From Flavobacterium sp. TR2 (GTDB lineage Bacteria > Bacteroidota > Bacteroidia > Flavobacteriales > Flavobacteriaceae): a stretch of 64,000 nt of DNA. How positions within the stretch are numbered: position 1 is the first letter of the stretch; every line of letters begins with the position of its first letter. The position numbers and the translations under genes were made by a program. Positions 1 through 64,000 of the stretch are shown one piece after another. The notes beneath the pieces are model-generated. The model searched no databases. It was not told where the DNA came from and saw only the letters and a program-made list of their open reading frames with translations. The DNA is taken from assembly GCF_025252405.1 (NCBI RefSeq), contig NZ_CP104307.1, positions 2,852,001-2,916,000 on the forward strand, read 5' to 3'.

Positions 1-1848
1 CCTCTAGGTTATACTTCTTCTAAAGAATATGCAGAGTTGGAGTGGCCAATTGATATTACAATCGCTTTAATTTGGGTTGTAATGGGAATTAATATGATTG
101 GAACCATGCTGCGTCGTAGAGAGCGTCACCTGTATGTTGCAATCTGGTTTTATCTAGCCACATTTGTAACAGTAGCGGTGTTGCATATCTTTAACAATAT
201 AGAAATTCCAGTTTCAGGTTTAAAAAGCTACTCAGTATATGCAGGTGTTCAAGATGCGCTTGTACAATGGTGGTACGGGCACAACGCGGTGGCATTCTTC
301 CTTACAACTCCGTTCTTAGGATTAATGTATTATTTCGTTCCAAAAATAGCAAACAGACCTGTTTACTCTTATAGATTATCTATTATTCACTTTTGGTCTT
401 TAATCTTTATATATATCTGGGCTGGGCCACACCACTTATTGTATTCTGCATTGCCAAACTGGGCTCAGAATCTTGGGGTTGCATTCTCAGTTATGCTAAT
501 TGCTCCGTCTTGGGGAGGTATGATCAACGGTCTTCTTACATTAAGAGGAGCTTGGGATAAAGTTCGTGAAGAGCCAGTTTTAAAATTCTTCGTAGTAGCA
601 ATTACAGGTTATGGTATGGCAACTTTTGAAGGGCCGATGCTATCTTTAAAAAATGTAAATGCTATTGCGCACTATACAGACTGGATCGTAGCGCACGTTC
701 ACGTAGGGGCTTTGGCTTGGAATGGTTTCATGTCGTTTGGTATTATCTATTGGCTGATTCCAAGAATGACAAAATCGGAGTTGTTCTCTAAGAAATTAGC
801 AAACTTCCATTTCTGGATTGGCACTTTAGGTATTATCGTTTATACAATTCCATTATATGTGGCAGGTTTCCAGCAAGCATCTATGTGGAAACAGTTTAAT
901 CCAGACGGTACTTTAACTTATGGAAACTTTCTTGAAACAGTAACTGCTATTATGCCAATGTATTGGATGAGAGCTATCGGTGGTACTTTGTATCTAGTAG
1001 GAATGCTGACATTGGTTTATAATATCATTATGACAGTAAAAGCTGGTAATACAATCGAAGATGAATTGGCTCAGGCTCCAGCATTGCAAACAATAAAAAG
1101 TGGTAGATTAAGTGGAGAAAAATTCCACTCTTGGTTAGAGAGAAAACCAATTCAGCTAACTATTCTAGCTACAATTGCAATTTTAATTGGAGGTATCATT
1201 CAGATTGTTCCAACGATTATGGTAAAATCAAATATTCCTACCATTTCAAGCGTAAAACCTTATACGCCTTTAGAACTTGAAGGACGTGACTTGTATATCA
1301 GAGAAGGTTGTGTAGGATGCCACTCGCAATCAGTACGTCCATTTAGAAGTGAAGTGGAGCGTTATGGAGTTCAGTCAAAAGCAGGAGAATTTGTTTACGA
1401 TCACCCATTCTTGTGGGGATCAAAACGTACAGGGCCAGACTTATTGAGAGTAGGTGGCAAATACAATGATAATTGGCATTTTAACCATATGTGGAATCCG
1501 CAAAGTACATCTGCAGGATCAATTATGCCAGGTTACAAATGGCTGTTTGATAACAAACCGATGGACATTTCATTGACTCAAAAGAAAATGCAGGCCATGA
1601 TTTCATTAGGTGTGCCATATTCTCAAGAAGATGTTGCAAATGCACAGAAAACGTTAAGAGAGCAGGCAGTTAAGATAGAGAAAAGCTTAGAAAGCGATCC
1701 TGATTTTGTTAAGAGTTACGAAGACAGCCGTAAAAAAGCTGAAGCAAAAGGCGAGAAATTCATTCCGATGAACGAAAGAGAAATCGTTGCTTTGATCGCT
1801 TATATTCAAAGACTTGGTACTGATATTAAAGTAAAAGAAACTAAATAG
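1..1848 (+). CDS. ccoNO: cbb3-type cytochrome c oxidase, fused subunits I and II (CcoN-CcoO), 5' end missing
   Basis: Catalytic core of the high-affinity cbb3 terminal oxidase of the inner membrane, fused to its mono-haem cytochrome c subunit. The frame is open to base 1, so the true start lies outside the window; the TTG at 37 is only the first in-frame alternative codon. The N-terminal part is a multi-pass membrane protein with the heme-copper signatures WWYGHNAVAFF and AHVHVGALAWNG, whose histidines bind haem and copper. After a further membrane segment comes the CcoO part with the haem c motif CVGCH (bases 1309-1323) and the typical SQSVRPF continuation. CcoN and CcoO are separate proteins in Proteobacteria; the fusion is a known Bacteroidota arrangement. 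First visible gene of the cco operon; ccoQ follows after 7 bases. Confidence 0.96.
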   Translation, partial: PLGYTSSKEYAELEWPIDITIALIWVVMGINMIGTMLRRRERHLYVAIWFYLATFVTVAVLHIFNNIEIPVSGLKSYSVYAGVQDALVQWWYGHNAVAFFLTTPFLGLMYYFVPKIANRPVYSYRLSIIHFWSLIFIYIWAGPHHLLYSALPNWAQNLGVAFSVMLIAPSWGGMINGLLTLRGAWDKVREEPVLKFFVVAITGYGMATFEGPMLSLKNVNAIAHYTDWIVAHVHVGALAWNGFMSFGIIYWLIPRMTKSELFSKKLANFHFWIGTLGIIVYTIPLYVAGFQQASMWKQFNPDGTLTYGNFLETVTAIMPMYWMRAIGGTLYLVGMLTLVYNIIMTVKAGNTIEDELAQAPALQTIKSGRLSGEKFHSWLERKPIQLTILATIAILIGGIIQIVPTIMVKSNIPTISSVKPYTPLELEGRDLYIREGCVGCHSQSVRPFRSEVERYGVQSKAGEFVYDHPFLWGSKRTGPDLLRVGGKYNDNWHFNHMWNPQSTSAGSIMPGYKWLFDNKPMDISLTQKKMQAMISLGVPYSQEDVANAQKTLREQAVKIEKSLESDPDFVKSYEDSRKKAEAKGEKFIPMNEREIVALIAYIQRLGTDIKVKETK

Positions 1849-1855
1849 CAGCATT

Positions 1856-2050
1856 ATGTTTGAACAGATAAAACACAATATGGAAACGATATCGGGTATA
1901 GAAATTTACCCGATTATTTCCCTCTTAATTTTCTTCTTATTCTTCGTAGGATTAGGCATTTGGGTGTTCTCTTACAGAAAAGAAAAAATTCAAGAAATGA
2001 GTAATATACCTTTAGATGAAGGACTTAGTGTAATCACAAAAGATAGATAA
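1856..2050 (+). CDS. ccoQ: cbb3 oxidase small subunit, CcoQ/FixQ-like
   Basis: A 64-residue single-pass membrane protein between ccoNO and ccoP. It has one strongly hydrophobic segment at about residues 18-40 (PIISLLIFFLFFVGLGIWVF), followed by a short charged cytoplasmic tail (SYRKEKIQEM). Length, topology and position fit CcoQ, a non-catalytic subunit that stabilises the complex. Sequence conservation in this family is low, so the call rests mainly on context. It starts 7 bases after ccoNO and ends 2 bases before ccoP, which implies co-transcription. Confidence 0.85.
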   Translation: MFEQIKHNMETISGIEIYPIISLLIFFLFFVGLGIWVFSYRKEKIQEMSNIPLDEGLSVITKDR

Positions 2051-2052
2051 AA

Positions 2053-2991
2053 ATGAAAAAGTTTTTCCCAGTATATGTTAGAGTACCGCTGATTTTCTTC
2101 ATCGTATTTGCTTTGATGGAATTTTTTATAGACTCGGGCGATAAGCCGGCTTTTATAAAATATCCTATGGTATCGCTCTTTTTATTTGTCTTTTTGTTTA
2201 TTCTGATTGCTATCGAAATTACGCTTAGCGCTGTAAATCGAGTGATGTATCAATTACTATCGCCTGAAGAAAAAGCACAAAGAGAACTTGAAGAAAGTTT
2301 AAGCTTTAAAGAAAGCACTTGGTTTAAAAACCTAATGCACAAATTGACTAAAACAGAGCCAATTGAAAGAGAAGCCGACTTGTTAATGGATCATGATTAT
2401 GACGGAATCAAAGAGCTAGATAATAATTTGCCACCATGGTGGGTATATTTATTCTACATCTGTATCATTTTTGGAGTAATTTATGTGGTTCGTTATGATG
2501 TTTTAGGAGCCGATGATCAAGAAATGGAGCTGAAAAAAGAAATGGCGCAAGCAAAAATTGATGTTGAAGAATACATGAAAACTGCTCCAGATCTAATGGA
2601 TGAAAAAACAGTTGTTCTGCTTACTGATGAACCAAGTTTAGCAGCAGGAAAAGAAATTTTTACGACCAATTGCGCTGCTTGCCACCGTGCAGATGCAGGA
2701 GGACAGATCGGACCAAACCTTACAGATGATAAATGGATTTTAGGAGGAGGAATCAAAAATCTATTCCACACCATTACAAATGGCGGTAGAGATGGAAAAG
2801 GGATGATTGCCTGGAAAGGAACCCTTAAACCAAAAGAAATACAAAAAGTGGCGAGTTATATTCTATCTCTACAAGGAAGTAATCCTAAAGATCCAAAAGA
2901 AGCAGAAGGAGAAGTTTGGGTAGACGATAGTGCCCCTAAAACCGATGCTGCTGCCGCAACCACAAAAGATACCACAGAAGTTAAAAAATAA
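2053..2991 (+). CDS. ccoP: cbb3 oxidase cytochrome c subunit III (CcoP), single haem
   Basis: Membrane-anchored c-type cytochrome of the cbb3 oxidase, passing electrons towards CcoNO. The 312 residues hold two N-terminal hydrophobic segments (about 7-25 and 36-57), a third at about 129-148 (the CcoP_N-like helix with its PPWW start) and a C-terminal cytochrome c domain. Only one CxxCH motif is present (Cys207, Cys210, His211), with GMIAWKG supplying a likely Met ligand; classical proteobacterial CcoP has two haems. The last ~30 residues are a low-complexity D/A/T/K tail. ccoG follows after 10 bases. Confidence 0.93.
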   Translation: MKKFFPVYVRVPLIFFIVFALMEFFIDSGDKPAFIKYPMVSLFLFVFLFILIAIEITLSAVNRVMYQLLSPEEKAQRELEESLSFKESTWFKNLMHKLTKTEPIEREADLLMDHDYDGIKELDNNLPPWWVYLFYICIIFGVIYVVRYDVLGADDQEMELKKEMAQAKIDVEEYMKTAPDLMDEKTVVLLTDEPSLAAGKEIFTTNCAACHRADAGGQIGPNLTDDKWILGGGIKNLFHTITNGGRDGKGMIAWKGTLKPKEIQKVASYILSLQGSNPKDPKEAEGEVWVDDSAPKTDAAAATTKDTTEVKK

Positions 2992-3001
2992 TTAGAATAT
3001 C

Positions 3002-4420
3002 ATGTCAAATTTACCAGACGAAGCTTTTAGAAATACCATTGGAACAATAGATGAAGGTGGTAAACGAAAATTTATATTTCCTAAAAAACCGTCTGGTAAA
3101 TTTTATGATTATAGGAAAATTGTCAGTTATGTTTTATTGGCAATTTTATTCATAAATCCATTTATTAAGGTTAATGGGAATCAGTTCATGATGTTCAATA
3201 TCTTAGAACGTCGTTTTAATATTTTTGGATTCCCTTTTTGGCCTCAGGATTTTTATCTCTTCGTAATTTCAATGCTTGTAGGCGTTGTCTTTATAATTTT
3301 GTTTACCGTAGTTTTTGGAAGGATATTTTGTGGCTGGATCTGCCCGCAGACTATTTTCTTAGAAATGGTTTTCCGTCGCATAGAATATTGGATCGATGGG
3401 GACCGAGGTTCTCAGAGTCGTTTGGCAAAACAAGAATGGAATGGCGAGAAAATTAGAAAAAGAGTTTTAAAATGGACTATATTTTTCTTAATCTCTTTCC
3501 TTATTGCTAATGTTTTCCTTGCTTACTTGGTAGGAAGCGATGCATTATTCTTAATGATTGAGCAAGGTCCAGTAAAACAAGCAAGCAATTTTATAGCACT
3601 GCTTATCTTTACGAGCGTTTTCTATTTCGTTTTTGTATGGTTTCGCGAACAAGTTTGTATTATCGCCTGTCCTTACGGAAGACTTCAAGGTGTTCTTTTA
3701 GACAATAAATCTATAAATGTTGCCTACGATTTTGTGCGTGGAGAAAAAGAAGAGGGACGTGCAAAATTCAAAAAAAATGAAGATAGAGCCTTAACCGGAA
3801 AAGGAGATTGCATCGATTGTCTTCAATGTGTTCATGTTTGCCCTATGGGAATTGACATTAGAAACGGAACACAGCTAGAATGTACAAACTGTACAGCTTG
3901 TATAGACGAATGCGATCATATTATGGAATCTGTAGGATTGCCAAAAGGTCTTATTCGATACGCTTCTGAAGACGAAATTGCCAAAAAAGAACCTTTTAAG
4001 TTTACAGCACGAATGAAAGGATATACAGCTGTTCTCTTCATTTTATTGAGTATTTTTGTTGGAATGCTGTTTTTAAGAACAGATGTTCAAGCAGTAGTTT
4101 TACGCTTGCCTGGCCAGCTGTTCCAGCATAATGGAGAAAAAATCAGTAATGTTTATACCTATAAAATTGTAAACAAAACAATGAAAGATTACAACGATAT
4201 ACATTTCGAATTAATTGATCAGAAAGGAGAAATTAAAAACGTTGGCAAAAAGCATTTTAAAATAGCTAAAGAAGGAATTTCTCAAGGAACATTATTTATT
4301 GAAATTGATGAAGTTTTGTTAGAAAGCGATAAGACGAAAGTAAAAATTGGAGTTTATAATGGTTCTGAACTTTTAGAAACAACAACTACAAATTTCTTAG
4401 GACCGCGAAGTTTTAATTAA
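3002..4420 (+). CDS. ccoG: cytochrome c oxidase accessory protein CcoG (RdxA/FixG family)
   Basis: Membrane iron-sulphur protein of 472 residues required for cbb3 assembly; CcoG has been described as a cupric reductase supplying Cu(I) to the oxidase. Hydrophobic helices occur at about residues 38-55, 80-105, 155-178 and 192-212, with the motifs CGWICPQ and CIIACPYGR typical of the family. A ferredoxin-like pair of 4Fe-4S clusters starts at Cys270 (CIDCLQCVHVCP) and continues with CTNCTACIDECD. After a last helix (about 340-358) the C-terminal ~110 residues form the periplasmic immunoglobulin-like domain usual in CcoG. Part of the cco operon. Confidence 0.95.
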   Translation: MSNLPDEAFRNTIGTIDEGGKRKFIFPKKPSGKFYDYRKIVSYVLLAILFINPFIKVNGNQFMMFNILERRFNIFGFPFWPQDFYLFVISMLVGVVFIILFTVVFGRIFCGWICPQTIFLEMVFRRIEYWIDGDRGSQSRLAKQEWNGEKIRKRVLKWTIFFLISFLIANVFLAYLVGSDALFLMIEQGPVKQASNFIALLIFTSVFYFVFVWFREQVCIIACPYGRLQGVLLDNKSINVAYDFVRGEKEEGRAKFKKNEDRALTGKGDCIDCLQCVHVCPMGIDIRNGTQLECTNCTACIDECDHIMESVGLPKGLIRYASEDEIAKKEPFKFTARMKGYTAVLFILLSIFVGMLFLRTDVQAVVLRLPGQLFQHNGEKISNVYTYKIVNKTMKDYNDIHFELIDQKGEIKNVGKKHFKIAKEGISQGTLFIEIDEVLLESDKTKVKIGVYNGSELLETTTTNFLGPRSFN

Positions 4421-4437
4421 AAATATAGTATTATGAA

Positions 4438-4484
4438 ATCGCCACAAAATAGATTTTGTGAAGCAAAAACACAAAAAAAGGCGA
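4438..4484 (+). promoter_or_regulatory. nested inverted repeat between ccoG and ccoH
   Basis: Inside the 101-base ccoG-ccoH gap, outer arms ATCGCC (4438-4443) and GGCGAT (4479-4484) enclose a perfect 8-bp hairpin CACAAAAT / ATTTTGTG (4443-4450 and 4453-4460). There is no U-run directly after it, so it is a weak terminator at best. It could adjust read-through or mRNA stability within the cco operon. The function is inferred; the base pairing is visible. Confidence 0.35.
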
Positions 4485-4521
4485 TAACATATTTGACAAA
4501 TAACAAATAAAATCTACAAAT

Positions 4522-4971
4522 ATGAAATTTAATTGGGGTACAGGTATCGTCATTGCATTTGGATTGTTTATGACCTTTATTTTATATTTTGTGTTTGAAG
4601 TACAGTCAAATTCTAAATACGATAATGATTTGGTTGTCGAAGAATACTACAAACACGATACGCACTTTCAGGAAGAAATGGCAAGAATTCAAAACGCACA
4701 CGATTTGCAGCACAAACCATCAATCAAATATACTGGAGAAGGTGTGGCTGTAACATTTCCTGCAGGATTTGAAAGCGACAAAGTGAAAGGAAACATTCAA
4801 TTGTATAGACCTTCAAACAAAAAATTCGATTTTAACACTCAAATTGCTTTAACCAATTCAGAAATCATTATTCCGCAGAAAAAGTTAATAAAAGGACGCT
4901 GGGATGTGAATATGGAATGGCAGTATGAAGGCAAAAAATATCTCACTAAAGAGGTTATTTACGTAAATTGA
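4522..4971 (+). CDS. ccoH: FixH/CcoH family protein, cbb3 oxidase assembly
   Basis: A 149-residue protein with one N-terminal membrane helix (about residues 6-28, TGIVIAFGLFMTFILYFVF) and a periplasmic beta-rich domain. It matches the FixH/CcoH layout, including the early acidic-aromatic stretch NDLVVEEYYKHD and a C-terminal RGRWDVNMEWQYEGKKY-like segment (here KGRWDVNMEW). CcoH is thought to help CcoNOQP assembly together with CcoG. It lies 101 bases after ccoG with an inverted repeat in the gap. Confidence 0.88.
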   Translation: MKFNWGTGIVIAFGLFMTFILYFVFEVQSNSKYDNDLVVEEYYKHDTHFQEEMARIQNAHDLQHKPSIKYTGEGVAVTFPAGFESDKVKGNIQLYRPSNKKFDFNTQIALTNSEIIIPQKKLIKGRWDVNMEWQYEGKKYLTKEVIYVN

Positions 4972-5029
4972 TAAAAAGTTAAGACAGAAAATTATATCGC
5001 CCTTGCGAGACAGGGATTATATATTAATC

Positions 5030-5110
5030 TCTACAAGATTTAAGGTTCCGCTAGGAGCAAAAGATTTGTAGAAAATAATATGCATTAATATGAGAATGTC
5101 CCGTAGGGAC
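5030..5110. repeat. pair of small palindromic repeats downstream of ccoH
   Basis: The 182-base gap between ccoH and the TauE gene contains two stem-loop units. One is bounded by TCTACAA (5030-5036) and TTGTAGA (5066-5072) around the core GGTTCCGCTAGGAGC. The other is GTCCC-GTA-GGGAC (5098-5110), followed directly by TACATATTA. A related tail, GAGCGACATATTA, occurs in the larger hairpin at 56605-56671, so both probably belong to one intergenic repeat family. Confidence 0.5.
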
Positions 5111-5153
5111 TACATATTAAATAGTTTGGTAAAATAATATAAAGACATACAAA

Positions 5154-5855
5154 ATGTTATTCTCTGCTTTCTTTTTAGGTCTAATCAGTAGTCTGCATTG
5201 CGTTGGAATGTGCGGACCAATTGCCATGATGCTTCCTGTAGATAGGCAAAATGAAGCTAAAAAAGCTACGCAGATCATGACTTATCATTTTGGCAGATTA
5301 ACAGCTTATTCAACAATCGGATTGATTTTTGGATTACTGGGAAGAGGTTTTTTTCTAGCAGGATTGCAGCAGAAAATGTCAATAATTATTGGTGTAATCA
5401 TGATTGTTGCAGTTTTAATACCAGAGAAAAAATTTGCCCAATACAATTTTTCTAAACCTGTTTATAAAATCATTTCTAAAATTAAATCGAATCTGGGAAG
5501 TCAGTTTAAAAACAAAAGCTATAAATCGCTGTTTACAATTGGTCTTCTAAACGGATTTCTGCCATGCGGAATGGTTTATGTAGCTTTGTTTGGAGCAATT
5601 GCAATGCAAAGTGCTAGTCTTGGCGTACTTTATATGCTTTTATTCGGAATTGGAACCATACCATTAATGACAGTTGTGGTTTATGTCAACTCGTTATTAA
5701 AATTGCCTTTCAGAAATAAAATCCAAAAAGCAATTCCGTATGTAGCGGTAATAATTGGTGTTTTATTTATCCTTCGCGGATTAGGATTAGGAATTCCGTA
5801 TATTTCTCCGTCGAACATGAGTTTATTTGTGCAGCAGACTCCAAACTGCCACTAG
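5154..5855 (+). CDS. sulfite exporter TauE/SafE family membrane protein at the end of the cco operon
   Basis: Six-helix inner-membrane protein of 233 residues. The start MLFSAFFLGLISSLHCVGMCGPIA with its CxxxC motif (Cys16, Cys20) and a second metal-type motif NGFLPCGMVYVAL near residue 138 are characteristic of the UreH-like/CcoS-associated group found beside cbb3 oxidase genes. These are often suspected to move copper or another metal. The transported substrate cannot be read from the sequence. The gene is co-oriented with and 182 bases behind ccoH, and converges on hemN. Confidence 0.82.
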   Translation: MLFSAFFLGLISSLHCVGMCGPIAMMLPVDRQNEAKKATQIMTYHFGRLTAYSTIGLIFGLLGRGFFLAGLQQKMSIIIGVIMIVAVLIPEKKFAQYNFSKPVYKIISKIKSNLGSQFKNKSYKSLFTIGLLNGFLPCGMVYVALFGAIAMQSASLGVLYMLLFGIGTIPLMTVVVYVNSLLKLPFRNKIQKAIPYVAVIIGVLFILRGLGLGIPYISPSNMSLFVQQTPNCH

Positions 5856-5895
5856 AAAAAGCTTATCTCTTTAATTAAAAAAAAATATTTCAACA

Positions 5896-5926
5896 CATAG
5901 AAACATTCCCAAAGAATATTTCTATG
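5896..5926. terminator. possible terminator between TauE-family gene and hemN
   Basis: Perfect 8-bp inverted repeat CATAGAAA / TTTCTATG (5896-5903, 5919-5926) with a 15-base loop and A/T runs on both sides, between two convergent genes. The stem is AT-rich, so it is a modest candidate. Confidence 0.4.
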
Positions 5927-5964
5927 CATTAAAAAATATACTAAGAGTTTAATCTCAATTTAAA

Positions 5965-7329
5965 TCATACAGTCATCGAAAACAGATTTGTTTCCGGTGA
6001 CTTTCTTTTTAGATGCAAGTCAAATGCCATACAGATGTTGCGGACAAAAGGTCTTCCAGCTTCGGTAATCTTGATTTTATGGTCTTCAATGATAATTAAG
6101 CTATCGTTTTCTAATTCTTCTAGAGCAGTTAATACTTCAGGAAGTTCGGCAAAATTTAAAGATTCTCCAGCCCAGGAAGTTTCTAGTTCGCAGGTTAAAT
6201 TCAAAATGTGTTTTCTAATAATAAGATCTTCATTGTTTAAAATATGGCCTTTTACAACAGGAAGTTTGTCAGATGCTAAAATCTCGTAATATTCTTCTAG
6301 ACTTTTGGTGTTTTGAGCAAAACTATACCAGCTGTCGCTTATTGAAGAAACACCTAAGCCAATCATAACTTGAGTCTTGGAAGCGCTGTAGCCCATAAAA
6401 TTTCTATGCAGTTTTCCATTATGTGCGGCTTTGTATAAGCTGTCATCAGCTAACGCGAAATGATCCATACCAATTTCGTGATAACCATTTTGAATGAGAA
6501 GTTTTTTGCCAATTTCGTACAGTTTTCTCTTTTCTGCATCTTTTGGCAGGTTCTCGTCATTAAATCCACGTTGTCCATTTCCTTTTATCCAAGGCACGTG
6601 CGCATAGCTGTAAAAAGCTAATCTATCTGGTTTTAGAGAATTAGTTTTCTCTACCGTATCAACCACATCTTCAATAGTTTGAAATGGAAGTCCAAAAATA
6701 ATGTCATGTCCAATTGAAGTGTAGCCAATTTCTTTTGCCCAAAAAGTCACTTTGGCAACATTATGAAAAGGCTGGATTCTATTGATCGCTTTTTGAACTG
6801 TAGGAGCATAATCTTGCACGCCAAAACTCACTCGGCGAAAGCCTAAATCGTATAATTTTTTGAGCTGTTCGTGAGTAGTGTTGTTTGGGTGTCCTTCAAA
6901 ACTAAATTCGTGATTTTCTGCCTTTACAGCATAATTAAAAATTCCATTAATAAGACATTCTAAATTTTCTTTTGAAAAGAATGTTGGAGTTCCGCCACCT
7001 AAATGAATCTCTTTGATTACAGGTTTTTCGGGAAGCAGATCACAATACATTTTCCATTCTTTCAGAACTGCCTGAATGTATTTTTCTTCTACTGAGTGAT
7101 TTTTTGTAATGCGCTTGTTGCATCCGCAGAAAGTACACATACTTTCACAAAAAGGCAGGTGGATGTATAAACTTATCCCGTTTTTTGAATTGCTTTCAGA
7201 AAATGATTGCCTTAAAGTAGTAATCCATTTTTCGGATGTAAAGTCAGCTTCATTCCAATATGGAACTGTCGGGTAACTAGTGTATCTTGGACCTGGGACA
7301 TTGTACTTTTGAGTCAAAGAAAGTTTCAT
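5965..7329 (-). CDS. hemN: oxygen-independent coproporphyrinogen III oxidase
   Basis: Radical-SAM enzyme converting coproporphyrinogen III to protoporphyrinogen IX without oxygen, a haem step needed when the cbb3 oxidase works at low oxygen. The 454 residues fit the family. The cluster motif CESMCTFCGC (Cys61, Cys65, Cys68, with the extra Cys70) is followed by the SAM-binding EIHLGGGTPTFF and, further on, the GHDIIFGLPFQT and YSYAHVPWIKGNQR-type segments that separate true HemN from HemW. The ATG at 7329 gives the conserved start (KYNVPGPRYTSYPT). Its promoter carries a Crp/Fnr-like palindrome (7381-7394), consistent with co-regulation with the cco operon. Confidence 0.96.
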   Translation of the reverse strand: MKLSLTQKYNVPGPRYTSYPTVPYWNEADFTSEKWITTLRQSFSESNSKNGISLYIHLPFCESMCTFCGCNKRITKNHSVEEKYIQAVLKEWKMYCDLLPEKPVIKEIHLGGGTPTFFSKENLECLINGIFNYAVKAENHEFSFEGHPNNTTHEQLKKLYDLGFRRVSFGVQDYAPTVQKAINRIQPFHNVAKVTFWAKEIGYTSIGHDIIFGLPFQTIEDVVDTVEKTNSLKPDRLAFYSYAHVPWIKGNGQRGFNDENLPKDAEKRKLYEIGKKLLIQNGYHEIGMDHFALADDSLYKAAHNGKLHRNFMGYSASKTQVMIGLGVSSISDSWYSFAQNTKSLEEYYEILASDKLPVVKGHILNNEDLIIRKHILNLTCELETSWAGESLNFAELPEVLTALEELENDSLIIIEDHKIKITEAGRPFVRNICMAFDLHLKRKSPETNLFSMTV

Positions 7330-7350
7330 AATGACGGATTTAGTTTACAT

Positions 7351-7394
7351 CAAAATTAAAAGTTCAAGCCTAGACATAAAATGACAAATGTCAT
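7351..7394 (-). promoter_or_regulatory. hemN promoter with Crp/Fnr-like operator
   Basis: On the minus strand, TAATTTTG (7358-7351) matches the Bacteroidota -7 element TAnnTTTG, about 22 bases before the hemN ATG. No TTTG -33 element lies at the usual distance. Instead there is a 6-2-6 palindrome ATGACA-AA-TGTCAT at 7381-7394. Its centre is about 41 bases before the start site expected from the -7 box, which is the position used by Fnr-type activators. Motif and spacing are seen; the regulator is inferred. Confidence 0.5.
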
Positions 7395-7407
7395 GTAAAG
7401 AGCAAAA

Positions 7408-7435
7408 AAAAGAGGCCTAAAATAGAACCTCTTTT
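7408..7435 (-). terminator. terminator of the 7449-7925 gene
   Basis: Perfect 8-bp stem AAAAGAGG / CCTCTTTT (7408-7415, 7428-7435), 12-base loop. The A-run before it on the plus strand becomes the U-tract for minus-strand transcription, right after the stop of the 158-residue gene. Confidence 0.7.
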
Positions 7436-7448
7436 CTGAATTAAATAA

Positions 7449-7925
7449 CTAACGTGATATAGAATCTTGGATGATTTTAAGCCATTTTTTCGCAAACTGA
7501 TGATCTTGATAGACGCTAATCTGTTTGATGCGGTCATCGTCAAAATCATAGAATGGAATTATTATTTTTTTGCCAGTTTCTTTTTCCTGAAAATCAAAGT
7601 CAATTTTAACAATAGTGTCAGAACCAGCATCTGTTGTTGGAATGAGTTTGCATGAAGCAATTGTATTTAGATCGACATATATTGATTCTTGCTGATTTGG
7701 ATTGAAATTCATCAAAATAAACTTATTGCTTTTCTGATCAATTGTCAAAGTCTTATTATTGATTGATTCTGTTAAATCAAAATCCTCAGGATGGGTTGGA
7801 TTGAATCTTTTTTTTATGTTTAAAATTCTCGATTTGCTTGCTGCAGATGAACGTGCAGAAAAATATATTGGGATAGCAACAATAATTAAAATCACAATTC
7901 CCATTATTGTGGTAGTAGTTTCCAT
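7449..7925 (-). CDS. unknown small membrane-anchored protein
   Basis: I do not recognise this 158-residue protein. It has one N-terminal hydrophobic segment (about residues 6-25, TIMGIVILIIVAIPIYFSAR) and then a soluble domain rich in charged residues and beta-strand-like stretches (SNKFILMNFN, IVKIDFDFQE, KKIIIPFYDF). The layout suggests a single-pass inner-membrane protein with a cytoplasmic domain of the kind seen in small Bacteroidota proteins of unknown function. It has its own terminator and sits alone between hemN and another unknown gene. Confidence 0.7.
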   Translation of the reverse strand: METTTTIMGIVILIIVAIPIYFSARSSAASKSRILNIKKRFNPTHPEDFDLTESINNKTLTIDQKSNKFILMNFNPNQQESIYVDLNTIASCKLIPTTDAGSDTIVKIDFDFQEKETGKKIIIPFYDFDDDRIKQISVYQDHQFAKKWLKIIQDSISR

Positions 7926-8031
7926 AATGTTTTAATATAATAAATAAATGATATGCAAAACAGTTCTCGGTTTGAAAACAGTTCAGTGCTTGCAGAAGAA
8001 TAAATCTTCTAATGAAAAATCAAGTATTTAT

Positions 8032-8379
8032 TTACCAGAAAAAATGGAAAGCATAGAGTATGACTAAAACTTTTTTACTTTGAGTTGTAAAGAGTTTAGT
8101 ATATGCTGTAGTAAATGCAACAGTTTGATGCTGCGGGATTAGCGGTAAAAGATTGTCAAAACATTTAATTATTCCAGTAGGATTTGTTTTGATATTTGCC
8201 GCAAACTGATAACTCCCTTGAGGCTGTATAAATGCAGACGAATCGGGAATATCTTTGCAGAAGTTGCTATCGGATTTTTCCGTTTCAATTACACGTGCAG
8301 AAGCTTGGTCCGCCTGATAGGCAAACAGTCCTGCAAGTATAAGCGTAATAAGAATAACGGTTTTACGAATCCAATTCAT
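8032..8379 (-). CDS. unknown small exported protein
   Basis: 115 residues. The N-terminus MNWIRKTVILITLILAGLFA is a hydrophobic signal or anchor, followed by AYQADQASA, which would suit signal peptidase I cleavage. The rest contains two cysteines (about residues 41 and 73), a Ser/Thr/Gln-rich middle and a hydrophobic end (VLVILYAFHFFW). No family is recognised. The ATG at 8379 is the only good start. It is isolated from its neighbours by about 100 bases on each side. Confidence 0.55.
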   Translation of the reverse strand: MNWIRKTVILITLILAGLFAYQADQASARVIETEKSDSNFCKDIPDSSAFIQPQGSYQFAANIKTNPTGIIKCFDNLLPLIPQHQTVAFTTAYTKLFTTQSKKVLVILYAFHFFW

Positions 8380-8444
8380 GTCGGCGAATTTAAGTCATAA
8401 AACGCAATTAAAGAAATTTTATAGAATTAATTAACACTCAAAAA

Positions 8445-8469
8445 AAGTCCTCAACGTAATTGAGGACTT
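8445..8469 (-). terminator. terminator of the DoxX-family gene
   Basis: 10-bp perfect stem AAGTCCTCAA / TTGAGGACTT (8445-8454, 8460-8469) with a 5-base loop and an A-run at 8441-8446 that gives a U-tract on the minus strand, immediately after the DoxX stop codon. Confidence 0.85.
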
Positions 8470-8475
8470 ATGAGC

Positions 8476-8898
8476 TTATTGTTGCATTTTAAAATAATAA
8501 TCTGCCGAGTGTTTGCCGCTTCCATAAAATAAGAAGAATATGCAGACTAATAAAACTATTATAGCTAAAACTAAACTTTCAGAGTGCATTCTTCCCATAG
8601 AATTGACAAGAACAGCACCAAATAAAATGGGTAATTGAGCAGCGATTGCCCATCTGGTCAAAAGCCCAAAAATAATCATTATACCACCAATCATGTGGGC
8701 TGGAGCAATGTAATGCAGCATAAACATACCTCCTCCAAACTTATCAATCGGGGAAATCAAATCATGCAGGTATTGAACATTGGTGACGAAAGAGACACCT
8801 TTCATAAATAAAAATCCACCCAAAACAATACGTACTAAATCAACTGGTAAATAAGTGTGCGAATTTGCCCATTTATTCAAACTTTTTACATTTTCCAT
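8476..8898 (-). CDS. DoxX family membrane protein
   Basis: 140-residue protein with four predicted membrane helices: about residues 19-36, 60-85 (the conserved HYIAPAHMIGGIMIIFGLLTR region), 87-103 and 113-130. The pattern VRIVLGGFLFMKGVSF near the N-terminus and the GL.TR.A...L motif are typical of the DoxX/DoxD superfamily. Members are often linked to redox or membrane homeostasis, but no definite role can be given here. Single gene with its own terminator. Confidence 0.82.
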   Translation of the reverse strand: MENVKSLNKWANSHTYLPVDLVRIVLGGFLFMKGVSFVTNVQYLHDLISPIDKFGGGMFMLHYIAPAHMIGGIMIIFGLLTRWAIAAQLPILFGAVLVNSMGRMHSESLVLAIIVLLVCIFFLFYGSGKHSADYYFKMQQ

Positions 8899-9021
8899 GA
8901 TGTTGTGTGATTAAAAATTATAATACTAAGTTACTAATTTTTAATCAGATATTTATTTTTAACACCTTGAAAATAAGTTTTTTGCTTTTTATTTAACGTC
9001 TTGTTGAGAATTCTTAAATCG

Positions 9022-10650
9022 CTACACTTGAATGACTCCCAAATTGAACGGTTTTTGAATAGGAGCGTGGTTGGCAGCTTCAATACCGATAGAAATCCAA
9101 TTACGCGTTTCTAACGGGTCGATGATGGCATCTGTCCAAAGTCTCGATGCGGCATAATAAGGAGAAGTCTGCGCGTCGTAACGGGCTTTTATTTTATCGA
9201 ATAATTCAGCTTCTTTTGCTTCATCGACAGTTTCTCCTTTTGCTTTAAGAGAAGAAGCTTCAATTTGCGCTAATACTTTTGCAGCCTGAGTTCCGCCCAT
9301 TACAGCCAGTTCGGCACTTGGCCAAGCAAATATTAATCTTGGGTCATAGGCTTTTCCGCACATGGCGTAATTCCCTGCTCCATATGAATTTCCGACAATA
9401 ACTGTGAATTTTGGAACAACAGAATTACTCACCGCATTTACCATTTTGGCGCCATCTTTTATAATGCCGCCATGTTCTGATTTTGAACCAACCATAAAGC
9501 CCGTAACGTCTTGTAAAAATACCAACGGAATTTTTTTCTGATTGCAGTTGGCAATAAAACGGGTAGCTTTGTCGGCACTGTCAGAGTAGATGACACCGCC
9601 AAACTGCATTTCGCCTTTTTTGGTTTTTACCACTTTTCTCTGATTGGCTACAATTCCTATAGCCCAGCCGTCTATTCTAGCATAGCCTGTAATAAGAGAT
9701 TGTCCATAACCATCTTTGTAAGCTTCAAATTCTGAATTATCGACCAAACGTTTGATGATTTCCATCATGTCATATTGCTCAGTTCTTGCTTTTGGAAGAA
9801 TGCCATAAATCTCATTTGGATCTAATGCAGGTTTTTCAGCTTTAATTCTGCTGTAGCCAGCTTTATCAAAATCGCCAATTTTATCTACAATATTTTTAAT
9901 TTTATCTAAAGCATCTTTATCGTCTTTAGCTTTATAATCGGTAACGCCAGAAATTTCGCAGTGCGTTGTGGCGCCGCCCAAAGTTTCGTTGTCAATTGTT
10001 TCTCCAATGGCTGCTTTTACCAGATAACTTCCAGCAAGGAAAATACTTCCTGTTTTGTCAACGATTAAAGCTTCATCACTCATAATTGGAAGGTACGCAC
10101 CACCGGCAACGCAGCTTCCCATTACAGCAGCAATTTGAGTAATTCCCATACTGCTCATTTGGGCGTTGTTTCTAAAAATGCGGCCGAAATGCTCTTTATC
10201 TGGAAAAATTTCATCCTGCATTGGCAGATACACTCCTGCGCTATCCACAAGATAGATGATTGGAAGTCGGTTTTCCATTGCGATTTCCTGAGCGCGAAGG
10301 TTTTTCTTTCCTGTTATCGGAAACCAAGCACCGGCTTTTACGGTAGCATCGTTAGCCACTACAATGCATTGTTTCCCTCTGATGTAGCCAATCTTTACCA
10401 CAACGCCTCCACATGGACAGCCACCGTGTTCTGGGTACATTCCTTCGCCTGCAAAACCTCCAATTTCAATACTTTTAGAATTTTCATCCAATAAATAAGC
10501 AATTCTTTCGCGAGCAGTCATTTTGCCTTCAGAATGCAGTTTTTCGATTCTTTTTTCGCCTCCGCCCAATTTGACTTTGGCAATTTTTTGTTTTAATTCG
10601 GAAAGAAGTAATTTATTGTGATCTTCGTTTTTATTGAAGTTTAAATCCAT
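9022..10650 (-). CDS. acyl-CoA carboxylase, carboxyltransferase (beta) subunit
   Basis: Carboxyltransferase subunit of a biotin-dependent acyl-CoA carboxylase, 542 residues, the usual length. N-terminal crotonase-like half: GKMTARERIAYLLDENS, then VVANDATVKAGAWFPITGKK and the oxyanion-hole stretch GSCVAGGAYLPIMSDE. C-terminal half: FLQDVTGFMVG, IVGNSYGAGNYAMCGKAYDPRL and PSAELAVMGG. The segment HFGRIFRNNAQMSSMGI resembles methylcrotonyl-CoA carboxylase beta more than propionyl-CoA carboxylase, which suggests leucine/isovalerate breakdown; the substrate is not certain. No biotin carboxylase subunit lies nearby, so the partner must be encoded elsewhere. Confidence 0.93.
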   Translation of the reverse strand: MDLNFNKNEDHNKLLLSELKQKIAKVKLGGGEKRIEKLHSEGKMTARERIAYLLDENSKSIEIGGFAGEGMYPEHGGCPCGGVVVKIGYIRGKQCIVVANDATVKAGAWFPITGKKNLRAQEIAMENRLPIIYLVDSAGVYLPMQDEIFPDKEHFGRIFRNNAQMSSMGITQIAAVMGSCVAGGAYLPIMSDEALIVDKTGSIFLAGSYLVKAAIGETIDNETLGGATTHCEISGVTDYKAKDDKDALDKIKNIVDKIGDFDKAGYSRIKAEKPALDPNEIYGILPKARTEQYDMMEIIKRLVDNSEFEAYKDGYGQSLITGYARIDGWAIGIVANQRKVVKTKKGEMQFGGVIYSDSADKATRFIANCNQKKIPLVFLQDVTGFMVGSKSEHGGIIKDGAKMVNAVSNSVVPKFTVIVGNSYGAGNYAMCGKAYDPRLIFAWPSAELAVMGGTQAAKVLAQIEASSLKAKGETVDEAKEAELFDKIKARYDAQTSPYYAASRLWTDAIIDPLETRNWISIGIEAANHAPIQKPFNLGVIQV

Positions 10651-10757
10651 GGTAAAATATTGATTTTATAAAATAGTGTTGGCTAATTTACAAAATCAAT
10701 TGAAATAATCGAGTTGCTTTGCGAATTAAGAAAAAGTATTATTGTGAAGTTGCAAAA

Positions 10758-10780
10758 AAACATCCGTTGGGCGGATGTTT
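10758..10780 (-). terminator. terminator downstream of lpxD
   Basis: 9-bp perfect stem AAACATCCG / CGGATGTTT (10758-10766, 10772-10780), 5-base loop. A-run upstream and T-run downstream make it usable in both directions; it follows lpxD on the minus strand and precedes the carboxylase gene. Confidence 0.85.
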
Positions 10781-10804
10781 CTTTTTTATGAGTTTTAATT
10801 TGAA

Positions 10805-11803
10805 TTATTTTTTAGGACTGCAGACCATTTGTTTAAGCATAGCCCATTGCTTTAAAGCATCGCGAGCTTCGACGGCAGGATAACCAAGCATTGTTTTTCC
10901 CGCAGGAACATCTCCAGTGACGCCAGATCCGGCACCAATGACAGTACCATCTCCAATAGTGGTGTGGTCTTTTATAGATGCGCTTCCGCCAATTATAACT
11001 CCGTTTCCTAAAGTCACCGAACCTGCTAAGCCGCTATTTCCAGCCATTATGCAAAATTTGCCCAGCTTGCTATTATGGCCAATTTGGACCAAATTGTCAA
11101 TTTTACATCCGTCTCCAACAATAGTTGAACTAAATTTTCCACGGTCAACACAGGTATTTGCGCCAATCTCAACCCTATTTCCAATTATTACATTGCCGAT
11201 TTGAGGGATTTTTACAAGTCCATTTTCTTCGCAAGGGCGAAATCCAAAACCATCTGCACCAATTGTTGCATTTGGATGAATGATGCATTCGCTGCCAATA
11301 TGGCAACGTTCACGAATAACGGTTCCAGACCAGATGATTGTGTTTTTTCCAATTGTACATTCGTCTAAAATGGTCACATTTGGATAAATTACTGTGTGAG
11401 CGCCAATTTCAACTTTTGGACCAATGTAGCAGCCAGCGCCAATTTTAACGCCTTCGCTAATTATAGCCGTTTCGTCTATAGTGGCTGTTTTATGAATATT
11501 GTTATGAAAGATTGGGGCGGGAGGAGCAAAAAGAGCTAAAATTTGAGACATGGCTAAATCGGCATTTTTTACTTTGATAAAAGCTCGATTTTCTCCTGGT
11601 TCAATCGAAATATCTTCATTTACAACTGCAATTGAAGCATTTGAGGCTGACCAATATTTTTCGTATTTTTTGTTTCCAATAAATGAAATCTCTGACGTTG
11701 TTGCTTTTTCTAATTGTTCTGTTGCAGTAATGCTTTGCGAAGTGCTGCCGTAAATTACGCCATTTATAACTTCATTAATTTCTTGAATTGAATAGGATCT
11801 CAT
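10805..11803 (-). CDS. lpxD: UDP-3-O-acylglucosamine N-acyltransferase (LpxD)
   Basis: Third enzyme of lipid A synthesis, adding the N-linked hydroxyacyl chain to UDP-3-O-acylglucosamine. Start taken at the ATG at 11803 (332 residues) rather than the TTG two codons upstream. An N-terminal uridine-binding domain (about 1-100) is followed by a long left-handed beta-helix of hexapeptide repeats (IGAGCYIGPKVEIGAHTVI onward) and a C-terminal helix. The catalytic histidine lies in VQIGHNSKLG. It is not next to lpxC, fabZ or lpxA. Many Flavobacteria carry an lpxD inside the lpxC/lpxA cluster as well, so this may be a second copy with a different acyl preference; that is inference. Confidence 0.92.
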   Translation of the reverse strand: MRSYSIQEINEVINGVIYGSTSQSITATEQLEKATTSEISFIGNKKYEKYWSASNASIAVVNEDISIEPGENRAFIKVKNADLAMSQILALFAPPAPIFHNNIHKTATIDETAIISEGVKIGAGCYIGPKVEIGAHTVIYPNVTILDECTIGKNTIIWSGTVIRERCHIGSECIIHPNATIGADGFGFRPCEENGLVKIPQIGNVIIGNRVEIGANTCVDRGKFSSTIVGDGCKIDNLVQIGHNSKLGKFCIMAGNSGLAGSVTLGNGVIIGGSASIKDHTTIGDGTVIGAGSGVTGDVPAGKTMLGYPAVEARDALKQWAMLKQMVCSPKK

Positions 11804-12132
11804 TGACAATTTTAATCGACTTGGGTTATTTTTTTGCCAAATAAAATGAATTACATTTTAATTACCTAATTATTTTTTTACGTTTCTTAATAAATGTTTA
11901 AAATAATGCGGTAATTTTTACAAAATTAACATTTTGAGTATTAATTTAATGAAGTTTTTTTAATGAGCTGATTAGTAATTGCTTGTGTTCATGTTTAAAA
12001 TAAATGAAAACTGAGATGGAGGAAATAAAAAAAATAATTGTTAGGCCATAGCTTACATTTATTTTGTTAAATCATTTATTTAGTGAAGATTAAAAAAAAG
12101 CGATTCATTTTAATGAACCGCTTTTTAATGAA
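11804..12132. other. 329-base gene-free stretch upstream of lpxD
   Basis: Very AT-rich DNA between the lpxD start and the msrB stop. Apart from the msrB terminator (12095-12126) I see no ORF, repeat or convincing promoter box. The lpxD promoter must lie here. Confidence 0.5.
12095..12126 (-). terminator. terminator of msrB
   Basis: Outer arms AAAAAGCG / CGCTTTTT (12095-12102, 12119-12126) with an inner TTCAT / ATGAA pair, just after the msrB stop on the minus strand and with A/T runs at both ends. Confidence 0.75.
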
Positions 12133-12579
12133 TTATTCTTTGATTTTTGATAATGAAACCGCATTGATACAGTAGCGCAAGCCGCTTGGTGGCGGTCCGT
12201 CAGGAAAAACGTGTCCTAAATGCGAATCGCAGGTATTGCAGACTACCTCAACACGAATCATTCCGTGTGATTTGTCGGCGTGATACGCAATTGCATTTTC
12301 TTTTACAGGTTGTGTGAATGATGGCCATCCTGTGCCAGACTCAAACTTTTCGCTTGCGTCAAACAATAAAGTGCCACAGCATTTGCATTCATAAATTCCT
12401 GGTTCAAATAAGCTGCACATTTCTGAGCTAAAAGATCTTTCAGTTCCTTTTAAACGCGTTACCTGAAATTCTTCAGGACTTAGAATTTGTTTCCATTCTT
12501 CCTCCGTTTTTTCCACTCTTTTGTCTGGAGTTGGATTTCCTTTATTTGTAAAATGAATTACATCTGCCCATTTTATCAT
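12133..12579 (-). CDS. msrB: peptide-methionine (R)-S-oxide reductase MsrB
   Basis: Repairs methionine-R-sulfoxide in proteins. 148 residues, a stand-alone MsrB domain. Structural zinc is held by Cys65/Cys68 (ECKCCG) and Cys114/Cys117 (CNTC). The family signature runs FESGTGWPSF to SHLGHVFPDGP, and the catalytic cysteine is Cys137 in LRYCIN. No MsrA partner is adjacent. Probably cytoplasmic, as there is no signal peptide. It lies downstream of prfB on the same strand, about 100 bases apart, with tandem AGGTTTCAAGTTT-like repeats (about 12600-12640) between. Confidence 0.96.
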   Translation of the reverse strand: MIKWADVIHFTNKGNPTPDKRVEKTEEEWKQILSPEEFQVTRLKGTERSFSSEMCSLFEPGIYECKCCGTLLFDASEKFESGTGWPSFTQPVKENAIAYHADKSHGMIRVEVVCNTCDSHLGHVFPDGPPPSGLRYCINAVSLSKIKE

Positions 12580-12679
12580 AACTTTTTTCGTTTTAAAGTT
12601 TAAGGTTTCAAGTTTAAGGTTTCAAGTTTCAAGTTTCCTGAGATTGAACGCTAAAAAACTGAACACTATATACTGGCAA

Positions 12680-13778
12680 CTATTCTTCTTCTTTCTGTCC
12701 CATCATCATCAGATAGGCTTTCAGGAAAGGATCGATATTTCCGTTCATAACGCCATCAACATCGCTGGTTTCGTAGCCTGTACGAACATCTTTAACCAAT
12801 TTATAAGGCTGCATTACGTAATTACGAATCTGCGAACCCCATTCGATTTTCATTTTTCCAGCTTCAATGTCAGCACGCTGTGCTTGCTGTTTCTTTAATT
12901 CGATTTCATACAATTGAGATCGAAGCATTTGCATGGCACGCTGTCTGTTGTCTTGCTGTGACCTTGTTTCAGAACACTGAATCTGAATTCCGGTTGGTTT
13001 ATGGACAAGCTGCACTTTAGTTTCAACTTTATTTACGTTTTGTCCTCCAGCGCCGCTCGAACGAGAAGTTGTAATTTCGATATCGGCAGGATTAATGTCG
13101 ATTTCGATACTATCATCTACAAGCGGATACACATATACAGATACGAAAGAAGTATGACGCTTAGCGTTACTGTCAAAAGGTGAAATTCTAACCAGACGGT
13201 GAACCCCATTTTCTCCTTTTAAGTATCCGAAAGAATAATCTCCTTCAAATTCTAAAGTTACGGTTTTAATTCCGGCAACGTCACCTTCCTGAAAGTTAAG
13301 CTCTTTTATTTTATAGCCATAACTTTCTCCCCACATCATGTACATACGCATGAGCATTCCTGCCCAGTCACAGCTTTCGGTACCACCAGCACCAGCTGTA
13401 ATCTGTACTACAGCGCTTAAGCTGTCTCCTTCGTCAGAAAGCATATTTTTGAATTCGATGTTTTCAATATGCGCTTGAGCAGCATTATATTGTTCATCCA
13501 ATTCGTCTACAGAAAGCTCTCCTTCTTTGTAAAAATCATAAGCAAGCTGTAATTCTTCTGTAAGAGAGACTGCTTTGTCATAATCTTCAATCCATTTTTT
13601 CTTGTTTCGAAGATTTTTTACGATGTTTTCTGCTTCTTTTGGATTGTTCCAGAAATCAGGAGCAAACGTTTTTTCTTCTTCGTTCGCAATTTCGATTAGC
13701 TTGGCATCAACGTCAAAGATACCTCCTCAACGCACCAAGGCGCTCCACAATACCTTTTACTTGTTCGGCTGTTGTCAT
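12680..13778 (-). CDS. prfB: peptide chain release factor 2, with programmed +1 frameshift
   Basis: RF2 terminates translation at UGA and UAA. Two frames must be joined. Codons 1-21 run from the ATG at 13778 to CTT (13718-13716), followed by an in-frame TGA (13715-13713). The context AGGAGG-TAT-CTT-TGA-C is the classical autoregulatory slip site, with the internal Shine-Dalgarno 3 bases from CTT. After skipping one base the second frame runs to 12680, giving 365 residues in total, the normal RF2 length. The second part has the stop-codon recognition SPF motif ([15 protein letters not shown]) and the peptidyl-hydrolysis GGQ motif ([11 protein letters not shown]). It is therefore intact, not a pseudogene. 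Confidence 0.96.
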
Positions 13779-13891
13779 AAATTAATTACTAGGTTTTATA
13801 TGTTTTTTAGAATTATTACGTTAATTTGGTCTAGAGAAACCAGCGAGTTAAATTTTATGAAAACTTGCTGAGAATAACTATAAGTAATACG

Positions 13892-13899
13892 TAATTTTG
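13892..13899 (+). promoter_or_regulatory. -7 promoter element of the threonine aldolase gene
   Basis: TAATTTTG matches the Bacteroidota -7 consensus TAnnTTTG and lies 30 bases before the ATG. A TTG at 13865-13867 could be the -33 element, but the spacing (24) is longer than usual. Confidence 0.4.
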
Positions 13900-13929
13900 C
13901 ATACAAAAATAAGATATAGTTTTTAGAAT

Positions 13930-14949
13930 ATGGAAATAAATTTAATCAGCGATACCATAACAAAGCCTACTTATGAGATGCTTCAGTATATGTTTAACGC
14001 TCATGTCGGCGATGATGTATACAAACAGGACCCAACGGTGATTGAATTGGAAAATAGAACAGCAGAGTTTTTTGGTATGGAAGCTGGTCTTTTCTTTCCG
14101 TCTGGAACTATGGCAAACCAGACTGCAATAAAACTGCATACACAGCCTGGAGAACAATTGATTGCTGATAAATATGCCCATGTTTACCATTATGAAGGAG
14201 GAGGTGTTTCTTTTAATAGTGGCGTTTCTTGCTGTCTATTGGATGGAAATCGAGGCATGATAACGGCAGCGCAAGTTAAAGCGGCGATAAACGATCCAGA
14301 GTTTTACCATAGTCCGCTAACAAGTTTGGTTTGTGTTGAAAATACAACCAACAAAGGCGGCGGTGCGTGTTATGAATTAGAAGATTTAAGAGAAATAAAA
14401 AAAGTTTGCGACGCCCATAATTTGAAGTTTCACTTAGATGGAGCAAGAATTTGGAATGCATTAGTGGCTAAAAGACAGAATCCTAGAGAATTTGGGGCTA
14501 TTTTTGATACTATTTCGGTTTGTTTGTCTAAAGGATTAGGAGCTCCAATTGGATCTGTGCTGCTTGGAAGTAAAGCTGATATTCACAGAGCGTTGAGAAT
14601 CAGAAAGATATTGGGTGGAGGAATGCGTCAAGTAGGTTATTTGGCAGCCGCTGGATTATATGCTTTGGCTCATAATATCGAAAGGCTGGCAGAAGATCAC
14701 CGCAGAGCAAAAGAAATTGCAAAAATCTTAAGTACAAAACCTTGGATTGCGTCTATTGAACCCGTAGAAACAAATATCTTGATTTTTTCGCTTGCAGAAG
14801 GGTACAGCGATCAATTGCTAATAGAAAAATTAAAACAGAAAAATATATTAATAAGTTCTCTTGGACACAACAAACTTAGAATTGTAACACATTTAGATTA
14901 CAAAGAAGTAATGCATACTTATGTGTTGGAAACACTTTTGAAGTTTTAG
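13930..14949 (+). CDS. ltaE: low-specificity L-threonine aldolase
   Basis: PLP enzyme cleaving L-threonine or L-allo-threonine to glycine and acetaldehyde. 339 residues, typical for the beta-eliminating-lyase family. It starts with LISDTITKPT and MFNAHVGDDVYKQDPT, then the cofactor-binding FFPSGTMANQ and the aspartate-containing HLDGARIWNA. The PLP lysine is Lys201 in CLSKGLGAPIGS. It sits divergently from prfB and ends at a strong bidirectional terminator. Together with gcvT elsewhere in the window it could feed glycine and one-carbon metabolism; that link is inferred. Confidence 0.93.
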   Translation: MEINLISDTITKPTYEMLQYMFNAHVGDDVYKQDPTVIELENRTAEFFGMEAGLFFPSGTMANQTAIKLHTQPGEQLIADKYAHVYHYEGGGVSFNSGVSCCLLDGNRGMITAAQVKAAINDPEFYHSPLTSLVCVENTTNKGGGACYELEDLREIKKVCDAHNLKFHLDGARIWNALVAKRQNPREFGAIFDTISVCLSKGLGAPIGSVLLGSKADIHRALRIRKILGGGMRQVGYLAAAGLYALAHNIERLAEDHRRAKEIAKILSTKPWIASIEPVETNILIFSLAEGYSDQLLIEKLKQKNILISSLGHNKLRIVTHLDYKEVMHTYVLETLLKF

Positions 14950-14991
14950 AAAAAGGTTCATAGAGGCAAAGGTGCAGAGGAACAAAGGCTA

Positions 14992-15025
14992 AAAAAAAGA
15001 GGATGCTTTAGCATCCTCTTTTTTT
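14992..15025. terminator. strong bidirectional terminator between ltaE and ybaB
   Basis: 15-bp perfect stem with a TTTA loop: arms 14992-15006 and 15011-15025, core GAGGATGC / GCATCCTC, flanked by A7 and T7. It serves convergent ltaE and ybaB. On both sides lie inverted copies of the AAAGGTGCAGAGG / CCTTTGCACCTTTGC type of intergenic repeat. Confidence 0.92.
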
Positions 15026-15079
15026 GTGAGGCAAAGAAACAAAACCTTTGCACCTTTGCATCTCAGAAACCTTTGTGCC

Positions 15080-15400
15080 TTATTTAAACAAATTGTCCAT
15101 TCCAGGAATAGAAGGCATATCCATTCTGGCTACAGCGTCTAATTCTCTTTCGTTTACACTTGTAGCTTTTTCAATAGCTTTATTTAGCGTTACAATTAAG
15201 TAATCTTCCAATTGCTCTTTATCTTCCAAAAGAGAATCGTCAATAGAAAGAGATTTTATTTTTCTGCTTGCTGTAATAGTAACTTTTAATAATCCGTCAG
15301 CGCTTTGTTCATCAATCAAAACAGTATCTAGACGCTTTTTTGTATCTTCAATTTTTTGTTGGGTTTCTTTAAGTTTACCCATCATTCCCATTAAATCCAT
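15080..15400 (-). CDS. ybaB: YbaB/EbfC family nucleoid-associated protein
   Basis: 106-residue DNA-binding protein of the YbaB/EbfC family, which forms tweezer-like dimers on DNA. It has the expected small layout: an N-terminal helix rich in Met/Lys/Gln ([19 protein letters not shown]), a central beta region ([24 protein letters not shown]) and a C-terminal helix. In many bacteria ybaB follows dnaX and precedes recR; here neither is adjacent. The function is architectural or regulatory, by family. Confidence 0.88.
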
Positions 15401-15428
15401 TTTTGTTGATCTTTTAAATTATTTCAGA

Positions 15429-15458
15429 CAAAATTAGTATATTGCTGTGTTAATTCAA
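15429..15458 (-). promoter_or_regulatory. promoter of ybaB
   Basis: On the minus strand TAATTTTG (15436-15429) fits TAnnTTTG, with ATTG (about 15459-15456) 19 bases upstream as -33 element. It lies 29 bases before the ybaB ATG and overlaps the region upstream of the divergent peptidase gene. Confidence 0.4.
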
Positions 15459-15469
15459 TAGAATATTTT

Positions 15470-17605
15470 ATGAAAAAATTAATTCTGTTCTGTTGGGTTT
15501 GTGCTATTTTTGCGTCTTCATATTTAAAAATTAATGCTCAATCAATGCAAAATGATATATCGGCCCCAAAGGCTAAAATAATTCCAAAGACATTAAAAAA
15601 ACATAAAGAAACTAGGATTGATAACTATTTCTGGCTTAATGACAGAGAAAATCAAGAGGTGATTGACTACCTAAATCAAGAGAATGCTTATTACGAAAGT
15701 ATGACCGCTCATACTCAAGATTTAAAAGACAGCCTGTTTGAAGAAATGAAAGGAAGAATTAAAGAAGATGATTCTTCTGTTCCTTATTTTTATAACGGAT
15801 ATTTTTATATAACTCGTTTTGAAACAGGGCAGGATTATCCAATTTTTGCTCGAAAAAAAGGAAGCCTTTCTGCAGATGAAGAAATTCTTTTTGACTGTAA
15901 TGAAATGGCAAAAGGTCATGCTTATTTCAAGTTAGGCGGTTTAAGCATCAGCCCAGATAATAAATTTGCCAGTTTTGGAGTAGATAGTATTGGGAGAAGA
16001 ATCTATACGATCCAGATTAAAAATTTAGAAACAGGCGAAATCTTAGCAGACAAGATAGAAAATGTTACAGGAGCCTCTGTTTGGGCAAATGATAACAATA
16101 CTATTTTTTATGTGAGGCAAGATCAAGTGACATTAAGAGCTGATAAAGTTTTTAGGCATAAATTAAACACTGATTCAGAAAATGATGTTTTGGTTTATGA
16201 TGAAGTTGATGATACTTTTAATGTGTCGATCAGCAAAGAAAAATCAAGAAAATATATTGTTATTGGTTCTGGAAGCACTTTGACGACTGAATACAGAATT
16301 TTGGAATCTAATAATCCCGACGGAGAATTTACGGTTTTTCAGCCACGTGTTCGCGGATTAGAATATAGCATTTCGCACTACGAAGATTCATTTTATGTTT
16401 TGACCAATAAAGATAAGGCGACCAATTTTAAATTGATGAAAACGCCAGAAGGCAAAACAGGAAAGAAAAACTGGGTAGATCTTATTCCGCATAGAGAAGA
16501 TGTTTTGTTGGAAGACATCGAGATTTTTAAGAACTATTTGGTTGTTGAAGAACGCTCTAACGGATTAAATCATATTAGAATCATGCCTTGGGGCGACGAA
16601 CCAGATTATTATCTTCCTTTTGGCAGCGAGACTTATAATGCATACACTACAACCAATGTTGATTTTGATACAGATATTTTGCGTTATAGCTACCAGTCAT
16701 TGGCAACGCCGTCTTCTGTAATTGATTTTAATATGAAGACCAAAACCAAAGAAATCTTAAAAGAACAGCAGGTTTTAGGAGGTAAGTTTGATAAAGAGAA
16801 TTATGTAGAAGAAAGAGTTTGGGCAACTGCAAGAGATGGGGTAAAAGTCCCTATTTCGATGGTTTACAGAAAAGGATTGGAGAAAAACGGTAAAAATCCG
16901 CTGTTGTTATATGCATATGGTTCGTACGGAATTACTATGGATACTTATTTTTCTTCAACAAGATTGTCGCTTCTAGACCGCGGATTTGTTTACGCGATCG
17001 CTCATATACGTGGGGGAGAAGACTTAGGGAGACAATGGTATGAGGACGGAAAACTGTTAAAAAAGAAAAATACCTTTACAGATTTCATCGATTGCTCTAA
17101 ATTTGTAATAGATCAAAAGTTTACTTCTCCAGAACATCTATATGCAGAAGGAGGATCTGCTGGCGGACTTTTAATGGGAGTAATCGTAAATGAAGCTCCT
17201 GAATTATATAATGGCGTTATCGCTCAGGTGCCTTTTGTAGACGTAATTACCACAATGCTGGATGACAGTATTCCGCTTACAACTGGAGAGTATGACGAAT
17301 GGGGTAACCCAAACAATAAAAAATATTACGATTATATGTTGTCGTATTCACCTTACGATAATGTAAAAGCACAGGAATATCCTAATATGTATGTGTCTAC
17401 CGGATTGCATGATTCGCAGGTACAATATTGGGAGCCAGCTAAATGGGTTGCGAAATTGAGAGATTTAAAAACAAATAATAAACTTTTGTTTTTAGATACC
17501 AACATGGATGCAGGCCATGGCGGGGCTTCGGGACGTTTTGAGGCTTTAAAAGACTTAGCAAAGGAATTTAGTTTTTTATTAGATTTAGAAAAAATTAAAA
17601 GCTAA
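15470..17605 (+). CDS. S9 family peptidase, oligopeptidase B type
   Basis: Serine peptidase of the prolyl-oligopeptidase clan with an N-terminal signal peptide ([19 protein letters not shown], cleavage near INAQ), so exported, unlike cytosolic enterobacterial oligopeptidase B. 711 residues. The beta-propeller occupies roughly 90-440, opened by the family motif [16 protein letters not shown]. The alpha/beta-hydrolase domain holds the triad Ser563 ([11 protein letters not shown]), Asp648 ([10 protein letters not shown]) and His683 ([10 protein letters not shown]). By family it cuts short peptides after basic residues. Stand-alone gene, divergent from ybaB. Confidence 0.93.
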
Positions 17606-17676
17606 TTAGAAATTTTTTGTTAAATTTGCAACCTATCAAGGTTAATTTAAAAAGGCCTTTGATTAACTATTTTTTT

Positions 17677-18717
17677 ATGAAAGAAGAAATAACTGCTTAT
17701 AATAATGTTTTAGAGTTAATAGGAAACACCCCCCTTATTAAGCTAAATAAAATTACCGAAGAGTTAGAAGGAAATTTTTACGCAAAGGTAGAAGCTTTCA
17801 ACCCAGGTCATTCCTCAAAAGATAGAATAGCGTTATATATTATTGAAGAAGCCGAAAGAAAAGGAATTCTTTCTCCGGGAGATACCATTATCGAAACCAC
17901 ATCTGGTAATACAGGATTTAGTTTAGCAATGGTAAGCATTATTAAAGGTTACAACTGTATATTAGCCGTAAGCTCAAAATCATCTAAGGATAAAATCGAT
18001 ATGTTGAGAAGTTTAGGCGCCAAAGTGTATGTCTGTCCGGCTCACGTTTCTGCAGATGATGAAAGATCTTATTATAATGTGGCAAAACGTTTGCACGAAG
18101 AAACAAAAGGTTCTGTCTACATTAATCAATATTTTAACCAATTAAATATTGATGCTCATTACAACACTACAGGTCCAGAGATTTGGGAACAAACAAAAGG
18201 ACAAATCACGCACTTAATTGCTTGCAGCGGAACAGGAGGGACTATCTCTGGAACTGCAAAATTCTTAAAAGAAAAAAATCCAAATATTAGAATCCTCGGA
18301 GTTGATGCTTTTGGATCTGTATTGAAAAAATACCACGAAACAAAAGAGTTTGACAGTAAAGAAATTTACCCTTATCGTATAGAAGGTCTTGGTAAAAACT
18401 TAATCCCGTCTGCTACAGATTTTGATATTATTGATAAATTCATGAAAGTAACCGACGAAGAAAGTGCCCACTCTGCAAGAGAAATCACTAGAAAAGAAGG
18501 TTTATTTGTTGGATATACTTCTGGAGCAGTAATGCAGGCTATTAAACAATATGCTGAAGAAGGCGAATTTACAAAAGACAGTAATATTATTGCCATTTTT
18601 CCAGATCATGGTTCTCGTTACATGAGTAAAGTATTCAGTGATGACTGGATGAACGAGCAAGGCTTCTTTGATAGCGTTAATGAAGAAGAAGCTCAAAAAA
18701 TTGAATTCGTAAAGTAG
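17677..18717 (+). CDS. PLP-dependent cysteine synthase family protein
   Basis: Fold-type II PLP enzyme related to O-acetylserine sulfhydrylase and cystathionine beta-synthase. I start it at the ATG at 17677 (346 residues), because the sequence [17 protein letters not shown] begins there; a longer frame from a TTG at 17617 lacks similarity. PLP lysine Lys48 lies in GHSSKDRIA, with [12 protein letters not shown] for substrate/cofactor phosphate and [15 protein letters not shown] for PLP phosphate. Whether it makes cysteine or cystathionine cannot be settled from sequence. TAAATTTG at 17621-17628 is a possible -7 promoter box in the short gap after the peptidase gene. Confidence 0.9.
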
Positions 18718-18738
18718 CAATAGCACTTTTCAAAATAT

Positions 18739-18771
18739 AAAACTCCATTCGTATTTTTCGAATGGAGTTTT
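18739..18771 (+). terminator. terminator of the cysteine-synthase-family gene
   Basis: 13-bp perfect stem AAAACTCCATTCG / CGAATGGAGTTTT (18739-18751, 18759-18771), 7-base loop and a T-run, 22 bases after the stop codon. Confidence 0.9.
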
Positions 18772-19061
18772 TTTTATTTAGCTTTTTAGGAAATTTTATT
18801 TTTATAAAAGTAAAAAAAAATATGGGTTCGCTGAGTAAGCTGTATTTATACGTAAGAAATTATGATTTTTATTGATTATAATTTATTTATTTTGTGAAAT
18901 TTATGAATTTTGGTAAATGCGTTTGCTAGTAAAATGATCAAAAAATGTTGTTTTAACGAGTTTTTAGGTCAGTTGTCGGAAATATTTTTGCTCCAAATCG
19001 TAATAATCTAGTTTTGAGGTATTAAAATAACATAGTTGTTTAATCCCTAAAATCTACTATT
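18772..19061. other. gene-free stretch before the first LamG gene
   Basis: AT-rich DNA with no ORF. The only recognisable signal is the promoter at 18987-19016. With the terminator just upstream, the gene-free span is 344 bases. Confidence 0.5.
18987..19016 (+). promoter_or_regulatory. promoter of the first LamG gene
   Basis: TTTG (18987-18990), an 18-base spacer and TAGTTTTG (19009-19016) match the Bacteroidota -33/-7 consensus. The expected transcript would have a leader of about 40 bases before the ATG at 19062. Confidence 0.5.
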
Positions 19062-19961
19062 ATGAAAAAATTACTACTAACAGTATTGTTTGTAAGTTAT
19101 TTGAATGTGAACGCTCAAACACCGATTCAGGAATTTAACTTTAATGGAACTTTAAACAATACTGCAAACACGACTTCATTTATTGGTGCCAACAATTTTG
19201 TAGCTGACAGAGCAGGAGCTATAAAAGGAGCACAACGATTAAATAATAAAGCTCTAGAAGCTGTAATCGATGATTTGCCTCAAGGAAAAAGCGCCAGAAC
19301 AATTAGTATCTGGGTGAAATTTAATGATATTTCAAACGCAAACTATATTTGGGGTTATGGAAATCCTCTTAATGCGCAATATTGCGGCTTATTACAGCAA
19401 GGAACAAGCACTTCTAACTCGGATTTAAGTTTAGCGGCTTGGGGAGCTTCTAATGATGTTATTGTTTCTGCGCCTCTTGAAAAGAATATTTGGTATAACT
19501 ATACCATTACTTATGAAGGCACTATTTCTAAAATATATCGAGACGGCAAATTGTTGAAATATCTAGAAGGTATGACAAGATTTACTCACGGAAATATTTT
19601 TAGATTGGGCGAAATAAACACAATGGTTGGGATCAATGCTGATATAGATGATCTGAAGATTTATGATGTGGCTTTAACGCCAGATCAGGTAAAAGAGCTG
19701 TATGATAACGAAAAGGTTGCTAATTTGCCTTCTAAAGCAGTTGTGGAAAATAAAACCGTAAAAACAGCTGTTAAAGCAAAAGCAGCAAACGAAACTATTA
19801 TTGCTTCGAACGAAGTTAATGGTACCCTTAAAAACGTAGAAGTTTATTCGCAGGGGCAAAAAATTGTGGGAAGTAACGCAGCAAACATAAGCGATCTGCC
19901 AGAAGGCACTTATTTATTGAAAATTACCAGTACTCCATCAAAAAAAATTACCTCAAAATAA
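19062..19961 (+). CDS. secreted LamG-like domain protein with short sorting-type C-terminus
   Basis: 299 residues: signal peptide MKKLLLTVLFVSYLNVNAQ, then a LamG/concanavalin-like jelly roll (about 25-220; ARTISIWVKFNDIS, WYNYTITYEGTISKIYRDGKLL, INADIDDLKIYDVALTPDQVKELY, the usual Laminin_G_3 pattern), a Lys/Ala/Val-rich linker and a C-terminal strand pair VEVYSQGQKIVGSNAANISDLPEGTYLLKI. The end resembles the last part of the type IX secretion sorting domain but lacks its first strands, so secretion by that route is uncertain. It is a paralogue of the gene at 21431; the two bracket a DUF481 gene. Ligand unknown, probably carbohydrate or adhesin-like. Confidence 0.85.
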   Translation: MKKLLLTVLFVSYLNVNAQTPIQEFNFNGTLNNTANTTSFIGANNFVADRAGAIKGAQRLNNKALEAVIDDLPQGKSARTISIWVKFNDISNANYIWGYGNPLNAQYCGLLQQGTSTSNSDLSLAAWGASNDVIVSAPLEKNIWYNYTITYEGTISKIYRDGKLLKYLEGMTRFTHGNIFRLGEINTMVGINADIDDLKIYDVALTPDQVKELYDNEKVANLPSKAVVENKTVKTAVKAKAANETIIASNEVNGTLKNVEVYSQGQKIVGSNAANISDLPEGTYLLKITSTPSKKITSK

Positions 19962-20063
19962 ATGGTTCTTTACTTTGTTTTTAAATGTTAGTTAGTTTTT
20001 ATTGCGTAAGCAATTGGGTTTTTGGAATAGTAAGGAAAGCTTTCTGTCTTCAGAAGGCTTTTT

Positions 20064-21083
20064 TTAATCTAATTTCCATCCAAAAGTAGTCTGAAAAACA
20101 TAATCATCTTTTGATGCGCCTTCTTTTGGCTTATTGTCATAGTTGTAGATAAATGATAGCTTGATAAAAAAGTCTAATGGCAAGTCGTATTTGGTATCTA
20201 CAGAAAAATCGGTACGAATCCTTTTGCTTTCTGTTAAGCTCGGAAAGAAATTCACTTTAGACTGAATGCTAAAATCGCCAATATCATATAAATTAAGGTC
20301 ACTGCCCAAAAACAACTCCAAACTTTTATTCGCTTCTGGCATTTCTGTAAAGCGCTCATGGTTAAAAGATAATCCCGAAGCAATTCCCCAGTATTTTTTG
20401 TTGCTGTGTATGAGGTATTTTCCGTAGCCTGCTTTTGAAACTATACGGATATCAATGTCTTGCTCGGTATTTTTTAAAGTTACAATCGATAGCGGAATAA
20501 AATAATCTTTTGGGAGCAAATGGATATAGCTTAAATCAGTGTCAATCCTTCTAATAGGATCGCTGTCATCTTGTACAGACTGGATCTGCTTATATGTGGC
20601 AGTTCCGTACCATTTTTTGGCAGTGTAGCCTAGATTTACATTTATAGTTAATTGCTGTAAATTTTGTGCTTTGGTTAATTTAATGCCCGCATCAAAACTA
20701 GCGTCAAGTCTGTGCCAAAAATTATTGTCTACAGGTCTTATGCCAACAATATCGCTTAGGTCAATAATGCTTTTAGTTTGGGTTTCAATATTAGTGATCT
20801 CGCATTTATCAGGAGTTTTGGTTTTTGTAATTTTTCCGTTTAGCAAACTGCCATTGGAAAGGTTGATAATATGAATCCTTTCGGAGCCAATGCTTTTAAC
20901 GTGTTTCCATTCCACTTTAAAATCTTCTTTGCTGTAATCGGTTTCTATTTGTACGACACCTTTGTTCATTGTTTTTATTTCGCCAACAATGATATCGTTG
21001 TTTTTGAGTACAAGAGTATCAGAAATCTGTGCACTGATTTTTAAGAAAGATAAAAGAAAAAATAGGAGTAAGGTTTTCTTCAT
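20064..21083 (-). CDS. DUF481 family outer-membrane protein
   Basis: 339 residues with a signal peptide (MKKTLLLFFLLSFLKISAQ). The first part is a small beta domain built of repeating strands (LVLKNNDIIVGEIKTMNKGVVQIETDYSKEDFKVEWKHVKSI), like SH3-type repeats in related proteins. From about residue 130 it becomes a DUF481 beta-barrel (YdiY-like, salt-induced outer-membrane protein family) with alternating amphipathic strands, ending in the aromatic VFQTTFGWKLD. Function unknown. It lies convergent with the first LamG gene and divergent from the second. Confidence 0.82.
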   Translation of the reverse strand: MKKTLLLFFLLSFLKISAQISDTLVLKNNDIIVGEIKTMNKGVVQIETDYSKEDFKVEWKHVKSIGSERIHIINLSNGSLLNGKITKTKTPDKCEITNIETQTKSIIDLSDIVGIRPVDNNFWHRLDASFDAGIKLTKAQNLQQLTINVNLGYTAKKWYGTATYKQIQSVQDDSDPIRRIDTDLSYIHLLPKDYFIPLSIVTLKNTEQDIDIRIVSKAGYGKYLIHSNKKYWGIASGLSFNHERFTEMPEANKSLELFLGSDLNLYDIGDFSIQSKVNFFPSLTESKRIRTDFSVDTKYDLPLDFFIKLSFIYNYDNKPKEGASKDDYVFQTTFGWKLD

Positions 21084-21430
21084 ATTTAAGTCTATTTCTT
21101 TGATTGCCAGCTGGTACTGTTAAAGTTAGAAATAAAAATGCAAAGTCGGGTAGAATCATAAAAAAATCCTGATTTTGCGGGAATCAATCCTGTAAGCAAT
21201 TAGGAGTATGGATGAAGGTTTTTTTTAAAGAATGCCATTTGCACCGTAAAGGTGTTTTTGTGAGAATTATGTATTTGTGTGTAGGAATTGTTTGGATATG
21301 CTGAATTTAAATTATAGTTTTAACAAATTTTGTAAAAATAATAAATGAAATTTTGAAATTGTAAAACTTGATTTTTACAATAAACAGCTATTTGCCTTAT
21401 ACCAAAACGATTCTGATAAAAGTTATGATT
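21084..21430. other. gene-free divergent region
   Basis: 347 bases between the DUF481 start and the second LamG start. Several AAATTTTG-like boxes occur near 21325-21355, but none is a clean TAnnTTTG with a -33 partner. No repeat or ORF is seen. Confidence 0.4.
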
Positions 21431-22336
21431 ATGAAAAAAATATTACTCACTTTAATGTTTGTAAATTTTTTAACTGCTAATGCGCAAAATCCTGTACAGG
21501 AGTTTGGTTTCAACGGAAATTTAAATAGTACTGATAATGCTATTTCTTTTTTAGGTGCCCCAATTTTTGTAAACGACAGAATGGGAAATCCTAAAAGTGC
21601 TTTGAGACTTGCCAATAAAGCTTATCAGGCAGTAGTGGGAGAGCTTCCTCAGGATAATAAGCCCAAAACAATATCGATTTGGGTAAAATTTAATGCCGTA
21701 AATATTCCTAATTATATCTTTGGCTATGGTGCAGCAATAAACGGACAATATTTCGGATTGGTGCAGCAGCCAGTGTCTGGAAACAATGCAGATTTGAGTT
21801 TAGTAGGTTGGGGAGACGCCAATAATGTAATTGTATCAGTGCCTTTAGTAAAGGAGGTTTGGTATTTTTATAGTGTGACTTATGACGGAAATGTTTCAAA
21901 AATTTACCGAAATGGCGAATTGTTAAAAGCTGTCGAAGGAATTCAGCGTTCGGCTAAAGGATATATTTTGAATCTGGGAAAATTAAATGCCTCAACCAGT
22001 ATCAATGCAGATATTGACGATTTAAGGCTGTATAGTGTTGCCATGACAGACGAACAGGTTAGGGAAGCGTATAATAGCTCGAAGCCACACGGCGTGGCAG
22101 TTGCTGAAAGTATCCCTGTTTCAAGTCCTGCGGTTTCAAATGTGCCCAAAAAGGCTGTCGCAACTCCTGTGAAAGCATCTGCACCCGCGGCAGCTCCTGT
22201 TGAAACCAACAAAAGCGGTAAAATTATTGAAGTATTTTCGCAAGGAAGACAAATAATGGGAACAAATGCTTCTAATATTACTGATTTGCCCGAAGGGACT
22301 TACTTAATCAAGGTAATCAATTCGAATAAAAAATAG
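21431..22336 (+). CDS. secreted LamG-like domain protein, paralogue of 19062-19961
   Basis: 301 residues from the ATG at 21431; an upstream alternative start would add a non-signal-like extension. Signal peptide MKKILLTLMFVNFLTANAQ, LamG-like domain (about 25-220) matching its neighbour almost segment by segment (KTISIWVKFNAVN, SVTYDGNVSKIYRNGELLK, INADIDDLRLYSVAMTDEQVREAY), a longer Ala/Pro/Val linker and the same C-terminal block VFSQGRQIMGTNASNITDLPEGTYLIKV. The linker has diverged most. Probably arose by local gene duplication around the DUF481 gene. Confidence 0.85.
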   Translation: MKKILLTLMFVNFLTANAQNPVQEFGFNGNLNSTDNAISFLGAPIFVNDRMGNPKSALRLANKAYQAVVGELPQDNKPKTISIWVKFNAVNIPNYIFGYGAAINGQYFGLVQQPVSGNNADLSLVGWGDANNVIVSVPLVKEVWYFYSVTYDGNVSKIYRNGELLKAVEGIQRSAKGYILNLGKLNASTSINADIDDLRLYSVAMTDEQVREAYNSSKPHGVAVAESIPVSSPAVSNVPKKAVATPVKASAPAAAPVETNKSGKIIEVFSQGRQIMGTNASNITDLPEGTYLIKVINSNKK

Positions 22337-22347
22337 CCGTAATAAAA

Positions 22348-22372
22348 AAGCCTTTCAGATTTTGAAAGGCTT
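22348..22372. terminator. terminator between LamG gene and small lipoprotein gene
   Basis: 10-bp perfect stem AAGCCTTTCA / TGAAAGGCTT (22348-22357, 22363-22372), 5-base loop, A-run before and T-rich DNA after; it serves two convergent genes. Confidence 0.85.
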
Positions 22373-22377
22373 CTGCA

Positions 22378-22587
22378 TTATTTTTTCTTCTGCTGCCCTG
22401 GTGCGTAAGCTTTGGCACTTTGGTCCCCATTCATTTTTTTGGCTTGCCCTGGCGGTATTTTTTTACCCGATGGAGCAGGTGTGTAAGTGTGAGTGTGCGT
22501 ATGCGTGCTACAGCTGATTACACTTAATACTAAGAACAAAAGAACTAGTACTACTACAGCAATTCGTGTGATTTTTGATGTCTGCAT
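22378..22587 (-). CDS. small lipoprotein with His/Thr repeat
   Basis: 69 residues from the ATG at 22587. A hydrophobic signal (ITRIAVVVLVLLFLVLSVI) ends in a lipobox VISC, so the mature lipoprotein starts at Cys28. Directly after it comes an alternating THTHTHTYT stretch, then a basic PPGQAKK...SAKAYAPGQQKKK tail. Short proteins with a PPGQAKK/YAPGQ pattern recur in Bacteroidota and are sometimes labelled quinol oxidase subunit 4, a name I would not trust. The His run could bind metal, but this is speculation. Confidence 0.65.
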   Translation of the reverse strand: MQTSKITRIAVVVLVLLFLVLSVISCSTHTHTHTYTPAPSGKKIPPGQAKKMNGDQSAKAYAPGQQKKK

Positions 22588-22720
22588 TTTAAGTTTTAAA
22601 TTTAATTTGAGGTGTTGCAAATATAATCGAAATGTTGTCTTTAGAGCTATCGAACCTCAGTTTAAAATGAGTTCAAATAATGATTTAAATATTTTCTGAG
22701 AGCAATTTTCCCAAAATAAA

Positions 22721-22750
22721 AAAGCTCCAGTCGAGAAGATCTGGAGCTTT
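22721..22750 (-). terminator. terminator of the yebC-family gene
   Basis: 10-bp perfect stem AAAGCTCCAG / CTGGAGCTTT (22721-22730, 22741-22750) with a 10-base loop, preceded by an A-run giving the U-tract on the minus strand. Confidence 0.8.
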
Positions 22751-22771
22751 AAATATATTTTCAAAGAAAGA

Positions 22772-23485
22772 CTATTCTTCTTTCATTGTATGATAAACGT
22801 TCATTACGTCATCATCTTCTTCGATTTTTTCAATCAATTTCTCAACGTCAGCAATTTGAGCCTCAGTTAATTCTTTTGTGATTTGCGGAATACGCTCAAA
22901 ACCAGAAGATAAAATTTCTAGGCCTCTGTTTTCCAATTCTTTTTGCAAAGCTCCGAAACTTCCAAAAGGAGCATAGATTAAGATTCCGTCTTCGTCTTCA
23001 AAAACTTCCTCGGCACCAAAATCAATTAATTCTAATTCTAATTCTTCAGCATCGATGCCATCTTTTGCAATTCTGAAGTTGCAAGTGTGGTCAAACATAA
23101 ACTCAACAGAACCTTGAGTTCCCATTGTTCCGTTACATTTATTGAAATAACTGCGGATGTTAGCTACAGTTCTATTGTTGTTATCAGAAGCAGTTTCAAT
23201 TAAGATAGCAATTCCGTGAGGAGCATATCCTTCAAACAAAATTTCTTTATAGTTGGCAGTGTCTTTATTGCTTGCATTTTTAATCGCGCGCTCAACATTG
23301 TCCTTAGGCATATTAGCCGCTTTTGCATTTTGTATAACAGCTCTTAATCTAGAATTGGCGTCTGGGTTTGGTCCGCCTTCTTTAACAGCCATTACGATAT
23401 CTTTACCAATTCTGGTAAATGTTTTGGCCATTGCTGACCAACGTTTCATTTTTCTTCCTTTTCTAAATTCGAACGCTCTTCCCAT
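22772..23485 (-). CDS. YebC/PmpR family protein
   Basis: 237 residues, full-length YebC. The N-terminus GRAFEFRKGRKMKRWSAMAKTFTRIGKDI is the Bacteroidota form of the conserved start. Conserved blocks NMPKDNVERAIK, YEGYAPHG-type (here FEGYAPHGIAI), DNNNRTVANIRSYFNKCNG and SVEFMFDH follow. The C-terminal part is acidic. The family was long annotated as a transcriptional regulator; recent work on relatives supports a role in ribosome function. Its promoter is visible at 23509-23538. Confidence 0.92.
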   Translation of the reverse strand: MGRAFEFRKGRKMKRWSAMAKTFTRIGKDIVMAVKEGGPNPDANSRLRAVIQNAKAANMPKDNVERAIKNASNKDTANYKEILFEGYAPHGIAILIETASDNNNRTVANIRSYFNKCNGTMGTQGSVEFMFDHTCNFRIAKDGIDAEELELELIDFGAEEVFEDEDGILIYAPFGSFGALQKELENRGLEILSSGFERIPQITKELTEAQIADVEKLIEKIEEDDDVMNVYHTMKEE

Positions 23486-23508
23486 TTCTAATTTTTAGTT
23501 TTGTGATG

Positions 23509-23538
23509 CAAAAATACGGTTTTCCTAATTTTTACAAA
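23509..23538 (-). promoter_or_regulatory. promoter of the yebC-family gene
   Basis: On the minus strand TTTG (23538-23535), an 18-base spacer and TATTTTTG (23516-23509) match the Bacteroidota -33/-7 consensus, 24 bases before the ATG. Confidence 0.5.
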
Positions 23539-23579
23539 AACAAAATTGTTCTTTTTTGTTTCAGGTTTCTGGCTTAAAA

Positions 23580-23762
23580 TTACTCTGGTTGTGTTAAGTT
23601 TAACTGCAAAGAACGCTAAGGTTTGCGCAAAGCACGCAAGGAAATTTTAAGTTAAGCTATAAAGTAAAAAGTTCACAAAGCATACAAATAGAACTTTGCT
23701 TCCAATAGCTATCGACATTGCGGTAAAAAAAACTTAGAATCTTAGCGGCTAAAAAAAAATAT
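23580..23762. repeat. degenerate CTTTGCG/GCAAAG-type intergenic repeat
   Basis: The gap after the S41 protease gene contains phrases such as AACTGCAAAGAACGCTAAGG, GCGCAAAGCACGCAAGG, AATAGCTATCGACATTGCGG and AACTTAGAATCTTAGCGGC. They resemble the repeats at 30000-30200, 32150-32310 and 33000-33100. It seems to be a decayed copy of that family; no ORF is present. Confidence 0.45.
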
Positions 23763-25793
23763 TTACTTCCCGTTAAACTCATTAATGATATTTACGGCTT
23801 CGTTGAGGTACGGATTTGTTTTAAGGTTATCCATTTGATATTGGTTAATCGTTTTATCATTTGGATAAGCGCCTAAAAGAAACTGATTCACACTAGAATT
23901 GTAAACATCAAGCGGATTGTTTTCATCATTAAACGTATTGATTTCTGTCCAAAGAGCGCTTAAAGTCTTTTTCTGCGTGAAAACCGCATCCAATGTCAGC
24001 GGAATCTCAGCTTTAGGAGCATTTACAAGCTGGTCTATTTTAGAGTTGATTTTTTTAATATTATTGAAAAAGTAATTGTCTGACAATCTTGCTGAACTGT
24101 TTTTAGCAATTTTGTCGATCAAATTTCGCTTGACATACGTTTTGTATTTTAAGAAAGGCTCGATACTGTCGTTTTTTATGGCCGTCGGAAAATCGCTTTC
24201 CTTCTGATAAACATCTTCATAAAATTCAGGAAGCACCACATCTGGTTTTACGCCAATATACTGGTGGCTTTTGCCGGTAATTCTATAAAATTTATTGATT
24301 GTAATTTTTAAGAAATCCGTATTTTTTTCTTCGTCAAGCGGAAGAATGGTTTGCATTGTCGCTTTTCCAAGTGTATTGCTTCCCAGCAAAAGCGCACGAT
24401 TATAATCTTGCATGATAGAAGAGAAAAATTCGCTGGCCGAGGCCGTATTGCTATTTACCAAAACTACAATTGGCCCTCTGTAAATCACTCCCTTGAAAGG
24501 ATCGTTAATTACAGACTTCTCTTTTTTATTGTCAATTACAATCGAAAGAGGGCCGTAATCTACAAACATTCCAGCCAGTTTTATGGCCTCTTCCATCGAG
24601 CCTCCGCCATTGTCAATAAGATCAATAACAAGGCCTTGTATGCTGTCTCTCTGCAATTTTATCACCTCTCGAGCCACATCATCTGCGCATCCTTTTCTGC
24701 TGTTGCCGTCAAGATCTGCATAGAAGCTCGGAATTTTCACGTACCCAATTTTGCTGTCTTTGCCAATGATGAAACTAAAAACCGAATTTTCTTCATCTTT
24801 CATCATCTGTTTTTCAATATAAACATCAAAACTTTTTCCCGAATTACGTTTTAAGGTCAGCGTAATATGTTTGTTGTTTTCTGATAAAATCATAGATGAT
24901 ATAGATTCTAACGAAGCGCACGAAACCAAAAGCGTTTCTTTCTGATTGGAAATCGAGATAATCTGATCGCCTTTTTTTACTTGTCCTGTCTGATACGCTG
25001 GTCCGTTTGGATCTACCTCATCAATAATGATTTCGTTCTTTTCGTTGAGGTTTACCGTCATTCCAAGCGACAAATGTTCTTTTGATAAAGAAGCAACAAA
25101 ACTGGTTTTAGAATCATCGCTAAAATAAGCTGTATGCGGGTCAAAATACGTGCAGAAAAAATTGTATAGTTTTTCGTCCTGTTTAGAGCTAGCATCTATC
25201 AATGTGCTAAAACGGCAAATTTCGTTGGTAAGAATTTGATTTTTTGAAACCTGCTCAATCGATTTGAAATTGGTTTTTAAAGAGTCTAAATTTTCGCTCA
25301 TTTCGGCAATATTGTCCAAAATCTGGTAGCGCAATTTCTTTGTCCATACTTTTTCCAGATCTTCTTTCTTTAAATAGAAGGCAAAAGATTTTTTATAAAA
25401 GCGAATAGTGTCTTTTTTAGTGTAATCGATCGGGATGGTCTTAATTTTTTCTAGGACATTTTTAGTGCGTATTAGACCATTTACATATTTAGCTTTTATA
25501 TCAGTAAGAAAACTGCAGTCATTCTTTAGGATCATATCGTCAAGATTGTAGCGATATTTCTCAGCTATTTCATCATATTCGCTCTTAAAAAAGATATTGC
25601 GAGAAGGGTCAAGTTCGTTAATTAAATTGTCAAAAACGAACACAGATAAGCTGTCATCAACGGGTTTAGGTCTAAGATGCTCTGCTTGAATAAGCGCATT
25701 TATTTTGTTTAATATTTCACAAGTTTCTGCGCTGTTTTGACCAAATGATAGTGTTGATGTCAGCAAAAAAAGGAGTAGTGAAATCTTTTTCAT
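23763..25793 (-). CDS. S41 family C-terminal processing peptidase (Prc-like)
   Basis: 676 residues from the ATG at 25793, where a signal peptide begins (MKKISLLLFLLTSTLSFGQ); an ATG seven codons upstream would bury it. Order: helical N-terminal domain (about 30-230), PDZ domain (about 235-320; HLSLGMTVNLNEKNEIIIDEV, GDQIISISNQ), then the S41 catalytic domain with GYVKIPSFYAD, VIDLIDNGGGSMEEAI, and the catalytic Ser in SNTASASEFFSS and Lys in SNTLGKATMQT. It is shorter than E. coli Prc but has the same order. By family it trims or degrades envelope proteins. Confidence 0.88.
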   Translation of the reverse strand: MKKISLLLFLLTSTLSFGQNSAETCEILNKINALIQAEHLRPKPVDDSLSVFVFDNLINELDPSRNIFFKSEYDEIAEKYRYNLDDMILKNDCSFLTDIKAKYVNGLIRTKNVLEKIKTIPIDYTKKDTIRFYKKSFAFYLKKEDLEKVWTKKLRYQILDNIAEMSENLDSLKTNFKSIEQVSKNQILTNEICRFSTLIDASSKQDEKLYNFFCTYFDPHTAYFSDDSKTSFVASLSKEHLSLGMTVNLNEKNEIIIDEVDPNGPAYQTGQVKKGDQIISISNQKETLLVSCASLESISSMILSENNKHITLTLKRNSGKSFDVYIEKQMMKDEENSVFSFIIGKDSKIGYVKIPSFYADLDGNSRKGCADDVAREVIKLQRDSIQGLVIDLIDNGGGSMEEAIKLAGMFVDYGPLSIVIDNKKEKSVINDPFKGVIYRGPIVVLVNSNTASASEFFSSIMQDYNRALLLGSNTLGKATMQTILPLDEEKNTDFLKITINKFYRITGKSHQYIGVKPDVVLPEFYEDVYQKESDFPTAIKNDSIEPFLKYKTYVKRNLIDKIAKNSSARLSDNYFFNNIKKINSKIDQLVNAPKAEIPLTLDAVFTQKKTLSALWTEINTFNDENNPLDVYNSSVNQFLLGAYPNDKTINQYQMDNLKTNPYLNEAVNIINEFNGK

Positions 25794-25942
25794 AAATGGA
25801 AATTCGTGGTTCATGATTAAAGTTACACTAATTTTTTTACAAAATGTAGTATTTTTAGCAAAATATCGACAACCAAAAGTATTTAAACGTTAAACGAACA
25901 ATCGGTAAATAATTTAACCTGAATCTGCTTATTTTAAAGCAA

Positions 25943-25974
25943 AAAAAATGCGTTACAGTTGTAACGCATTTTTT
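25943..25974 (-). terminator. terminator of gcvT
   Basis: 14-bp perfect stem (25943-25956, 25961-25974) around an AGTT loop, core TGCGTTAC / GTAACGCA, flanked by A and T runs, 17 bases after the gcvT stop. Confidence 0.92.
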
Positions 25975-25991
25975 AAACTATAAAGTAAAAA

Positions 25992-27074
25992 TTATTTCTT
26001 GTAAAACGGTAATTTAACCACTTTTGCAGGAACATCATTTTTTCTGATTCTGATAAAAATATCGCTATCAACCGCACTGTTAGGAGTTGTAACGTATCCT
26101 AAACCAATTCCTTTATTCATAGAAGGAGACATAGTTCCAGAAGTCACAATTCCGATCACTGCTCCTGAACCATCAACAATTTCGTAATCATGTCTTGGCA
26201 CAGCACGTTCTTGCATTTCAAAAGCAATTAATTTTCTAGCAACTCCAGCTTCTTTCTGTTTTTTAAGAGCTTCAGAATTGGTAAAATCTTTAGTAAATTT
26301 TGTGATCCATCCTAAACCAGCTTCAAGCGGAGAAGTAGTATCGTTAATATCGTTTCCGTATAGGCAGAATCCCATTTCTAGACGTAAAGTATCGCGAGCG
26401 GCAAGACCAATTGGCTTAATGCCAAAAGAAGCACCGGCTTCAAAAACCTTGTTCCAGATAGCCTCTGCATCTGCATTTTTGCAATAAATCTCAAATCCGC
26501 CAGAACCAGTGTATCCAGTTGCAGAAATGATAACATCGCTAAAACCTGCAAAATCAGCTACTTCAAAATGGTAATATGTAATTGCAGACAAATCAATAGA
26601 AGTCAAAGACTGCATAGCTTCAACTGCTTTTGGTCCTTGAATTGCCAATAAAGAATATTCGTCAGAAAGATTCTTCATTTCAACTCCCAAATCATTGTGA
26701 GACGAAATCCAGTTCCAATCTTTTTCAATATTAGAAGCATTTACAACCAGTAAATACTCTTCCTCTTTCATTTTATAAATAATCAAATCGTCAACAATTC
26801 CGCCTTCATTATTAGGAAGACAAGAATATTGAGCTCTTCCAATTGTCAAAGTCGATGCGTCGTTTGAAGTTACTTTCTGAATCAAAGCCAAAGCATTTGG
26901 ACCTGTCAGCAAAAATTCACCCATGTGAGAAACGTCAAAAACGCCGACACCATTACGAACCGTTTCGTGTTCAGCATTAACGCCTTCGTAAGTAATAGGC
27001 ATATTATAACCCGCAAAAGGAAGCATTTTTGCTCCTAAACCTTCATGTATGTGCGTAAGCGCAGTATTTTTCAT
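25992..27074 (-). CDS. gcvT: glycine cleavage system aminomethyltransferase (T-protein)
   Basis: 360 residues, the normal length. T-protein transfers the methylene group from aminomethyl-lipoyl-H to tetrahydrofolate, releasing ammonia. Family signatures include the start [45 protein letters not shown], the substrate-aspartate region, [15 protein letters not shown] and [20 protein letters not shown]. gcvH and gcvP are not adjacent. CAAATCTA at 27100-27107 reads TAGATTTG on the minus strand, a possible -7 promoter box 26 bases before the ATG. Confidence 0.96.
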
Positions 27075-27421
27075 TGTGTTGTTTTATAAAATTGTTTTGC
27101 AAATCTATTCAAAAAATATCAAATTTAAATAGCTTAAATTATAAATTTCGCAATAATTTAGAGCTATTTCCTGCTATCCGCTGTATTTCCGATAAACAAA
27201 ACTACGGCTAAAAAGCCTTATTTTTCTAAATCGGGAGATGCCGCTTCTATAAGGGCTACGGCAACAGTTTCATAAGAAGATTCAGTATTTCAATTTTTTA
27301 TGTAATTTTAGTATAGAATCACGCCTTTACGGTTGAGCTATGTTTATTTAAATAAGTGAAACGTCTTTCTGTGTAAAGAAAAATATGATTCTATGTGTTT
27401 AAAATTAACATCCGCTAAAGA
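27075..27421. other. gene-free divergent region between gcvT and the NAD(P)HX dehydratase gene
   Basis: 347 bases. Apart from the possible gcvT -7 box I see only AT-rich DNA. Phrases near 27355-27410 (GTGAAACGTCTTTCTGTG..., CTATGTGTTTAAAA) recur near 48830-48960 and look like decayed intergenic repeat. No riboswitch is recognised. Confidence 0.45.
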
Positions 27422-28279
27422 ATGAAATCGCCATATTTAATCAATAAAGAAGAAATTCAGAAATTATACAAACCTGTAAATCCTCAAACTCACAAAGGAA
27501 TGCAAGGCCATGCAGTGATTATTGCAGGAAGCTACGGCAAAATAGGAGCAGGAGTGCTGGCTTCAAAATCATGCTTAAAATCAGGCTGCGGACTCGTAAC
27601 GACTTTTATCCCCAAATGCGGTTATCAAATTCTTCAAATCTCCATTCCTGAAGTAATGACCGTAACCGACGAGAATACCAATTTTATAACCAATATCCAT
27701 CTTCCATTGCTTCCTCAAGCTGTTGGAATCGGCCCTGGAATCGGAAAGGAACTCGGAACGCAAAAAGCTCTGTTTGAATTTTTAAGGGTTAATAAAGCTC
27801 CTTTAGTCATAGATGCCGATGCATTAAACATCATTTCAGAAAATTTGTCTTGGTTAGAATTGGTTCCCGAAGACACTATTCTAACACCTCATCCCAAAGA
27901 ATTGGAGCGTTTGATTGGAAAATGGAATTCAGAATCAGAAAAATTTCAGAAAACAATCGCTTTTTCAGAAAAGTATAAAGTCATTGTAGTCATGAAAGGC
28001 GCACCGACCTATATTATAAACCGAACCTCGGTCTACGAGAACACAAGCGGAAACGCAGCGCTGGCAACCGCAGGGAGCGGAGATGTTTTAACGGGAATTC
28101 TAACCAGCCTTCTAGCGCAAGGCTACGAAGCCAAATATGCCTCAAAAATGGGTGTTTTCATTCATGGATTAACAGCCGATTTGGCTTTGCCCAAAACAGG
28201 TTACGAATCTTTTACGGCTTCTACGATTATTAAGTATTTGGGAAAAGCTTTTCTGGAATTAGAAAATTTATCAATTTGA
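27422..28279 (+). CDS. nnrD: ADP/ATP-dependent NAD(P)H-hydrate dehydratase (YjeF C-terminal type)
   Basis: Repairs hydrated NAD(P)H. 285 residues, ribokinase-like fold without the N-terminal epimerase (NnrE) domain, so the epimerase must be elsewhere. Motifs: [54 protein letters not shown] and the catalytic [25 protein letters not shown]. The last five codons and stop (28265-28279) are also the start of a 294-base tandem duplication. Confidence 0.92.
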
Positions 28280-28774
28280 AAATTAGATAATTTCCACCGA
28301 GCCGTTTATCCTCCTGAGCGAAGTCGAAGGATTGTCCAGTTATTTCTCAATATTTAGTTTCTTTTTCGAGCTAATCGTTATCCTTCGACTTCGCTAAGGA
28401 AGACAAAAAATGCGGATAAATCTGCTTAATCAGCAAAATCTGCGAGAGCAAAAAAATAGAATAGAAATCAGTATAATCAGCTTAATTCATTTAAATCTGC
28501 TAGAGGAATAAGACTTTGCTACTCTGCGTCTTTGCGAGCAAATTCTCTCCATTAAGATAATTTATCAATTTGAAAATTAGATAATTTCCACCGAGCCGTT
28601 TGTCCTCCTGAGCGAAGTCGAAGGATAGCCAGTTATTCCTCAAAGTTTAGTTTCTTTTTCGAGCTAATCGTTATCCTTCGACTTCGCTCAGGAAGACAAA
28701 AAATGCGGATAAATCTGCTCAATCAGCAAAATCTACGAGAGGAAGAAGACTTTGCTACTCTGCGTCTTTGTGAG
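28265..28774. repeat. tandem duplication of about 294 bp carrying a palindromic REP-like unit
   Basis: Copy 1 begins at 28265 inside the end of nnrD (AATTTATCAATTTGA) and copy 2 at 28559; both read on through TTTCCACCGAGCCGTTT, the palindrome, GCGGATAAATCTGC, AATCAGCAAAATCT and CTTTGCTACTCTGCGTCTTTG. Copy 2 lacks about 50 bases present near 28448-28505 of copy 1. Each copy contains an inverted repeat with arms TCCTGAGCGAAGTCGAAGGA (28312-28332 with 28380-28400; 28606-28626 with 28673-28693). The second pair is perfect over 21 bp. The 554-base span between nnrD and the next gene holds nothing else. Confidence 0.85.
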
Positions 28775-28833
28775 TTTAAAAAAACTTTGTGCCATTGCTC
28801 CTTCGTGGCAAAAACCTTAGTAAGTTTGTATTT

Positions 28834-29616
28834 ATGAAAAACAACTTCGATCTTAGAACAGTAAATGTCATGCGTTACATAACGCCACTGCGTGAAGGAG
28901 GTTCTTTGCCAGCTTTAGCAGAAGCCGATGACGACTTTAAATATGTATTAAAATTCAGAGGTGCAGGACATGGCGTAAAAGCCTTGATAGCCGAACTGGT
29001 TGGCGGACAAATAGCAAAAGCCTTAAAATTGCAATTGCCAGAATTAGTATTCGCTAATCTCGACGAAGCTTTTGGAAGAACCGAGGCCGATGAAGAAATC
29101 CAAGATCTGCTTCAAGGGAGCCAAGGATTAAATTTGGCGCTTCATTTTTTATCAGGAGCCATTACTTTTGATCCTGCCGTAACCACTGTCGATGCTAAAT
29201 TAGCATCTCAAATTGTATGGTTAGACGCTTATATCACCAATGTTGACCGAACTTTCAAAAATACCAATATGCTTATTTGGCATAAAGAATTATGGCTGAT
29301 TGATCATGGCGCTTGTTTGTATTTTCATCATTCTTGGAACAATTGGGAACAGCATTCTAAAAGTCCTTTTGCGCTGATAAAAGATCACGTTTTACTGCCT
29401 CAGGCCTCAATGTTAAAAGAAGTTGATGCCGAATTTAAAGCGATTTTAAAGCCAGAAATTTTAGAAGAAATTGTAAATACGATTCCATTAGATTGGCTGC
29501 AATGGGAAGACGCAGACGAAACGCCAGAAGGCTTGCGAAATGTGTATTTGCAATTTTTAAAGACAAGATTAGAGAATTCAGAAATATTTGTAAATCAGGC
29601 TCAAAATGCAAGATAA
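28834..29616 (+). CDS. HipA-like kinase family protein
   Basis: 260 residues from the ATG at 28834; an earlier start would add 15 residues translated from intergenic repeat. It matches the small HipA-related kinase family that lacks the HipA N-terminal domain. Visible: nucleotide-binding lysine region DFKYVLKFRGAGHG, DAYITNVDRTFKNTNMLI as the catalytic Asp-Arg...Asn loop, and ELWLIDHGACLYFH as the metal-binding Asp. True HipA toxins phosphorylate aminoacyl-tRNA synthetases; the target here is unknown. It overlaps the following DUF3037 gene by 11 bases, so the two are translated as a unit. No HipB-like repressor is present. Confidence 0.82.
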   Translation: MKNNFDLRTVNVMRYITPLREGGSLPALAEADDDFKYVLKFRGAGHGVKALIAELVGGQIAKALKLQLPELVFANLDEAFGRTEADEEIQDLLQGSQGLNLALHFLSGAITFDPAVTTVDAKLASQIVWLDAYITNVDRTFKNTNMLIWHKELWLIDHGACLYFHHSWNNWEQHSKSPFALIKDHVLLPQASMLKEVDAEFKAILKPEILEEIVNTIPLDWLQWEDADETPEGLRNVYLQFLKTRLENSEIFVNQAQNAR

Positions 29617-29989
29617 CCACTTATACGAATATGCTGTGATTCGCGTTGTGCCTAGGGTAGAGCGCGAAGAATTCCTGAATATCGGAATCATTTTGTTTTG
29701 CAAAAAAGCCAAATTTATAAAGGTTCTTTTTCATTTAAATAAAGAAAAAATCCAAGCCCTTTCTAACGATTTTGACATTGAACAATTAGAATGCAACTTA
29801 ACATCATTAGTGAAAATTGCCAACGGAGCCAAAGATGGCGGTCCAATCGCCGAATTCGAAATTCCAGAGCGTTTTAGGTGGCTAACGGCTATAAGAAGTT
29901 CTGCAATTCAAACTTCAAGACCTCATCCCGGATTGACTCAGGATTTGGAGAAAACAATTCAGCGTTTGTTTGAAGAACTTGTTTTATAA
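29606..29989 (+). CDS. DUF3037 family protein
   Basis: 127 residues. It opens with HLYEYAVIRVVPRVEREEFLNIGIILFCKKAKFI, the conserved core of DUF3037, and ends with a region holding ETSRPHPGLT-like residues (here IQTSRPHPGLTQDLEKTIQRLFEELV). No catalytic motif is known to me. Genes of this family are commonly found next to small HipA-like kinases. The 11-base overlap with the upstream kinase gene supports a functional pair, with this protein as regulator, adaptor or substrate. That role is inference. Confidence 0.82.
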   Translation: MQDNHLYEYAVIRVVPRVEREEFLNIGIILFCKKAKFIKVLFHLNKEKIQALSNDFDIEQLECNLTSLVKIANGAKDGGPIAEFEIPERFRWLTAIRSSAIQTSRPHPGLTQDLEKTIQRLFEELVL

Positions 29990-30210
29990 TAGGTTCAAAG
30001 GTTCAGAGAGGCAAAGGTTCAAAGGTTTTTCCGTAGAGGCGTAATGCAGTGCGTCTCACTTGTAGAAATCTTGCAAAGACGCAGAGTAATTAAACCAAAT
30101 AAGTTATATAAGTTCATTTTAGGCAAAGCTTAAATTATCTTATATAACTTATATGGTAAAGAGAAAAAAACTTCGTGTCTTAGCGCTTTTGTGGCAAACA
30201 ATAAAAGCTA
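29990..30210. repeat. intergenic repeat block with 14-bp inverted repeat
   Basis: Between DUF3037 and the pectate lyase gene. It begins with AGGTTCAAAGGTTCAGAGAGGCAAAGG phrases, continues with AGGCGTAATGCAGTGCGTCTC and GCAAAGACGCAGAG, and contains a perfect inverted repeat ATAAGTTATATAAG / CTTATATAACTTAT (30097-30110, 30137-30150). The phrase TTCGTGTCTTAGCGCTTTTGTGGCAAA closes it and recurs at 32290 and 33075. No ORF. Confidence 0.6.
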
Positions 30211-31329
30211 CTAGAAAGAGCCGCAAACATTACCGCCCAAAGTAGGTCCCGCATTAGCAGAAATATCAGCTTTGACAGCGTTTTTGTCCAATTTCACGAT
30301 AGAATAAGGTGGAGTAAAAGCCGTGCCGCTTCCAGCTTGAGTTCCTGTAACACTTGTAAATACATTATCTGTAGCTGTAACCGCAGTATACCCCGTCATT
30401 AAATCGATTGGATTTTTTACGCCTTCAAAAACATTGCTTTCTACGCGAATATTTGCTTCAAAACCTGCTGCAATACACTTATTGCTTACAGTGCTGTTAA
30501 AATAACTGTTTACAATATGCACTTGTCCAAAACGAACTCTTGGCATTCTTTCTTTGCAGCCTGGAGCCCACCAGCATCTTGCAAAAGTGATTCTTAATTT
30601 TCCGCGGTCACCCGTTGCGCCATCGCTAGAACCAATTAAGTTAGAAAATCTATGATCATCAGTTCCTCCTGAACCTCCCGCTTTTGGTGGTTTTAGATAA
30701 TGGAATTTAGAATACGTAACCGAAATGTAATCTGATTTGTTCTTGATGTCAAAGTTTCCATCAACGCCATCTCTAAACTCGCAATGGTCTACCCAAACAT
30801 TTGTACATTCGTCCAAAATGGCATTATCCCATCCGTCGGTGTCATAAGCGCCTGGACCTTCAAAAATCAAATTTCTGATGATGATGTTTTTGCATCTTTT
30901 AATGTTAATAATTCCAGAAGCATCTTTGGTCTGATTTGTTGAAACCAGTTTTGCACCGCTTGCACCGTAAATCGTTTTTCCAGTCTGATCCTGAAATGAC
31001 AATCTTGCAGTTACTGTGATAGTTCCAGAAACTTTAATCACTTTTACGGCAGTGTTTTCGATAGCCGATTTTAGCTGTGCATAGGTTGTAACTGTAGTTT
31101 CGGCAGAAGAACCTCCGCCAGTTGTGCCTCCGTTTTGTGAAGCCCATCCTGGAACCTCAGCGCAATTCCCAATTTTGGCTGTAGGGTTTGTTGTTGAGGC
31201 ATCAATCGTTGCTTCGTTTGCTGGTTCGATACTTGCTTCTGTGTTTGAAGCGATTTCTTCAGAATTACACGCCGTAAATCCGAAAATCAATGTTGCTGCG
31301 AACATTGAAAGTGTTGATTTTAAGTTCAT
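30211..31329 (-). CDS. pectate lyase, polysaccharide lyase family 1 lipoprotein
   Basis: 372 residues. N-terminus MNLKSTLSMFAATLIFGFTAC ends in a lipobox-like FTAC, suggesting a lipid-anchored protein, then a low-complexity Ala/Thr/Glu linker to about residue 50. The rest is a parallel beta-helix of pectate lyase type: NIIIRNLIFEGP, WVDHCEFRDGVDGNFDIKNKSDYISVTYSKF with calcium-binding Asp residues, DDHRFSNLIGSSDG, and the catalytic Arg in KERMPRVRFGQVHIVNSYF. It cuts alpha-1,4-polygalacturonate by beta-elimination. No SusCD pair is adjacent, so this is an isolated gene rather than a complete pectin locus. Confidence 0.92.
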   Translation of the reverse strand: MNLKSTLSMFAATLIFGFTACNSEEIASNTEASIEPANEATIDASTTNPTAKIGNCAEVPGWASQNGGTTGGGSSAETTVTTYAQLKSAIENTAVKVIKVSGTITVTARLSFQDQTGKTIYGASGAKLVSTNQTKDASGIINIKRCKNIIIRNLIFEGPGAYDTDGWDNAILDECTNVWVDHCEFRDGVDGNFDIKNKSDYISVTYSKFHYLKPPKAGGSGGTDDHRFSNLIGSSDGATGDRGKLRITFARCWWAPGCKERMPRVRFGQVHIVNSYFNSTVSNKCIAAGFEANIRVESNVFEGVKNPIDLMTGYTAVTATDNVFTSVTGTQAGSGTAFTPPYSIVKLDKNAVKADISANAGPTLGGNVCGSF

Positions 31330-31577
31330 AATTAAGTTTGGTTATTTATAAAAAGTTTAACAACGCAAAACTCAATATTATAAGTAGGAAAAAAGTTGAA
31401 CAAGTTCAAACTTTTGTAAAAAAATCTACTGAATGTATTTTTTTAACACTTCTAAATTTACAAAAATGCATTTTATATGTATTTTTACGTAATCGATTAC
31501 ATTGATCTAAGCCCTTAATTAGTAATGAGTTGAAAAAAAACAAATTTAACCCTCACAAAAAACCACAAAAACCACAG

Positions 31578-32150
31578 ATGTATAACCTACTAAGAGCAAA
31601 CATTGAGCGAAAAATTCGACTCACAGATGAAGAATGGGACATTATTGTTTCTAAAGCGGAACTCATTAAACTTAAAAAAAATCAATTTCTGCAAGTCCAA
31701 AATTCAAATAGCAGTTACGAAGGATTTATTTTAAAAGGATCATTCAAAACCTACATTCTAAACGAAAACGGAACAGAAACCGTCATTTTCTTTTCCTTCG
31801 AAAATGAATGGATCTGCGATCTGGAAAGTTTTTACCATCAAAAGCCAACTACCTACAACATTAAAGCTATTGAAGACAGCGAAATAGTGGTTATCAGTAA
31901 AATGCAAAAAGCGTATTTGTTTGCCGTAATTCCGAAACTCATAAAGTTCCACGTTCTAATGATCGAACGGGCCAATGTAGCCATTCAGCAGCGGCTTTTA
32001 GATGTGCTCCATAAAACTTCAAAACAGCGTTATCTTGATTTTAAAGAGAGATACCCGCAAAAAGTAAGTTCTATAAATAATAAGAATCTGTCTTCGTATC
32101 TGGGTGTTTCACATGAGTTTCTTTCGAAGATTAAGCGAACGGTTTCTTAG
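31578..32150 (+). CDS. Crp/Fnr family transcriptional regulator
   Basis: 190 residues from the ATG at 31578; a TTG 16 codons upstream would add only a Lys/Pro-rich stretch. The N-terminal cyclic-nucleotide-binding-like beta-roll (about 15-120; IKLKKNQFLQVQNSNSSYEGFILKGSFKTYILNENGTETVIFF) is followed by the dimer helix and a short C-terminal helix-turn-helix (NKNLSSYLGVSHEFLSKIKR). It lacks the cysteine cluster of Fnr, so it is probably not an oxygen sensor. It is divergent from the pectate lyase gene; a regulatory link is possible but not shown. Confidence 0.85.
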   Translation: MYNLLRANIERKIRLTDEEWDIIVSKAELIKLKKNQFLQVQNSNSSYEGFILKGSFKTYILNENGTETVIFFSFENEWICDLESFYHQKPTTYNIKAIEDSEIVVISKMQKAYLFAVIPKLIKFHVLMIERANVAIQQRLLDVLHKTSKQRYLDFKERYPQKVSSINNKNLSSYLGVSHEFLSKIKRTVS

Positions 32151-32238
32151 TCTTTTTTAGGTTCAAAGGTGCAGAGTAACAAAGTGACAAAGGTTTTCTG
32201 TTGAGACGCACTGCAGTGTGTCTAGCGTCATGTGAAAA

Positions 32239-32272
32239 TCTCGCAATCCCGATAGCTATCGGGATCGCGAGA
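32239..32272. repeat. 34-bp near-perfect palindrome with CCGATAGCTATCGG core
   Basis: The core ATCCCGATAGCTATCGGGAT (32246-32265) is a perfect 20-bp palindrome; outer arms TCTCGC / GCGAGA extend it to 34 bp with one mismatched pair. A second copy lies at 33034-33051 and a decayed one near 23703. It is embedded in the CTTTGCG/TTCGTGGCAA-type repeat region (32151-32311). Confidence 0.8.
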
Positions 32273-32311
32273 ATAAAAAATCTTCCTGTCTTTGTGTCTT
32301 CGTGGCAAGAA

Positions 32312-32860
32312 TTAAAAATCCAACATCCCGAATAGGCATTCAGTAGAAAAATGAAGCATTACATTTTCCTTTTTTGGGTTTTCAATGACCAATAAATCAT
32401 AAGGTTCTAAAGGATACGGCTTTCCATCAATTGTAATCACTGTTGTATCTAAAGAAAATAAAATCACCACTTCAGCATTACAATTCTGATTATGACTTGC
32501 GATTTCCAGTTTCTGATGGGATATCTTTTCAGAAACCATCCAATTAAAATCAGTGCCTTTTGTATAAGAAGTTACGTCATCATCGGAGTTAAACTCGAAG
32601 ATTTCATATTTCTCGTATGCTTTTTTTTCTTTGTTTACCTCAATCTGTAAACGATTATCAAGCATCACCAAGTATCGGTAATAGCCTTTAAATTTGGTAA
32701 ATTCTGAAGGCACTTCCTCTATTGTAGCACTGCTGATTCTAAATGCAAAATCTCTATCAGAATAATTGGCTGTTTTTGGATAGATCATATATTCATATGT
32801 CAATCCGCCAGTCCAAATAGAGGGTTTAGTGTTTTTTTTAGAGAAAAGCTGTATGTTCAT
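32312..32860 (-). CDS. HutD/Ves family cupin-like protein
   Basis: 182 residues with the HutD/Ves double-cupin layout: WTGGLTYEYMIYP, then DFAFRISSATIEEVPSEFTKFKGYYRYLVMLDN, which mirrors the family's rhythm of xxRISxAxVxxxGPFSxFPGxxRxL. A second half contains VVILFSLDTTVITIDGKPYPLEPYDLLVIEN. Family members occur with histidine-utilisation or cold-response genes, but their biochemical role is unsettled. The only hut gene in the window (hutH) is 10 kb away and not linked. Flanked on both sides by palindromic repeats. Confidence 0.78.
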   Translation of the reverse strand: MNIQLFSKKNTKPSIWTGGLTYEYMIYPKTANYSDRDFAFRISSATIEEVPSEFTKFKGYYRYLVMLDNRLQIEVNKEKKAYEKYEIFEFNSDDDVTSYTKGTDFNWMVSEKISHQKLEIASHNQNCNAEVVILFSLDTTVITIDGKPYPLEPYDLLVIENPKKENVMLHFSTECLFGMLDF

Positions 32861-32900
32861 TTATTGAATGTTTTAATGATTTTATTCTCATTTTTTGTCC

Positions 32901-33051
32901 TCCTGAGCGAAGTCGAAGGATAATAAGTAGCTCGACAAAGAAATTAAAGTTTGCGGAATAGCTTCGCGATCCTTCGACTCCGCTCAGGAAAACAAACTAT
33001 ATAGAAGCTTTGCCAAAAACTTTGCGTCTCAGCTCCCGATAGCTATCGGGA
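32901..33051. repeat. third copy of the GAGCGAAGTCGAAG inverted repeat, followed by the CCGATAGCTATCGG palindrome
   Basis: Arms TCCTGAGCGAAGTCGAAGGA (32901-32921) and its inverse at 32968-32988 (one mismatch) form a long stem around a 46-base loop. It is followed by the palindrome TCCCGATAGCTATCGGGA at 33034-33051 and by TTAGTGTCTTAGCGCCTTCGTGGCAAA. The whole 244-base gap between the HutD-like and GNAT genes is repeat DNA. Confidence 0.8.
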
Positions 33052-33104
33052 TTGCGAGATTAAAAAAACTTAGTGTCTTAGCGCCTTCGTGGCAAAACAA
33101 AAAC

Positions 33105-33611
33105 TTAAATATTTTTCTCCAAATAAATAAACTCCAAAGGTTCTTCAGAAACCGTAACGTGAATGCCGCTTTCCGGGAAAGCTTCTCTTTCGCCCGTATC
33201 TACATAACCATGGCGTTTGTACCAAGCAATAAGTTCTTCACGAACCGAAATAACCGTCATAATAATACTCGACAAACCAAGAGTTTTAGCATGATTTTCG
33301 GCTTCAGCCAAAAGCTTTTTCCCGATTCCGCTGTTTTGAAGTTCAGGCGAAACGGTCAGCATTCCTAAATACAATTGATATCCTTTTTCAACCAATAAAA
33401 CCGAACCAATAATTTTGTCATTCTCCGTAAATTTCAAAATCGTATTTTTTGGATTCTGGAAAATTTCGGTCATTTCTTCTTCGTCAGTTCTTTTGCCTTC
33501 CAGTAAATGCGCTTCTGTTGTCCAGCCTTTTTTAGAAGTTTCGCCTCTGTATGCGGAGTTTACTAAAATTGTTAATGCTGGAATGTCTTCGATTGTTGCT
33601 TTTGTAATCAT
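33105..33611 (-). CDS. GNAT family N-acetyltransferase
   Basis: 168 residues, a single GNAT domain. The acetyl-CoA pyrophosphate loop is seen in LQNSGIGKKLLAEAENHAK (the Q/RxxGxG/A pattern, about residues 90-108), preceded by LYLGMLTVSPE and followed by IIMTVISVREELIAWYKRHGYVDTGER, the usual final strand-helix. The substrate cannot be deduced. Stand-alone gene between repeat blocks. Confidence 0.87.
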   Translation of the reverse strand: MITKATIEDIPALTILVNSAYRGETSKKGWTTEAHLLEGKRTDEEEMTEIFQNPKNTILKFTENDKIIGSVLLVEKGYQLYLGMLTVSPELQNSGIGKKLLAEAENHAKTLGLSSIIMTVISVREELIAWYKRHGYVDTGEREAFPESGIHVTVSEEPLEFIYLEKNI

Positions 33612-33941
33612 GGTAATAATATGCTGTAATTTTTTTAAGTTTTGAATTGAAATTTTGCTTTAGCAAAAGATAAAATTGAATTGCCTAGTGCTTTAGCTGT
33701 AAGAACAAAATTACATTAGAAAAATGGCTTTAACCTAATTTTTAACGTTTTTTGGCTAAAGCCTTTTTATCGTGCAAAAGAAAACCTCCAGCTAAAGCTG
33801 GAGGCTATTGAAATTTTAAAGGGTATTAAATGTTTTTGATGGCTAGCGCGAGCGTCCCGCTCGTGCAGGTTCCAACTGATTTTTGAATTTCTTTGTGCGC
33901 ACGAGCGGGATGTTTGGGTTAATGAGGAGATAGAATTAAAT
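33612..33941. repeat. repeat-rich 330-base gap with two palindromic units
   Basis: Contains GGCTTTAGC-type phrases, a hairpin CCTCCAGCT-AA-AGCTGGAGG (33785-33793, 33796-33804) and an inverted repeat TCCCGCTCGTGC / GCACGAGCGGGA (33855-33866, 33899-33910) with a 32-base loop. Part of the last element (TTTTGAATTTCTTTGTG.. CACGAG.GGGA) recurs at 34460-34488. No ORF. Confidence 0.7.
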
Positions 33942-34430
33942 TTAATCGTTTTTACTAATGCTTAATGCAGTGTAGTTATTGTCATTTAAAACGTCAGCAG
34001 AATATTTAGACTGAATTATTCCTCCTAAACTATTTGTGCCTTTTGCAATGAAATCATAACGATATAAAGCAATTTTATTTACATCCTTTTGTTTTTCCAA
34101 AAATGAATATTCGACTTCCATTCTATTTAATAGATCTGGAGAAGAAATTGTTTTATTAAGTTCGCGTAATTGTTCTAAATCTTTCTTAGTAATAGTTTCT
34201 TTTCTTTCTTTTACAGTAAAGGATTTCGCTAAATTCAAACTTACAAATTCATAACTATCAGGATTTTTCAATCTTTGTTTTAATTTATTCTCAATATTTA
34301 ATTTAATAATTTCATCTTTAGTTATTTCTTTTTTAACCGTTTCTTTTTTAGCAATTTCTTTTTCAGCAATTTCTTTTTTACATGATGTTAAAAATAGAAA
34401 TGATAAAATAATGAATGATTTTATTTTCAT
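33942..34430 (-). CDS. unknown small lipoprotein
   Basis: 162 residues. The signal MKIKSFIILSFLFLTSC has a lipobox LTSC (Cys17), so it should be lipid-anchored. The mature N-terminus is a charged repeat of KE(I/T)AEKE/AKKE/VKKE units predicted to be helical (about 18-45). It is followed by a folded-looking domain with LKQRLKNPDSYEFVSLNLAKSF, the start of a pattern seen in several small Bacteroidota lipoproteins where NPDSYEF is conserved. No function is known to me. First of three unrecognised genes in the 33.9-36.2 kb stretch. Confidence 0.65.
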   Translation of the reverse strand: MKIKSFIILSFLFLTSCKKEIAEKEIAKKETVKKEITKDEIIKLNIENKLKQRLKNPDSYEFVSLNLAKSFTVKERKETITKKDLEQLRELNKTISSPDLLNRMEVEYSFLEKQKDVNKIALYRYDFIAKGTNSLGGIIQSKYSADVLNDNNYTALSISKND

Positions 34431-34512
34431 TTTGTTATTTTTTTTAATGGAAAATTTATTTTGAATTTCTTTGTGTTCACGAGTGGGACGCTCGCGTTAG
34501 CGGGGGCAATGT

Positions 34513-34860
34513 TTAAAATGTTGTGGCATCAAAAAAAATGGCAGTATCTTCTTCAATCTCGTAGTTGTCAATTTCTTTTTTATATGTGAAAGAGAGTGGT
34601 TTTTGATTTTTTAAAACAATGTTATCAGAGCTTTTCGCATCCTTACTAAAAACTACAAATACTCGAGCTCCAACAAGAATATTGTGAACGTAAATTTGAT
34701 CTCGATCGTTTTCGTCTTGAACAATTTCGTAATTTTGAATTTGAATTTGTTCAACTGAATCAACAATTCTGTGCTGTCTGTTTTTAAATCCATTTATCAG
34801 GATTTTATTGATAATTTCTTTTAAATCTTTAGCAATTTTTTCTAGCTCTTTTTCTCTCAT
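34513..34860 (-). CDS. unknown small soluble protein
   Basis: 115 residues, no signal or membrane segment. Helical, charged N-terminus (MREKELEKIAKDLKEIINKILI), then beta-rich sequence (QIQIQNYEIVQDENDRDQIYVHNILVGARVFVVFSKD) and an acidic end (IEEDTAIFFDATTF). No family recognised. It lies between a partial CACGAGTGGGACGCTCGCG repeat (about 34476-34505) and the structured element at 34913-34982, on the same strand as the unknown gene upstream; co-transcription is possible but the 180-base gap argues for separate control. Confidence 0.55.
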   Translation of the reverse strand: MREKELEKIAKDLKEIINKILINGFKNRQHRIVDSVEQIQIQNYEIVQDENDRDQIYVHNILVGARVFVVFSKDAKSSDNIVLKNQKPLSFTYKKEIDNYEIEEDTAIFFDATTF

Positions 34861-34912
34861 AATATCTTTGAATATTTATTAAATTTTCCATTTCTATAAG
34901 TATTGGCAATAA

Positions 34913-34982
34913 CGTTTCGCAGTTTTTTACGGTTGTGAACTTCGTAACCTAGTACTTTTGGCTAAAAAAAACTTGCGAAACG
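34913..34982. repeat. structured element between two unknown genes
   Basis: Perfect 9-bp inverted repeat CGTTTCGCA / TGCGAAACG (34913-34921, 34974-34982) encloses a smaller imperfect hairpin GGTT..GAA / TTC..AACC (34931-34949). It sits in the 180-base gap downstream of the 393-residue gene. A second stem with GCGAAA / TTTCGC occurs on the other side of that gene. The consensus of integron attC sites is not met. Confidence 0.5.
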
Positions 34983-35040
34983 AAAACGTGAAATAACCAC
35001 AAAATACACAATCTCGTAAAACCACGGTTACCAGCTGTTT

Positions 35041-36222
35041 TTATTTTTTCGTTATACTTGTTACTAATTTAACAATAGTTTCGAGCATATTTGCAGATAT
35101 AAGTTCGTTTTTGTTGTCATCTTCTTCGGTCGAATAATTGTTGCCAAAATATTTTTCGACAAGTTTAGCTTTAATTTCCTGTTTTTTTGTTTCGTCAAGT
35201 ATTTCGATAAATGGACTTATTGACGACAATTCTAATTCTAATTTTCGGTTAAGATTCTCTAGCTTTCTATGTTTCCCGGATTCTCTGGAAGCATAAGCAG
35301 CTGGATATATTAAAATTGCAGACGCAACAATTCGTATAATTGCTTTATGCCAATCATAGCTAACATCTCCAATTTTCCAAATTGAATAGATCAAAAGAGC
35401 AGAAAGGATACACATAAAAATAGTTGCAATACTTCGCCAATTATCAGCTGTTTTTTTATGTTCGTTTGCAATTATTTGGTAATTACCAGTTATGCCAACA
35501 TTTCCAATAACATTCACTAATTTGGTAGCATCATTTAGTTTGCGTTCTAAATCTTTTATTATTTCGTCAGTATCGGTCTTTATTTTTTCACGGTCAGCGT
35601 TAATTTCAGCTCTAAATGTATCTCTATCTTCAGAAACTAATTTTGTAAATGAAGCATTTGATGTTTCAAACTGCAATTGAAAATTTGCAGTTATTGTTTC
35701 AAGTTCTTTTTCTTTAAGTCCAATTTTGGTTGTTAATTCTGCTAATTCGGTTTGTTTAATATCTAATTCAGAATTTAAAGTACTTATTTTAGCTTCTATT
35801 TCATCCCTTTTTTCTTCGGTTTGATTTTGTTTATCTTCAATTGTCTTTTGGAATTGTGAAACTATTTTAGAAAAATCTAAATCTCCTGGTACATTGAGAA
35901 TTGGAAAGTTTTTGATATAGGGTAATGCAGAATTTATATGATTTACCGCATTGTTTATATGTCCAATATTACCATTGCCAATGAAATTATTTATTTGGGT
36001 TAATGCGTTTTCATATTCTGATGAAATAGCATTTAATTCGGCTAAAGATAAAAGATTTGGAATTGCAACTTTAAGTCTGTCCAATAAGTAAAGGCAAGCA
36101 GTTTTGAAGAAATCAATTTTGTCATTTTCAAGATTTTTAATAACCTCTTCTTCATTTATTCGATTCAGAAGTTGTTCAGTCTTTATTGAAACTGGATGTG
36201 CTAGAAATTCTGTTGTTGTCAT
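35041..36222 (-). CDS. unknown coiled-coil membrane protein
   Basis: 393 residues from the ATG at 36222; a TTG three codons upstream is less likely. Order: helical N-terminal region (about 1-115), a long coiled coil (about 120-245, with heptad-like KISTLNSELDIKQTELAELT and further Glu/Lys repeats), a Gly/Asn break (VIGNVGITGNYQ), two membrane helices (about 270-288, SIATIFMCILSALLIYSIW, and 300-317, IRIVASAILIYPAAYA) and a charged C-terminal domain of about 75 residues. No enzymatic motif is visible. Long coiled coil plus two helices suggests a membrane-tethered sensor or pore-type effector, but this is inference. Flanked by related stem-loops. Confidence 0.7.
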   Translation of the reverse strand: MTTTEFLAHPVSIKTEQLLNRINEEEVIKNLENDKIDFFKTACLYLLDRLKVAIPNLLSLAELNAISSEYENALTQINNFIGNGNIGHINNAVNHINSALPYIKNFPILNVPGDLDFSKIVSQFQKTIEDKQNQTEEKRDEIEAKISTLNSELDIKQTELAELTTKIGLKEKELETITANFQLQFETSNASFTKLVSEDRDTFRAEINADREKIKTDTDEIIKDLERKLNDATKLVNVIGNVGITGNYQIIANEHKKTADNWRSIATIFMCILSALLIYSIWKIGDVSYDWHKAIIRIVASAILIYPAAYASRESGKHRKLENLNRKLELELSSISPFIEILDETKKQEIKAKLVEKYFGNNYSTEEDDNKNELISANMLETIVKLVTSITKK

Positions 36223-36259
36223 ATTTCTCAATTATTTTTATCGTGCGGTAAAGTGGCTA

Positions 36260-36297
36260 GTAAATCTTGTATACGCGAAACAAACTTTCGCATTTAC
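36260..36297. repeat. stem-loop upstream of the coiled-coil membrane protein gene
   Basis: GCGAAA-CAAAC-TTTCGC (36275-36291) is extended, after a 9-base bulge on one side, by GTAAAT (36260-36265) / ATTTAC (36292-36297). The GCGAAA/TTTCGC arms recall the CGTTTCGCA/TGCGAAACG arms on the other side of the gene. The 262-base gap before thrC holds only this and the thrC terminator. Confidence 0.45.
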
Positions 36298-36440
36298 ACC
36301 TAAATTCGGGTAGCTAGACTAAGTGATTCGTTTTCTATACTTTCAAATATATATATTATTTCTTGCCAATTTTTACGGATTTCCGTACTTGATATTTTTA
36401 TTTGCTAACTCAAAATAATTTTGGTTTCAAGCAATAAAAA

Positions 36441-36467
36441 AACGACTGAAAATAAACATCAGTCGTT
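36441..36467 (-). terminator. terminator of thrC (end of thr operon)
   Basis: 9-bp perfect stem AACGACTGA / TCAGTCGTT (36441-36449, 36459-36467), 9-base loop, and an A-run on the plus strand that forms the U-tract for minus-strand transcripts, 27 bases past the thrC stop. Confidence 0.85.
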
Positions 36468-36493
36468 CGATATATCATTTCATATTAGCTTTA

Positions 36494-37783
36494 TTACCCT
36501 AGGAAATCCTTCAACTCCTCATAAGTCTTAATCTTCACACTAACTTTCTCCTCATTAATAACACTCTCGATTTGAGCAGGAATCGGAAGCGTAATTCCTA
36601 AAGCAGATTCAACCACATCTAAGAATTTAATAGGATGTGCTGTTTCTAAGAAAATACCAATGGCGTTAGGGTGTTTTTCAAGCTCTTTTTTCAAACCTAA
36701 ATAACCAACAGCACCGTGTGGTTCTGCGATATAACCGTCTGTGTTATAAATTTTCTTTAGAGCAACTAATGTTTCTTCATCAGTATAGCTATAAGAAGAG
36801 AAGTCTTTTTCGAAAGCTTTTAAGTCATTATTGTACAATTCCTGAATTCTAATAAAGTTGCTTGGATTTCCAACGTCCATGGCGTTAGAGATGGTCGCTT
36901 TAGAAGGTTTTGGGTCGTATTTTCCGTTTTCTAAGAATCTTGGCACCGTGTCGTTTACGTTGGTAGACGCTACAAAATGCTCAATTGGCAAACCTAATTT
37001 TTTTGCCATAATTCCGGCACAGATATTCCCAAAGTTTCCGCTTGGGCAAGAGAAAACTAAAGGTTTGTTTTGGCTTTTCAAGGCTTTGTATGCAAAGAAG
37101 AAATAAAACATTTGCGGTAACCAACGTGCAATATTAATCGAGTTTGCAGAAGTCAGGTTTTTATGCGCCAGAGTTTCATCTAAAAACGCTTTTTTCACCA
37201 TATCCTGACAATCGTCAAAAACACCGTCAACTTCTAGCGCTTTAATGTTTTGCCCTAAAGTTGTCAATTGCTTTTCCTGAATGTCGCTCACTTTTCCTGA
37301 CGGATATAAAATGACAACATCAACGCCGTCAACGCCTAAAAATCCGCTCGCAACAGCTCCGCCTGTATCACCAGAAGTAGCTACTAAAACAGTATTTTTA
37401 GAATCTTTTTTGTCTTTATTGAAATAACCTAAACAACGTGACATAAAACGCGCTCCAACGTCTTTAAAAGCCATTGTCGGACCGTGAAATAACTCTAACG
37501 AATAGATTCCGTTTTCGACTTTCACAACCGGAAAATCAAAAACTAAAGTTTCGGCAATAATTTCTTTTAGTTTTTCTGCCGGGATTTCGTCGCCAACAAA
37601 TTGTTTAATCGCTTCAAAAGCAATTTCTTCGTGGCTTAAACCTTCGATTTTATCAAAAAATGACGGATCAAGCGGTGTTATGCTTTCTGGGAAATATAAT
37701 CCTTTGTCAGTTGCTAATCCTTGTATAACAGCTTCCTGAAAAGAAACTTTTGGGGCATTATGGTTTAAACTGTAGTATTTCAT
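36494..37783 (-). CDS. thrC: threonine synthase
   Basis: PLP enzyme converting O-phosphohomoserine to threonine, last step of the pathway. 429 residues, the proteobacterial/yeast-type length. Signatures: MKYYSLNHNAPKVSFQEAVIQGLATDKGLYFPE, the PLP lysine in HGPTMAFKDVGARFM, NTVLVATSGDTGGAVASGF, LTSANSINIARWLPQMFYFF and SCPSGNFGNICAG. Third gene of thrA-thrB-thrC. The 150-base gap after thrB contains AAGCTTTAGGCTTTAGGC-type phrases and an inverse copy, so some read-through control is possible. Confidence 0.96.
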   Translation of the reverse strand: MKYYSLNHNAPKVSFQEAVIQGLATDKGLYFPESITPLDPSFFDKIEGLSHEEIAFEAIKQFVGDEIPAEKLKEIIAETLVFDFPVVKVENGIYSLELFHGPTMAFKDVGARFMSRCLGYFNKDKKDSKNTVLVATSGDTGGAVASGFLGVDGVDVVILYPSGKVSDIQEKQLTTLGQNIKALEVDGVFDDCQDMVKKAFLDETLAHKNLTSANSINIARWLPQMFYFFFAYKALKSQNKPLVFSCPSGNFGNICAGIMAKKLGLPIEHFVASTNVNDTVPRFLENGKYDPKPSKATISNAMDVGNPSNFIRIQELYNNDLKAFEKDFSSYSYTDEETLVALKKIYNTDGYIAEPHGAVGYLGLKKELEKHPNAIGIFLETAHPIKFLDVVESALGITLPIPAQIESVINEEKVSVKIKTYEELKDFLG

Positions 37784-37933
37784 TTTTTTTGTAGCTTTAA
37801 GCTTTAGGCTTTAGGCATTAGGCTTTTTCTGAATGCGTTTAGCTTTTAGCTTTTTCATTTTTTTCTTGGTTTTATATTATACGCAAAGGTTTCAAGCTTA
37901 GTGCCTAAAGCCTATTGCTTGCAGCGTCCCGTG

Positions 37934-38854
37934 CTAAAGCACGCGGACACCATCAGGATTAATCTTCGAAACATGAATTTCATACGGTAAATTCATTTTT
38001 TCGTAAACGTCGCTCATGGCTTTTGCGATTTTTTCAGCGGTTTCTTTTCCTCTGCTTAAAGCGAAAATAGATGGGCCGGAACCTGAAATTCCAGAACCTA
38101 AAGCGCCGTTTTCATAAGCCGTTTGTTTAATTTGATCGAAACCTGGAATCAATACACTTCTTAAAGGCTCTACGATTTCGTCATGAAGCGAACGTCCGAT
38201 CAATTCGTAATCTTTGGTGTAAAGTCCTGCGACCAATCCGCCTACGTTACCCCATTGCATGATGGCGCTTTTTAGGGAAACGTTTTGTTTTAAAACCGAA
38301 CGAGCGTCAGAAGTTTTCAATTCAATTTGCGGATGAACCACCGTTGCGTACAATTCTTCTGGGCTGTCAATTCTGATAATATCAAGCGGCGAGTAACTTC
38401 TTACCAACGTAAATCCGCCCAAAAGGGCAGGGGCAACGTTGTCGGCGTGAGCGTTTCCGCTGGCTAATTTCTCGCCCTGCATTGCAAATTGAACCAAATC
38501 TTTACGAGAATAAGGTCTTCCTAATAATTCATTTATTCCGAAAACCGCTCCGGCAGAACTTGCAGCACTGCTTCCGATTCCGCTTCCGGCTTTGATGTTT
38601 TTGTAAATTTCGATTTCAAATCCGAAATCCAATTCATCTAAAGTAGCCAACATGGCCAAAGCCGCAACCCCGGAAACGTTTTTCTCGGTTTCCAAAGGTA
38701 AATCGGCACCGACAATTTTAGTGATTCGAACTCCTTTTTGATCGACTTTTCGAACAATCATTTCATCGCCCGCATTGTCTAAGCAAAGTCCCAAGACGTC
38801 AAATCCGCATGAGAGGTTGGCGATTGTAGCGGGACAGAATAATTTTATTTCCAT
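37934..38854 (-). CDS. thrB: homoserine kinase
   Basis: GHMP kinase phosphorylating homoserine. 306 residues. Motif 1 PATIANLSCGFDVLGLCLD, motif 2 with the ATP loop IKAGSGIGSSAASSAGAVFGIN, motif 3 ENGALGSGISGSGPSIFALS. Second gene of the thr operon, 159 bases after thrA; the gap contains three 16-base tandem repeats. Its stop codon lies inside a small hairpin CGTGCT-AA-AGCACG (37930-37943). Confidence 0.96.
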   Translation of the reverse strand: MEIKLFCPATIANLSCGFDVLGLCLDNAGDEMIVRKVDQKGVRITKIVGADLPLETEKNVSGVAALAMLATLDELDFGFEIEIYKNIKAGSGIGSSAASSAGAVFGINELLGRPYSRKDLVQFAMQGEKLASGNAHADNVAPALLGGFTLVRSYSPLDIIRIDSPEELYATVVHPQIELKTSDARSVLKQNVSLKSAIMQWGNVGGLVAGLYTKDYELIGRSLHDEIVEPLRSVLIPGFDQIKQTAYENGALGSGISGSGPSIFALSRGKETAEKIAKAMSDVYEKMNLPYEIHVSKINPDGVRVL

Positions 38855-38918
38855 TTTTTTATAAGGTTCAAAGTGGCAAAGGCTCAGAGGTTCAGAGGTT
38901 TTCCACTCATTGTTTTTT

Positions 38919-38966
38919 AAGGTTCATAGTAGCAAAGGTTCATAGTAGCAAAGGTTCATAGTAGCA
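38919..38966. repeat. three tandem copies of a 16-bp unit between thrA and thrB
   Basis: Unit AAGGTTCATAGTAGCA at 38919-38934, 38935-38950 and 38951-38966, continuing into a partial fourth. Flanked by AAAGTGGCAAAGGCTCAGAGG and by CCCTTTGCACCTTTGACC, the two orientations of the same intergenic family. Inserted within an operon. Confidence 0.9.
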
Positions 38967-39013
38967 AAGGTTTTAACTTTGTCCCTTTGCACCTTTGACC
39001 CTTTGCACCTTTA

Positions 39014-41461
39014 CTAAATATTTCCTATTCTAATAACATCTGCAAAAATTCCTGATGCTGTAACAGCGGCTCCGGCGCCGGCTCCTTTGATCAATAAAGG
39101 CTGGTCTACGTAACGATCTGTGTAGAACAATACGATATTGTCTTTTCCTTCTAAATTATAGAAAGGATGATCTTTTGGAATGAACTGCAGGCCAACGCTA
39201 GCTTTTCCGTTTTCGAATTGCGCTACGTATTTCAATCTTGAATCTTTGGCTAAAGCTTCTTTATAAATGCCTTCAAAATGAGCAGCGTGTTTGATTAACG
39301 ATGCAAAAAAGTCGTCGTTGTTTGTGGTTGCTAAACATTCTGCTGGCAGGAACGATTCATTTGCAATAGCGTCAATATCCATTTCGTAACCGCTTTCGCG
39401 AATTAGAATTAGGATTTTACGGGCAACGTCGATTCCGCTTAAGTCGATTTTCGGATCTGGTTCTGTAAAACCTTGAACTCCCGCTTCTTTTACTACATCG
39501 TGGAAAGAATTATTCTCATCAAAATTGTTGAAAATAAAGTTCAGACTTCCAGACAAAACGGCTTGAATTTTATGCACTTTATCGCCAGAAGCAATTAAGT
39601 TTTTTACAGTGTCAATAATAGGTAATCCCGCACCAACATTCGTTTCAAACAAGAAAGGAGCGTTGTATTGGCGTGATAAGCTTTTTAATTTTTTATAGTT
39701 ATCGTAAGCAGATGAACAGGCAATTTTGTTGCAAGTCACAACCGCAATACTTTCTTTTAAGAATTTCTCGTAGGCTTCAGAAACCGTTGCATTTGCAGTG
39801 ATGTCTACGAAAATGCTGTTACGCAAATTCAGCTCTTTTGCTTTTTTGATAAATTCTTCAATGCTTGCCGGTTCGCCTTCGCTTAAAGCGGCATCCCAAT
39901 TTTTCAAAGAAATTCCGTCTTCGTCAAAAATCATTTTTCTTGAGTTAGACAAAGCAATTACACGAACATTGATCTTTAAATTATCTTTTAAGAACTTTCT
40001 TTGATTGTGAATCTGCTCGATGAATTTTTCGCCCACATTTCCAACTCCCATTACAAATAAGTTGAGCTGTTTTGTGTTTTCTTCAAAGAAATTTTCGTGC
40101 AACGTATTCAATGCTTTTTTAACATCTCTTTCATTAATTACAGTCGAAATGTTTCTTTCAGAAGCGCCTTGCGCAATCGCACGTATGTTTACGTTGTTTT
40201 TTCCTAAAGTGCTGAACATTCTTCCGCTCAAGCCTTGGTGATTTTTCATGTTTTCACCCACCAAAGCAATAATGCAAAGGTCTTTTTCTACATAGCAAGG
40301 ATCGATTTTATTCTGCGAAATTTCGATTTCAAAAGCTCTATTTATTGCAGCTTCGGCATTATCAGCATCAGAATTTAGAATTCCGATACAGATTGAATGT
40401 TCAGAAGAAGCTTGAGTAATAAAAATAACATTGATTTTTTCTTGAGATAATACTTCAAATAATCTTCTTGATGAACCCGCAACACCAATCATTCCTGGAC
40501 CTTCAAGCGTTAAAAGCGAAATATGATCAATATGGCTGATTCCTTTTACAACTGTATCTTTTGAGGAAACCTGGCTAGAGATTAAAGTTCCTTCAGCTTC
40601 TGGCTCAAAAGTGTTTTTAATTAAAATTGGAATGTTTTTTCTTAAAACGGGTTGAATTGTTGGCGGATACAGCACTTTTGCTCCAAAATGCGACAATTCC
40701 ATCGCTTCTTGGTAAGAAATAGTAGCAATTGGCTGTGCTTGTTTTACAATTTTCGGATTTGCAGTAAACATTCCGTTTACGTCTGTCCAAATTTCCAATT
40801 GTTCTGCATCGATTGCTCCAGCGATAATTGCAGCAGTATAATCGGAACCGCCTCGTCCTAAAGTCGAAGTAATTCCGTCTAAAGTCTGTGCGATAAAACC
40901 GGGCATAATATTGATTTTTGCCTTGTTTTCAGCAAAGTAATCTTTAATCAGCTGATTTGAAACTTCGAAGTTTACAGTTGCTTTTCCAAAGTTATTATCC
41001 GTTTTGATTAATTCGCGGCTGTCTTTGTAAACCGCATCTTTGCTAATCTGCTGATAAGCTTGCGCGATGATAAATGAAGAAAGCAATTCTCCGAAACTTA
41101 AAATGGTATCGGCAGTTCTTGGAGACAATTCTCCTAAAAGAAAACAGCCGTCCAATAAAGTTTCTAAGTGATTGATGATTCTTTTTACATGGCTTAGCAA
41201 ACTGCTTTGCTCGCTAACCGGAATCAGTTCTTTAAGTGTATCAAGGTGTTTTTTCTCGATTTCGGCAACAACTTCTCTAAAGCTTTCGTCGTTTGATGCC
41301 GCTTTTGCTGCTGCCAATTGCAGTAAATCAGTTACTTTGCTTAATGCAGAAACCACAACCACAAGCTGGTCCTGTTTTGCTTTTTGGTTAACAATGTCGA
41401 GAACGAGTTTTATATTTTGAGCATTGGCTACTGAAGTTCCGCCAAATTTTAATACTTTCAT
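39014..41461 (-). CDS. thrA: bifunctional aspartate kinase / homoserine dehydrogenase I
   Basis: First and third steps from aspartate to threonine in one 815-residue protein, the E. coli ThrA length. The kinase domain (about 1-290) starts MKVLKFGGTSVANAQNIK and contains GFIAQTLDGITSTLGRGGSDYTAAIIA. Two ACT regulatory domains follow (about 305-455; SLLTLEGPGMIGVAGSSRRLFEVL and ICIIALVGENMKNHQGLSGRMFSTLG). The homoserine dehydrogenase domain begins LNLFVMGVGNVGEKFIEQI and has the substrate site VLSGSLNFIFNN and EPDPKIDLSGIDVARKILIL. It is preceded by the thr leader peptide and hairpin (41564-41673), so expression is probably set by attenuation and activity by threonine binding to ACT. Confidence 0.97.
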   Translation of the reverse strand: MKVLKFGGTSVANAQNIKLVLDIVNQKAKQDQLVVVVSALSKVTDLLQLAAAKAASNDESFREVVAEIEKKHLDTLKELIPVSEQSSLLSHVKRIINHLETLLDGCFLLGELSPRTADTILSFGELLSSFIIAQAYQQISKDAVYKDSRELIKTDNNFGKATVNFEVSNQLIKDYFAENKAKINIMPGFIAQTLDGITSTLGRGGSDYTAAIIAGAIDAEQLEIWTDVNGMFTANPKIVKQAQPIATISYQEAMELSHFGAKVLYPPTIQPVLRKNIPILIKNTFEPEAEGTLISSQVSSKDTVVKGISHIDHISLLTLEGPGMIGVAGSSRRLFEVLSQEKINVIFITQASSEHSICIGILNSDADNAEAAINRAFEIEISQNKIDPCYVEKDLCIIALVGENMKNHQGLSGRMFSTLGKNNVNIRAIAQGASERNISTVINERDVKKALNTLHENFFEENTKQLNLFVMGVGNVGEKFIEQIHNQRKFLKDNLKINVRVIALSNSRKMIFDEDGISLKNWDAALSEGEPASIEEFIKKAKELNLRNSIFVDITANATVSEAYEKFLKESIAVVTCNKIACSSAYDNYKKLKSLSRQYNAPFLFETNVGAGLPIIDTVKNLIASGDKVHKIQAVLSGSLNFIFNNFDENNSFHDVVKEAGVQGFTEPDPKIDLSGIDVARKILILIRESGYEMDIDAIANESFLPAECLATTNNDDFFASLIKHAAHFEGIYKEALAKDSRLKYVAQFENGKASVGLQFIPKDHPFYNLEGKDNIVLFYTDRYVDQPLLIKGAGAGAAVTASGIFADVIRIGNI

Positions 41462-41563
41462 TTTATGATATTTTTCTTTTTTGCAACTATTTTTTATGTA
41501 TTCATTACCTTTCTTCTTTTTAGAAAAAAAGTATATGCGAACTGGATTATATGTAAAAATGTA

Positions 41564-41578
41564 TACCCCTAAGGGGTA
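41564..41578 (-). terminator. thr attenuator hairpin
   Basis: 6-bp GC-rich stem TACCCC / GGGGTA (41564-41569, 41573-41578) with a 3-base loop. The leader stop codon lies in the loop region, and on the minus strand a T5 run follows at 41559-41555. A ribosome stalled on the Thr codons just before it would cover the 5' arm. The stem is short, so it may be part of a larger alternative structure. Confidence 0.5.
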
Positions 41579-41673
41579 GTAGTTGTTGTAGTAGAAATAA
41601 TGGTAGCAGCAATTGCAACTCCTGTTTGAGCTGTAATAATGGTAGATTGATATTTTATGCTGTTACTTTTCAT
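41569..41673 (-). CDS. thrL: thr operon leader peptide
   Basis: 34-codon ORF (ATG at 41673, TAG at 41571-41569) located 107 bases before thrA. Its product has 10 Thr and 6 Ile, among them ATIISTTTTTTP at the end, with six consecutive Thr codons right before the stop. This is the composition of the E. coli threonine leader (Thr and Ile control), with unrelated sequence otherwise. TACTTTTG (41692-41685 on the minus strand) is a -7 promoter match just upstream. When charged tRNA-Thr or tRNA-Ile is scarce, ribosome stalling should favour read-through into thrABC. The ORF is seen; attenuation is inferred from established leader-peptide logic. Confidence 0.85.
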   Translation of the reverse strand: MKSNSIKYQSTIITAQTGVAIAATIISTTTTTTP

Positions 41674-42027
41674 TTTTGATTTTTCAAAAGTACAGCTTTT
41701 TATAAGAGTTAAAAACTTCAAAAGCTTTTTTGCGAATATTTTAATAATTCAAATCTCAATAATTCAATATTGAGTATTTGTTAAAATTGGATATGCTAAA
41801 TTGAGGTTTTAATAGATTTTGGACAGCGTTTTTTTGAGGTTTAGGCCATGCAAAAGATTGATGTTTAGTCCAAAAAGACATTAAAAGCGGATTAAAACAT
41901 AAAAAGAAGAGTAAATAGAGCGTTAAAATTGCTCAACTGGTTTTTGTTGAAATCTTAATTATTGTGATAAAATGTTGCTTTTTAATATTGATTTGTTGAA
42001 TTTTGGCGTTTAAAATTTAAAATCATC
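41674..42027. other. divergent region between thr leader and hutH
   Basis: 354 AT-rich bases without a further ORF. The thr promoter -7 box lies at its left edge. GTTG, 20 bases, then GAATTTTG (about 41973-42006) is a one-mismatch candidate promoter for hutH. Confidence 0.4.
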
Positions 42028-43542
42028 ATGAGAGAGATTCATTATATAAGTTCGGAAACCATCACTTTAGAAACATTACAGGAAATTTTAGGTCAGAATA
42101 AGATTCTTGAATTATCTGAAGAAGCTAAGTCAAATGTTCAGAAATGCCGTGATTATTTAGATAAGAAAATGGCATCTCATACGGCTCCAATTTATGGAAT
42201 CAATACAGGTTTTGGATCATTGTATAGTGTGAAGATCTCGAATGAAAATTTATCTAAACTTCAAGAAAACTTAGTAAAATCGCACGCTTGCGGAACGGGT
42301 GAAGAAGTTCCAGCGGACATTGTAAAGATGATGCTTTTACTGAAAATCCAATCTTTAAGTTATGGTCATTCTGGTGTTCAATTAAAAACACTGGAGCGTT
42401 TAGTTGATTTTTATAATAATGATATTCTGCCTATTATTTATACGCAAGGTTCGCTTGGAGCTTCAGGAGATTTAGCTCCTTTGGCACATTTGTCTTTGCC
42501 ATTAATAGGTGAGGGAATTGTGCTTTTTGAAGGAAAAAAAGTGGCTTCTGCTGAAGTTTTAAAGCATTTTAACTGGGAGCCAATTGTTTTGCAGTCAAAA
42601 GAAGGTTTGGCTTTGCTGAACGGAACTCAGTTTATGAGTGCATATGGAGCTCATATTTTAATTAAAGCATATAAATACTCGTATTTGGCAGATTTGATCG
42701 GAACTATTTCTATGGAAGGTTTTGATGGAAGAATCGAGCCATTCAACGAATTGATACATTATATACGTCCGCACAAAGGGCAAATCGTAACGGCACAAAG
42801 AATTACTGAATTCTTGGAAGGAAGCGAAATTATCGCTCAGGAAAAGAAACACGTTCAAGATCCGTACTCTTTCCGCTGTATGCCGCAGGTTCACGGAGCT
42901 TCAAAAGATGCGATTGATTATGTTAGAAAAGTATTTAAAACAGAAATCAATTCAGTGACTGATAATCCTAATATTTTTATTGAAGCCGATCAGATTATTT
43001 CTGGCGGAAATTTCCACGGACAGCCTTTAGCTTTAGCTTTAGATTTTATGGCAATTGCTTTGGCAGAATTAGGAAGCATTTCTGAAAGAAGAACCTATCA
43101 GTTAATTTCTGGTTTGCGTAATCTTCCGGCATTTTTGGTTGATAATCCGGGATTGAATTCTGGTTTTATGATTCCGCAATATACAGCAGCAAGTATTGCG
43201 AGCCAAAACAAACAATTGGCAACTCCTGCAAGTATTGATAGCATTGTTTCGAGTAACGGACAAGAAGATCACGTGAGCATGGGAGCCAATGGGGCAACAA
43301 AAGCCTTACGAATTTTGGATAATTTGGAGCGCATTTTAGCGATCGAATTGCTGAATGCTTCGCAGGCTATTGCTTACAGAGAGCCTCTAAAATCAAGCGA
43401 TTTTATTCAAATGTTCTTGAATAGCTACCGAGAAATGGTGCCTTTGGTGAAAGAAGACAGAATCTTACATAATGACATAGAAAACACGGTTTTATTCCTT
43501 TCGAGTTTTCAAATTGAAAACGATTTGTTAACAATGGCTTAA
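42028..43542 (+). CDS. hutH: histidine ammonia-lyase
   Basis: Deaminates histidine to urocanate, first step of histidine degradation. 504 residues. The self-forming MIO cofactor triad is Ala145-Ser146-Gly147 in GSLGASGDLAPLAHL. Other conserved blocks: YGINTGFGSLYSVKI, GTGEEVPADIV, NGTQFMSAYGAH, DPYSFRCMPQVHGASKDAI and SVTDNPNIF. hutU, hutI and hutG are not adjacent. The next gene starts 50 bases later but is a phosphate-transport accessory with its own -7 box, so hutH is probably a single-gene unit. Confidence 0.96.
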   Translation: MREIHYISSETITLETLQEILGQNKILELSEEAKSNVQKCRDYLDKKMASHTAPIYGINTGFGSLYSVKISNENLSKLQENLVKSHACGTGEEVPADIVKMMLLLKIQSLSYGHSGVQLKTLERLVDFYNNDILPIIYTQGSLGASGDLAPLAHLSLPLIGEGIVLFEGKKVASAEVLKHFNWEPIVLQSKEGLALLNGTQFMSAYGAHILIKAYKYSYLADLIGTISMEGFDGRIEPFNELIHYIRPHKGQIVTAQRITEFLEGSEIIAQEKKHVQDPYSFRCMPQVHGASKDAIDYVRKVFKTEINSVTDNPNIFIEADQIISGGNFHGQPLALALDFMAIALAELGSISERRTYQLISGLRNLPAFLVDNPGLNSGFMIPQYTAASIASQNKQLATPASIDSIVSSNGQEDHVSMGANGATKALRILDNLERILAIELLNASQAIAYREPLKSSDFIQMFLNSYREMVPLVKEDRILHNDIENTVLFLSSFQIENDLLTMA

Positions 43543-43564
43543 CACTGAAACGTGTTATTGAAGG

Positions 43565-43572
43565 TAATTTTG
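43565..43572 (+). promoter_or_regulatory. -7 promoter element before the DUF47/PiT pair
   Basis: TAATTTTG fits TAnnTTTG and lies 20 bases before the DUF47 ATG. No clear -33 TTTG is present at 18-21 bases upstream, so confidence is limited. Confidence 0.35.
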
Positions 43573-43591
43573 CACTATCAAAAATAAAACA

Positions 43592-44236
43592 ATGTCAATA
43601 AACAGTATTTTCCAATTTTTAGTGCCGAAAGACAAAAAATTCTTTCCACTTTTTGAAGAGGCTTCAAGCAATTTAATTGAATTAGCTTCTAACTTACACG
43701 AAGCTGTAAATTTACCATTAAAAGAAAGAGAAATTCTTTTTCAAAAAATTGACGAATTAGAACAAAAAGGAGAAGACATTACTCGTCAGACCAATTTGGA
43801 GTTAAGCAGAAACTTTATCACTCCATTTGACAGAGAAGATATTCATACGTTAATTACTTCAATTGACAACGTTGCAGATTACCTTCACGGTGCATCTAGC
43901 CGTATGAGATTGTATCAGGTTGATAAAATTACAAAGTCTATCAGAAAGATGACAGAAATCAACCTTGAAGCTTGTCAAAACATTGACAGTGCAGTAAAAG
44001 AGTTGAGAAACTTACAAAACTTTAAAGTTATTAAAGATGCTTGTGCTAGAATTAACAAACTAGAAAACAAATCTGATAACGTGTATAACAAAGCAGTTTT
44101 TGAAATTTTTGAAAACGAAACAGACGCTAAAAATATTATTAAATATAAAGAAGTGCTATCTGTTTTAGAATCAGCAACAGATAAATGTAAGAGTGTTGCG
44201 AACATACTAGAATCTATTTCTGTAAAACATTCTTAA
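43592..44236 (+). CDS. DUF47 family (PhoU-like) phosphate transport accessory protein
   Basis: 214 residues, all-helical, of the PhoU-related DUF47/YkaA family: MSINSIFQFLVPKDKKFFPLFEEAS at the start, LEQKGEDITRQTNLELSRNFITPFDREDIHTLI as the signature (metal-binding Asp/Glu), LENKSDNVYNKAVFEIFENE and YKEVLSVLESATDKCKSVANILESI. It lies 30 bases before a PiT transporter gene, the usual arrangement; the pair probably forms an operon in which this cytoplasmic protein controls transport. Confidence 0.92.
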   Translation: MSINSIFQFLVPKDKKFFPLFEEASSNLIELASNLHEAVNLPLKEREILFQKIDELEQKGEDITRQTNLELSRNFITPFDREDIHTLITSIDNVADYLHGASSRMRLYQVDKITKSIRKMTEINLEACQNIDSAVKELRNLQNFKVIKDACARINKLENKSDNVYNKAVFEIFENETDAKNIIKYKEVLSVLESATDKCKSVANILESISVKHS

Positions 44237-44266
44237 TTCAATTTTTCAATCTGAAGTTATAATCTT

Positions 44267-45598
44267 ATGACTATACTTATATTAATTATAGTACTTGCCT
44301 TAATTTTTGATTACATCAATGGTTTTCATGATGCGGCAAATGCTATAGCGACTGTTGTTGCAACAAAGGTTTTGACACCTTTTCAGGCGGTTGTCTGGGC
44401 AGCATTTTTTAACTTTCTGGCGTATTGGGTTTTTGGATTTGGTGTTGCAGATACTGTTGCTAAAACAGCGCATACTATGGAAATTAACCTAGTGGTAATT
44501 TTGGCCGGAGTTATCGCTGCAATCTGTTGGAATTTATTGACTTGGTGGTTAGGAATTCCTTCAAGTTCTTCTCATACGCTTATTGGAGGTTTTGCAGGAG
44601 CAGCTGTGGCACACGCTATTGCTGTACACGGTTTCTCTGGTTATGTTGGAGAAGACGGAGCAACTCACTATTGGTATGAAATTGTAAGCTGGTACAAAGC
44701 AGGAAAAGACGGAGCAATGCCTTCGGGAGTTCTCATTATCATTGCTTTTATTGTTTTAGCGCCATTATTAGGAGCATTGGCTTCTTATTTAATTTCGATT
44801 TGGCTTTTAAATGCTTCTCGTAAAACAATCGGGCCTAAAATCTTTACTGCAGCTTTAATGATTGCTACAATTGTATTTGTGTACTATCAAATGGTGCCTT
44901 ATGATAAGATTGAAAAGCCAAGATTTGATTCTCATTTTTGGAGCGTTGCTTTTGAAGCTCATAATATTAAATGGTTCTTAGTAGCCTTTATTATCTTGAC
45001 AGTAAGCGGATTTTGTTTAATATTCAGCAGTTTAAATCTTCATCAGGCAGATGCTGCTTTAAAGAAAATGCAATTATTATCTTCTGCGGCTTTTAGTTTA
45101 GGCCACGGAGGAAACGATTCTCAAAAAGTAATGGGTATTATTGCTGCGGCTGTAGCAGTTTATATCAATACAAATCCAGGAGTTTATATGGATGCTTGGT
45201 TAGATGTTGTGCTTCCAAACGATGATTTGGGCATTAAAGGAGTTATGCCTTCTTGGATTCCATTGGCTTGTTATTCTGCAATTGCTGCAGGAACTTTAAG
45301 CGGTGGATGGAAGATTGTAAAAACGATGGGTTCTAAAATTACCAAAGTAAGTTCGTTTGAAGGTGTTGCTGCTGAAACAGCCGGTGCTTTGACGCTTTAC
45401 TTTACTGAACACTTAAAAATTCCAGTAAGTACAACGCACACTATTACAGGTTCTATTATTGGAGTTGGATTGACAAAACGTGTTTCTGCCGTTAGATGGG
45501 GAGTTACCGTAAGTTTAATCTGGGCTTGGATTTTGACTATTCCAATTTCGGCTATTCTAGCAGGTTTGGTTTACTTTATTCTAAGTGTCTTTATTTAA
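44267..45598 (+). CDS. PiT family inorganic phosphate transporter
   Basis: 443-residue inner-membrane transporter with about 10-11 helices. The two duplicated PiT signatures are visible: FDYINGFHDAANAIATVVATKVL near the N-terminus and SLGHGGNDSQKVMGIIAAA in the middle, plus two GIPSSSSHTLIGGFAGA / KIPVSTTHTITGSIIGVGL repeats. It moves phosphate, usually as a metal-phosphate complex, with protons or sodium. Translated directly after the DUF47 gene. Confidence 0.95.
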   Translation: MTILILIIVLALIFDYINGFHDAANAIATVVATKVLTPFQAVVWAAFFNFLAYWVFGFGVADTVAKTAHTMEINLVVILAGVIAAICWNLLTWWLGIPSSSSHTLIGGFAGAAVAHAIAVHGFSGYVGEDGATHYWYEIVSWYKAGKDGAMPSGVLIIIAFIVLAPLLGALASYLISIWLLNASRKTIGPKIFTAALMIATIVFVYYQMVPYDKIEKPRFDSHFWSVAFEAHNIKWFLVAFIILTVSGFCLIFSSLNLHQADAALKKMQLLSSAAFSLGHGGNDSQKVMGIIAAAVAVYINTNPGVYMDAWLDVVLPNDDLGIKGVMPSWIPLACYSAIAAGTLSGGWKIVKTMGSKITKVSSFEGVAAETAGALTLYFTEHLKIPVSTTHTITGSIIGVGLTKRVSAVRWGVTVSLIWAWILTIPISAILAGLVYFILSVFI

Positions 45599-45654
45599 GC
45601 TGAGAAAATGGATTTTGTGAAATGTGAAAATTAAATCGCATTTTGTTAATATAG

Positions 45655-45684
45655 AAAACCGATTTCAAATTTGAAATCGGTTTT
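45655..45684. terminator. terminator of the DUF47/PiT operon
   Basis: Perfect 30-bp palindrome: arms AAAACCGATTTCAAA and TTTGAAATCGGTTTT (45655-45669, 45670-45684), followed by a further T-run, about 57 bases after the PiT stop. Confidence 0.9.
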
Positions 45685-45788
45685 TTTTTGTTTTAATTTG
45701 TTTTAAAGTAAAAGTATAAAAGCTTTTTGCAGGCTGTGTCAACAGCCAGTTTTGCAGATTTTTTGTAAATAGTTTAATATTTAGAATA

Positions 45789-46784
45789 ATGAAGAGAATA
45801 ATTGTTTTGGTTTTAATGCTTATAGTAAAATCTAGTTTCGCTCAATCAAAAGAAAAAAGTTTTAAGTACGGTTTTGTCGATCAGACAGGAAAAGAAATTG
45901 TTCCTTGTAAATATGATGGTATTAGCGCATTTGAAAATGGTTTTGCGGTTGTGCAATTGAAAGGAAAAAGCGGGGTAGTGGATAAAACCGGAAAAGAAGT
46001 TATTCGCTGTATTTATGATGAAATAATAAACCAGCAGAATTGGATAATAGTAAATAATAAAAATGCTAAAACTCAGTACTTGGTTAAGTCTTCTGATGTG
46101 CTGCTAACTAAAAAATATGATGAAGCAAAAATGCTATCGCCTGAAATAACGGCTGTAAAACTAAATAATAAATGGGGTTTTATTGATGTTGTCGGAGAAG
46201 AAATAAGTCCAAAATACGATGAAATAATTGATTTTGCAGATAGGTTTGCAGTTGTGAAGTTAAATGGAAAATTTGGTATTGTAGATCAGATTGGGAAAGA
46301 GGTTGTGCCACCAATTTATGATCATGTTCAAAATTTCAAAGAAGGTTTTGCAATTGTAGAACAAAATAATCAGTTTGGAGTGATGAGCGAAGAAGGGAAA
46401 ATTGTAATTCCGGCGAAGTATGATATGAGTTTTTACTTTAAAGACAATGTATCTATTGTAAAAGCGGAAAATAAATATGGTATTTTGGATAATGAAGGAA
46501 AAGAAATTGTGCCAGCAAAATATGATTTCATGGCTTTAAATGATGACTTATTTCAAGTAAAATCAGAAAATAAATATGGTCTGATAAACAAAGAAGGAAA
46601 AGAAATCGTTGAGGCCAAATATGACCTAATCGAATCTTTTAAAGAAGGAATTGCTGTAGTAAAGTTGAACGGCCAATACGGATTTATTGACAAAGAAGGG
46701 AAGGAAATTGTAGCTCCGAAATACGAAAAAGCTGATGATTTTAAAGATGGTTTAGGAGCGGTTAGGGTTCAGGTTGGAAAGTAA
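45789..46784 (+). CDS. WG repeat-containing exported protein
   Basis: 331 residues with a signal peptide (MKRIIVLVLMLIVKSSFAQ). The mature part is made of WG repeats of about 23-47 residues, each of the form KYGFVDxxGKEIVPxKYDxIxxFxxGxAVVKLNG; at least six can be counted (start points near residues 27, 115, 138, 185, 232 and 279). Such repeats form beta-rich domains found in cell-surface or toxin-associated proteins; binding partner unknown. The repeats are very regular, pointing to recent internal duplication. It converges on the DUF421 gene with only two bases between the stop codons. Confidence 0.87.
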   Translation: MKRIIVLVLMLIVKSSFAQSKEKSFKYGFVDQTGKEIVPCKYDGISAFENGFAVVQLKGKSGVVDKTGKEVIRCIYDEIINQQNWIIVNNKNAKTQYLVKSSDVLLTKKYDEAKMLSPEITAVKLNNKWGFIDVVGEEISPKYDEIIDFADRFAVVKLNGKFGIVDQIGKEVVPPIYDHVQNFKEGFAIVEQNNQFGVMSEEGKIVIPAKYDMSFYFKDNVSIVKAENKYGILDNEGKEIVPAKYDFMALNDDLFQVKSENKYGLINKEGKEIVEAKYDLIESFKEGIAVVKLNGQYGFIDKEGKEIVAPKYEKADDFKDGLGAVRVQVGK

Positions 46785-46786
46785 CA

Positions 46787-47305
46787 TCAAAATTTTTGAA
46801 GGTTTTTATGATTGTGTTTTCGCTTGTAATGTGTCTGTTTAAGTTGTTTTTGATCCTTTGAAATTATGCTTATAGTTCCATCAATCTCCAGTATAGCTAG
46901 TTTAATATCTGTAAGATGTTCTAAACCGTGTTCGCGTGCCGCTTCTTTTAATTCTTCGTGCGAAACATCTAATCTGCTCAAAGTTTTAAAATCTAATATA
47001 CCGTTATGAATTAAGATTTCTGGTTTGTCAAGTAGCAAATCGCCAAGAGTTTTGAATCTCTTTGTTAGTTTTTTGATGGCAAAGTTGATCGAAAACAAAA
47101 CCAATGCAGCGACTAATCCTCCAATTAAACTTGTGTCAGGGCCAACCATTGCATTCTGAACAGAGTTGCTTATTAGTAAAATAAGAATAATGTCGGCGGT
47201 ATTTAATTGCGAAAGTTCTTTTTTGCCAAAAACACGAAGCGCAATTGTCATAAAAAAATAAACGGCAATACTTCGAATAATTATATCTAAATAAGGAAAA
47301 GTCAT
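46787..47305 (-). CDS. DUF421 (YetF-like) membrane protein
   Basis: 172 residues. Three N-terminal membrane helices (about 5-25, 35-52 and 60-80) with ALRVFGKKELSQLNTADIILILLISNSVQNAMVG, the hallmark of the YetF/DUF421 family. A cytoplasmic C-terminal domain follows (about 85-172; GDLLLDKPEILIHNGILDFKTLSRLDVSHEELKEAAREHG). Bacillus relatives include spore-germination and small-molecule-sensing membrane proteins; role here unknown. Confidence 0.88.
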   Translation of the reverse strand: MTFPYLDIIIRSIAVYFFMTIALRVFGKKELSQLNTADIILILLISNSVQNAMVGPDTSLIGGLVAALVLFSINFAIKKLTKRFKTLGDLLLDKPEILIHNGILDFKTLSRLDVSHEELKEAAREHGLEHLTDIKLAILEIDGTISIISKDQKQLKQTHYKRKHNHKNLQKF

Positions 47306-47333
47306 GTTTTTTTATTTTAAAGTTAAATAAAAA

Positions 47334-47366
47334 AGCTTTGTCAAAGTTCTAAACCTTGACAAAGCT
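47334..47366 (-). terminator. terminator of the RimB-RimK fusion gene
   Basis: 11-bp perfect stem AGCTTTGTCAA / TTGACAAAGCT (47334-47344, 47356-47366), 11-base loop, preceded on the plus strand by an A-run that supplies the U-tract on the minus strand. Confidence 0.85.
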
Positions 47367-47406
47367 GCTAAATTATTTATGCGAAATTAAGTTTGAATGA
47401 ACTTAA

Positions 47407-48774
47407 TTATAGTTTGAAATTCTTTTCAATAGCTCTAATCATCTCTCCAGCCACATCTTTGTTTGTTGCGCCTTCAATTCCTTCAAGACCTGGAGAAGAG
47501 TTCACTTCTAACAATAACGGACCTTTAGAAGAACGGATAATATCGACACCGGCTACTTTTAAGTCCATTGCTTTTGCGGCTTTGATGGCGATCTTTTTCT
47601 CTTCAGGAGTAATTTTGATAACAGATGCCGTTCCGCCAAGGTGAATGTTGGCTCTAAATTCGCCCGGCATTGCTTCACGCTGGATCGCAGCAACTACTTT
47701 TCCGTCAATCACAAAACAGCGAATATCTTTTCCGTTGGCTTCTTTAATAAATTCCTGAACCAAAATGTTGGCATTTAAACTTTTAAAAGCATTGATAACA
47801 CTTTCTGCCGCTTTTTTGGTTTCGGCCAAAACAACGCCTTTTCCTTGCGTTCCTTCCAATAATTTTACAATTAAAGGTGAACCGCCAACCATTTTGATTA
47901 AATTGTCTGTATCAAGCGGAGAATTGGCAAATCCTGTGGTTGGAATATCGATTCCGCTATTTAGCAATAATTGCAGAGAATATAATTTGTCTCGAGATTG
48001 TGTTATAGCTGTTGCCGAATTTAAAACAAAAACCTTCAATGCTTCAAATTGACGCGTTAGAGCACAGCCATAAAAAGTAATGCTCGGACGAATTCTCGGA
48101 ATGATAGCATCAAATTCGTTTAGAATTTTTCCGCCTCTGTAATGAATCTCAGGTTTTTTGGCATCCAATTTCATGTAGCACTCCTTGATGTTAAGGAAAT
48201 GCATTTCGTGACCGCGCATTTCGCCGGCTTCCATGATTCTTTTATTGCTATATAATTCTGGATTGCTGGCAAGAAGGCCAATGCGCAAACCTGTTTTTGC
48301 TTTTTCAGAGTTTTGGTATAATTCTTTTAAAGATTCGGCTGTTGGCTGTCCTAAAAGGTATTTTTGTTCAGGGTCGACTAAAACCCTTCCGCTCATAGCT
48401 TCACGCCCTAAAAGCATTCTGAAGCCCATAGAATCACGATTGGTCAAAGTCATTTCAATCGGCCATTTTGCATCGCCAATTTTTAAGCTGGTCTGGATTA
48501 CATAACGATGTTCTCTAAAACCGCTTGAGCTTTTAACAATTCGCTTGTCAACCAAAGGTGCTTCACAGTGAATAATGGTTTTGATATTATTCTGAATTGG
48601 ATTAATGTCGAATTTAACCCAATTAGCATCATTTTTTATGAAAGGCGCTATGTTTAAAGCGTGCATTGCCGAAGTTTTGGCACCAGAATCTACACGAGCC
48701 TTAATTGTCGGGATTCCTAGTTCTGGAAATGAGCACCATTCTTCGCTGCCTAAAATGACTTTGTTTTGAAGCAT
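47407..48774 (-). CDS. fusion of RimB-type aspartic protease domain and RimK ATP-grasp glutamate ligase
   Basis: 455 residues with two domains. Residues about 1-145 match the ATP-dependent zinc protease / RimB family, a retropepsin-like fold: [35 protein letters not shown] (catalytic Asp in DSGAKTS), [11 protein letters not shown] and [12 protein letters not shown]. Residues about 165-455 are Rim[34 protein letters not shown], the ATP-grasp [17 protein letters not shown] and the metal-binding [19 protein letters not shown]. RimK adds glutamates to ribosomal protein S6 and related targets; RimB can counteract or modulate it. Here both sit on one chain. Confidence 0.9.
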
Positions 48775-49123
48775 AAGTTTTTATTTAGTTTTATGATCTG
48801 TTGGTTGTAATTATTTTAAACACATGAAAACATAGTATTTGAAACTGCATAAAAGGCGTTTCACTTGCATAAATTAGCATAGTTTGCTATGTGTTAGAAG
48901 TTAGTTTCTTTTGGTTTTCCTTTCTTTAGTAAAATAAAAATCTATGTTTCTAAGTGTTTAAAAGTTTTTTTTGATTTGACTGCCCAACAGGTTTTATTAT
49001 AGAATTTAAATTCAAAAATAGCTATTTGCTTTTACTAAAGATAGTGATTTTTAATAAAAAAAATACCCGTTATGTTATGAAAACGTAACGGGCATATTAT
49101 GAATGTTATAAATTTCAATTAAT
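48775..49123. other. gene-free stretch between RimK fusion and clpC
   Basis: 349 bases. It contains the clpC terminator and phrases such as CTGCATAAAAGGCGTTTCACTTGCATAAATTAGCATAG and ATCTATGTTTCTAAGTGTTTA that look like decayed intergenic repeat (compare 27355-27410). No ORF. Confidence 0.45.
49066..49092 (-). terminator. terminator of clpC
   Basis: 9-bp stem with one G-U pair, CCCGTTATG / CGTAACGGG (49066-49074, 49084-49092), 9-base loop, A-run on the plus strand at 49056-49063, about 30 bases after the clpC stop on the minus strand. Confidence 0.85.
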
Positions 49124-51670
49124 TTACTGATTCGTCGGCTCTTCGGCTTTATGAATTTCTACTGATAATTCTTGAGAATCATCTTTTAAGTCCATCATGA
49201 TTTCGTCACCAGAATGTATTTTTGAAGTGATGATTTCTTCAGCTAGCAAATCTTCAACATATTTCTGAATTGCTCTTTTCAGCGGTCTAGCTCCAAACTG
49301 TTTGTCAAAACCTTTTTCGGCAATAAACGCTTTTGCTTTATCTGTTAAGCTTAATTTGTAGCCTAACTCAGCAATGCGAGAATATAGTTTTTTCAATTCG
49401 ATTTCGATAATCAAATCGATATCAGCTTTTTCTAATGCATTAAATACAATTACGTCATCAATTCTGTTTAAGAACTCTGGAGCAAAAGTTTTCTTCAATG
49501 CATTTTCGATAATGCTTTTTGAATTTTCATCGGCCTGAGCTGTTCTTGCTGCAGTTCCAAATCCAACACCTTGTCCGAAATCTTTCAACTGGCGTGCGCC
49601 AACGTTAGAGGTCATGATGATGATAGTGTTTTTAAAGTCAATTTTACGGCCTAAACTATCTGTCAAATATCCATCGTCTAAAACCTGAAGCATCATGTTG
49701 AATACATCTGGGTGTGCTTTTTCGATCTCATCTAAAAGAACCACGCAGTATGGTTTTCTGCGAACTTTTTCAGTCAATTGGCCGCCTTCTTCGTATCCAA
49801 CGTATCCTGGAGGCGCTCCAACTAAACGGGAAATTGCAAATTTCTCCATGTATTCGCTCATATCGATACGTACTAAAGCATCTTCAGAATCGAATAATTC
49901 TTTAGCCAATACTTTAGCCAATTGCGTTTTACCAACACCAGTCTGACCTAAGAAAATGAATGAACCGATTGGTTTATTAGGATCTTTAAGTCCGGCTCTG
50001 TTACGTTGGATAGAACGTGCAATTTTAAGAACCGCTTCGTTTTGTCCAATTACTTTATTCTGAATCAATTCTGGCAATTGAGCCAATTTGTTGCTTTCTG
50101 TTTGGGCAATTCTATTTACAGGAATTCCAGTCATCATCGAAACAACATCAGCCACATTATCTTCTGTAACTTCAATTCTGTTGTTTTTAGAATCTTCTTC
50201 CCATTGTTCTTGTGCTAAAGCAAGATCTTTTTCGATACGTTTTTCATCATCGCGAAGTTTGGCTGCTTCTTCATATTTTTGTTTTTTAACAACCATATTT
50301 TTCATTTCGCGAACTTCTTCCAACTGACGTTCTAGATCCAAGATTTGTTTCGGAACATCAATATTTGTAATATGTACGCGAGAACCAGCTTCGTCCATTG
50401 CATCGATTGCCTTGTCTGGTAAGAAACGCTCAGACATATATCTGTTTGTTAATTTAACGCAGGCTTCGATAGCTTCAGGAGTATAAGTTACATTGTGGTG
50501 ATCTTCGTATTTGTCTTTTACGTTGTTCAAGATAGCGATCGTTTCTTCAACAGAAGTTGGTTCAACGATTACTTTTTGGAAACGTCTTTCTAAAGCACCA
50601 TCTTTCTCAATATATTGTCTGTACTCGTCAAGAGTAGTAGCACCAATACATTGGATTTCACCTCTGGCTAATGCAGGTTTGAACATATTTGAAGCATCAA
50701 GCGAACCTGTTGCTCCTCCAGCTCCTACAATAGTGTGGATCTCGTCTATAAAAAGAATAATATCATCGTTTTTCTCAAGCTCGTTCATGACGGCTTTCAT
50801 TCTTTCTTCAAATTGTCCTCTGTATTTAGTTCCGGCAACTAAACTTGCAAGATCTAAAGTGACAACGCGTTTGTGGAAAAGAATACGAGATACTTTCTTT
50901 TGGATAATACGCAGAGCAAGTCCTTCTGCAATAGCAGATTTACCAACTCCAGGCTCTCCAATAAGAAGCGGATTGTTCTTTTTTCTACGGCTTAAAATTT
51001 GCGATACACGCTCAATTTCTTTTTCTCGTCCTACAACAGGGTCTAATTTTCCCTCTTCAGCCATTTCTGTTAAATCTCTCCCAAAATTATCTAAAACTGG
51101 AGTCTTAGATTTTTTGTTTGACTTATTGGCGGGATTATTAAAACTGCTTTCTTTTAGACTGTCATCTTGTCCTGAATCGTCGTTATACGATTCGTTTCTT
51201 GGCAAGTTTTCTAAGAATTCTTCTTCGTTTGGAGTCATATTTAAATACTGTTCTTTAGCCACATCATAATCTATTTTTAGTTTATTCAGCAGCTTGGTTG
51301 TTGGATCGTTTTCGTTTCTCAAGATGCATAATAGCAAATGTGCCGTGCTAATTGATGAACTTTGAAATACTTTTGCTTCAAGAAAAGTGGTCTTCAGGGC
51401 TCTTTCGGCCTGTCGGGTAAGATGAAGGTTTTTCTTTTCTGCATTTACTTCAACGCTCAGGTTGGCAGGGCTCAGTATTTCTACTTTTCTGCGTAAATGA
51501 TCTAAATCGACAGCTAGGTTATTAAGTATATGAATAGCTTTTCCGTTACCATCTCTTAAAATACCTAGCATAAGATGTTCTGTACCAATAAAGTCGTGCC
51601 CTAGACGTAGAGCCTCCTCCTTACTGTACGTAATAACATCTTTTACTCTTGGTGAAAAATTATCATCCAT
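49124..51670 (-). CDS. clpC: ATP-dependent Clp protease ATP-binding subunit ClpC
   Basis: AAA+ unfoldase, 848 residues. Two N-terminal Clp repeats (about 1-145; ALRLGHDFIGTEHLMLGILRD). A linker of Asn/Ser/Lys follows to about 185. First ATPase with Walker A GEPGVGKSAIAEG and Walker B ILFIDEIHTIVGAG; middle region with the UVR-type stretch KKQKYEEAAKLRDDEKRIEKDL; second ATPase with GQTGVGKTQLAKVLA and VVLLDEIEKAHPDVFN. The C-terminal domain ends in an acidic/Glu tail. It feeds substrates to ClpP. Divergent from gyrA across 258 bases. No mcsAB or ctsR genes are adjacent, unlike in Firmicutes. Confidence 0.95.
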   Translation of the reverse strand: MDDNFSPRVKDVITYSKEEALRLGHDFIGTEHLMLGILRDGNGKAIHILNNLAVDLDHLRRKVEILSPANLSVEVNAEKKNLHLTRQAERALKTTFLEAKVFQSSSISTAHLLLCILRNENDPTTKLLNKLKIDYDVAKEQYLNMTPNEEEFLENLPRNESYNDDSGQDDSLKESSFNNPANKSNKKSKTPVLDNFGRDLTEMAEEGKLDPVVGREKEIERVSQILSRRKKNNPLLIGEPGVGKSAIAEGLALRIIQKKVSRILFHKRVVTLDLASLVAGTKYRGQFEERMKAVMNELEKNDDIILFIDEIHTIVGAGGATGSLDASNMFKPALARGEIQCIGATTLDEYRQYIEKDGALERRFQKVIVEPTSVEETIAILNNVKDKYEDHHNVTYTPEAIEACVKLTNRYMSERFLPDKAIDAMDEAGSRVHITNIDVPKQILDLERQLEEVREMKNMVVKKQKYEEAAKLRDDEKRIEKDLALAQEQWEEDSKNNRIEVTEDNVADVVSMMTGIPVNRIAQTESNKLAQLPELIQNKVIGQNEAVLKIARSIQRNRAGLKDPNKPIGSFIFLGQTGVGKTQLAKVLAKELFDSEDALVRIDMSEYMEKFAISRLVGAPPGYVGYEEGGQLTEKVRRKPYCVVLLDEIEKAHPDVFNMMLQVLDDGYLTDSLGRKIDFKNTIIIMTSNVGARQLKDFGQGVGFGTAARTAQADENSKSIIENALKKTFAPEFLNRIDDVIVFNALEKADIDLIIEIELKKLYSRIAELGYKLSLTDKAKAFIAEKGFDKQFGARPLKRAIQKYVEDLLAEEIITSKIHSGDEIMMDLKDDSQELSVEIHKAEEPTNQ

Positions 51671-51928
51671 AATATATAATTGGTATTGTAAATTTAGTGA
51701 ATTACTGTTTTAAAAACAAAAACCGTACCCTTCGAAATCTCCTGTCAGCTAATAGACGAAAAAATAGACAATAAAAGCGTTAAAAAACGTTTAATTTATT
51801 AACTAAAAGCCAAAATAAAGTTGTTAATAAATCATTGAAATAAGTGTAAGGAAATAGCTGAAAAAATTTCAAAAAAACGTATCTTGGCACGCTTTGAAAA
51901 CTAATATAATTATTTAATATAACAACTT

Positions 51929-54574
51929 ATGTCTGAAGGAGAAAAGTTAATTCCTATTAACATAGAGGATGAAATGAAGTCAGCTTACATCGATTATTCG
52001 ATGTCAGTAATTGTATCGAGAGCACTTCCTGATGTTAGAGATGGCTTGAAACCAGTGCATCGAAGAGTTCTTTACGGAATGTATGATTTGGGTGTAACAT
52101 CAAGATCTGCCCACAAAAAGTCTGCGAGAATTGTAGGGGAGGTTCTGGGTAAGTATCACCCGCACGGTGATATCTCTGTTTATGATGCAATGGTGCGTAT
52201 GGCGCAGGAATGGAGTATGCGTTATTTATTAGTTGACGGACAGGGTAACTTTGGTTCTGTTGATGGTGACAGTCCTGCAGCAATGCGTTATACTGAGGCC
52301 AGAATGCGTAAAATTTCTGAAGAGATTATGGCCGATATCGAAAAAGAAACAGTTGATTTTCAATTGAACTTTGACGATACAATATATGAGCCAAAAGTAA
52401 TGCCAACAAGAGTTCCTACTTTATTAGTAAATGGAGCAACAGGTATTGCAGTTGGTATGGCGACCAATATGCCGCCACACAATTTAACTGAAGTTATCAA
52501 TGGTACTTTAGCTTACCTTGATAATAATGATATTGAAGTTGATGAGTTAATGACTCACATCAAAGCTCCAGATTTCCCGACTGGAGGTATTATCTACGGA
52601 TACGAAGGAGTTCGTGAAGCTTTTAAAACTGGTAGAGGGCGTATTGTAATGCGCGCTAAAGTTGGTTTTGAAGAAGTAGACGGAAGAGAATGCATCATCG
52701 TTACTGAAATTCCATACCAAGTTAACAAAGCCGAAATGATCAAACGTACGGCTGATTTGGTTAACGAGAAAAAAATTGAAGGTATTGCCAATATCCGCGA
52801 TGAGTCGGATAGAAGCGGTATGCGTATCGTTTATATCTTAAAACGTGATGCTACACCAAACGTAGTCTTAAATACGTTATACAAATACACTCAATTACAG
52901 TCTTCTTTTAGTGTAAACAACATTGCATTAGTAAAAGGACGTCCTCAATTATTGAATCTGAAAGACATGATTCACTACTTTATTGAGCACCGTCACGATG
53001 TAGTAGTGAGAAGAACACAATTCGAATTGCGTAAAGCAGAAGAAAGAGCGCATATCTTAGAAGGATTGATCATTGCTTCTGACAATATCGACGAAGTAAT
53101 TGCGTTAATTAGAGGTTCTAAAAACACAGATGAAGCAAGAGAAAAATTAATTGAAAGATTTAAGCTTTCTGATATTCAAGCTCGTGCAATTGTTGAGATG
53201 CGTTTGCGTCAGTTAACAGGTCTGGAGCAAGATAAATTAAGAGCTGAGTTTGAAGAATTGATGAAGTTAATCGAGCACTTAAAAGCTTTATTAGCAGACA
53301 TTAATTTAAGAATTGACTTGATTAAAGAAGAGCTTACAGAAATTCGCGATAAATATGGTGATGATCGCCGTTCTCAAATCGAATATTCTGGAGGAGATGT
53401 AAGTATTGAAGATTTAATTGCAGACGAAAATGTAGTAATTACTATTTCGCACGCAGGTTACATCAAACGTACAAACTTATCTGAGTACAAAACTCAAAAC
53501 AGAGGAGGAGTTGGACAGAAGAGTGCAGGTACAAGAGATCAAGATTTCTTGGAGCATATGTTCGTGGCAACAAATCACCAATATATGATGTTCTTTACTC
53601 AAAAAGGAAAATGTTTCTGGATGCGTGTTTATGAAATTCCAGAAGGAAGCAAAACGGCAAAAGGTAGAGCAATTCAGAACTTGGTAAACATTGAAAGCGA
53701 TGATAAAGTAAAAGCTTTCATTTGTACGCAAGACTTAAAAGATAAAGATTATATCAATACGCATAACCTTGTTATGGTGACAAAACAAGGTCAGGTTAAG
53801 AAAACTTCTTTAGAGAAATATTCTAAACCAAGAGCAAATGGTGTAGCTGCAATTACCATTAAAGAAGGTGATGAGCTAATTGGTGCTCAGTTGACAAACG
53901 GAGAAAGCCAGATTATCTTAGCAGTTAAATCTGGTAAATTGGTTCGTTTTGAAGAAACTAAAACACGTCCGATGGGAAGAACGGCTTCTGGAGTTCGTGG
54001 AATTACTTTAAAAGACGAAACAGATGAAGTAATCGGAATGGTTACGGTTGATAAAAATGATATTTCTACATCTCAGATCTTAGTGGTAACTGAAAACGGG
54101 TACGGAAAACGTACGAAATTGGTAGACGACGACGGAGAAGATGTGTATAGAATCACAAACCGTGGAGGTAAAGGGGTTAAAACGCTTAACATCACGGAGA
54201 AAACAGGTAAGCTGATTTCTATCAACGCGGTTACAGATGCAGACGATTTAATGATTATCAACAAGTCTGGATTAACGATTAGAATGGCAATCGAAGACTT
54301 GCGTGTTATGGGACGTGCAACTCAAGGTGTCCGATTGATTAACCTTAAAGGTAAAGATTCTATCGCTGCTGTAACAACAGTAATGAAAGATGATGCAGAA
54401 GAAGTAGAAGTAGATGAAGACGGAAACGTAATCGAATCTGCAATCGAGAGAGTGAAGCCAGATATGGAAGTTCTTGAAGATGACGGATCTGCAGAAGATG
54501 ACGATGACGCCGATGATGAGGAAGCAGAAGATGAAGACGATGCTGAGGCAGACGACGAAGAATCTGAAGAATAA
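51929..54574 (+). CDS. gyrA: DNA gyrase subunit A
   Basis: 881 residues. Breakage-reunion domain: active-site Tyr121 in [10 protein letters not shown]; the quinolone-determining region reads [15 protein letters not shown], with Ile82 at the position equivalent to E. coli Ser83 and Asp86 equivalent to Asp87. Six C-terminal beta-propeller blades follow, including the GyrA-box QNRGGVGQK (QRGGRG-type). The last ~45 residues are an almost pure Asp/Glu tail. Works with GyrB to introduce negative supercoils. The next gene starts 37 bases downstream and may be co-transcribed. Confidence 0.97.
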
Positions 54575-54611
54575 ATAAAAAACAAAAAATTAAATACAAA
54601 CAAATATCATT

Positions 54612-55880
54612 ATGAAAAGTAAATATGTAATACTTGCATCAGCATTACTGATCTCTGTAGCTACGTTTGCTCAAAAAGATCAAATTAAAAATGCTGAAAA
54701 AGCATTAAAAGGTGGGGATGCGCAAGGTGCTCTTACACAATTGAAAGATGCGGAGAGCTTAATTGCAAACGCAAAAGATACAGAACAAGCACAATATTAT
54801 TTTGTTCAAGGAAATGCTTTTCTTGAGCTTGCTAATAAAAAAGTAGAGGAAAGCAAAAACTTGCTGGCAGCAGCAAGCAGCTACAGTAAATTAATCGAGG
54901 TAGAAAAAACTTCTGGAAAACAAAAATATTCTACACAAGCTGCAGCATCAATTGCAAACATTAAAGGATTATTGATTAACTCTGCAATTGCTGATACGCA
55001 AGCAAGCAAGCACGTTGAGGGTGCAAAGAAATTGTACGAAGCATACCAATTGGACAAAAAGGATACTATTAACTTGTATTACGCGGCTTCTACAGCTGTA
55101 AACTCACAAGATTTTGACCTTGCTCTGCCAATGTACGAAGAGTTGAAAAAATTAAACTATTCTGGAAAAGGAACTTTATATCTAGCTGTAAACAAAGCTA
55201 ACGGAAATGAAGATAACTTTGCTAATGCTAAAGAAAGAGATTTAGCTGTTAAATTAGGTACTCACGAAAAACCTAAAACTGAAGCTATTCCTTCAAAAAG
55301 AGGAGAAATCTACAAAAATTTAGCCTTAATCTTAGTTCAAAAAGGACGTACTGAAGATGCTAAAAAAGCAATCGCTGATGCTAGAAAAGCAAATCCAGAA
55401 GATACTTCTTTAATCTTAACAGAAGCTAATTTATATCTTGAGACTAAAGATTTCGATATGTACAAAAAATTAGTTAATGAAGCTTTAGAGAAAGATCCTA
55501 AAAATGCTGATTTAGTATTCAATTTAGGTGTTATTAGCGCAGGAGCTAAAAACAATGCTGATGCTGAGAAATATTACTTAAGAGCAATTGAAATCAATCC
55601 TGAATATACAAATGCTTATTTAAATCTTGCTGCTTTAAAATTAGAAGCTGAAAAACCAATCATTGATGAAATGAATAAATTGGGTACTTCTGCTAAAGAT
55701 ATGAAGCGTTACGATGTTTTAAAAGCACAAAGAGAAGCTGTTTTCAAAGGAGTTATTCCTTATCTTAAAAAAGCAAACGAGTTAGATCCTAAAAACGAAG
55801 ATGTTTCTAAAACATTATTAGGGGTTTACAGTGCTCTTGAAATGACTGCAGAAGCTAAAGCTTTAAAAGCAAAAATGTAA
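54612..55880 (+). CDS. exported tetratricopeptide repeat protein
   Basis: 422 residues with a signal peptide (MKSKYVILASALLISVATFAQ). The mature protein is helical TPR throughout, with clear units at about 240-275 (EIYKNLALILVQKGRTEDAKKAIADARKANPEDTSL), 290-320 (ALEKDPKNADLVFNLGVIS) and 325-355 (AEKYYLRAIEINPEYTNAYLNLAALKLEAE). Probably a periplasmic scaffolding protein; partner unknown. Close behind gyrA, ending at a strong terminator. Confidence 0.88.
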   Translation: MKSKYVILASALLISVATFAQKDQIKNAEKALKGGDAQGALTQLKDAESLIANAKDTEQAQYYFVQGNAFLELANKKVEESKNLLAAASSYSKLIEVEKTSGKQKYSTQAAASIANIKGLLINSAIADTQASKHVEGAKKLYEAYQLDKKDTINLYYAASTAVNSQDFDLALPMYEELKKLNYSGKGTLYLAVNKANGNEDNFANAKERDLAVKLGTHEKPKTEAIPSKRGEIYKNLALILVQKGRTEDAKKAIADARKANPEDTSLILTEANLYLETKDFDMYKKLVNEALEKDPKNADLVFNLGVISAGAKNNADAEKYYLRAIEINPEYTNAYLNLAALKLEAEKPIIDEMNKLGTSAKDMKRYDVLKAQREAVFKGVIPYLKKANELDPKNEDVSKTLLGVYSALEMTAEAKALKAKM

Positions 55881-55900
55881 TTATTAGCTTTTTAAAATAG

Positions 55901-55932
55901 AAAAAACCATCCGCCACCGCGGATGGTTTTTT
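55901..55932. terminator. bidirectional terminator between TPR gene and OsmC gene
   Basis: 14-bp perfect stem, arms 55901-55914 and 55919-55932, core ACCATCCGC / GCGGATGGT, 4-base loop, A-run before and T-run after. It lies 21 bases after the TPR gene and 8 bases after the convergent OsmC gene. Confidence 0.93.
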
Positions 55933-55939
55933 TATGTCT

Positions 55940-56359
55940 TTAACTGATTAGTTCAGCAGACAAAGTGATCGTTGTATTCAATAATTTTGAAATCGGACAG
56001 ATTTCTTTTGCTTTGGCTGCTGTTGAAGCAAATTCTTCAGCAGAAATTGATGGAACCTTGCCTTTTAAATCCAAATGGATTAATGTAATTGAACCGTCTT
56101 CAAAGGTTACTGTAGCTTCTGTGGTTAAATCGTCTGCCGTAAAACCTGCTTCGTTAAGTAAAAAGCTTAATTGCATCGTAAAACACCCAGAATGAGCTGC
56201 TGCAACTAATTCTTCTGGATTTGTGCCCACACCGTCAGCAAATCTTGTTTTAAATGACAGTTGTGCATTATCTAAAGTGGTGCTTTGCGTACTGATGGTC
56301 CCTTTTCCTTCCATACCAGTTCCTTTCCAGTTGGCGTGCGCTTTTCTTGTAAATTTCAT
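55940..56359 (-). CDS. OsmC family peroxiredoxin-like protein
   Basis: 139 residues, a stand-alone OsmC domain. N-terminal strand KFTRKAHANWKGTGMEGKGTISTQS. First redox cysteine at about residue 59 in EELVAAAHSGCFTMQLSFLL, second at about residue 119 in AKEICPISKLL. By family it reduces organic hydroperoxides with thiol donors. The missing regulator and lack of an ohrR neighbour favour OsmC over Ohr. Converges on the TPR gene. Confidence 0.92.
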   Translation of the reverse strand: MKFTRKAHANWKGTGMEGKGTISTQSTTLDNAQLSFKTRFADGVGTNPEELVAAAHSGCFTMQLSFLLNEAGFTADDLTTEATVTFEDGSITLIHLDLKGKVPSISAEEFASTAAKAKEICPISKLLNTTITLSAELIS

Positions 56360-56782
56360 CTTTTAGTTATTAAAATTAATAATTCGGTTTGTTATTAGGT
56401 TGATTGTCAAATAATAGCAATCTATCAAATATACCTAATTTTTTGCATTGTAGCTTTATCAATTTGTTAGCTCAAAGTAAAATCACAAAAAAAATGATTT
56501 GAAAGTATAGTGTCAGTGGGTGTGGTTGCTATTAAAACAAATGTCATGAAGTCAATACCCCAGAGGGGTAAAATATTTATAGAATTTTTAATAGAGACAA
56601 ATACAAAAAGCTCCAGAGGAGCGACATATTATTTTTAAAATCTATATTATATCGCTCCTCTGGAGCTTTTTACATTAATCATCTGATTTCTTGCTATAAA
56701 TATTTAGCTTCTCTGAAGCTTAAAAAAAAAGAGCTGTCTTCAGTGAAGCAGCTCCTTTGATTATTTTGTCAAAACTAGATTT
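56360..56782. other. gene-free stretch with a long hairpin
   Basis: 423 bases between osmC and the DUF349 gene. Apart from the 67-base inverted repeat at 56605-56671 and the hairpin-like AAAAAGAGCTGTCTTCAGTGAAGCAGCTCCTTT near 56729-56757 (arms GAGCTG.. / ..CAGCTC, a likely terminator for the DUF349 gene) I see only AT-rich DNA. Confidence 0.5.
56605..56671. repeat. long inverted repeat with 20-bp perfect arms
   Basis: Arms AAAAAGCTCCAGAGGAGCGA (56605-56624) and the exact inverse (56652-56671) with a 27-base AT-rich loop that starts CATATTA. Compare GGGACTACATATTA at 5106-5119. It is not placed directly behind a gene and has no simple U-tract role, so it looks like a mobile palindromic unit rather than a terminator. 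Confidence 0.85.
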
Positions 56783-58762
56783 CTATTCTTGTCCCAAGTT
56801 TCTTAATTGTTTCAATTTGTCTTTCCATACTTCAAGGCTTTCTTTGTGAATAGCGATGTTTTTGCGTACTTCTGTAACTATTGAATTTTCTTTTTTAGCA
56901 TTTTTAGTATTAGTAAAGAACTGAATGTTGTTTTCTAACTGGAAGATCTCATTTTGAACTTCCTCAATCTTACGCATAATAAAGATTTTTTCATTGTCCA
57001 ATTTACGCGTATCGTTACTGTCAGTCAGAGAATCAATGCGGTTTGCAAAACGCATCATTTCAGATTCTTTTTTGCTTAAACTTAGTTTTTCAAAAAGTGC
57101 ATCTAGTATTTTGTTGAATTTTCCCTCGATGTGTCTTCTTGAAAAAGGAACTTTTCCAAATCCTTTCCAGGTTTCAATATGTGCTTTTATGGCATCTAAA
57201 TCTGTTTTGTGTTCTCCTGTTAGCTGGAAAGCTCTTAAAACATCCAAGTAGGCTTTTTTATTGTCAAAAGCGGCCACTTCTTCGCTGTTTTCTTCAGATT
57301 TATGCTCTTTTAACTTGTCAAAATAATGGTTGCAGGAATCTTTGAATTCTTTCCAGATTTTGTCTGAGTATTTCTTCGGAACGTGTCCAATTTGTTTCCA
57401 TTCTTCCTGAATTTGTTTCATTACAGGAGTTGTGGCTTGAAAATCTGTACTTTCCTGCAGTTCTTTTGCTTTTGCAACAAGAGCCAGTTTTTTATTTAGA
57501 TTATCGTTTTGATCTTTTTTAATATCCTTATAAAACGAATTTTTGAAAGCATTGAAATTTCTAACGGCAGTTTTAAATGCTGCCCAAGTTTCTTCATTCA
57601 CTTCAGAAGGTACTTTTCCAGCTGCAAAGAACTCATTTCTTAAATCTTCAACTTTTTGAATCTGAACAAGCCATTGCGAGTGGGCGTTTACTTTTTCGCT
57701 TCCAAGAGCTTCGATTTTAGCGATAATCTCTTTTTTAACTTCAAGATTTTTTTGCTCGTTGGCTCTTTGGCTTTCAAACAAAAGTTCTCTCTTATCGTGT
57801 ATTTTTTTGGTTAACTCGCTAAACTGATTCCAAATGGCGTCACGATGTTCTTTAGAAACAGGCCCGATTTCTTCTTTCCAGATTCGGTGCAAATCCTGCA
57901 ATTCTCGGAAAGATTTGTTTACATCGGCATCGTTTACCAGTTCTTCAACGCGTGCTATAATTTTTTGTTTTAATTCTAAATTATGTTTAAAATCTAAATC
58001 TCTCGCCTCACGATCTAGATGAAGATAGTCGTAGAAATTTTCTACATGAAAATGGTAATTATTCCAAACGTGGTTGTACTTGTCTTTCGGAATAGCTCCG
58101 GCATTTTTCCATCTTTCTCTTAATTCATTGAAATGCTTAAGAGTGTCTTTGATATTTTCCTGCGGATTGATTAATTCTTTTAACTCTTCGACAATAGCCA
58201 GACGATTATCTAAATTGGTTTTTAAATTGGTCTGCAAATGTTTAAAATGAGCATTTCTTTTTTCTCTAAAAACATTATAATATTCGTCAAATTTTGATTT
58301 TAAAGGCAGATGATATTCAAATTCTTCGTTAGGATCTGGATTAGAAGCTAAGAATTCTTCTTTTTTCTCCTCTATAAGATGATGGTATTGCAGTAAGAAA
58401 GCTTTCTTAATTTCTTCTATATGATCTTTTACAGACATTACTTTATCTGCATTAACCAGTTTTTTAAGTTCGTCAACAAGAGCGTCCAGAGAAAACGTGT
58501 TGTAATCCTGCATAGGAATGTCGTGGCGTTCCTTCAGCGTTTCGTCTTCGCTTTCAGCAGCATTTGAATTTGTAATCACATCCAATGCTTCCTGATGGGC
58601 ATCTTCTTGTTTTACAGATTCATTATCAGGTTCTGTCTCTAAAGCTTCTGTCAAAGTTTCAGAATCTGATGTTTCAATTGCTTCATTCGTTACAGAATCA
58701 TTTATTTCGATTCCAGTTTTTCCGTCTGCTTCATGCAGGTTATCATTCTTTTCTTCTAACAT
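56783..58762 (-). CDS. DUF349 repeat protein
   Basis: 659 residues from the ATG at 58762; an ATG 22 codons upstream would add a hydrophobic stretch that reads through the -7 region and is unlikely. An acidic N-terminus of about 100 residues is followed by at least five helical DUF349 units of about 70 residues, each with the pattern (L)xxxWKxIGxVPKExxxxxWxxF (e.g. ELRERWKNAGAIPKDKYNHVWNNYHFH, IQEEWKQIGHVPKKYSDKIWKEF). A C-terminal coiled coil ends it. Probably cytoplasmic; role unknown to me. Confidence 0.88.
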   Translation of the reverse strand: MLEEKNDNLHEADGKTGIEINDSVTNEAIETSDSETLTEALETEPDNESVKQEDAHQEALDVITNSNAAESEDETLKERHDIPMQDYNTFSLDALVDELKKLVNADKVMSVKDHIEEIKKAFLLQYHHLIEEKKEEFLASNPDPNEEFEYHLPLKSKFDEYYNVFREKRNAHFKHLQTNLKTNLDNRLAIVEELKELINPQENIKDTLKHFNELRERWKNAGAIPKDKYNHVWNNYHFHVENFYDYLHLDREARDLDFKHNLELKQKIIARVEELVNDADVNKSFRELQDLHRIWKEEIGPVSKEHRDAIWNQFSELTKKIHDKRELLFESQRANEQKNLEVKKEIIAKIEALGSEKVNAHSQWLVQIQKVEDLRNEFFAAGKVPSEVNEETWAAFKTAVRNFNAFKNSFYKDIKKDQNDNLNKKLALVAKAKELQESTDFQATTPVMKQIQEEWKQIGHVPKKYSDKIWKEFKDSCNHYFDKLKEHKSEENSEEVAAFDNKKAYLDVLRAFQLTGEHKTDLDAIKAHIETWKGFGKVPFSRRHIEGKFNKILDALFEKLSLSKKESEMMRFANRIDSLTDSNDTRKLDNEKIFIMRKIEEVQNEIFQLENNIQFFTNTKNAKKENSIVTEVRKNIAIHKESLEVWKDKLKQLRNLGQE

Positions 58763-59012
58763 CTTAAAAATGTATAAGGTTTTTATTTTAAACAGTGCGA
58801 AAGATAGTAAAGGTGTTTCTAAATACAAAATAAATCCTTTGTTTATACGCTAATTTGCGATGAAATTCTTATTGTTTAATTTAATTTACCTGTATGATAT
58901 ATTGATTTTTGCTGTTTTATTTGATAAGATAGAAATAATATTTTTAACTGTTTTTGAACGAAAAAATAAATGAATCGCAAAAAGTGGAGTTGAATCAGCG
59001 GTTGGCTTTGAA

Positions 59013-59765
59013 TTAAAACAAAACCAAGAGGCCGACTTCTACACCGAAATTATAAGATTTTTCACCGCCAAAAGCGACGCTAGGGTGTACATAAACTAAA
59101 TTTGTTGGGGTAATTTTTCGGCCAAATTCCATAAAAGCATTATTCTGGAAGCCGTCCAAAACATAATTGTATCTGAAAGCGACATCTGTAGCAATCCAAT
59201 TTTTGCCAAAAAACCATAAAAAGTTGTTTTCCAAAAGGGTTACGCTTACGTCATTTCGGTTGCTTGATCCTGCAAAACTTTGAGAATGTTCAAGAGTTGC
59301 AATCCATAAAAATTTCTTATGATTGAAGTATTTTGCAAAAATACCGGCAGGGATAACAACCCATTTTCCGCTGCCAAAACTGGGGTCTGCTGCAGAATTT
59401 GAAATAACGCGGGTTCTAAGGCCAATGCCATTGTTTTTTTTGAAGTAGGGTATAAAACTAAGCCCAGCGCCAATATCACCAAGTCCGGTTTGATTGATAG
59501 AATTGGAATTGGTTGAAATCAAAGGCAAATCAAATCTCAAGTTCCAAGCTTTGTTGCCTATCGGCTGTAAAACGCGCAAATTTGTGGTGTTATACGAACC
59601 ATTCTTAGTATCCAGATATTCGTTGTATAATAAAATAGTCTGTAGAAAATAATGATATCTAGGCTCGGCAAACGGACTATTGCTTCTATCAATATCTTCG
59701 TCTTGGGCGGATGCAAGAACTGTAATAAGAAAAAAAATGCTAAAGTAAAGTAATTGTTTTTTCAT
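59013..59765 (-). CDS. predicted outer-membrane beta-barrel protein
   Basis: 250 residues from the ATG at 59765, where a signal peptide starts (MKKQLLYFSIFFLITVLASAQ). The rest is a series of short amphipathic strands (LQTILLYNEY, WNLRFDLPLIS, IGAGLSFIPYF, FLWIATLEHS, WIATDVAFRYNY, NFGVEVGLLVLF) ending in Phe, as outer-membrane barrels do. It resembles the MetA-pathway transporter-like barrel group; substrate unknown. It lies 43 bases behind aroE on the same strand and may be co-transcribed. Confidence 0.75.
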   Translation of the reverse strand: MKKQLLYFSIFFLITVLASAQDEDIDRSNSPFAEPRYHYFLQTILLYNEYLDTKNGSYNTTNLRVLQPIGNKAWNLRFDLPLISTNSNSINQTGLGDIGAGLSFIPYFKKNNGIGLRTRVISNSAADPSFGSGKWVVIPAGIFAKYFNHKKFLWIATLEHSQSFAGSSNRNDVSVTLLENNFLWFFGKNWIATDVAFRYNYVLDGFQNNAFMEFGRKITPTNLVYVHPSVAFGGEKSYNFGVEVGLLVLF

Positions 59766-59820
59766 AACCGTCTGCAAATGAGTAGACTAATTTACAAAAA
59801 TTACTTTAACATTTTATTTT

Positions 59821-60573
59821 TTATTTGTTCCAGATTTTCCACGCTTTTTCGGCCTGAAAAATAAGCATATCGTGCCCGTTCTTAATTACGGCGCCTTTTT
59901 CTTTTGCTTTTCGCAAGAAAGTAGTTTCTGCCGGATTGTAGATTAAATCGTAAGCAATATGCTTTTCTGTAAAAAACTCATACGGCAAATTTGGACAAGC
60001 CTCAATATTCGGACTTGTTCCAACTGGAGTACAATTGATGATGATTTGAAAGTTATCAAAAGTGGTAGCATTAATCAAATCGTAATCAATGATGTTTTCT
60101 TTTGCCTCTCTTGATACAAAAGTGTACGGAATGTCTAATTCGTCCAAAGCAAAAGCAACACCTTTAGAAGCGCCGCCAGTTCCTAAAATAAGCGCTTTTT
60201 TATGGTGAGGCTCCAATAATGGTTTTAAAGACTTTTTGAATCCGTAATAATCGGTGTTGTATCCTTTTAGTTTACCGCTTTTGGTAAATTTAATAGTATT
60301 CACAGCGCCAATTAGAGCGGCTTTTTTTGATAGTTTATCTAAGAAAGGAATAACTTGTTCTTTGTACGGAATTGTTACATTCAACCCTTTTAGATCGGGA
60401 TTATTTTTAATTAACTCTGTGAAGTAATTAATCTCAGAAATGTCAAAATTCTCGTAGCTGTTACCAGCAAAAACTTCATTATTAAATTTTTCTGTAAAGT
60501 AACCTTTTGAAAAAGAGTAGCTTATGTTGCGTCCTAATAATCCAAAACGTCTTCTCAATAAAATATCAACCAT
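59821..60573 (-). CDS. aroE: shikimate dehydrogenase
   Basis: NADPH-dependent reduction of 3-dehydroshikimate. 250 residues, somewhat shorter than E. coli AroE (272). RRRFGLLGRNISYSFSKGYFTEKF near the start, the catalytic lysine in GLNVTIPYKEQVIPFLD, GAVNTIKF, the NADP-binding ALILGTGGASKGVAFALDE, and the C-terminal GHDMLIFQAEKAWKIW. The start codon at 60573 lies two bases after the upstream TPR gene stop, so the two are translationally coupled. Confidence 0.94.
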   Translation of the reverse strand: MVDILLRRRFGLLGRNISYSFSKGYFTEKFNNEVFAGNSYENFDISEINYFTELIKNNPDLKGLNVTIPYKEQVIPFLDKLSKKAALIGAVNTIKFTKSGKLKGYNTDYYGFKKSLKPLLEPHHKKALILGTGGASKGVAFALDELDIPYTFVSREAKENIIDYDLINATTFDNFQIIINCTPVGTSPNIEACPNLPYEFFTEKHIAYDLIYNPAETTFLRKAKEKGAVIKNGHDMLIFQAEKAWKIWNK

Positions 60574-60575
60574 TC

Positions 60576-61970
60576 TTATTTACGATGTTTTTCTATATAA
60601 TTTTTAACCATTTTTTTTGCCCAAACCACTGGAAACAAATCTTCGATCAAGATGTAGTTGTCAAAGTTTAGACGTAAACCATTGCTTAAGTGAAATTTAG
60701 CTTTTGTATTGTCTTGAATCATAAAGTACAATCCTGCCAGACGGTATTCGATTTCGTTTTCTTCAGGAAAATATTCTGTTGCCTGCAATAAAGTTTGAAT
60801 AGCCGTTTCAAATTCTCCTAAAAATTGAAGAATATCAACCCAGTACAACCAAGTGTCTAATGCATAATCTCCAAATTCTACCGCTTTTCTAAAGCCAAAT
60901 TCGGCTTCTTCAAAGAAATTCATCTGTTTGTTGATTGTGGCATATCTTTTCCAGTACAAACGGTTCTGATTGTCTATTGCCAATGCTTTATTGACAAAAA
61001 ACAATGCTTTCTGGTAGTTTTTCTGGCGAAGGTGAAAATCTGTTATCGCAATCCATCCTTTGTCTAAAAGCGGATCTTCATGAACAGTCTGATTATAGTA
61101 TTGGATCGCTTTCGCTAAATTTCCAAGCTTCTCATAACATTTCCCAATTCGTAACAGCGCATACGAAGTTGCATCGTCCAATTCGATGGTTCTGTTATAG
61201 CTTTCAATTGCTTCATTGTATTTTTTAAGGCGCTCGTAAGCTTTTGCTTTTTCCATGAAAGCACCCAAAAATTCATCATCAATCAGCGTTGCATAATCAA
61301 ATGCACGAATCGCATTTTCATATTCTTTTATGCCATAATGTAGGCGTCCAAGCTGATGCCATGCAATTTCGCTGTACGGATTTCTGTTGATGTATTCGTT
61401 AAGGTAAACTATAGCTTCTTGATTTTGATCTAAAAATTCAAAACAATACACTACATTGTAGAGAGCAGATTGATCTTCCAAGTCTTCTTCGAGACATTTG
61501 ATAAAACTGTCTTTTGCCATTTCGAGATTATCCATAAAAAGATATTCCATTCCAATCAAATTATACACGTCAGCATAATCATCAGTGTATTGCAATGCGA
61601 TTTTTAACAGTTCGACCGCTTTTTCGTGCTGATCTCTTTTGGAACAGATATTGGCTTTCTGGATGTAAATTTCCTCGTTGTTAGGTTCAATTGCGTATAA
61701 CTCATTCAAAAGCTTTTCGGCAATGTCGAGTTTGTCATCATAAACTAGCATTTCTACTTGTACTAATTTTAAGCCTGTAGATTTTGGATGCTGGTCTAAT
61801 GCAAGTTTTAAGGCCTTTTTTGCTAAATTAGCCTTACCTATGTCTAAATAATGAAGAATTATTTCTTCAAATTCTTCAGAATCAAAAAAGAGTACTTTGT
61901 TGGTTTTTAACATCGACTCAAATTTGGATAGGGATAGGTTATAATCTTCTTCTTCGTTGCTCAATTGCAT
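60576..61970 (-). CDS. tetratricopeptide repeat protein
   Basis: 464 residues, cytoplasmic (no signal peptide), consisting of about 11 TPR units. Clear examples: IYIQKANICSKRDQHEKAVELLKIALQYTDDYADV, AWHQLGRLHYGIKEYENAIRAFDYATLIDDEFLGAFMEKAKAYERLKKYNEAIESYNRTIELDD, SYALLRIGKCYEKLGNLAKAIQYYNQTVHEDP. No enzymatic motif. Stop codon two bases before aroE, so the pair is an operon; functional link unknown. Confidence 0.9.
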   Translation of the reverse strand: MQLSNEEEDYNLSLSKFESMLKTNKVLFFDSEEFEEIILHYLDIGKANLAKKALKLALDQHPKSTGLKLVQVEMLVYDDKLDIAEKLLNELYAIEPNNEEIYIQKANICSKRDQHEKAVELLKIALQYTDDYADVYNLIGMEYLFMDNLEMAKDSFIKCLEEDLEDQSALYNVVYCFEFLDQNQEAIVYLNEYINRNPYSEIAWHQLGRLHYGIKEYENAIRAFDYATLIDDEFLGAFMEKAKAYERLKKYNEAIESYNRTIELDDATSYALLRIGKCYEKLGNLAKAIQYYNQTVHEDPLLDKGWIAITDFHLRQKNYQKALFFVNKALAIDNQNRLYWKRYATINKQMNFFEEAEFGFRKAVEFGDYALDTWLYWVDILQFLGEFETAIQTLLQATEYFPEENEIEYRLAGLYFMIQDNTKAKFHLSNGLRLNFDNYILIEDLFPVVWAKKMVKNYIEKHRK

Positions 61971-62234
61971 ACTTCGTATTTTTGAAATTAGCCTGTTATA
62001 AATTTAGGCAACCATATAATTGATGTAAGGATAAGAAATTAATTGTTTTGAACAATTTAATTAACAATATATGGCGTTTTTTATTCTGTTTTGGGAAGAA
62101 ATCTCCTTTATTATTAAGGGATTAACTTCGGTTTTGTCATTTTTATATTTGTATCAGAAGACTTTCTTGAAATAGAAATCGAGCGTAAAATTCTGTCGGT
62201 TTTATTAAGAGCAGTGCTCAAAAAAATATATTTT

Positions 62235-63428
62235 TTAGTTGCTGTTTTTCTTCATTATTTCGTTCATCACGTCTAAAATAATCGCACAGCCCTCTCTAAT
62301 TTCGTCTTCCGAAATGGTCAAAGGAGGTGTAATTCGTATGGCACATCCTTCAAATAAAAGCCAGAATAAAATAAGTCCTCTATCTTGACAGGTTAAAATG
62401 ACTTCGTTGGTAATGTCTGCCGATTCTGTCATGGCAGCAAGCATTAATCCTTTTCCTCTAACTTCTGTAATCAAAGGATGTACCAAAAGCGATCTGAAGA
62501 GTTTTTCCTTTTCTAGCGTTTCTGCCATTAAATTTGTTTCAGTTAATTCTTGCAAAGTAGCGAGACAAGCTGACGCAATGACAGGATGACCACCAAAAGT
62601 CGTTATATGACCTAATTTTGGATTTTCCGTTAATAGATCCATTTTTTCGGCAGAAGCTGTAAAAGCGCCAACCGGCATTCCGCCGCCCATTCCTTTACCC
62701 ATCACCACAATGTCTGGAACAACATCATAATTTTGAAAACCAAAGAGTTTACCCGTTCTTCCAAAACCAGGCTGAATTTCATCGACAATCATCAAAGCTC
62801 CAACCTCATCACAGCGTTTGCGCACTTTTTGAAGAAAATTGTTTTCGGGCTGAATAAAACCAGCTCCGCCTTGAATTGTTTCTAAAAGAATTGCAGCTGT
62901 TCTTGTTGTTATTTTTTGCAGGTCTTCTTCGTTATTGAATGTAATAAAATCAACGTCTGGAAGCAAAGGCCTAAAAGCTTGTTTGCGTTCTTCGAATCCC
63001 ATAACACTCATGGAGCCCATTGTGTTTCCATGATAAGCGTTATGGCAAGAAATAAGCTGGCTGCGTCCTGTAACTCGTTTGGCTAGTTTTAACGAACCTT
63101 CAATCGCTTCTGTACCAGAATTGACCAAATAGGTTTTGTTTAAAGATTCGGGAAGAAGAGAAGCCATCATTTTGCAATATTGAACGGCCGGACTCTGAGA
63201 ATATTCACCATAAACCATGACGTGCGAATATTTATCCAACTGGTCTTTTATGGCCTGATTAACTCTCGGGTGCTGATGTCCTAAAGTGCACGCTGAAACT
63301 CCAGCGACAAAATCTAAATATTTTTTATCGTTTGTGTCGTAAATGTAAGAGCCAATGGCGTGCGAAACTTCCATACCGAGTGGGTAAGGAGAGGTTTGCG
63401 CTTGGTATTTTATAAAATCTGGATTCAT
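62235..63428 (-). CDS. class III aminotransferase (acetylornithine/GABA aminotransferase-like)
   Basis: PLP aminotransferase of 397 residues. Motifs: MEVSHAIGSYIYDTNDKKYLDFVAGVSACTLGHQHPRV, LVNSGTEAIEGSLKLAKRVTGR, HNAYHGNTMGSMSVMG, ILLETIQGGAGFIQP, LMIVDEIQPGFGRTGKLFGFQ and the PLP lysine in VVMGKGMGGGMPVGAFTAS. Substrate not determinable: the argD, gabT and lat groups all share this pattern, and no arginine-pathway genes are adjacent. It is directly downstream of the OstA-like gene, about 140 bases apart with degenerate AAGGTTCAAAGTGGCAAAGG repeat between. Confidence 0.88.
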   Translation of the reverse strand: MNPDFIKYQAQTSPYPLGMEVSHAIGSYIYDTNDKKYLDFVAGVSACTLGHQHPRVNQAIKDQLDKYSHVMVYGEYSQSPAVQYCKMMASLLPESLNKTYLVNSGTEAIEGSLKLAKRVTGRSQLISCHNAYHGNTMGSMSVMGFEERKQAFRPLLPDVDFITFNNEEDLQKITTRTAAILLETIQGGAGFIQPENNFLQKVRKRCDEVGALMIVDEIQPGFGRTGKLFGFQNYDVVPDIVVMGKGMGGGMPVGAFTASAEKMDLLTENPKLGHITTFGGHPVIASACLATLQELTETNLMAETLEKEKLFRSLLVHPLITEVRGKGLMLAAMTESADITNEVILTCQDRGLILFWLLFEGCAIRITPPLTISEDEIREGCAIILDVMNEIMKKNSN

Positions 63429-63568
63429 TTTTTTTTAAGGTTCAAAGTGGCAAAGGAACTGAGGTTCAAGGGTTTTTAACTTTACGGTTAAGTTAACTTT
63501 GCGATATAAATAATCGCAGATCATTGTAAACTGTGGCCGCGACTGAAAACTTTCAAAGAGACTATAAA

Positions 63569-64000
63569 CTACTTATTTTTAGCTTTCGTGTCTGTCTTAG
63601 GGGCAGGGTTCTTCTTATCGTAATTCAAGGTTTCTTTCCTGACTTTCAGCGGGACATTTTTGCCTTTTTCCTGCTCGTCTTTTCCTTGTTTAATCAGTTT
63701 TTCGTTCATCTCATTGTCTTCTGCGGTAAAAATATCATCTTTGGATTTTATTCTTTCGTCGCCTCGCCAATTCATTCCCCGCAGTTTGCGTGCATTTTCT
63801 GGGAGTTCATCTTCAGGGAAAATATCTCCGTCAACTTTATTGAAGAAAGTAATGGTTTCAATGGCATTATTTTCCAATATCATATTGATTTTACTGCTGA
63901 CATTCTTGTTAATTCCAATAAGTTCATGCGCATCATTTCGCATATAATAAATCACTTCTGTGTTTTTGATGACATCAACATCATGAAGTTTTCCATCCCG
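63569..64000 (-). CDS. OstA/LptA-like protein, 3' end only
   Basis: The minus-strand frame is open to base 64000, so the gene starts beyond the window; the apparent GTG at 63955 is internal. The visible C-terminal 143 residues read GKLHDVDVIKNTEVIYYMRNDAHELIGINKNVSSKINMILEN, then FFNKVDGDIFPEDELPENARKLRGMNWRGDERIKSKDDIF, which fits the C-terminal part of Bacteroidota OstA-like proteins of lipopolysaccharide transport. A Lys/Glu-rich low-complexity tail (NEKLIKQGKDEQEKGKN...) ends it. Confidence 0.75.
   Translation of the reverse strand, partial: RDGKLHDVDVIKNTEVIYYMRNDAHELIGINKNVSSKINMILENNAIETITFFNKVDGDIFPEDELPENARKLRGMNWRGDERIKSKDDIFTAEDNEMNEKLIKQGKDEQEKGKNVPLKVRKETLNYDKKNPAPKTDTKAKNK

Follow-up and report, generated by a model that had tools for sequence, protein, structure and literature searches.

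We are confident, with few reservations, that thrA, thrB and thrC in the window (the whole stretch of 64,000 nucleotides analysed here) are preceded by a leader peptide rich in Thr and Ile, which is very probably a widely conserved amino-acid sensor. The best reading of the locus is a variant of leader-peptide attenuation in which a hairpin at the leader stop codon is masked by a stalled ribosome, and on balance we lean towards the fuller proposal that a Thr/Ile-sensing leader controls thrABC by means of this masking and of an unusual decision element. The genes, the leader and its putative promoter are arranged as follows.

36494..37783, minus strand: thrC, threonine synthase (NCBIfam TIGR00260, above cut-off)
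37934..38854, minus strand: thrB, homoserine kinase (NCBIfam TIGR00191 and NF002288, above cut-off)
39014..41461, minus strand: thrA, bifunctional aspartate kinase/homoserine dehydrogenase I (NCBIfam NF006959, 1062.8 bits for a cut-off of 726)
41569..41673, minus strand: leader peptide ORF of 34 aa, rich in Thr and Ile (from the sequence and comparative data)
41685..41692, minus strand: putative promoter -7 box TACTTTTG, of the Bacteroidota type TAnnTTTG, 11 nt before the leader ATG

The leader ORF extends over 34 codons from an ATG at 41673-41671 to a TAG at 41571-41569, and a gap of 107 bases separates it from the thrA ATG (41461). The encoded peptide, MKSNSIKYQSTIITAQTGVAIAATIISTTTTTTP, contains 10 Thr and 6 Ile. 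In these respects the initial annotation was accurate, and its identification of thrA-thrB-thrC agrees with the NCBIfam models for each of the three genes; it had, however, placed six Thr codons directly before the stop, and a Pro codon (CCT) intervenes between the six and the TAG. The Thr count of the leader is the highest among the 614 ORFs of the whole window (ATG-to-stop, 15-60 aa, nested starts included), the runner-up having 8, and a Thr-rich ORF at this place is not due to chance. No family of Pfam or NCBIfam matches the peptide at E <= 0.001, which for 34 aa is a weak test. The ThrA of the window genome (G000, 5.1 Mb) shares 98% identity with its counterparts in F. anhuiense and F. sharifuzzamanii, which places the genome in Flavobacterium or very close to it. 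Two further features of the neighborhood were observed. The gene hutH (histidine ammonia-lyase, above the NCBIfam cut-off; 42028-43542, plus strand) is divergent from the leader, at about 335 bp from the predicted promoter box, and the gap between thrB and thrA displays, at 38921-38968, three head-to-tail copies of GGTTCATAGTAGCAAA followed by repeats of the CCCTTTGCACCTTTGA type.

Upstream regions of thrA from other genomes were compared with that of the window. An ORF with at least 5 Thr and at least 20% Thr was found in 172 of 287 such regions (284 distinct sequences, a few genomes being present twice under different names), and in none of 24 hisG and none of 24 pheA upstream regions. A hairpin of the type described below, together with Thr/Ile codons at a score of at least 3.5, was found in 227 of the 287, with 51 dropped for having no hairpin and 9 for a low score; four of the 227 had no ATG leader by the rule used, which left 223 leaders. 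When a fixed criterion of hairpin plus Thr/Ile codons was applied, Thr/Ile codons running into the stop hairpin were detected in 113 of 149 Flavobacteriaceae thrA loci and absent from 36; 158 genomes of the family, G000 included, had a match, and 8 were not taken in. By the same criterion the element is present in all 80 named close relatives and in 25 of 30 relatives, the five without it being L017, L024, L027, L029 and L030, of which the last has a thrA (39% identical) that may be a paralogue. In L016, L018 and L090 the reading frame extends well beyond the hairpin.

Codon differences were counted in 1566 pairs of related leaders, which are not independent because the species are related. 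In the last eight codons before the hairpin, 2738 of 3131 differences were synonymous or Thr-Ile swaps (1308 synonymous, 1430 Thr-Ile, 393 other), against 1881 of 7983 in the earlier codons (1724, 157 and 6102, respectively). The differences were distributed over codon positions 1, 2 and 3 as 9, 36 and 55% in the last eight codons and as 39, 27 and 34% in the earlier ones. Thus, coding for Thr and Ile is kept near the hairpin, while other residues drift. Among 180 distinct peptides the last 10 residues are 42.5% Thr and 15.9% Ile, and the remainder 15.5% and 9.5%. Two checks put forward in the initial annotation, namely that relatives should possess a Thr-rich ORF upstream of thrA and that its Thr codons should be conserved without conservation of other residues, were therefore both borne out by these counts.

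The sequence TAnnTTTG is the consensus of the Bacteroidota -7 box. Of 223 leaders, 188 have it no more than 45 nt before their ATG, compared with an occurrence in 83 of 1362 background segments, and its commonest distance to the ATG, 11 nt (61 loci), equals that of the window locus. With a -7 box only 11 nt before the start codon, the thr leader mRNA is therefore predicted to be nearly leaderless. A second promoter in the region farther downstream, which comprises the motif and second hairpin listed below, was considered and rejected, since TAnnTTTG-like strings are present there in some loci and, as judged by eye, are inconsistent. Mycobacterial cys leaders are reportedly called 'leaderless' in the title of Canestrari 2020.

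At the end of the leader ORF and beyond it, towards thrA, the following features were identified.

41564..41578, minus strand: hp1, hairpin TACCCC-TTA-GGGGTA (6 pairs, loop of 3), which holds the leader stop codon
41555..41559, minus strand: degenerate five-base U-run after hp1, common in Flavobacterium and missing from most other genera
41544..41554, minus strand: motif ACATATAATCC (S4), apparently unpaired, conserved after hp1; a candidate pause/termination or factor site
41503..41537, minus strand: hp2, a second hairpin, A/U-rich here, predicted by the minimum free energy fold

The hairpin said to overlap the leader stop is indeed found: hp1 contains the TAG, and its 5' arm contains the last Thr codon (ACC) of the leader. 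Compared with 200 dinucleotide shuffles, the 223-nt leader RNA has a fold that is 4.25 sd better and is equalled by none of them. A search of Rfam returned no family above its gathering score in the window, and at 41400-41800 just two matches at chance level (E 4.2 and 4.9). Among the 223 leaders, the stop starts within the hairpin in 151 and at most 12 nt after it in 61 more, and the ACC of the arm is in frame 0 with the leader in 135 of 142. The outermost pair of hp1 is paired in 86 of 141 representatives (mean of 63.8 and maximum of 83 in 2000 shuffles) and, outside Flavobacterium, in 65 of 114, a value matched by the top of 2000 shuffles; farther outward, the following two pairs do not exceed chance, with 50 against 50.7 and 35 against 35.1 expected. 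Because the ACCC/GGG core is almost invariant within the family, the covariation comes from this one outer pair, and a DNA palindrome would give a similar pattern of conservation. Other families have a stop hairpin with exchanged arms (ACGGGGTGACCCGT, L317 of family f30) or with a different stem (CATGCCC-TAA-GGGGCATG, family f80), and the retention of such hairpins over the stop suggests that structure matters. It is on the outermost pair, the exchanged f30 arms and the altered stems elsewhere that we regard hp1 as a probable RNA stem. A ribosome footprint reaches about 12 nt beyond the A site; with this length, 139 of 143 leaders have at least one Thr codon at which a stalled ribosome would extend to hp1 (mean of 3.1).

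The motif downstream of hp1 reads ACATAT..TC in Flavobacterium. Of 152 loci, 118 have ATAT..TC no farther than 34 nt past hp1, whereas mononucleotide shuffles gave 30.3 on average and 47 at most; as controls, the following 34 nt had it in 16 of the 152 and a stretch far upstream in 8. The ATAT starts 5-12 nt past the hp1 stem in 105 of the 113 representatives bearing the motif. By simple geometry, the position of RNA polymerase as hp1 emerges would be approximately that of the ATAT motif.

From the ORF, its codon conservation, the position of the promoter box, hp1 over the stop, the motif and the lack, in most loci, of a canonical terminator, we propose the following course for transcription start, translation, masking and termination. 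The transcript would begin a few bases ahead of the leader ATG, with RNA polymerase trailed by the first ribosome. A shortage of charged tRNA-Thr or tRNA-Ile would make this ribosome stall on the Thr/Ile codons running into hp1 and cover the 5' arm; hp1 would stay unfolded and RNA polymerase would proceed into thrABC. When Thr and Ile are plentiful, the ribosome would reach the stop in or beside hp1 and leave, allowing hp1 to fold close behind an RNA polymerase positioned over ATAT..TC, at 5-12 nt downstream, where transcription would be arrested or ended. As there is no proper U-run, its part is presumably played by the motif, by a factor (Rho, NusA/NusG) or by both, and a non-canonical transcription stop at the thr leader is likely. 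A ribosome at the stop would also mask hp1, so that the OFF state would need a fast release or a pause of RNA polymerase; a pause at the motif, giving time for the release of the ribosome, would resolve this masking and explain the motif. More tentatively, flavobacteria and some other Bacteroidota may possess a separate class of attenuator, with a small hairpin around the leader stop, an ATAT..TC holding RNA polymerase until the ribosome stalls on Thr codons or is released, and factor-dependent termination without a U-tract.

The main rival explanation is Rho-dependent attenuation resembling that of tnaC, in which the G-poor stretch after hp1, with more C than G, would serve as the place where Rho loads: this place would be shielded as long as a ribosome is stalled near the stop, and release of that ribosome would expose it and allow Rho to terminate transcription before thrA. 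E. coli tnaC senses free tryptophan through the nascent peptide; the thr leader would be like it in that the adjacent downstream stretch becomes accessible or not according to where the ribosome stands at the stop of the leader, and unlike it in that the signal would be codon supply. In favor of Rho, the 50 nt after hp1 in other genera have a C/G of 1.93, with C above G in 111 of 119 representatives, while upstream of the leader promoter C/G is just 0.83 and C exceeds G in 35 of 113; the comparators as a whole range from 0.72 to 1.46. Nevertheless, this bias is not specific, because the leader ORF (C/G 1.46, 105 of 115) and the stretches after his terminators (C/G 1.42; 16 of 24 loci measured) also contain more C than G, and it is weaker in Flavobacterium (C/G 1.63, C above G in 26 of 28). 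Moreover, a Rho site would presumably need neither a short conserved motif nor a fixed hairpin. For the terminator-less mycobacterial cys leaders, the available part of one report offers Rho-dependent termination as one possibility (PMC1262725). All in all, we consider Rho loading after hp1 rather unlikely at the thr leader.

Doubtful to a greater degree is an ordinary intrinsic attenuator, in which hp1 and the five-base U-run would form a weak terminator blocked by a ribosome on the Thr codons. At least 5 U in 8 nt near the stem are present in 91 of 107 Flavobacterium hp1, and a consensus scan picks up the hp1 site; at least 6 U, in contrast, were found in just 3 of 107 and, outside the genus, in 9 of 120, and for 71 of 93 in other genera no T run within the 12 bases that follow the stem is longer than 1-2. 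The U-run that had been claimed after the hairpin exists in the window as five U, but it begins four bases past the hp1 stem and is degenerate. The median hp1 has -7.2 kcal/mol and 4 U in 8 nt (23 of 24 genomes compared), whereas the medians of the terminators in the same genomes are -15.7 kcal/mol for his and -11.4 kcal/mol for phe. When the best-scoring terminator-like hairpin between hp1 and thrA was taken, at least 6 U of 8 were found in 0 of 23 genomes, and for hp1 itself in 1 of 23. The same search, over 230 nt for hisG, 190 for pheA and 300 for the thr leaders of another order, that of G335, found at least 6 U of 8 in 23 of 24 hisG leaders, 21 of 24 pheA leaders and 25 of 27 thr loci (L363-L389; median of -19.4 kcal/mol). 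In addition, hp1 overlaps the stop, and attenuation usually needs a terminator outside the mRNA covered by the ribosome, as stated in the consulted part of PMC4833913.

The logic of enterobacterial thrL, which the initial annotation had attributed to the locus, is consequently supported for the Thr/Ile leader peptide and unsupported for the terminator half, where a weak hairpin lies over the stop and the U-run is poor. In thrL/thrABC of enterobacteria, the leader peptide is rich in Thr and Ile and ribosome stalling acts as the sensor. The flavobacterial leader is similar in that an ORF rich in Thr/Ile codons is predicted to open the thrABC transcript, with ribosome stalling as the proposed sensor, and differs from thrL in its peptide without Pfam/NCBIfam match, its hairpin over the stop codon, and the lack of a U-run terminator after the stop and of an antiterminator in the pairings tested. 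A short Thr/Ile ORF with conserved regulatory codons does precede thrABC; a GC-rich terminator hairpin with a direct U-tract was not found, nor was a terminator beyond the mRNA that a ribosome at this stop would cover, and a thrL-type terminator is not supported by these comparisons.

Likewise, the mutually exclusive hairpins that the initial annotation had proposed to look for did not emerge, as two antiterminator pairings failed or were at best weak. Duplexes between leader and downstream sequence were compared with those of swapped partners in 147 representatives, and of 16 combinations three had z -2.1 to -2.5; these were among the four with leader -70..-45, and the others held nothing in favor of pairing. 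Given 16 tests such values are unconvincing, and they do not support an antiterminator of this kind. Nor is there support for a duplex between the motif and the 3' arm of hp1, which was no better than shuffles in other genera (z +2.8), with z -1.2 in Flavobacterium. In L336 and L337 (family f64) a GGGCTGC after the leader stop could, as seen by eye, pair with a downstream GCAGCCC.

Slightly less probable again than an intrinsic attenuator is post-transcriptional control, in which the leader would set the translation of thrA or the stability of the mRNA and not transcription. The hairpin hp2 sits between the motif and thrA, and its counterpart in an alignment of other genera (A2; 26 of the 27 of its own group plus 3 from the rest group) has 4 pairs changed on both sides. 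A consensus hp2 was not found in the alignments A1 (27 of 28 Flavobacterium representatives) or A3 (23 of 30); a further alignment, A4, comprised 57 of 66 listed, and the list of 66 left out L317, L323 and L324 (exchanged arms) as well as L144, L250, L158, L229, L235 and L121. The term translation attenuation has been used for mycobacterial cysteine leaders (PMC13236596, in the part available). In Flavobacterium, on the other hand, hp1 and thrA lie 79-189 nt apart (about 100 or about 180), in other genera 51-255 nt, and so variable a spacing argues against pairing with, or control at, the thrA start. In L003 and L004, which have the long form, an extra stretch with CCTTTGAACCTTTG is located between hp2 and thrA. 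Lastly, the near-perfect palindrome TACCCCTTAGGGGTA, with its almost invariant core, is most improbably a DNA operator at which a repressor blocks transcription downstream of the promoter, since the ACC of its arm is kept in frame with the leader (135 of 142), the outer pair is G-T in 9 of 141 representatives, which suits RNA better than a DNA palindrome, and the exchanged arms and altered stems of other families stay over the stop.

Returning to the stop-codon hairpin and its proposed masking by a stalled ribosome, we note that the element formed by hairpin and motif appears to be confined to thr among the genomes searched. When codons, hp1 and motif were combined in an RNA model and up to 150 candidates were scored per genome, the thrA leader was the best match in 16 of 17 genomes, the next best match of any kind having an E of 0.033; 9 of the 16 leaders found were outside the training set, and one leader of that set, from G139, was missed. 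The pattern GGGGN{5,14}ACATATNATC has a single match in G000, the thrA leader, and over 40 genomes 14 of its 20 matches are thrA leaders and 6 lie elsewhere, the reversed control pattern giving 7. Use of the element by other genes was rejected; the RNA model gave no other match below E 0.03 in the 17 genomes.

Outside the family, architectures were sorted by eye. Stop-hairpin elements are present in some loci of families f81 (CAACCCTTTAGGGGGTTG..CACATATTATC), f80, f27, f28 and f50; in f30 the arms of the element are exchanged. Many loci in these groups display no element. In a set of 27 loci, U-run thr leaders were recognized by eye in L318, L319, L320, L328 and L331, and 8 of the 27 satisfied the hairpin criterion. 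Among the 26 loci L336-L361, likewise read by eye, a stop-codon hairpin is found in L338, L340, L349, L350 and L353, three loci are doubtful (L336, L337 and L346) and the remaining 18 have neither architecture. In the order of G335, represented by one family (f55), thr leaders such as MTINNTIITTIITTGIKDGGR are found. This order is in the same class of Bacteroidota, and its leaders are like the flavobacterial ones in having a Thr/Ile leader peptide before thrA; unlike them, many carry GGAGGAAG, which is complementary to CTTCCTCC of a strong U-run terminator. In L362, also of f55, ThrA is 58% identical to that of the window and a flavobacterial stop-codon hairpin lies upstream, which suggests that the thr operon and its leader were transferred together.

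Other amino-acid operons of the window genome have leaders of a different construction. The hisG leader (L261) has MISIQLHHHHLHYCSQAMC followed by a strong U-run terminator, the pheA leader (L285) has a peptide of the FYFFF type and a U-run terminator, and the ilvD leader (L419), as read by eye, has the Ile/Val-rich MQISIIITSVVVVNVIHTSASGML and a U-run terminator. The thr leader is like these his, phe and ilv leaders in that a leader peptide would control an amino-acid operon in the same genomes, and unlike them in that they possess U-run terminators. Vitreschak 2004 and Lopatovskaya 2010 are said to be comparative surveys of attenuators and may cover Bacteroidetes. Attenuation by leader peptides has been described for flavobacteria before, so that neither the kind of control nor the phylum is new: besides the U-run his, phe and ilv leaders of G000, the available text on F. 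psychrophilum describes strong clues for such attenuation upstream of amino-acid operons and mentions by name the 5' elements that precede pheA and hisG (PMC9723704), and that on Bacteroides thetaiotaomicron mentions short ORFs reminiscent of leader peptides (PMC7366714). The general mechanism is treated in PMC4833913 and PMC13236596, as far as their accessible parts go. In the literature searched, with subscription papers mostly outside its scope, we found no description of a thr leader in Bacteroidota, nor of a stop-codon hairpin without U-run combined with a fixed downstream motif. The mycobacterial cys leaders are similar in that the sensed amino acid is repeated close to the stop and a canonical terminator is missing; going by the portion of PMC1262725 available, they differ in the lack of a conserved hairpin, and they also concern another amino acid and another phylum.

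The leader peptide adds a gene product below the size of routine gene calling, and the locus offers a testable prediction of threonine control in a phylum which, judging from the literature searched, has few worked-out examples. Within one genome, the U-run terminators of the his, phe and ilv leaders can be contrasted with the stop-codon hairpin and conserved motif of the thr leader. If the motif does replace the U-run, this would point to a factor- or pause-dependent way of ending transcription in Bacteroidota.
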